DNA from: a virus
Reading direction: 5' to 3' (one strand)
Length of the DNA: 22,996 bases
Virus record (IMG/VR): IMGVR_UViG_3300035698_020628
Coordinates: 1-22,996 of that record
The stretch's first letter is position 1. Each line of letters opens with the position of its first letter. Shown one piece after another: positions 1 through 22,996 of the stretch. Made by a program: the position numbers and the translations under genes. Below the pieces are notes generated by a model. The model ran no database searches and was not told where the DNA came from. It worked only from the letters and a program-made list of their open reading frames with translations.

Positions 1-60
1 TTATCCAACATATTTATTTAAATGTGATAACAAAATTACTTTTATAAAAAAGTAAGAATT

Positions 61-3000
61 ATGGGTTCAGTAAAAGGCGACAATTCATTATATTTTTCAA
101 CAGCATTAGATAATTCAGGGCTAAAAAAAGGCTCTGCAGATGCAGTTGGAATGATTCAGGGACTTGCTCAACAAATAGCAAATATTAATCCATTTGTTGC
201 GCTTGGTGTTGCTGCTGTTACTGCTTTTGCAATAATATCAAATGCAGCTTACAAAGTAGCCAAAGATTTTCAGATAGCAATGAAGGAGGTGCAGACGATT
301 TCAAAAGCTACGCAAGATGACTTTGATGGTGTTGCAAGTAGTGTTTTTGCAATGTCAAATATTACGACTGACAAACCTGTCGCATTAGCAAAGGCTTATT
401 ATCAAATTGTTTCGGCTGGGTATGATGGTGCTAAAGGATTAAATCTATTAGAAGTTTCTGCAAAAGCAGCAGTAGGAGGGATAACAGATACTGAAACTGC
501 AGCAGATGGTTTGACTACCGTATTAAACGCATTTAAAATTAAAGCAGAAGAGTCCGAAGCTGTGGCAGATGTATTTTTCCAAACAGTAAAACTCGGAAAG
601 ACAACCTTCAGTGAGTTGGCTTCAAATATGTCAACAGTTGCTCCAATTGCTGCGGCTTCAAATGTATCATTCGAAGAGATATCTGCAGCGATAGCAACTC
701 TAACAAAACAAGGAGTACCGACTGCTCAAGCGATGACTCAAATTCGGTCTGCTCTTATTGGAACTAATGAAGCTTTAGGAGATGGATGGTCGGAAGCAAT
801 GTCTTTGCAGGAGGCATTTCAATTGTTGTATGAAAAAGCCGATGGAAGCCAAGTCGGACTTCAAAAATTAGTGGGTAGAGTTGAAGCTGTAAGTGGTGTT
901 TTAGGTATTGCAGGAGCGAATGCTGTGATGGCCGCAGAGGATTTAGACGCAATCACAAATTCTGCCGGAGAGAGTGAAAAAGCTTTTAAAACAATGATGA
1001 CTGCTAATATCAACCAATGGGAAATCTTCGGAAATAGAACGAGGTCGACTACAGAGGGAGTTGGAAATGCGCTTTTAAGAATGAGCAACGATGTCGCTGG
1101 AGGTTTAAATTCTCTTTTAGGTTACAGCACAAGTGTAACACAGGAAACTCAAGAGCAAGTTATCCAATTCAGGCTACTTAGAAATGAACTAAATAGTTCG
1201 AACACCAGCTTCGACAGAAAGGTTGAAATACTTAAAACATTAAAGCGAACTTATCCTCAATATTTAGATTTTTTAAAAACGGATGAACTCAATAATGATA
1301 ACTTAAACGATTCATTAATTTTAGTACGAGACAGCTTAAGAGATATCAATGATGAGCATAAAAAAAGGATTGAATTGTCAGCTTTTACAGAGGACGTTGT
1401 TGAAGCACAATTCAATGTTGAGGCTCAGGAACGAACCATGGACAGGTCAATATCACAATTCCAAGAGGCGGTTCAAGAAGCAATACAAGATGCGACAAAA
1501 CAAGGTATTGATTTTAAATTTAATTTAGGAGATGACCCTGTTTTAATTCTTAAAGAAATTGAAGACAGTAAGGTTGCAATTGATTTATTTAATCTTAGTA
1601 ATTTACAGAACGGAGTTAAGTTTATAGAGCGACAAAAAGAAGAGTTGAAAAATGCAAATTTACTCTTGGAAAAAATGAACGGAAACTATGATGTTCAAAA
1701 TGTAAAACTTCATAATAATGAAAACGGATATAAAGAGATTGTTGGGCAGATTAAAAAAGTAACTGACCTTGCTGAACTCGATAAATTCAGCGCTTATACA
1801 TACAAACCGATTACAGACTCTTTAAAAGAGCGAAAAAATATAATTGAAAATATAAGTGCGATTAATAGCATTTCAAAAGACGATTATAAAGCCAACAAAG
1901 ACATTCTATCTCAATATTTAAATGATGAGAATGCAGAAATTAAAGCAGCAGCAGAAAAGCGTGAGAAGTACCTAACTTTTAAAGGTGGTGGAGCCGGAGA
2001 TACTGTTACAACTTTTGATGCGAGTCTTGATAAAAAAAAGAAAGAATATGATAATTATCAGTTAGCGATTACCAACAAAGATTTAGGATTAGCAGCAAAA
2101 TTAAAAGATGGATATAAATTAAAAGAAGATGACTTTGTTACATACTTAAGAAACCTTTATGAAGAGAAGGAAAGCTACGATGACAAAGCATCTATTTTAA
2201 ATGAATTGTCAGGAGTCGGTAGTGGCTTAGTTGATAGATCAGAAGTTTTAAAATTACCAACAGAAGTTTTGCCAATAGAGTTAAATTATGTTATAAATGA
2301 AAACTCTATTAATGCAATTCAAATTAGGATTGATAAATATAATGAAGATTTTGTAAAGGCTGGAACAGAAGCCGAAAGACAACTCATTGCAGTTAAAATT
2401 TTAGCTGAAAATGCAAAACTAAAAGAAGCCAACAAATCACTCGATGCAGAAGCAGATTTATATAAAGACCTACAACGCACAATTTCAAGTTTATCGTTTA
2501 AAGAACTTAAGACTCGGATTAGGGATAAAAAGGCTGAGTTGGCAATTAAACTTCAAGACGAGAAAAAGTATGCATCGGAAATTATAAAACTCAAAGGGGA
2601 GATTGAAGAAGCTGAAGGTGCGATTGGGGATAAGATGCAGGAAACCATCGGAGATATTACGACTATCTTAGGAGAGGCTTCCTGCTTGTTTGCTAAATTC
2701 GGAAATGAAGATATGTCACAGCTTATGGATCAATTAAGTGGTGTTGCAGAAGGAATCGGAACATTAGCCGCAGGGATTGCATCAGGTAATCCATTAGCGA
2801 TGATAGCTGGAGGACTTCAAATAGCAAATTCAGCATTGACAGTTGAGATAACTTCGAACACTGCGACTTTTGAAAAAGAGATGGATGAATTAGCTAAAAA
2901 ATTAACAAAAGTTTATCGAGATGTTGCGGATGCTATTGGAGTGGAAAAAATAGACACTCGCCTTGAAGCATTAAGAGAGGAATCAGAATTATTAGAAGCC

Positions 3001-3774
3001 AATAAAAATGCTTTAGAAGCTGAAATCAAAGCAAGAAAAACAGTTAAATTTTTAGGTGTCAGCGTTGGAAGTAAAGGAGAGGGAAGTGGAACGGATCAGG
3101 ATAAGATTGATGAATTCGAAGATTCAATAGATGAACTTACCCATAAATTAAGAAATTTACAGATTGAAATTTACGAAACTTTAACTGCGACAACCGGGGA
3201 TACAATTGCTGATAGTATCTTGGCTGGATTTAAAGAAGGTAAAACATCAATGGAGGACTTTGCTGGAGATTTTGAAGATTTAATGAGAAACGCAATTATA
3301 GAATCTTTTAAATTAAAATATCTTGAAAAAGCAACAAATGACTTCTTCACACAATTCGGTCAATTTTCAGAAAGCGACCAAACATTAACACCCGGAGAGA
3401 TAGCTAATTTAAGAGCCTCTTTTGCTGATATGATTGAGAGGTCTCAAGCGGAGATGGATGCTTTAAATTCTATTTTAGGGGATTCAGGAATTAGTGGAGG
3501 TTTATTTGGTGGTGGGTTAACTGCTGATGGTTTGACAGGGGAAATAAGAGGGAATCTAACAGAAGAGACCGGGACCGAATTAGCCGGGTTAATGAGAAGA
3601 ATTGCAGATGATGTTAGGGCTGGATTAACTAATGGGATATTAGCAGTTGAAAATTTAGAAAGCATAAAAATAAATACATCAAACACAGTAGATGAATTAA
3701 AAAATGCTGTTATTGAATTACAGAAAATTGGTGATAATACTAAACAAAGTTTAATGCATGATTTAGGAGGATAA
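61..3774 (+). CDS. Tail tape measure protein (TP901-type)
   Basis: This 1237-residue protein has the architecture of a siphovirus tape measure protein, which runs through the tail tube, sets its length and is ejected during infection. Residues about 75-300 match the TP901-family core (for example QTISKATQDDFDG, YYQIVSAGYDG and TLTKQGVPTAQAMTQIRSAL). A hydrophobic stretch lies at about 41-62 and a second glycine/alanine-rich one at about 895-926, as is typical. The rest is charged, helical and coiled-coil-like. By the usual rule of about 1.5 angstrom per residue, the tail would be near 185 nm (inference). No lysozyme or peptidase domain is evident. The stop overlaps the next start (TAATG), and the distal tail and hub genes that follow support the call. 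The first 60 bases hold no complete gene. Confidence 0.95.
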   Translation: MGSVKGDNSLYFSTALDNSGLKKGSADAVGMIQGLAQQIANINPFVALGVAAVTAFAIISNAAYKVAKDFQIAMKEVQTISKATQDDFDGVASSVFAMSNITTDKPVALAKAYYQIVSAGYDGAKGLNLLEVSAKAAVGGITDTETAADGLTTVLNAFKIKAEESEAVADVFFQTVKLGKTTFSELASNMSTVAPIAAASNVSFEEISAAIATLTKQGVPTAQAMTQIRSALIGTNEALGDGWSEAMSLQEAFQLLYEKADGSQVGLQKLVGRVEAVSGVLGIAGANAVMAAEDLDAITNSAGESEKAFKTMMTANINQWEIFGNRTRSTTEGVGNALLRMSNDVAGGLNSLLGYSTSVTQETQEQVIQFRLLRNELNSSNTSFDRKVEILKTLKRTYPQYLDFLKTDELNNDNLNDSLILVRDSLRDINDEHKKRIELSAFTEDVVEAQFNVEAQERTMDRSISQFQEAVQEAIQDATKQGIDFKFNLGDDPVLILKEIEDSKVAIDLFNLSNLQNGVKFIERQKEELKNANLLLEKMNGNYDVQNVKLHNNENGYKEIVGQIKKVTDLAELDKFSAYTYKPITDSLKERKNIIENISAINSISKDDYKANKDILSQYLNDENAEIKAAAEKREKYLTFKGGGAGDTVTTFDASLDKKKKEYDNYQLAITNKDLGLAAKLKDGYKLKEDDFVTYLRNLYEEKESYDDKASILNELSGVGSGLVDRSEVLKLPTEVLPIELNYVINENSINAIQIRIDKYNEDFVKAGTEAERQLIAVKILAENAKLKEANKSLDAEADLYKDLQRTISSLSFKELKTRIRDKKAELAIKLQDEKKYASEIIKLKGEIEEAEGAIGDKMQETIGDITTILGEASCLFAKFGNEDMSQLMDQLSGVAEGIGTLAAGIASGNPLAMIAGGLQIANSALTVEITSNTATFEKEMDELAKKLTKVYRDVADAIGVEKIDTRLEALREESELLEANKNALEAEIKARKTVKFLGVSVGSKGEGSGTDQDKIDEFEDSIDELTHKLRNLQIEIYETLTATTGDTIADSILAGFKEGKTSMEDFAGDFEDLMRNAIIESFKLKYLEKATNDFFTQFGQFSESDQTLTPGEIANLRASFADMIERSQAEMDALNSILGDSGISGGLFGGGLTADGLTGEIRGNLTEETGTELAGLMRRIADDVRAGLTNGILAVENLESIKINTSNTVDELKNAVIELQKIGDNTKQSLMHDLGG

Positions 3775-4982
3775 TGTATAAAATAAATAACATATTATTA
3801 AGTAATTACGGTATCATTCCCGGCTTAGTGTCAAAGGAAGGAATATCTGTTAAAGGCATCTTTGATTTACCTGAAAGGATAGGAATTACTCACAAGGATT
3901 GGGGAGACGAAGATGGAGTTGAACCTTACGTTGATGCGGATGAAATATTCCTTGGTGGTAGAGTAATATTTTTTAATGGAGTCTTAAGAGGGGATATTGC
4001 AACGACTGAGGGCTTGTTAGCTAATTTTAAGGCTGCAATTGCATTATTCAAAGACATAGTTCCATTTGAAACTCCTTATGGGACATCTTGCGTTTATATT
4101 AAAAGTATAAAGCCGAAATTTTATGATGATGTTACTACATTTTTAATGGAATGTTATGAGCCGGATATTACAAACTCATGTGGCTCTGCCACGGTTGGAA
4201 CGATTTATTATTCTGCAGTTTATTCTGAAGATGGTATAAAAAATAATTGTAATACAGGTTACACAGGAAGTACAGTCACTTTATCTTCTACACTCGGACA
4301 ATTCACATCAACTTTAAGCCAAGAAGCAGCCGACCAACTTGCCATTATTTGGGTAAGAGAAAATAAACAGCTCTATGCAAACATAAACGGAACTTGTACT
4401 GTAAATCCAACGACTTATTACAACGTTAAAATAACAAATACCTTAACTCGAGATGACTGCGGAGGTGGTGCAGTAGGTTCTGTTGTTTCTTTCACAGTAG
4501 ATGCTTTCACTTACAGCTCTTTAATTAGCCAAGTAGATGCAGATGCTCAAGCACAGGCCTATTTAGATTCTATTTTAACTCAAGCTTATGCAAATGAAAA
4601 TGGGAGTTGCACATTACTTCCTTATTTTAAATTACTCGAGACAGATTATGAGCAAACTTCATTTTTATGGGGTGCATGGAAGACTCATCAGTATTTTGAA
4701 ATCGGAGAAGTTATTATTGCTGGTACAACGTATAATATGATGATTTACGGAATACAATATTCTTACACATCTCTTATTACAGATACACCTCAAAGCATCG
4801 CAGATTGGTTTGTACTTTGGTTAAATGTAAGAGATTATATTGGATGGAATGATATGTTTCAATTTCCATGGTTGACTGCATTATCAGAACCTGAAGCTTC
4901 AAGACCTGCAGGAACTTATAATCAAATATTATTAAAAATACAACAACCGGATATTGCGACTGTTTGGGTTGTGGTACCTTAA
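3774..4982 (+). CDS. Distal-tail-like protein with two DUF5977 repeats
   Basis: This 402-residue protein lies directly after the tape measure gene, where distal tail (Dit) proteins are encoded. Residues 1-132 resemble a Dit N-terminal beta domain and share the opening pattern I-x-x-I-(x)n-YGI with the next gene. Residues about 145-209 and 215-280 are two tandem DUF5977-type repeats: each starts YY, has a Cys in NNC or DDC, then a T/V-rich strand, an SQ-x-x-AD helix, and ends in AN-x-NG-(T/S)-C. Each copy has one Cys pair, possibly a disulfide. The C-terminus (about 285-402) is aromatic-rich and unassigned. DUF5977 is known mostly from Bacteroidetes surface and phage proteins; here it may decorate the tail tip or bind host glycans (inference). 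The start overlaps the upstream stop (TAATG). Confidence 0.7.
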   Translation: MYKINNILLSNYGIIPGLVSKEGISVKGIFDLPERIGITHKDWGDEDGVEPYVDADEIFLGGRVIFFNGVLRGDIATTEGLLANFKAAIALFKDIVPFETPYGTSCVYIKSIKPKFYDDVTTFLMECYEPDITNSCGSATVGTIYYSAVYSEDGIKNNCNTGYTGSTVTLSSTLGQFTSTLSQEAADQLAIIWVRENKQLYANINGTCTVNPTTYYNVKITNTLTRDDCGGGAVGSVVSFTVDAFTYSSLISQVDADAQAQAYLDSILTQAYANENGSCTLLPYFKLLETDYEQTSFLWGAWKTHQYFEIGEVIIAGTTYNMMIYGIQYSYTSLITDTPQSIADWFVLWLNVRDYIGWNDMFQFPWLTALSEPEASRPAGTYNQILLKIQQPDIATVWVVVP

Positions 4983-4993
4983 AATAAAAAAAT

Positions 4994-5362
4994 ATGAATT
5001 ACTCTATTGATAGCATACCTTTTAAAGACTATGGGATTTATATTTCTAATCATCTCGGTCAAGCCGACTTATTAGATCCGAAGAGTCAATTTTTTACTTT
5101 ATATGGTGCGCAAGGGTATGAAATAACTAAAAGAAAGGGCAACACGCTCTCTTTAATGGCTTATCTTATTGCTGGGGATATAACAGACTTCATTGCAAAA
5201 GTTGAAGCCTTAAAAGTAATATTTACAAACCCTGGTATTCGAGTTGTTCAAATGAATAATACACCTATCAATTGCTTTTGTAAAGATGGTTTTAAAATAG
5301 ATAAAGTTAGAATAGGAAGTGAGTCCTTTGGAAGATTTCAAATTAAACTACAGATAGTATAA
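4994..5362 (+). CDS. Second distal-tail-like protein
   Basis: This 122-residue protein looks like a minimal Dit or tail-completion domain. Its N-terminus (Y-S-I-D-S-I-P-F-K-D-YGI) parallels that of the preceding gene (Y-K-I-N-N-I-L-L-S-N-YGI), and both have a helix ending in an ALKVIF/ALFKDI pattern followed by a loop with PG or TP. It probably forms a ring between the tail tube and the hub encoded next. An 11-base A-rich gap separates it from the previous gene, and its TAA overlaps the next ATG (TAATG), which suggests coupled translation. The call rests on position and pattern; the exact role (Dit or accessory ring) is uncertain. Confidence 0.6.
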   Translation: MNYSIDSIPFKDYGIYISNHLGQADLLDPKSQFFTLYGAQGYEITKRKGNTLSLMAYLIAGDITDFIAKVEALKVIFTNPGIRVVQMNNTPINCFCKDGFKIDKVRIGSESFGRFQIKLQIV

Positions 5363-8300
5363 TGGCTAATTTAATAATTAAGAGAAGCGCAGCAACAATT
5401 GCAACGGTTGAGATAGACGAAAAGACAATTCTTACTCGTAAAATAATGAATGCTGACAAAATAACATCTGAATTTATATTGGATGCAGTTATACCAATTG
5501 AAATCGGTGATTATATCGTATTTAACTCAAAAAATTATTATTTAAATAAACAACCCAGCATTGAAAAGTTGGATGATAACACTAACAAATATAATATAAC
5601 TTTTGAAGGAGAATTATACAACCTCTACACGAAACTATTGATTAGTTCAGATGGTTTAAATGACTTTTATTATACCGGGAACGCAGCAGATATGTTATCG
5701 TTGATAGTCAGTAATATGAATGAAATATCTGCAGGATGGTCTGTTGGAACTGTTGATGATAGTGTGACTAAAAATATTAATTTCAGAAATGAATCATGCC
5801 GGACAGCTTTAACTAAAATATCTCAAGAATTTTTATTTGAATTTGAAGTAAATAATAAAACGATTAATTTTCAAAAAACAATCGGAACATCGACTGCTTT
5901 TACTTTCGAATATGGAAAAGATAAAGGCCTTTATTCAATAGAGCGAAGACAGATTCAGAACGATTTAGTTTACACGAAAGTTTATGGTTTTGGTGGAACT
6001 GAAAACATACCATATTCTTACAGAGAAAGACAGAAGCGTCTTGTATTTGAAGAGCGTTTTTTAGAAAAGAACACGAGTATATTTGGAATTCGAGAAGGGC
6101 AATATACAAACGAAGATATTTACCCTCAAAGAACGGCTGCGATTACTTCTGTTAATATGCTTTTTGATGGCGAGGATTACAATGCAAATGAAAGTTATGT
6201 TGGAGACAGCACATTGGATTTTGTTATTAGCGACTATTTATTAGAGGGTATCCCAGCTAAGATAGTTTTTAAATCAGGAGATTTAACAGGTCGAGAATTT
6301 GAGATTTGGAAGTATGATTCAATTAACAAAAGGATGTATTTTAATGCCACAGGAGATTCAGATGGATATAATGCACCAAATACAAAGTCAAAGGCAAAAG
6401 TAGGTGATGAATATACGTTGGTTAATATCTCAATGCCTCCTCCTTATGTTATAGCTGCAGAATTAAAGTTAAAAGAAGCAACGCAGGTTTTTATTGATGA
6501 TAACTCAATTCCTAAGTCAATTTATTATATTAAAATAGATTCAAAATATGCAAAATCAAATGCGATAACACTTGATGCCGGAGATCTCGTAAATATTAAA
6601 GATGTTCAACTTGGAGTTGATAGGAAAATTAGACTTTCACAAGTATCATTTCCATTAGTTAATGTAAACGAAATTACAGCCATTGTTGCAGATTTTATTC
6701 CATATTCATTGCAAGAGGTTGTAACTAAGACAAGCGTTTTTACTTCAAAAGCGATTCAAGATATTTATAAAATTTTTAATGATAAAAGCACTACCGTAAA
6801 CAAAACAGAAATATTTATCGACAACGATTATGTCAATGAATACCCGGAACCAAACACTGTCGTGATTAATGGTCGGAAGTTTTATTTTGTTAAAGGATAT
6901 ACAAATCTTCAATTCCTCGATACTTTAGAAGCTGGAGATTATATTATGGGGAATTATTGGGATAGTAAAACCTATGTAATACGATGGAAATTTCTCGGTG
7001 GTCAGAAATCAATTTCTAATAATTGGGTACGAGTTGAGACATTAAACACAGTCCTTCCTGCAGATTGGGTACGGCCAACAGTTATAAATTACAACCCTGA
7101 TATTGTAACTGAAGCTTTACGGATAAGAGCCATGACAATGGCAACAACGGATGACGATATTGATAATGATTTTGTACTCACTGACGATGTTACGGACCCG
7201 GCTGATTTAACGCATATTATTTCTGTAGATAGAACCGGGTTATATAATAGAATCCCTCTTTCAATAGTTGGAACTTCAAAATTTATAAATGATGGAGAGG
7301 ATGGAATTAATCCTTACATCACAGCTTCAGAACTTGCAAATCATGTGGATAATGACTTGCACATAACTGCAATAGAAAGATTAAAAGTTGGATATATTAC
7401 CATTACTCAACCTGTCGATCTTGACGCTATCGAAACTCGAGTTAATGAATTAGATGCTTCTGTAATTCTAAAAGGAGAATGGGATGCATCTGTTGGAACG
7501 TTCCCTGGACTTGGAACTGCTCAAGCAGGGCATTCTTGGATTGTAACTACTGCAGGGACAATCGATGGTGTATTTTTCGATGTAGACGACAGGATTGTTT
7601 GTATTTTAGACAATGGTTCAACTTCCGTTTATGCTGCAAATTGGCATTTATTAGATTATTCAGATAGAGTATCTTCTCTAATTGATTTAACAGATGTTAG
7701 CCTTGCTAATGTAACTTTAAATCACGTTTTAGTTGGTAATGGAACTACTTATGCATCAAGACAATTATTGGTTTCAGATATTTCAAACTTCCCATCTCTT
7801 TTTGATGGGGTTTATTCAAGTTTAACCGGGATACCAACTTCTTTTAATCCTTCTACACATTATCATACTTTCGCATCGATAACTTCCAAGCCGACTACAT
7901 TATCAGGGTATGGTATTACAGATGCAGAGGGCAGTTTAGGAAACCCGGCAGCAAACGGATATATTTTATCTTCCACAACTTTAGGAGTGAGAAGTTGGAT
8001 TCCAAATACCAGCGCAAATTATTATGCGACATCTTTTGGATGGGACACTGGAACAGGAGTTTTAACGCTTAACAGAAGTGGGTTAACTGCAATTACTATC
8101 GACTTAGATGGTCGTTATGCTACATCATCCGGAGTTACAGCAGTTAATAGTGGAAATGGAGTTAATTCATCAGGTGGTACAACCCCAACAGTAAGTTTAA
8201 CTACTTTATCAGCGAATTGGGAGGGTGGTTCTGTTTACACTATAAGAGCCAATAACTTTCTACTTGGGTCAGACGAGAGGTTAAAAGAAAATATGAAAAC

Positions 8301-8538
8301 ATACATACCTCCAAATTCGAATCATAGATTTATAGAATTTGAATATAAGTCTAATCCCGGTAAGAAAAGGTATGGTGTTGTTGCTCAAGAATTACAAAAA
8401 ACAAATCCTGAATTAGTCAGTGTTGATGATAAAGGATTTTTACAAGTTGCCTATATTGATTTATTAATTCAAGAAGCGGCATCTCTAAATATGAGAGTTA
8501 AAAAATTAGAAAATGAAATTAAAGAACTAAAAAAATAA
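5362..8538 (+). CDS. Tail hub/fibre protein with C-terminal S74 peptidase chaperone
   Basis: This 1058-residue tail-tip protein is read as a hub fused to a fibre. Residues about 1-470 are beta-rich and resemble the phage hub (gp27/Tal-like) fold, as expected directly after the distal tail genes. Residues about 700-775 form a module seen in many phage fibres (KGEWDASVGTFPG ... AGHSWIV ... DDRIVCILDNGST). Residues about 775-965 are fibre-like, with an HYH motif at 833-835 and SKPTTLSGYGITDA. The end is an intramolecular chaperone of the S74/endosialidase type: S970-DERLK with Ser970 and Lys975 as the expected self-cleavage dyad, then a terminal coiled coil (residues 1041-1058). The chaperone should trimerise the fibre and then cleave itself off before Asp971. 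It starts on the upstream stop (TAATG). The domain ends are certain; the middle of the hub region is not assigned. Confidence 0.85.
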   Translation: MANLIIKRSAATIATVEIDEKTILTRKIMNADKITSEFILDAVIPIEIGDYIVFNSKNYYLNKQPSIEKLDDNTNKYNITFEGELYNLYTKLLISSDGLNDFYYTGNAADMLSLIVSNMNEISAGWSVGTVDDSVTKNINFRNESCRTALTKISQEFLFEFEVNNKTINFQKTIGTSTAFTFEYGKDKGLYSIERRQIQNDLVYTKVYGFGGTENIPYSYRERQKRLVFEERFLEKNTSIFGIREGQYTNEDIYPQRTAAITSVNMLFDGEDYNANESYVGDSTLDFVISDYLLEGIPAKIVFKSGDLTGREFEIWKYDSINKRMYFNATGDSDGYNAPNTKSKAKVGDEYTLVNISMPPPYVIAAELKLKEATQVFIDDNSIPKSIYYIKIDSKYAKSNAITLDAGDLVNIKDVQLGVDRKIRLSQVSFPLVNVNEITAIVADFIPYSLQEVVTKTSVFTSKAIQDIYKIFNDKSTTVNKTEIFIDNDYVNEYPEPNTVVINGRKFYFVKGYTNLQFLDTLEAGDYIMGNYWDSKTYVIRWKFLGGQKSISNNWVRVETLNTVLPADWVRPTVINYNPDIVTEALRIRAMTMATTDDDIDNDFVLTDDVTDPADLTHIISVDRTGLYNRIPLSIVGTSKFINDGEDGINPYITASELANHVDNDLHITAIERLKVGYITITQPVDLDAIETRVNELDASVILKGEWDASVGTFPGLGTAQAGHSWIVTTAGTIDGVFFDVDDRIVCILDNGSTSVYAANWHLLDYSDRVSSLIDLTDVSLANVTLNHVLVGNGTTYASRQLLVSDISNFPSLFDGVYSSLTGIPTSFNPSTHYHTFASITSKPTTLSGYGITDAEGSLGNPAANGYILSSTTLGVRSWIPNTSANYYATSFGWDTGTGVLTLNRSGLTAITIDLDGRYATSSGVTAVNSGNGVNSSGGTTPTVSLTTLSANWEGGSVYTIRANNFLLGSDERLKENMKTYIPPNSNHRFIEFEYKSNPGKKRYGVVAQELQKTNPELVSVDDKGFLQVAYIDLLIQEAASLNMRVKKLENEIKELKK

Positions 8539-8540
8539 TA

Positions 8541-9122
8541 ATGGCAGTTCCTAATACAAATACATTTACATTAAAAGATGTGCAGACCGAATTAGGAGGG
8601 GTTAATGATGATTTAATTGAGTGTTTTGCAAATGCGGATCCTGTTCAATTTGATATAAATTATTCAGGCTCAAAAAACTCTTTGTATAATTTTAGAAATT
8701 ACGGAAATGTTTGTGTAAGACCTACAGGATTAATTCAAACTAATTTATTTTATCAATATAATTTAGATGGTGGAAGTTGGGTGAGTATTTACAATGTGAG
8801 TTTAGCATATTCGAAATCATCATGGGATGATGCTGTTATTGCACTTCAGACTCATTCAATTAATATATCTTCATGGGCAATGGAATCTGTAAGTGGAAGT
8901 ATAGGAGACACTGCTTATGATGGATTAGGAACAGACTGCACAAAAACTCCTGATGGTTTTTATTGGATTAATCAAAATTTAGCAGCAGGAACAGTTACAA
9001 TAATGACTATTTCAGGTGGAATTATAACAGCAATTGAGCCTTATGCATACACAGCTCCTGATACAGAAGCACCAACAGTGCCACAGAATGTTTGGATAGA
9101 TGGGGATTACTTCCCTGCTTAA
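8541..9122 (+). CDS. Tail adhesin-type protein, ends at start of an FN3 domain
   Basis: This 193-residue protein opens with a module (VPNTNTFTLKDVQTELGG ... YSGSKNSLYNFRNYG) that recurs at the N-terminus of Bacteroidetes phage tail proteins and probably anchors them to the tail. A beta-rich region follows at about 55-170. The last residues (DTEAPTVPQNVWIDGD) look like the first strand of a fibronectin type III domain, but a TAA stop comes before the rest. The next gene, in the same frame 18 bases downstream, begins with what looks like the remainder of that domain. The start is two bases after the hub stop. A role in host-surface binding is inferred from position. This could be an intact short protein or the front half of a split ancestral adhesin. 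Confidence 0.7.
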   Translation: MAVPNTNTFTLKDVQTELGGVNDDLIECFANADPVQFDINYSGSKNSLYNFRNYGNVCVRPTGLIQTNLFYQYNLDGGSWVSIYNVSLAYSKSSWDDAVIALQTHSINISSWAMESVSGSIGDTAYDGLGTDCTKTPDGFYWINQNLAAGTVTIMTISGGIITAIEPYAYTAPDTEAPTVPQNVWIDGDYFPA

Positions 9123-9140
9123 TTTAAAAAAAATAAATAT

Positions 9141-9932
9141 ATGCCTACTTGGAACGATTACAGATTACGATGGAACATTTCAACAGATAATGTTGCAGTC
9201 GCTTATTATAAAGTTTATAAAGATGGTGTTTATGATGCTACAATCGGTCATGTTCTACATCCAACGAATCAAGCTTATTTAGGTTCAACTCCTCCTCCTT
9301 GGTGCATGGCTGTAACTGCAGTCGACACGAGTGGTAATGAATCAGCTTTAAGTTCACCTTGCGTTCAATTTACAGATGTATTTAATCCGACTTTACCATC
9401 TGGTTTAGTTGCTACTTTGATAACAGCAACTACATTCACATTGAGTTGGAATGCAGCAGATGATAACATAGGTGTCGTACAACATATAGTTCTTAAAAAT
9501 TCTGTGCCTTATGCGACTATAGGTAATGTTTTAACACTCGATATAGTAGGTCAGATAGGAGGAACAAGTTCAGATTGGAGTGTTACAGCTCAAGATGCGG
9601 CTGGAAATTCGTCAGGAGTATCTACAGCATTAAATGTAACTCAATCCTCTGCTGCTCCTCCTGTTCCGACAGGATTAAGTGGAATACCTAAAACAGGTTA
9701 TAATGCTCTTACTTGGGATGATATGTCAGGTGCAGATGAATATCAGATATGGTCCGGGACATTATTAGGTGGTTTAACATATTTAGACGCAACTTCTGTT
9801 AGTAATTATCAAGCTATAGATTATGATCCAGGAGTTAAAAGATCTTATGCCGTTAAATCTGTTAGTGTAGGATGGGAATCGGATTTATGCACTGCTATTT
9901 CATTAGTAAATAATTCATTACCTGAAATATAA
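9141..9932 (+). CDS. Fibronectin type III repeat protein (tail-associated)
   Basis: This 263-residue protein consists of FN3-like domains. Domain 1 (about 1-80: RLRWNISTDNVAVAYYKVYKDG ... VTAVDTSGNESA, written with a gap) lacks its first strand, which appears at the end of the upstream gene. Domain 2 (about 83-168) is complete: LPSGLVA ... TFTLSWNAADDNIGV ... SVTAQDAAGNSS. Domain 3 (about 173-263) is more divergent: PPVPTGLSGI ... ALTWDDMSGADEYQIW. FN3 domains are common on phage tails and are thought to bind carbohydrate or protein weakly. The leader is A-rich without a Shine-Dalgarno site, like most genes here. The reading frame is the same as that of the upstream gene with a single stop in between, so this may be the downstream half of a broken or readthrough adhesin. 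Confidence 0.8.
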   Translation: MPTWNDYRLRWNISTDNVAVAYYKVYKDGVYDATIGHVLHPTNQAYLGSTPPPWCMAVTAVDTSGNESALSSPCVQFTDVFNPTLPSGLVATLITATTFTLSWNAADDNIGVVQHIVLKNSVPYATIGNVLTLDIVGQIGGTSSDWSVTAQDAAGNSSGVSTALNVTQSSAAPPVPTGLSGIPKTGYNALTWDDMSGADEYQIWSGTLLGGLTYLDATSVSNYQAIDYDPGVKRSYAVKSVSVGWESDLCTAISLVNNSLPEI

Positions 9933-9948
9933 TTATAAAAAATATATT

Positions 9949-10338
9949 ATGATTCTAATTTTAAACATTTTTTTAGGAAGTTTTAGGGGGATAACTCTTT
10001 TTCCATTTATCATTGTTAGAGATAAAAAAACTCGAGAGAATAAAACTGTAATCAATCATGAGAAAATACATCTCCGGCAACAGTTAGAAATTTTAGTGAC
10101 TGCTCTCATAATTTGGGTAATACTTAAATTAATATTCAAATTTGACAATCTATTAATTGAATTAATATTGGTTTACATCGCTTATTATATTTTTTATGTA
10201 TGTGAGTGGCTAATTCGTTTATTTAAGCCACATAATGCCTACAGGAGCCTGAGTTGGGAAAGAGAAGCATATATTAACCAAGGTGACTATAACTATTTAA
10301 AGAAAAGGAAGTTCTATTCTTCATTTAAATACTTTTAA
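9949..10338 (+). CDS. Small membrane protein with HExxH metalloprotease-like motif
   Basis: This 129-residue protein carries H37-E-K-I-H41, a zinc-metallopeptidase signature, followed by hydrophobic helices at about 48-62 and 68-88. Near the C-terminus it has W-E-R-E-A-Y (residues 103-108), where Glu104 or Glu106 could be the third zinc ligand. Small proteins with this HE-x-x-H ... EREAY layout are known as conserved hypotheticals in Flavobacteria and their phages. It sits between tail fibre genes and the holin/endolysin pair, so a role at the envelope or in lysis is possible but unproven. The active site would lie at the cytoplasmic membrane. The A-rich leader ends in ATATATT before the ATG. 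The family assignment is tentative; the motif itself is clear. Confidence 0.6.
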   Translation: MILILNIFLGSFRGITLFPFIIVRDKKTRENKTVINHEKIHLRQQLEILVTALIIWVILKLIFKFDNLLIELILVYIAYYIFYVCEWLIRLFKPHNAYRSLSWEREAYINQGDYNYLKKRKFYSSFKYF

Positions 10339-10368
10339 TTTCATAATTTAGTAAAAAAATAAAAAATA

Positions 10369-10728
10369 ATGATAAAATTAAATTTGGTAGAGGTTGTTAA
10401 TTTAAGAAATGAATTAAACAACTTATTGACAGAAACAACGATTTCATTTGTTACAAAATATGATGTTACAAAAGCTTTAGATAAAGTGAATCCTATAACT
10501 TTGAATTTTGAAAAAATGAAATTTGAAATTATTAAAAAGAATGGGAAGTTGGTGGATGAGATTCAACAGGCTTATACTCTTAAAGGATCTGAAAACGAGA
10601 AAAAAGGAGTTGAAGAATTAGAAAGCCTCTCAATAAAGGAAGAGAGTTTTTCGTTTAAATTCAAATTAGAGGATTTCAAAGACTTAAAAAGCGCATTCCC
10701 TTATAAATTAATTTTTAAATTTTTCTAA
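10369..10728 (+). CDS. Hypothetical phage protein
   Basis: This 119-residue protein has no motif I can name. It is charged and soluble, starting with a likely amphipathic helix (VVNLRNELNNLLTE), then alternating K/E-rich stretches and a beta-like C-terminus (SFSFKFKLEDFKDLKS). It has no signal peptide, membrane segment or cysteine. A 30-base AT-rich gap separates it from the HExxH gene, and 63 bases separate it from the holin. Small proteins of similar size sit next to holin genes in many phages, but that does not give a function. Coding potential is supported by its length, start context and fit between same-strand neighbours. Confidence 0.6.
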   Translation: MIKLNLVEVVNLRNELNNLLTETTISFVTKYDVTKALDKVNPITLNFEKMKFEIIKKNGKLVDEIQQAYTLKGSENEKKGVEELESLSIKEESFSFKFKLEDFKDLKSAFPYKLIFKFF

Positions 10729-10780
10729 TTGTTAATAACTGAAACTACTGAAATATAAACACCCCGGTTAACTAAAAAAA

Positions 10781-10784
10781 GAGG
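10781..10784 (+). promoter_or_regulatory. Shine-Dalgarno-like GAGG ahead of the holin
   Basis: GAGG lies seven bases before the holin ATG at 10792 (GAGGTAAAATC-ATG), a canonical spacing. Most genes in this window have only A-rich leaders, as is usual in Bacteroidetes, so a good Shine-Dalgarno match here stands out and supports the chosen start. Whether it is used by the host ribosome is unknown. Confidence 0.4.
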
Positions 10785-10791
10785 TAAAATC

Positions 10792-11355
10792 ATGAAATTG
10801 CATCAAATAATTAATTCGATAAAAATGAAAGTAATCTCACTCCTTTGGAATTTTATAATAGGAAACCTGACAATCATGCACACAGGAACTCTATTAATGA
10901 AGATTAAATCCGCCACTTCTTTAGCTTTAGGAATAAGTCCGATTGCATATATTAGTGAAAAAATAATGAATTGGACTTTAGCAAACGAGCAGTATGTTTG
11001 GTTTGTATTTATCGCTATTGCTGTCGACCATATTTTAGGTACGTTAATTCATTTATTTATAAAAGGAGACTTTAGTATTAAAACAAATATAACAGGCCTA
11101 ATAACAAAGGTTGGACTCGTTATCGCAATGGGGTTTTTATTCGAAGGAATGAACGTTATGGTAAAAGAAGATTCATTTGTTGAAGAGTATTTAACAATTG
11201 TTTTAAGGCTCACAGTCTTTTTATATCCAGCAGGTTCGGCTTTCGTTAATTCATCAATAATTACAGGAGGTAAATTCCCTCCGATTGGCTGGATGAATAA
11301 GTTTAAGAAATTTCAAGAAGATCTAAGTTTAAAACATTTAAAAGACGAGAAATAA
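10792..11355 (+). CDS. Holin (phage holin family 4-like)
   Basis: This 187-residue membrane protein is probably the holin, which forms inner-membrane lesions at a set time so that endolysin can reach the wall. Hydrophobic segments lie at about 69-88, 100-120 and 131-156, with a weaker one at 41-58. The pattern VDHILGTLIHLFIKGDFSIKT, followed by a second helix ending MGFLFEG, matches the toxin-secretion/phage lysis holin family (PF05105-like). Lys/Asp/Glu-rich residues at the C-terminus (171-187) would lie in the cytoplasm. The next gene, five bases downstream, encodes a cell-wall peptidase, giving the standard holin-endolysin pair. Several Met codons in the first 36 residues (1, 12, 29, 36) leave the start open; 10792 is preferred because of its GAGG site. 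Confidence 0.8.
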   Translation: MKLHQIINSIKMKVISLLWNFIIGNLTIMHTGTLLMKIKSATSLALGISPIAYISEKIMNWTLANEQYVWFVFIAIAVDHILGTLIHLFIKGDFSIKTNITGLITKVGLVIAMGFLFEGMNVMVKEDSFVEEYLTIVLRLTVFLYPAGSAFVNSSIITGGKFPPIGWMNKFKKFQEDLSLKHLKDEK

Positions 11356-11360
11356 TAATC

Positions 11361-11837
11361 ATGGACAGAAAGCAAATCATAGATTCATTAAAAAAGTATT
11401 TTATTATACAGGAATTAGTAGGCCCTGAAATGTATAAAAAACATGGAGATAATTCTTGGTTTGTTTTTGAAACCGACACACTTCATTCTTTATTAATTAT
11501 GCGTGTAGGCATCAACAAACCATTTACTATTAATGATTGGTTTTGGGGAGGTATTTATTCACAACGAGGCTATCGTGATACTACTCAGAAAATTATTAAA
11601 GATAAAGTTGATGCTGGAATTCTTTATGTATCAGGTCATCCTTTAGGTTGTGCCTTTGATTTTAAAGTAAAAGGTATGAACTCTGAACGAGTAAGAATTT
11701 GGATTGAGGAACACGCTGATTTATTTCCTTGTAAGATTCGCTTAGAATGGAAAAAGAATGGTGTGCCTATAACGTGGGTTCACTTTGATTGTAAATGGTA
11801 TGAAAACAATCCAAAAATTTATAAATTTAACGTATAA
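11361..11837 (+). CDS. Endolysin, M15-family peptidase
   Basis: This 158-residue protein is read as a peptidoglycan peptidase of the M15 (VanY/DD-carboxypeptidase-like) family, cutting wall peptides once the holin opens the membrane. The zinc signature is visible: S91-G-H93-P-L-G-C-A-F-D100 (the family pattern S-x-H-x-x-G-x-A-x-D) and W139-V-H141-F-D, so His93, Asp100 and His141 are the expected ligands. Upstream, IYSQRGYR fits the conserved Arg-bearing segment. There is no signal peptide, so export through the holin is expected. The length suits a single-domain phage endolysin without a wall-binding domain. It is translated five bases after the holin. The chance of a non-lytic role is small given the context. 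Confidence 0.85.
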   Translation: MDRKQIIDSLKKYFIIQELVGPEMYKKHGDNSWFVFETDTLHSLLIMRVGINKPFTINDWFWGGIYSQRGYRDTTQKIIKDKVDAGILYVSGHPLGCAFDFKVKGMNSERVRIWIEEHADLFPCKIRLEWKKNGVPITWVHFDCKWYENNPKIYKFNV

Positions 11838-11856
11838 TTAATAAAAATTAGAAACA

Positions 11857-12216
11857 ATGGCAAAATGGCAAAACGATGCAATGTTGGATTTAGCATTAGA
11901 TTACGTTGCAGGAGCAACAGAAATGTATGTTTGTACAGGTCAACCAACTGACAGAGCGAACGCAATTTTATTAGCTTTAACAGGAGCAGCAGTACCTACA
12001 TTTCAAGCAAATGCAAATGGTGATGTAAGTGGTAGAAAAAGAGCAGTAGATGCAGAAGCAGACATTCCAATTACAGCAAGTGGTGATGCAACTCATATTG
12101 CATTATGTGATGGCACAACTTTACGTTATGTTACAACTTGTACACTTCAAACTTTAGGTTCAGGAGGTACAGTTACAGTTCCAACTTGGGATGTAGAAAT
12201 TGCAGATGCAACATAG
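11857..12216 (+). CDS. Small conserved phage protein, probably structural
   Basis: This 119-residue protein resembles a recurrent small phage protein whose pattern is an N-terminal helix (AMLDLALDYV), a middle NGDVSGRKRAV segment, then a beta-rich C-terminus (THIALCDGTTLRYVTTC ... GTVTVPTWDVEIAD). Its biochemical role is unknown; position and composition suggest a virion or decoration component. Its codons are strongly restricted (GCA, ACA, TTA, GTA, GGT), more so than in its neighbours, which hints at high expression. It ends in TAG whereas most genes here end in TAA, and an intrinsic terminator follows 26 bases later, so it may be expressed apart from the downstream genes. There are no membrane segments. 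Confidence 0.65.
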   Translation: MAKWQNDAMLDLALDYVAGATEMYVCTGQPTDRANAILLALTGAAVPTFQANANGDVSGRKRAVDAEADIPITASGDATHIALCDGTTLRYVTTCTLQTLGSGGTVTVPTWDVEIADAT

Positions 12217-12242
12217 TTAGTACTCTGTTGAAATAAATTTTA

Positions 12243-12274
12243 ACACCCTCATTACAATATGGGGGTGTATTTTA
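12243..12274 (+). terminator. Intrinsic terminator after the small structural gene
   Basis: ACACCCTC (12243-12250) pairs with GGGGGTGT (12261-12268), an eight-base-pair stem with one G-T pair and a ten-base loop, followed by ATTTTAG. The T-tract is short, so termination may be partial. It separates 11857-12216 from the genes starting at 12295. Confidence 0.65.
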
Positions 12275-12294
12275 GAACTCTCTAAATTGTTAAT

Positions 12295-13173
12295 ATGGCA
12301 CTACCTATTATTGAAGGATTTACAAAAACAGCTAATTATGCACCAATAACAAATATATTGACTGTAGATAAACCTTTTGGAGTTATACAAGGAGAGTTAC
12401 TTATGATTCTTGTTAATACAGATGATAAATTAGATAATTTAAATCCTTTCCCAACTTTATCAGGTTGGAATACTGCTTTTTATACAGGTGCTCAATTTTA
12501 CGATACAAAAACTACATTATATTGGAGAATATCAGATGGTACAGAATCTCCGTCAGAAACATTAAGTATGAATGTTGCAAATGGAAGCGACCATTATTAT
12601 GCTTGGTATATTAGAGTTTCAGGAGCAGACCCTTCAAATCCGATTACTTTAGGTAATAGTTATGAAGCTAATGGAACAAGAATTATAGCCTCGGGAAATA
12701 CTTCAAAAGATGATAGCATAGTATTTATCACTTCATCTATGGATGGTGGTGTTCCTGTTGTTACTATGGCTGGTTCTGGATGGCCTACGGCACCTGTTAT
12801 AGACCAATTTTTTGATAATACAAATTCCGAATCAAGCGGTTCTACTATTTTATGGGTTACTAAGGATATGCCAACTATTGCCGCAACGACATTAGTTATT
12901 GATTATTCTTATGGAGGAATTACAGCACAAGTTCTAATAATAAATCCTATAAATTTACTTATAGAGCAAGAAAGTTTTAGATTTAGAAATGATGATGGAA
13001 ACGAAATTAATGCCACTTGGAAAGGTGTACAAGACCAAAATACAATCATTGGTAAAAACGAAAAATTAAGGTTAAGAACTTTAATAAATATGACAGGAGA
13101 GCCTTTAACTCAAACTTTAGAGTTACAGTATAAAAGGAAAGACGAACCAACATCCGAATGGAGAAATTTCTAA
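12295..13173 (+). CDS. Phage tail/host-interaction protein, hypothetical
   Basis: This 292-residue beta-rich protein has two recognisable parts. Residues about 1-215 form a Thr/Ser/Gly-rich domain of the kind found in environmental phage structural proteins (LPIIEGFTKT ... GELLMILVNTDD ... TTLYWRISDGTES). Residues about 218-292 match a short module common in aquatic phage tail proteins: EQESFRFRNDDGNE ... TWKGVQDQNT ... LRLRTLINMTGEP ... LELQYKRKDEP-TSEWRNF. In those proteins the module is usually followed by more fibre sequence; here the protein ends, and the giant repeat protein starts four bases later, so the two may work together. No catalytic motif is seen. A role in adsorption is inferred only. 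Confidence 0.65.
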   Translation: MALPIIEGFTKTANYAPITNILTVDKPFGVIQGELLMILVNTDDKLDNLNPFPTLSGWNTAFYTGAQFYDTKTTLYWRISDGTESPSETLSMNVANGSDHYYAWYIRVSGADPSNPITLGNSYEANGTRIIASGNTSKDDSIVFITSSMDGGVPVVTMAGSGWPTAPVIDQFFDNTNSESSGSTILWVTKDMPTIAATTLVIDYSYGGITAQVLIINPINLLIEQESFRFRNDDGNEINATWKGVQDQNTIIGKNEKLRLRTLINMTGEPLTQTLELQYKRKDEPTSEWRNF

Positions 13174-13176
13174 ATT

Positions 13177-16100
13177 ATGGCATTTGATATTACAAAATAT
13201 TTAGACGTACAAGCAACGATAGATGCTGACTTTGAATTTAGAGGTTCTGAGGGAAATTTAGATTTACTTCAAAATAAAGGTGTTTATAGAAAATGGTGTA
13301 TTCTTAGTGGTTCTACTCCAAGTGGAGGTACAGGAGCAACAGCAAATCCAACAGGCAGACCAGCTTTTGTTTATATGGAAACCTCGTCAGGTATTACATC
13401 TACATTATGGGAGATTAAAAGAAAAATATCATATAACACAACAGCAAGTCATTTTAAAATTGATATATTACTTTCTACCGATGTACTTGCTTCTACTGTT
13501 ATAACTGTAGAATACGCTACAGTTGCAAGTCCGAATACTACAACAGATTGGAGCGTTTTAAAAACAATACCGGCAACAGATGGGAATGCAGCGTGGTATG
13601 CAGACACTTGGGATTTTACAGGAATAACAACGCCTACTTTATGGGTTAGAGTTAGAGTAAGTTGTACAAATTCTTATCAGAATGATTTTTGTATAAGTAC
13701 TTGGAGAGAGTACGCTGTAAATTCAGGAATAAATATATCTGATGTAATTCCTTCAGAATTTGAACAGAATAAAGCAAGTATTGATGTACAAGGAGCACTT
13801 TTTGAAGCTGTACAAGGAGCAGGAAAATTGTATTTATCGGATGCAACTACTTTAGCTGGTTCCGTTAATGAAGTAGATATTTCAAGCGTAATAACATCTT
13901 GGACAGATACTTTAATCAATGTAAATTTATCAAATTTATCTGGTGCTCAATTAATAGCTTTAGATAATATTGGAGTTGGAAGTGTATATTTTATTATAGT
14001 CAGTAATGGAGGAAATGATAACTTTTTTGAAGTAATAATTCATAGAACGAAAGTTTTTGAAATAGATAATAGTGCATTTATAATAGGTGGTGGAGAAAAT
14101 ACGACAGCTCAATTAATACCTCCATTTAATAAAACTATAGGTAATTTTGGAGGTGGTAGAATACAAGATGATGTTAATATGAGTCCTTCATTACCTTTCT
14201 ATTTAAACCAATATAGAGAAGATGAATGGAGTATAAAAACATTAGATAATATTGTTGATACAGAAGTTTATGAGTTTAGAGTTTTAATTAACGGAAGTCC
14301 ATCAGATATTATAAATGTGACGCCTGAAATTACTATTGAAGCAGGAGTTACTAATGTAGTTTTAACACCTAATGAAAGCAACCATAATGTAACTTCCCAT
14401 AATACAGTAGTTGGTTCAAAATACATTACACTTGCAGAAGATTGTCAAAATTTACAGACAGCAGATGGAGTTGTAATTTCTCAAAGTTTTAGTTTAGTTG
14501 TTCAGGAAACTTTACACTCGCAAATAGTAGATATTGTGAATGTGAATGTAAGCTACATTGTTACGATAAATGATGCAGTTCATGACAATTTAACGGACAA
14601 TCCAATACTTACTTCAAAATACAATTTAATTTCACAAGATGCAACGCATTTACATTCTGTAGATGCAGTTATTATTTCACTTTCAGTAATAGTAATTGTT
14701 GCAGATAGTTTACATTCACAAAGTGCTGACAATATTTTAGGAACTGCAGATTATACTTCGGCAGTTCAAGATGCATTTCATTCTCATTTATCAGAATCCG
14801 TAGTTTTAGTTTATACTGCTCCAACTATTAATTTAGTGGTGGCAGATAGTAGCCACAACCATACAACAGACAGCACAGGAGTCGTTCCTTTTAACGATTT
14901 AGTAGTTCAGGATAGTTTACACGTTCAATTAGGAGATAGTTCTTTAATTGAGCCGAAATACGTTTTAGTTGTTTTAGATACTAATCATTTACATTTAGCA
15001 GAAAATGTAATAATTTCTACAGTTTATAATTTGAGTTGTGCAAATACATTGCATAGCCAAACTGTAAAAAATTTAGTTATAGGTTCATCTTCAAGTTTGG
15101 TTATTTCAGATACTTTACATTCGCATAATTCTGAGAATATAATTTTATCAAATAAATATGATTTAGGATTAAATGACACAATTCATTTACAAACTACAGA
15201 AAATGTAGATTTACTTCAAGCCGAAGATTTAACAGTACAAAGTTCAGTTCATAGCCATTCAACAGATGTTATTGTTTTACAGCAAGGAAATGTTTTAACA
15301 GTTCAAGGTAGTTCTCATAATCATAGTTCTGAAATTGTACTTATAAGCAATACTTACAATTTATTAATCGAAGATAGTTTACATAGTCATTCAGGAGCTG
15401 ATATAATTTCAACAGTCAAATATTCTTTGACAGTTCAGGATGCAAATCATCCTCAAATTACAGAAAATATAGACTTGGCTACAGCCGGGAATTTAAGTTC
15501 TGCAGATTCATTACATAGCCATTCAGCAGACAATTTAGATTTAGAAAATGTTTATAGCTTAGTTGTTAATGATAGTTCTCATAGCCATATAGTTGAGAGT
15601 GTAGTACTTTCAAATTCAGTTATTTTATTTGTAGATAGTTGTAATCATACTCAATTAACGGACCCGGTTATTTTAAGTGTTAATTACTTATTAATTACAA
15701 ATGATTCTACTCATTTAAATTCAATAAACAGCGCAACATTAGTTTCAAAATACGTTTTAATTTCAGATGATTCTAATCATTCACAAATAGCCGACAATTT
15801 AAGTTTAAGTTCATTAGGTATTTTAAGTGTTGCAGATAGTTCTCATATTTTAAATTCTGATTTAATTGATTTAATCCAATTCAATATTTTAGAAATTCAA
15901 AATAGTTCCCATACTCATAGTTCCGGGAGTCCTACAATAATCAATAAATACGATTTATTTGTAGCTGATGATTTACATTCTGTAGTTTCAGATAATATAA
16001 GTCTTTCAAAAAATATTATTTTAATTGTAAATGAAAGTTATCATAATCACAATACTGAAAATGTAATTTTAACCACAATTTACAGTTTAATCGTCTTTGA

Positions 16101-16416
16101 TAGTTCCCATATTCTAAGTTCAAGTGATTTAGTAATCACTAATAAGAATTCAATTATCGTTCAAGATACGTTGCACCAACATTTAACGGATGATTTAACG
16201 ATTGAGCCCCTGGGATTGGATTTAACTATTACGGAATTAATAGAAATTAGATCTCCGATAAATTTTGATTTAAAAATATCAAGTCTGATCTCCGGCTATG
16301 ATTCAGAAAGTAAAATTGAAGAAGTTTATAATTTTAAAAGTATTATCTTGACATCTATTAATATAAATACACCAATCACAAATGAAGTAATCATTAAAAC
16401 TAATTTATATGAGTAA
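13177..16416 (+). CDS. Giant histidine-repeat fibre-like protein
   Basis: This 1079-residue protein has a globular N-terminal half and a repeat shaft. Residues about 25-180 look like a jelly-roll or carbohydrate-binding type beta domain (YRKWCILSG ... WYADTWDFTG ... LWVRVRVSCT). Residues about 190-395 hold further beta modules, including one ending VYEFRVLINGSPSD. From residue 400 to about 1012 there are 28 copies of a 22-residue unit with consensus D-S-x-H-S-H-x-x-(D/E)-N-(x)12, hydrophobic every second residue. A short C-terminal tail (1013-1079) ends the protein. It is probably an extended virion fibre or spike (inference); no chaperone, protease or transmembrane segment is seen. It starts four bases after the previous gene, and its last eight bases overlap the next gene. 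Confidence 0.7.
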   Translation: MAFDITKYLDVQATIDADFEFRGSEGNLDLLQNKGVYRKWCILSGSTPSGGTGATANPTGRPAFVYMETSSGITSTLWEIKRKISYNTTASHFKIDILLSTDVLASTVITVEYATVASPNTTTDWSVLKTIPATDGNAAWYADTWDFTGITTPTLWVRVRVSCTNSYQNDFCISTWREYAVNSGINISDVIPSEFEQNKASIDVQGALFEAVQGAGKLYLSDATTLAGSVNEVDISSVITSWTDTLINVNLSNLSGAQLIALDNIGVGSVYFIIVSNGGNDNFFEVIIHRTKVFEIDNSAFIIGGGENTTAQLIPPFNKTIGNFGGGRIQDDVNMSPSLPFYLNQYREDEWSIKTLDNIVDTEVYEFRVLINGSPSDIINVTPEITIEAGVTNVVLTPNESNHNVTSHNTVVGSKYITLAEDCQNLQTADGVVISQSFSLVVQETLHSQIVDIVNVNVSYIVTINDAVHDNLTDNPILTSKYNLISQDATHLHSVDAVIISLSVIVIVADSLHSQSADNILGTADYTSAVQDAFHSHLSESVVLVYTAPTINLVVADSSHNHTTDSTGVVPFNDLVVQDSLHVQLGDSSLIEPKYVLVVLDTNHLHLAENVIISTVYNLSCANTLHSQTVKNLVIGSSSSLVISDTLHSHNSENIILSNKYDLGLNDTIHLQTTENVDLLQAEDLTVQSSVHSHSTDVIVLQQGNVLTVQGSSHNHSSEIVLISNTYNLLIEDSLHSHSGADIISTVKYSLTVQDANHPQITENIDLATAGNLSSADSLHSHSADNLDLENVYSLVVNDSSHSHIVESVVLSNSVILFVDSCNHTQLTDPVILSVNYLLITNDSTHLNSINSATLVSKYVLISDDSNHSQIADNLSLSSLGILSVADSSHILNSDLIDLIQFNILEIQNSSHTHSSGSPTIINKYDLFVADDLHSVVSDNISLSKNIILIVNESYHNHNTENVILTTIYSLIVFDSSHILSSSDLVITNKNSIIVQDTLHQHLTDDLTIEPLGLDLTITELIEIRSPINFDLKISSLISGYDSESKIEEVYNFKSIILTSININTPITNEVIIKTNLYE
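14374..16212 (+). repeat. 28 tandem 22-residue HxH repeats (protein-level repeat)
   Basis: The units begin at residue 400 of the 13177-16416 protein. Twenty-six are exactly 22 residues, the seventh (DAFHSH...) is 25, and the last is partial. The first His is kept in 27 of 28 units (the second unit has Asn). The residue two places later is His in 13 units and Gln in 8, giving H-x-H or H-x-Q. The copies differ at DNA level and are not a recent tandem duplication. The second half of each unit alternates polar and hydrophobic residues, as in a beta-solenoid or an intertwined fibre. Confidence 0.9.
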
Positions 16417-16702
16417 AGTATATTTAAATCAAACGAAACTCGAAATGACTGCGACTGTAGGGCAGGACATTACCGGAGCAACAGAAACATTAATTAAATA
16501 TTGTAAACCTTCAGGAACTAAAGGAAGCTTCACTGCAACTATTGAAGATGCTGTGCTTGGAATTTTAAAATTTGTCGACTTTGAAACAACAACTCTTGAT
16601 GAAGCTGGGGATTGGATTTTTTGGGGTTTTGTCACTTTTTCAGATGGTCGAAAAGCTGATGGGGAGCCGGACACAAAAACGATTTATACACCCGGTTCAT
16701 AA
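16409..16702 (+). CDS. Small beta-sandwich phage structural protein
   Basis: This 97-residue protein resembles the small baseplate or fibre-associated proteins that start VYLNQT and carry a K-P-(S/D)-G-T pattern: residues 1-60 read MSKVYLNQTKLEMTATVG ... YCKPSGTKGSFTAT, followed by a D-E-A-G-DWIFWGFVTF strand typical of the fold (BppU N-terminal-like). It has no enzyme motif. It overlaps the end of the repeat-fibre gene by eight bases and its stop overlaps the next start (TAATG), so the three genes are translated together. The role is probably as an adaptor or cap in the accessory fibre module (inference). Confidence 0.6.
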   Translation: MSKVYLNQTKLEMTATVGQDITGATETLIKYCKPSGTKGSFTATIEDAVLGILKFVDFETTTLDEAGDWIFWGFVTFSDGRKADGEPDTKTIYTPGS

Positions 16703-17055
16703 TGTGGAGTTTTATAGCATCATATTGGATTAAACAAACAGGAAAAGAAAAGCTTTTTATCTTAATTATCTTGGCTCTTCTTTTGTTTGGAATCGGAAAA
16801 GGAGCTCAAGCTGGTTATTATAAATATCAATATTTTAAACAGATTGAAAAGGAATATAAAACCTTAAAAGAAATTACAGATGCAGCCAATAAAAAAGAGG
16901 GGGAACTGATCGGATCTATAACAGATAATCACAAAACTGCAAAGAAAAAAAACGCAGATACTGACAAAAAACTAAAAGAAGATGAAGCCACAATTAACGA
17001 CTCTGATGTTTCTGATGATGACATTCTCGAGTTTATCTCAAAGCATCAAAAATGA
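16702..17055 (+). CDS. Inner-membrane anchored coiled coil, i-spanin-like
   Basis: This 117-residue protein has one N-terminal membrane helix (about 17-35, LFILIILALLLFGIG) after a short positively charged segment, then a Lys/Glu/Asp-rich coiled coil to the end. Such N-in, C-out topology with a periplasmic coiled coil is that of Rz-type inner-membrane spanins, which help disrupt the outer membrane at the last lysis step of phages of Gram-negative hosts. A second coiled-coil, exported gene overlaps its 3' end in another frame, as Rz1-type genes often do. It starts on the upstream stop (TAATG). No sequence-level family match is claimed; the call is by topology and arrangement. Confidence 0.5.
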   Translation: MWSFIASYWIKQTGKEKLFILIILALLLFGIGKGAQAGYYKYQYFKQIEKEYKTLKEITDAANKKEGELIGSITDNHKTAKKKNADTDKKLKEDEATINDSDVSDDDILEFISKHQK

Positions 17056-17350
17056 TAGTATTATAATAGGAAAAAAAACATTTATTTCTATTGTAAAAGA
17101 ATCTCGTAAATGTGATTCTCTCCGGGTAGCTTATGAAGTTAAATCTGTGGACTTTAAAAATCTCATAAACGAAAATATGGGGATGTTAATTGAAGTTGAA
17201 GAAGAGAGAAGGTCCCGGTTAAAAGCCGAGGAACGAATGAACGAGATCAGTAAAGATAACTTCAAACTTATTAAAAAAAATAAGAGCATTGTCTTTTGGG
17301 GGATAGGAGGTGTGGCAATCGGAGTCGCTGGCTCTCTTTTAATATTTTAA
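16982..17350 (+). CDS. Exported coiled coil with C-terminal membrane anchor, spanin-partner-like
   Basis: This 122-residue protein has an apparent cleavable signal peptide (residues 1-20, TTLMFLMMTFSSLSQ, with cut before Gln as is common in Bacteroidetes), a coiled coil rich in Glu, Lys and Arg (about 35-97), and a hydrophobic C-terminal helix (about 102-122, ending GSLLIF). It has no lipobox cysteine, so it is not a standard o-spanin. Its topology is closer to a unimolecular spanin that has lost the lipobox, or to a periplasmic coiled coil held in the inner membrane. Its first 74 bases overlap the previous gene in a different frame. A strong terminator follows 35 bases downstream, making it the last gene of the late operon. 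Function is inferred. Confidence 0.5.
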   Translation: MKPQLTTLMFLMMTFSSLSQSIKNDSIIIGKKTFISIVKESRKCDSLRVAYEVKSVDFKNLINENMGMLIEVEEERRSRLKAEERMNEISKDNFKLIKKNKSIVFWGIGGVAIGVAGSLLIF

Positions 17351-17385
17351 ATTAATTCATGCTTTATAATTTGGTTTTTAAAATT

Positions 17386-17406
17386 GCCCTCTCCGGAGGG
17401 CTTTTT
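17386..17406 (+). terminator. Strong intrinsic terminator ending the late operon
   Basis: GCCCTC (17386-17391) and GAGGGC (17396-17401) form a perfect six-base-pair GC-rich stem with a TCCG tetraloop, followed by TTTTT. It is oriented for + strand transcripts and lies 35 bases after the last late gene. Confidence 0.9.
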
Positions 17407-17411
17407 ATAGC

Positions 17412-17443
17412 AACAAAAAACCCTGCCGATTAAAGCAGGGTTT
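17412..17443 (-). terminator. Second hairpin, best read as a minus-strand terminator
   Basis: AAACCCTGC (17418-17426) pairs with GCAGGGTTT (17435-17443), a nine-base-pair stem with an eight-base loop. Read on the minus strand the stem is followed by more T (TTTTTTG over the stem end and beyond), a good intrinsic terminator. On the + strand it is followed only by TTTATG. Together with the + terminator six bases before, this looks like convergent termination. Confidence 0.6.
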
Positions 17444-17467
17444 ATGATAAAAAAAGATTATTACTAT

Positions 17468-17521
17468 TTAAAGTAAAATTGGAATGATAAAAGTAATTAT
17501 TATTCCCGGAAGTATCATCAT
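17468..17521 (-). CDS. Candidate 17-residue hydrophobic peptide on the minus strand
   Basis: A minus-strand reading frame (ATG at 17521, TAA at 17470-17468) would encode MMILPGIIITFIIPILL. It is preceded on that strand by a T/A-rich leader and a possible promoter, and followed 24 bases later by a minus-oriented terminator. The length and composition (nearly all hydrophobic with two prolines) recall the toxic membrane peptides of type I toxin-antitoxin systems or tiny phage membrane peptides, but no family match is claimed. It could equally be chance within a small non-coding RNA. Confidence 0.3.
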   Translation of the reverse strand: MMILPGIIITFIIPILL

Positions 17522-17544
17522 AAAAAACAAATTTTAAAAAAACA

Positions 17545-17575
17545 CTTGATTATTCAAAAGTATTTTATATGTTTG
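17545..17575 (+). promoter_or_regulatory. Bacteroidetes-type promoter for the early operon
   Basis: TATGTTTG (17568-17575) is a full match to the Bacteroidetes -7 consensus TAnnTTTG. Nineteen bases upstream is CTTG (17545-17548), three of four to the -33 TTTG. Transcription should start at about 17580, giving a leader of about 20 bases before the 17602 start codon. It follows the late terminator and precedes the DNA-metabolism genes, as expected for an early promoter. Confidence 0.6.
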
Positions 17576-17586
17576 TGTAGCATAAA
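17555..17586 (-). promoter_or_regulatory. Possible opposed minus-strand promoter
   Basis: On the minus strand TACTTTTG (17562-17555) fits TAnnTTTG, with TTTA (17586-17583) twenty bases upstream as a three-of-four -33 match. It would start a transcript near 17549 that runs to the minus terminator at about 17412. It overlaps the + promoter, so both could not be occupied at once. In AT-rich DNA such matches can be chance. Confidence 0.3.
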
Positions 17587-17601
17587 CACAAATACAAAAT
17601 C

Positions 17602-17733
17602 ATGAAAGAATCATTAGACGATTTTAAAACCGAATCTCCTGAAGACATACCTCAAAATTACTGCGAATGTGGAAACCCAATTAATGAGGATAAAGACTAT
17701 TGTTCAAAGAAATGTTTAACAGATAATATGTAA
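17602..17733 (+). CDS. 43-residue zinc-finger protein
   Basis: This short gene begins 27 bases after the promoter -7 box. It encodes 43 residues with an acidic N-terminal half and a C-x-C-(x)11-C-x-x-x-C motif in YCECGNPINEDKDYCSKKC, the layout of small zinc ribbons of the DUF2116 type (C-G-x-P-I ... YCS-x-x-C). Cys21, Cys23, Cys35 and Cys39 are the expected metal ligands. It is probably a protein- or nucleic-acid-binding adaptor; as the first early gene it may act on the host soon after infection (inference). It was chosen as real because of the motif, the promoter position, the A-rich leader and the four-base gap to the next gene. Confidence 0.6.
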   Translation: MKESLDDFKTESPEDIPQNYCECGNPINEDKDYCSKKCLTDNM

Positions 17734-17737
17734 AACT

Positions 17738-17998
17738 ATGGCACTATTTTTTCATAAACCAAAATTATTATTCACTTTTGAGCATGAGACGATTGATGAT
17801 ATAAATCATATCTATGATAAAGTCGATGACATGGAAACTTTAATTATGTTCGTTTATTATTGCTTGGAAGCTTGTGAACATTTAGAGGGAAATAAAAATG
17901 AAGATGCGAAAACAGTCTTTGAAATATATCAGAGTGTTGGGTATCCGTTATATGCATTTATTACTAACAAATCTTACGAGAGCAAAATACAAATATGA
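17738..17998 (+). CDS. Hypothetical early protein, acidic and helical
   Basis: This 86-residue protein is unrecognised. It is acidic and mainly helical, with residues 18-30 rich in Asp (TIDDINHIYDKVDD) followed by an aromatic helix (LIMFVYYCLEACEHLE). There is no DNA-binding motif, signal peptide or clear membrane span. It lies four bases after the zinc-finger gene, and its stop overlaps the next start (ATGA), so it is translated with the HTH gene. Small acidic early proteins in phages often inhibit host functions, but nothing here shows that directly. Confidence 0.6.
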   Translation: MALFFHKPKLLFTFEHETIDDINHIYDKVDDMETLIMFVYYCLEACEHLEGNKNEDAKTVFEIYQSVGYPLYAFITNKSYESKIQI

Positions 17999-18225
17999 TG
18001 GAAGTATTATTACAAGAATTGAAATTAGTCTCTGACATTGCTCCTACAGGAAGCCATGTTAAAGTCGCAGAAAAAAATAAAATATCTACTGAGTATTTAT
18101 ATCAAATTAGAAATGGTAAAAATATGAAATTAGACACTCCTGAAAATAGGAAAACAATGGAATCATTAATAAAATCATATAGAAATGAAATCTCTAAATA
18201 CCAAAAAAAACTCAATGAATTATAA
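17995..18225 (+). CDS. Small HTH DNA-binding protein, candidate early regulator
   Basis: This 76-residue protein contains a helix-turn-helix-like segment at about 20-42 (SHVKVAEKNKIST-EYLYQIRNGK), where the second helix with Y-Q-I-R-N-G-K resembles the recognition helix of small XRE/Cro-type phage proteins. The C-terminal part is a charged helix (ESLIKSYRNEISKYQKKL) that may dimerise. It is translationally coupled to the gene before it (ATGA). It lies three genes downstream of the overlapping promoters at 17545-17586 and is the obvious candidate to bind them, though no operator repeat was identified with confidence. It could also be a host-directed regulator. Confidence 0.65.
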   Translation: MMEVLLQELKLVSDIAPTGSHVKVAEKNKISTEYLYQIRNGKNMKLDTPENRKTMESLIKSYRNEISKYQKKLNEL

Positions 18226-18421
18226 ACTTAAAATACAAATCACATTGATAATATTATTGATGGCATTTCCAATGATATCATCAATCTATTATTTGAAAGA
18301 GAAAGGACTTAATGTTATATTAGCATTGGCTATCCCTATTGGCATTTATTTATTTGCTACTGTAGGAACGTTTATGTTAGTGAACTTAATAAATAAAGAA
18401 TTTAACACCAAGACTTCCTAA
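18215..18421 (+). CDS. Small two-helix membrane protein
   Basis: This 68-residue protein (start at 18215) has two hydrophobic segments, residues about 8-23 (TLIILLMAFPMISSIYY) and 33-58 (ILALAIPIGIYLFATVGTFMLV), with Lys-rich ends, so both termini are probably cytoplasmic. An upstream in-frame ATG at 18185 would add ten residues, but 18215 is preferred because it sits behind a run of A and overlaps the HTH gene by only 11 bases. Function is unknown; it may be a superinfection-exclusion or early membrane protein, as is common for such small phage genes. Confidence is limited by length. Confidence 0.55.
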   Translation: MNYKLKIQITLIILLMAFPMISSIYYLKEKGLNVILALAIPIGIYLFATVGTFMLVNLINKEFNTKTS

Positions 18422-18460
18422 TACATAGGGAGCATTTAATTATTTAATTTATAGTAAAAA

Positions 18461-18874
18461 ATGGAAAACAAAGAAACAAGTTTAGTGGCAATCGGAAATT
18501 TGCCTGACTTACATGAAGCGAAAACATCTCCGAGAGAGTTGTCTTCAGATTATTGGACACCTGAACTCGATGGAGAATATCGAGTGGGTGTAATTATGGA
18601 TATTAAAGAGGAAACTTATGAAAATGAGGCAGGGGAAAAAATACAACTTCCTTGCATTATTATGTTATCACAAAACAAAGACAAAACTTTCTCAACCATT
18701 AGAAATGGGTCAAAGAGATTAGTTGGAACTGTCGAAGGAGCAGTTGAAAATGGAGAAATTGTACTTGGAGAAACTCCTGTTCGTATTGAGTATCTTGGTA
18801 AGACTAAAAACAAGACTAATTCATTCAAGTCGGACAGATGGAGTGTTAAACCTATTCTTTTAAAATCTAAATAA
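18461..18874 (+). CDS. Hypothetical recombination-associated protein, possible OB-like fold
   Basis: This 137-residue protein lies immediately before the RecE-like nuclease gene and overlaps its start (TAATG). Residues about 33-130 are beta-rich (ELDGEYRVGVIMDIKEETYE ... CIIMLSQ ... VRIEYLGKTKNKTN) and could be an OB-type fold binding single-stranded DNA, but no family match is claimed. Residues 14-20 are LPDLHEA, and the same heptapeptide occurs at residues 11-17 of the nuclease. The gene pair is probably a functional unit for DNA end processing or replication. No catalytic residues are apparent, and the C-terminus is basic (WSVKPILLKSK). Confidence 0.6.
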   Translation: MENKETSLVAIGNLPDLHEAKTSPRELSSDYWTPELDGEYRVGVIMDIKEETYENEAGEKIQLPCIIMLSQNKDKTFSTIRNGSKRLVGTVEGAVENGEIVLGETPVRIEYLGKTKNKTNSFKSDRWSVKPILLKSK

Positions 18875-20103
18875 TGGATATAAAAGAAAAACTAAAAAAT
18901 ACCCTGCCTGATTTACATGAGGCAGGGGTTTTAGGAAGCGAAATCTTCAGTCCTGACATTGATTACACAAGACCTCTAAAAGAGTATCCAACGGCTAATG
19001 ACATAGTTTCATTTTTGCAAAGCGATGCAAAGCCAAAGCATATTTACACAAAGGATCTAAATAAAAATGGAATTGCAGTTCAAGATGCAATGGATAAATA
19101 TTTAGAGGATGATTCTAAAAGTTCAGGTATGCTAAAAGCTGCAATTAAGACTCCGATGCATTATCAGTTTGCAAAAGATGACGATAAAAGAGAACTTGAA
19201 AAACTAAAAGGAACTCAGAAGCATTTTGAACTTGGAAACTTCCTGCACGAGGCTATTTTAGAACCGACAAAATTTGGGAGAGTATTAGTTGAGCCGAAGT
19301 ATTCTTTAGCATCTAAAGAAGGAGTCAATTATGGGACTGAATTTTGGGAGCAAACAATTATCGAACAAGGATTTGGTGTCGATGAGAATGGAGAAGAACT
19401 TGAAGGAGCATTGGTTCTTCATTTATCAAGTGAAGAAGTTATAAAAGCTGGGTTGAGTTTTGATAAGCAAGATGGAAAAAAATTATATCTATCAAACTTA
19501 AAACGATTATCAGGGATGACTCCTGTTGGAGAGGAAAATTACCTTAAAATTCAGATTCTTAAAAAGCATTATGAAAACTACGGAGGAGGAGGAGTTCTTA
19601 AAAGATTGCTTCTTCATTCAAAAAGGGAAATTTCTTTTTATTATACCGACCCATCTACAGGCATAAAATTGAAAGTAAGGCCTGATTCTCTGCAGTTCAA
19701 AGAAAACATAGGTGTTGATGCCATTATATCAGTTAAGAGTTCAGGAACGGAAGATTTAAAAGCGTTCTATTATCAGGCTGCAAAAATGCACTACGACTTA
19801 TCGGAGGGAATGTACCAAGAGGTTATTTCGAATGTGACAGGTAGAGATTTCAACACAACAATTATGGTTTTTTTACAAACGGTTGCTCCATTTGCTGTAG
19901 CTATCTTAGTTTGGAGTCCTGAAGATATTGAAATGGGAAAATATAAGTTTAGAACTGCTTTGAACATCGTAAATGAATGTGACGAAAAAGATGTTTACCC
20001 TGGTTATGATGCATTTGCAGAAGAGGGCAATTTTGGACTGATAACGATGGAACTTCCACAATGGAATAATTCTCCATTATTACCTATAAATACAGAAAAT
20101 TAA
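18874..20103 (+). CDS. RecE-like PD-(D/E)xK exonuclease (PDDEXK_7/exodeoxyribonuclease VIII family)
   Basis: This 409-residue protein has the pattern of phage RecE-type exonucleases, which resect duplex ends to start recombination. Visible motifs are G121-N-F-L-H125-E-A (the G-x-x-x-H segment), E252 in the strand before STGIKLKVRPD271, then A-I-I-S286-V-K288-S and Q301-AAKMHYDLSEGMYQ, as in the family's C-terminal motif. The family normally has an acidic residue before x-K (D-x-K); here Ser286 takes its place, so activity or metal use may differ. The N-terminal 100 residues are less clear and hold the LPDLHEA heptapeptide. It starts on the upstream stop (TAATG) and ends just before a terminator. 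There is no RecT-like annealing protein nearby unless the 137-residue partner fills that role. Confidence 0.75.
   Translation: MDIKEKLKNTLPDLHEAGVLGSEIFSPDIDYTRPLKEYPTANDIVSFLQSDAKPKHIYTKDLNKNGIAVQDAMDKYLEDDSKSSGMLKAAIKTPMHYQFAKDDDKRELEKLKGTQKHFELGNFLHEAILEPTKFGRVLVEPKYSLASKEGVNYGTEFWEQTIIEQGFGVDENGEELEGALVLHLSSEEVIKAGLSFDKQDGKKLYLSNLKRLSGMTPVGEENYLKIQILKKHYENYGGGGVLKRLLLHSKREISFYYTDPSTGIKLKVRPDSLQFKENIGVDAIISVKSSGTEDLKAFYYQAAKMHYDLSEGMYQEVISNVTGRDFNTTIMVFLQTVAPFAVAILVWSPEDIEMGKYKFRTALNIVNECDEKDVYPGYDAFAEEGNFGLITMELPQWNNSPLLPINTEN
18902..18932 (+). other. Terminator-like hairpin inside the start of the nuclease gene
   Basis: CCCTGCC (18902-18908) and GGCAGGG (18921-18927) form a perfect seven-base-pair stem with a twelve-base loop, followed by GTTTT. 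It lies 28 to 58 bases into the coding region. It could halt RNA polymerase when ribosomes do not follow closely, or reduce translation. It may also be a coincidence of codons. Confidence 0.4.
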
Positions 20104-20110
20104 AAACAAT

Positions 20111-20144
20111 AAAAAGGTGGGTTAATTATCTACTCACCTTTTTT
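20111..20144 (+). terminator. Intrinsic terminator after the RecE-like gene
   Basis: AAAAAGGTG (20111-20119) pairs with CACCTTTTT (20135-20143), extended by a G-T pair and GT/AC to a twelve-pair stem with a nine-base loop, and ends in a run of six T. The A and T arms make it work in both directions. It separates the recombination pair from the gene at 20159. Confidence 0.85.
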
Positions 20145-20158
20145 AAATTAAACCAATT

Positions 20159-20656
20159 ATGAAAAAAATATTTAAAGATTTATGGATTGCAATTCGACTT
20201 TATTTTTCTCACATTTTCTTAACGTGGGCATTTAAAACTGCTCCAATAGGTTCAATAGAAAAATTACAACTTGCTGAGTTTATAAAAATAACTATTGGCT
20301 CACAATTTGAACCTCCGAAAACAGAGAATGAAACTCCTGAACATATAAAAGGCATGGCAGTTGAATTTGAAGAAGTTAAACCAGCACCAAAAGTTACAGA
20401 GGAGGAGATTCTTAAAGAACATACTCATAAACGGATTATTTTTATACCAAATAAATTTATTAAAATAAAAAGTATGTGGGTAGATATCGATGGTGCTATT
20501 TTAAAAATTGATTCAGTAAAAGGTAGTACTTTCCCGGATTTTCAATTTGTAGACCTTGATACGTTAGAAAAAGGCAAACCCATTAAATTACTTGAGCATG
20601 GGAATGTAGATTACAAAATAGAAGAACACTTAATTCCAATACTAATCAAATGGTAA
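20159..20656 (+). CDS. Hypothetical early protein with hydrophobic N-terminus
   Basis: This 165-residue protein is not recognised. Residues about 8-25 are hydrophobic and aromatic (LWIAIRLYFSHIFLTWAF), either a membrane-associated helix or a buried amphipathic one. A proline/glutamate-rich linker follows at about 52-88, then a beta-rich C-terminus (RIIFIPNKFIKIKS ... GAILKIDSV ... FQFVDLDTLEKG). No catalytic motif is visible. Its stop overlaps the start of the DEDDh exonuclease gene by seven bases, so it is co-translated with it. A terminator just upstream implies either readthrough or an unrecognised promoter. Confidence 0.6.
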   Translation: MKKIFKDLWIAIRLYFSHIFLTWAFKTAPIGSIEKLQLAEFIKITIGSQFEPPKTENETPEHIKGMAVEFEEVKPAPKVTEEEILKEHTHKRIIFIPNKFIKIKSMWVDIDGAILKIDSVKGSTFPDFQFVDLDTLEKGKPIKLLEHGNVDYKIEEHLIPILIKW

Positions 20657-21225
20657 AAATGTGTTTTATAGATGTAGAAACCACAGGAGTTCAACATTGG
20701 AGAAATTCAGTCCATCAAGTTGCTGGAGGTATTTATATCGATGATAAATTAACGGATTCCTTTGATTATAAAATCAGACCTCATGAAAGTGGAACAGTTG
20801 AAATGGAAGCTTTAGAAATTGGAGGAGTTACATTAGAACAGGTCTTAGCTTATCCTCATCGAACAGTCGCACATAAAACGTTTACTGCCATATTAAATAC
20901 TCATGTGGATAAATATAAGAAGACTGATAAACTATTCTTCTGTGGCTATAACGCTCACTTTGACAACGCTTTCGTTAGGGCTTGGTTTAAGCAATGTGGA
21001 GACAATTATTTCGGATCTTATTTTTGGAGCAATAATATCGATGTAATGGTCTTGGCCGCAGAATATTTAAAAGATGTCCGGCATGAATTAGAAAATTTTA
21101 AACTGATGACTGTGGCTAAACACCTCGGTATTGAAATTGAAGAAGATAAGGCTCACGATGGTTTTTATGATATTGAAATCACTAAGAAAGTTTATGACAT
21201 TGTAAAATATAAAAAAGATGAATAA
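20650..21225 (+). CDS. DEDDh 3'-5' exonuclease (DnaQ-like)
   Basis: This 191-residue protein matches the DnaQ-fold DEDDh exonucleases that remove nucleotides from 3' ends for proofreading or turnover. The motifs are Exo I F-I-D8-V-E10-T-T-G, Exo II Y-N-A-H-F-D105, and Exo III A-H169-D-G-F-Y-D174, giving the H-x(4)-D spacing of the DEDDh subgroup. Length suits a stand-alone domain with no polymerase attached. The chosen start overlaps the previous stop by seven bases; Met4 is an alternative start nine bases later. Its 3' end overlaps the HNH-type gene by eight bases. The neighbouring nuclease and ssDNA-binding genes support a replication role. Confidence 0.9.
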   Translation: MVKMCFIDVETTGVQHWRNSVHQVAGGIYIDDKLTDSFDYKIRPHESGTVEMEALEIGGVTLEQVLAYPHRTVAHKTFTAILNTHVDKYKKTDKLFFCGYNAHFDNAFVRAWFKQCGDNYFGSYFWSNNIDVMVLAAEYLKDVRHELENFKLMTVAKHLGIEIEEDKAHDGFYDIEITKKVYDIVKYKKDE

Positions 21226-21532
21226 ATATTTATGTTCAGATGGTTCTAAGGTAACTCAACCACAAATTGAAAGCAAAATGAGACTTGCAAAAGCTGAACT
21301 TTTAGAAAGGCAAATCGACAACCATGGGTATAACTTTTGTCAATCAGTCGGGTGTGGAAAAAGTAGTGGAGAACCATTAGATTGCGCTCATGTTATTTCA
21401 ATTAAGAAAGCAAAAGAGATGGGAAAAACAGAACTTTGCTGGGATATAAATAATATCAATATATTATGTAGAACTTGCCATCAAAAGTATGATAAGTTAA
21501 ACGTACAATTTAGCAAAGCCGGAGGGCTCTAA
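21218..21532 (+). CDS. HNH-type zinc nuclease-like protein (NinG/HNH-like)
   Basis: This 104-residue protein has a helical N-terminus and a zinc-finger HNH-like C-terminal half. C41 and C46 (N-F-C-Q-S-V-G-C), then D55-C-A-H58-V-I-S, then I78-N-N-I-N-I-L-C84-R-T-C87-H88-Q-K-Y-D give the beta-beta-alpha metal order: Cys pair, His, Asn, Cys pair, His. Such small proteins act as nicking or resolving nucleases in phage replication and recombination (for example NinG). It is coupled to the exonuclease gene by an eight-base overlap. It could be a degenerate HNH fold without activity, as only the metal and catalytic residues can be read. Confidence 0.7.
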   Translation: MNKYLCSDGSKVTQPQIESKMRLAKAELLERQIDNHGYNFCQSVGCGKSSGEPLDCAHVISIKKAKEMGKTELCWDINNINILCRTCHQKYDKLNVQFSKAGGL

Positions 21533-21544
21533 ACTCGTTTTTCA

Positions 21545-21598
21545 TAGTAATTCCCTCCCTGCTTGTGTTTTGGGGAAGATGCAACAGGGAGGTTACTA
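21545..21598 (+). ncRNA. Structured intergenic RNA element
   Basis: TAGTAA (21545-21550) pairs with TTACTA (21593-21598) and CCTCCCTG (21554-21561) with CAGGGAGG (21585-21592). This gives a fourteen-pair stem with a three-base bulge and a 23-base apical region, in which TTGTG/TGCAA can form a small inner stem. No T-tract follows on either strand, so it does not look like a terminator. It lies 12 bases after the HNH-like gene and 28 before the next start codon, so it may act as an mRNA processing site, a stability element or a translational control. Confidence 0.45.
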
Positions 21599-21626
21599 AA
21601 ATTATAATAATTTTAAAACTAAATAA

Positions 21627-22208
21627 ATGAAAATTCTAAAAGAAAAACCGTTTAATTACCAATTTAAGCATTCCGGGAACGATGATTCAATCCCTGAGAT
21701 GTTAGGAGACTTTAAAAGTTTAGATGATGCAAAAAAATATATAAATGAAAACTTCGTGTCCGAGCATATTAAGGAAGTTGCAAGACGACTTTATTCAGAT
21801 GAAGAAATCGCTTCGATGAGGCTTGAAGTAAATAATGAATTAGAAAATGTAAGACCAATTTTAGAAAGAGCATTCTTGGATGCAACTTCGGAATTTGAAG
21901 CTGCAAAACAAAAGAAGAATGATGCACAAGAGGATTTAAATTCTTGCATTAATAAGGCTAAAAATATCTCAACAGAAATCAAAGGAGGTTGGACAGAGAT
22001 ATCTCTCGACCCAGCACGCTCCTTTAGGTTGGCTTTAAACGGAAAGTACTATACTTATGTCTATTTAGATTTCGGAGCGATTGTGTTGGCTAAAATATCA
22101 ATCATCCCGGAATTTGAATTAAAAAATCTTTTCAATTCTGCAGAGAAAAACGAACAGTCATTTAACGAGATATTTAATGGTAAGAAGGTTAAAATTAAAA
22201 AGGGGTAG
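21627..22208 (+). CDS. Hypothetical coiled-coil phage protein
   Basis: This 193-residue protein has a long helical middle (about 48-120, ERAFLDATSEFEAAKQKK) likely to be coiled coil, flanked by a mixed N-terminus (KEKPFNYQFKHSGND) and a beta/helix C-terminus (NGKYYTYVYLDFGAIVLAKI) with a basic tail (GKKVKIKKG). I cannot name a family. It follows the structured RNA element and overlaps the next gene, an HNH nuclease, by 32 bases. Its TAG stop is unlike the TAA used by most genes here. A role in DNA metabolism is suggested by position alone. Confidence 0.6.
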   Translation: MKILKEKPFNYQFKHSGNDDSIPEMLGDFKSLDDAKKYINENFVSEHIKEVARRLYSDEEIASMRLEVNNELENVRPILERAFLDATSEFEAAKQKKNDAQEDLNSCINKAKNISTEIKGGWTEISLDPARSFRLALNGKYYTYVYLDFGAIVLAKISIIPEFELKNLFNSAEKNEQSFNEIFNGKKVKIKKG

Positions 22209-22506
22209 ACCTTCCAATTATCGAAAAGGCTTACAGCATAACGCAAATTGGAAATTAGTGAGAACTAAGGTTTTAGTAAGAGACAACCATGCTTGTGTTT
22301 GTTGTAAGTCAACTCGATATTTAGAATGCCATCATATTACTTATTATTTAAATAATAAATCCATTGTTGGGGATGAGATAAATCACATGGAATGGTTGGC
22401 AATTGTGTGCGAAAATTGTCACACTAAAATACATAAGAATCCAAATCATTTATTGAACCCGGCAAATAAAAACAAAGAAGATGTTTACAGTTACAGGAAT
22501 CATTAA
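22177..22506 (+). CDS. HNH endonuclease
   Basis: This 109-residue protein has a basic N-terminus (MVRRLKLKRGRPSNYRKG) and an HNH domain at about 25-90: W-K-L-V-R-T-K-V-L-V-R-D, C40-V-C-C43, L-E-C-H52-H53-I-T-Y, and V77-C78-E-N80-C81-H82-T-K-I-H86, with two Cys pairs as the zinc-binding frame. Phage HNH enzymes nick or cut DNA, for example in packaging or as homing endonucleases. No terminase is visible here and the gene sits among replication genes, so a recombination/replication or homing role fits better. The start overlaps the preceding gene by 32 bases; no later Met keeps the domain. The 3' end overlaps the DUF3127 gene by 26 bases. Confidence 0.85.
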   Translation: MVRRLKLKRGRPSNYRKGLQHNANWKLVRTKVLVRDNHACVCCKSTRYLECHHITYYLNNKSIVGDEINHMEWLAIVCENCHTKIHKNPNHLLNPANKNKEDVYSYRNH

Positions 22507-22753
22507 AAAATTTCATCAACCATTAGTTACCAATAAGGGAACTCTTATTCAAGAATTGTCTTTATTGGTTAAAAATAAAGTTTATATTTACCCTCAAGCA
22601 CACAAAGAGGTTGAAAAATTAAGAAATTTCAATGTGGGTGATGAGGTTACTATAACGTTTAAAATTTACGGAAAAGAGAAAAATATTAAAAACGTTTATG
22701 TCCACTTTCACAGCTTAATAATAGAAAAAATAAGTTTAACACAAAATCATTAA
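22481..22753 (+). CDS. DUF3127 OB-fold ssDNA-binding-like protein
   Basis: This 90-residue protein matches DUF3127, a Bacteroidetes family of single-strand DNA-binding-like OB folds: F-T-V-T-G-I-I-K-K-F at the start, L-I-Q-E-L-S-L-L-V-K in strand two, then L-R-N-F-N-V-G-D-E-V-T-I-T-F-K-I-Y-G-K and a closing W/I-E-K strand. It probably coats single-stranded DNA during phage replication. It overlaps the HNH gene by 26 bases and precedes the replication-type gene by two. It is shorter than host SSB and lacks the acidic C-terminal tip, so its protein contacts would differ. Confidence 0.75.
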   Translation: MFTVTGIIKKFHQPLVTNKGTLIQELSLLVKNKVYIYPQAHKEVEKLRNFNVGDEVTITFKIYGKEKNIKNVYVHFHSLIIEKISLTQNH

Positions 22754-22755
22754 TT

Positions 22756-22996
22756 ATGTCTAAAAATCCTGCATTTTTATTCTATGCTCAAGACTTCTAT
22801 ACAGGCACAAGAATTATGCTACCAAATGAAAGGGCTTGTTATATTGACTTGCTAATTTATCAACACCAAAATAATGGAATAATACCTCCTGATTTGGATA
22901 GAGTTTTAATGTTCTGTTCAGGAATTGACAAAGCGACCCTTGAAGCGGTGCTTAAGGCTAAATTCGAAAAGACTGAGAATGGTTGGCATAACGAAA
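22756..22996 (+). CDS. DUF1376/YdaU-like replication protein, cut by window end
   Basis: Only the first 80 residues are visible before the window ends. PAFLFYAQDFYTGT ... RACYIDLLIYQHQNNGIIP ... DLDRVL followed by EAVLKAKFEK matches the DUF1376/YdaU-type N-terminal domain found in phage replication initiation proteins, a winged-helix-like module with the pattern F-Y-x-x-D-F-x-x-G-T and G-x-I-P. The full protein would probably carry a DNA-binding or helicase-loader C-terminus, not seen here. It starts two bases after the DUF3127 stop, continuing the replication operon. Confidence 0.75.
   Translation, partial: MSKNPAFLFYAQDFYTGTRIMLPNERACYIDLLIYQHQNNGIIPPDLDRVLMFCSGIDKATLEAVLKAKFEKTENGWHNE

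Follow-up and report, generated by a model that had tools for sequence, protein, structure and literature searches.

A late/early junction in a Flavobacteriaceae-type phage genome fragment is probably a lysogeny switch site that lost its repressor arm

Phages P2 and 186 have switch promoters that lie face to face. The facing promoters of several relatives of the phage described here appear to resemble that layout, although the phage itself lacks a facing promoter. The sequence analysed (the window), a virus record of 22,996 bases, represents a genome fragment. Related loci were collected with two queries, the RecE-like nuclease gene at 18874-20103 (L002-L005 and L008-L019) and the 137-residue gene preceding it (L020-L034); several of L002-L034 are different cuts of one contig. 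In temperate relatives, the junction between late and early genes carries a minus-strand repressor of the CI/Xre type, whose promoter faces the early one, and often an integrase as well. Of the divergent minus-strand genes scanned in 19 related loci, 15 have matches to HTH_3 and/or Peptidase S24, as phage repressors of the CI/Xre type do (the L029 and L031 matches are below the curated cut-off). The divergent genes of L005, L015, L016 and L028 match neither HTH_3 nor Peptidase S24, and L009 differs in having its HTH_3 gene on the + strand. Phage_integrase is matched in 15 of 21 related records. In L033, the late terminator is immediately followed by the gene of a very small HTH_3 protein (76 aa, L033:4735-4965), and this by the early operon; the 13.7-kb record has no integrase match.

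Ten of 17 relatives have a promoter on the minus strand whose start falls 0-20 nt downstream of the early one; from shuffles of the same stretches, 0.37 would be expected. Facing repressor and early promoters with start sites 4-19 nt apart were seen in L003, L004, L008, L012, L013, L015, L028, L029, L031, and L034, and several of these ten early promoters hold a palindrome in the -33/-7 spacer. Operator-like palindromes centred at -17 to -23 occur in the early promoter spacer of about 9 of the 17 relatives (L003, for instance, has TATCAAATATTTGATA, and L029 has TTTACAATTTGTAAA). Facing promoters with a spacer palindrome seem to be a compact switch design common in this group. Some relatives (e.g., L004, L010, L034) also have minus-oriented or bidirectional terminators downstream of the repressor operon.

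All credible genes of the 22,996-base window lie on the + strand. The junction is bounded on one side by the last late genes (16702-17350) and on the other by the first early ones (17602 onward); the features in and around it are as follows:

16702..17055, + strand: first of the two overlapping frames that form the last late genes; a 44% identical homologue is at the same place in L005
16982..17350, + strand: second frame of this overlapping pair and the last late gene; homologue in the L005 record (50% identity, E 2e-27)
17386..17401, + strand: stem-loop of the late terminator, followed by TTTTT
17443-17418, - strand: terminator-type hairpin for minus-strand transcripts; a T run follows its stem of 9-10 bp
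17521-17468, - strand: ATG frame of 17 codons encoding MMILPGIIITFIIPILL; in all likelihood no gene
17546..17575, + strand: early promoter, TTG-N19-TATGTTTG, with a start expected near 17581
17562-17555, - strand: -7-like box, TACTTTTG, without TTG at -33; weak candidate promoter
17572..17592, no strand: perfect dyad TTTGTGT-AGCATAA-ACACAAA around the early start site
17602..17733, + strand: first early gene, encoding 43 aa that include paired cysteines
17680-17653, - strand: full-consensus promoter match, TTG-N17-TAATTTTG, inside the first early gene

The sequence-only reading of this DNA had described a control region here, and the coordinates it gave for the elements are correct. Its early promoter on the + strand is confirmed: 17546-17575 fits 9 of 9 consensus positions, as only two other + strand sites of the window do, and has the features of the Bacteroidota sigma-A type (TTG, a spacer of about 19, TAnnTTTG). 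The TAnnTTTG motif is the -7 box documented for Flavobacterium psychrophilum (PMC9723704). A promoter of the same kind is found at the same place in 17 relatives. The dyad around the start site is a possible operator; dyads of this kind arise in 35% of shuffles.

The overlapping late pair at 16702-17350 is putatively lysis-related and spanin-like, a guess at function. L005 is syntenic with the window on both sides, sharing this pair and the early genes at 17995-18225, 18461-18874, and 18874-20103. Between the two blocks L005 first has a 425-residue gene; then come a + terminator, an integrase, a + frame of 108 residues, and a minus-strand gene of 155 residues, followed by its early promoter (TATATTTG) and the early genes. 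The early protein encoded at 17995-18225 (76 residues, conserved in L005 at 58%, no family match) has a helix-turn-helix look and is possibly a Cro-like regulator. Elsewhere in the late region, the protein encoded at 13177-16416 has 1079 residues with many similar repeats (SLHSH-like units, self-matches in translated comparison), and a strong + strand hairpin between two late genes (12243-12268, -14.9 kcal/mol) is possibly an internal terminator.

The junction of the window occupies the same position beside homologous early genes as the CI/Xre-type switches of L003, L004, L008, L010, L012, L029, and L034, and shares with them the TTG/TAnnTTTG kind of early promoter. It differs in having no repressor gene, integrase, usual repressor promoter, or clear spacer palindrome. 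Neither HTH_3 nor Phage_integrase is matched in the window fragment, and no minus-strand gene stands at the junction, so that the early promoter has no divergent repressor gene beside it. No facing minus promoter starts within the 0-20 nt that follow the early start; the minus box TACTTTTG lies 32 nt the other way and corresponds to the relatives' promoters in neither place nor quality. No spacer palindrome rises above chance in the window (best dyad with 4-bp arms, p 0.54) or in Flavobacterium phage FpV9 (p 0.56); among the relatives, too, roughly half have no clear one. With both facing promoter and spacer palindrome lacking, the relatives' switch signals are therefore missing here, and those of the sequence-only reading are different ones. 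Its proposal of a switch was right about the position, which is exactly that of the relatives' lysogeny switch, whereas repressor, integrase, and facing promoter are absent from the window.

We consider it probable, at roughly 0.6, that late and early genes of a Flavobacteriaceae-type phage genome meet in this region, that it is the ancestral site of a lysogeny switch, and that the repressor arm of that switch has been lost. The late operon would stop at 17386-17401 and the early operon would start at about 17581 from the full-consensus promoter, with no repressor at that position to close it. The minus-strand hairpin (17443-17418) would then be the leftover terminator of the lost repressor operon and might still insulate the lysis genes from stray antisense transcripts. 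The signals themselves, the gene layout of the relatives, and the window's lack of matches to repressor or integrase families were observed directly. Removal of the arm by deletion, unrepressed early expression, and an insulating role for the hairpin would follow as interpretation. A repressor or an integrase may possibly be encoded elsewhere in the genome, beyond the window fragment.

We infer loss in the window, rather than gain in the relatives, from a record that is a fragment. Searches of the phage collection, the viral contigs, prophages, and the fetched loci found no sister phage. In the phage collection no DNA similarity to the window was detected, and an exact 19-base search at the early promoter gave no match in viral contigs. 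The prophage search covered 397 genomes of the G006 family (two queries) and 320 of the G008 family, and two match, G008 itself and G412. As these searches turned up no sister phage that shares the hairpin, the remnant status of the hairpin is read from its position and not from homology. PADLOC, run on seven proteins, returned one marginal match (E 0.0098) that is not credible.

The phage FpV9 (KT876725), whose host is Flavobacterium psychrophilum, encodes a protein 54% identical to the product of the gene just downstream of the junction. Its own junction consists of a + terminator and an early promoter (TACATTTG), all 58 of its annotated genes are on the + strand, and it has no Phage_integrase match and no repressor at the junction. 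FpV9 and its near relatives thus resemble the window in having a compact late-terminator/early-promoter junction without a repressor. In FpV9, however, the minus-strand terminator is absent, and nothing matches the late protein of 16702-17055. That a second phage without a repressor at the junction lacks this terminator counts against the reading as a lost repressor arm, as does the recognition of terminators after the repressor operon in only some relatives.

Folding and a terminator scan both confirm the back-to-back arrangement of the late terminator and the minus-oriented hairpin that had been proposed. The hairpin at 17443-17418 has the features of an intrinsic minus-strand terminator (a G+C stem, then a T run), folds at -15 kcal/mol (z -4.6), and is the sole minus-strand terminator in 23 kb under strict criteria; shuffled windows yield 0.1 strict terminators each, both strands together. 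Its conservation in related phages had been proposed as a check; its pattern, searched in all fetched loci, matches the window's own stretch alone. Could the hairpin instead serve the late transcript, as a back-up in which tandem hairpins stop or stabilise the + RNA and no minus transcript is involved? It folds on the + strand too, where it closely follows the first terminator, and relaxed scan criteria also pick it up there (-13 kcal/mol). The T run, however, is on the minus side, and the hairpin makes a poor + terminator because its stem runs into ATGATAAAAA, not a T run, on the + side; we regard a back-up role as distinctly unlikely.

Two candidate promoters could direct transcription toward the hairpin on the minus strand. 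The box at 17562-17555, from which the sequence-only reading had launched a transcript, exists as a string and is weak as a promoter: its best -33 element is ATG at N18 (8 of 9 consensus positions), and TAnnTTTG appears on the minus strand in 29% of dinucleotide shuffles of 17444-17601. The full-consensus match TTG-N17-TAATTTTG outranks it and had gone unmentioned. Without the terminator, the minus leader folds with z -2.46 (3 of 200 shuffles fold equally well), compared with z -1.26 for the less distinct fold of the plus strand. Given the two candidate promoters and this fold, a short minus-strand RNA is therefore possible, of about 135 nt (from 17549) or about 230 nt (from about 17647), which would end at the hairpin and regulate the early promoter or the first early gene, either because the promoters overlap or through antisense pairing. 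The leader fold weakly favours such an RNA, the strong terminator and the full-consensus promoter speak for it as well, and independent short structured RNAs are common in Flavobacterium psychrophilum (PMC9723704). Against it, the promoter at 17562 has no -33 TTG and is within chance, Rfam gave eight sub-threshold matches, all far under the cut-offs, and the hairpin is in no related locus, so that conservation or covariation of the RNA cannot be shown. On balance we think a small RNA unlikely. A combined course of events is very unlikely: after losing its protein repressor, the phage would have kept or recruited a structured minus RNA with its own terminator, competing with or silencing the early promoter. 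Should a minus RNA prove real, it would rank among the rare cases of RNA-based control in Bacteroidota phages.

Toxins of type I systems, the Ibs type among them, include short and very hydrophobic peptides. The 17-residue peptide that had been predicted on the minus strand is likewise short and very hydrophobic (94% hydrophobic residues), and its frame is exactly where it was placed; that it is a gene is improbable. In shuffles of the 109-nt leader, frames of at least 17 codons occur in 8% and hydrophobic ones of 15 aa or more in 2.5%. The whole window contains 21 ATG frames of 12-40 aa that are at least 70% hydrophobic, one of which (MIKVIIIPGSIIIKNKF, at 17484 on the + strand) is directly opposite MMILPGIIITFIIPILL. 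The start context is poor: T occupies position -3, which is A in 23 of 28 window genes, and AUG codons, of which this frame has two in tandem, are under-represented close to the starts of Flavobacterium and Bacteroidota genes (PMC6847099). We found no relative of the peptide, and no antisense RNA partner or candidate was identified opposite its frame. An expressed small membrane protein or toxin of the type I kind would agree with the exact, hydrophobic frame, yet the many comparable frames, the start context, the lack of an identified antisense RNA partner, and an unrelated hydrophobic-rich minus frame at the FpV9 junction all argue against it, and we hold it to be extremely improbable. The window peptide differs from type I toxins in occurring at chance level, without an antisense RNA or conservation. 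We set the toxin reading aside on these grounds and take the frame as most likely due to chance. A coding remnant of the repressor in the minus leader was also rejected, the leader having no ATG frame other than the 17-codon one.

If the repressor arm was indeed lost, this single junction would display what remains after a temperate phage of the Flavobacteriaceae type loses its lysogeny module. It would also provide a simple marker, a bare early promoter with neither a spacer palindrome nor a facing promoter, that may help to separate repressor-less from temperate phages of this group.
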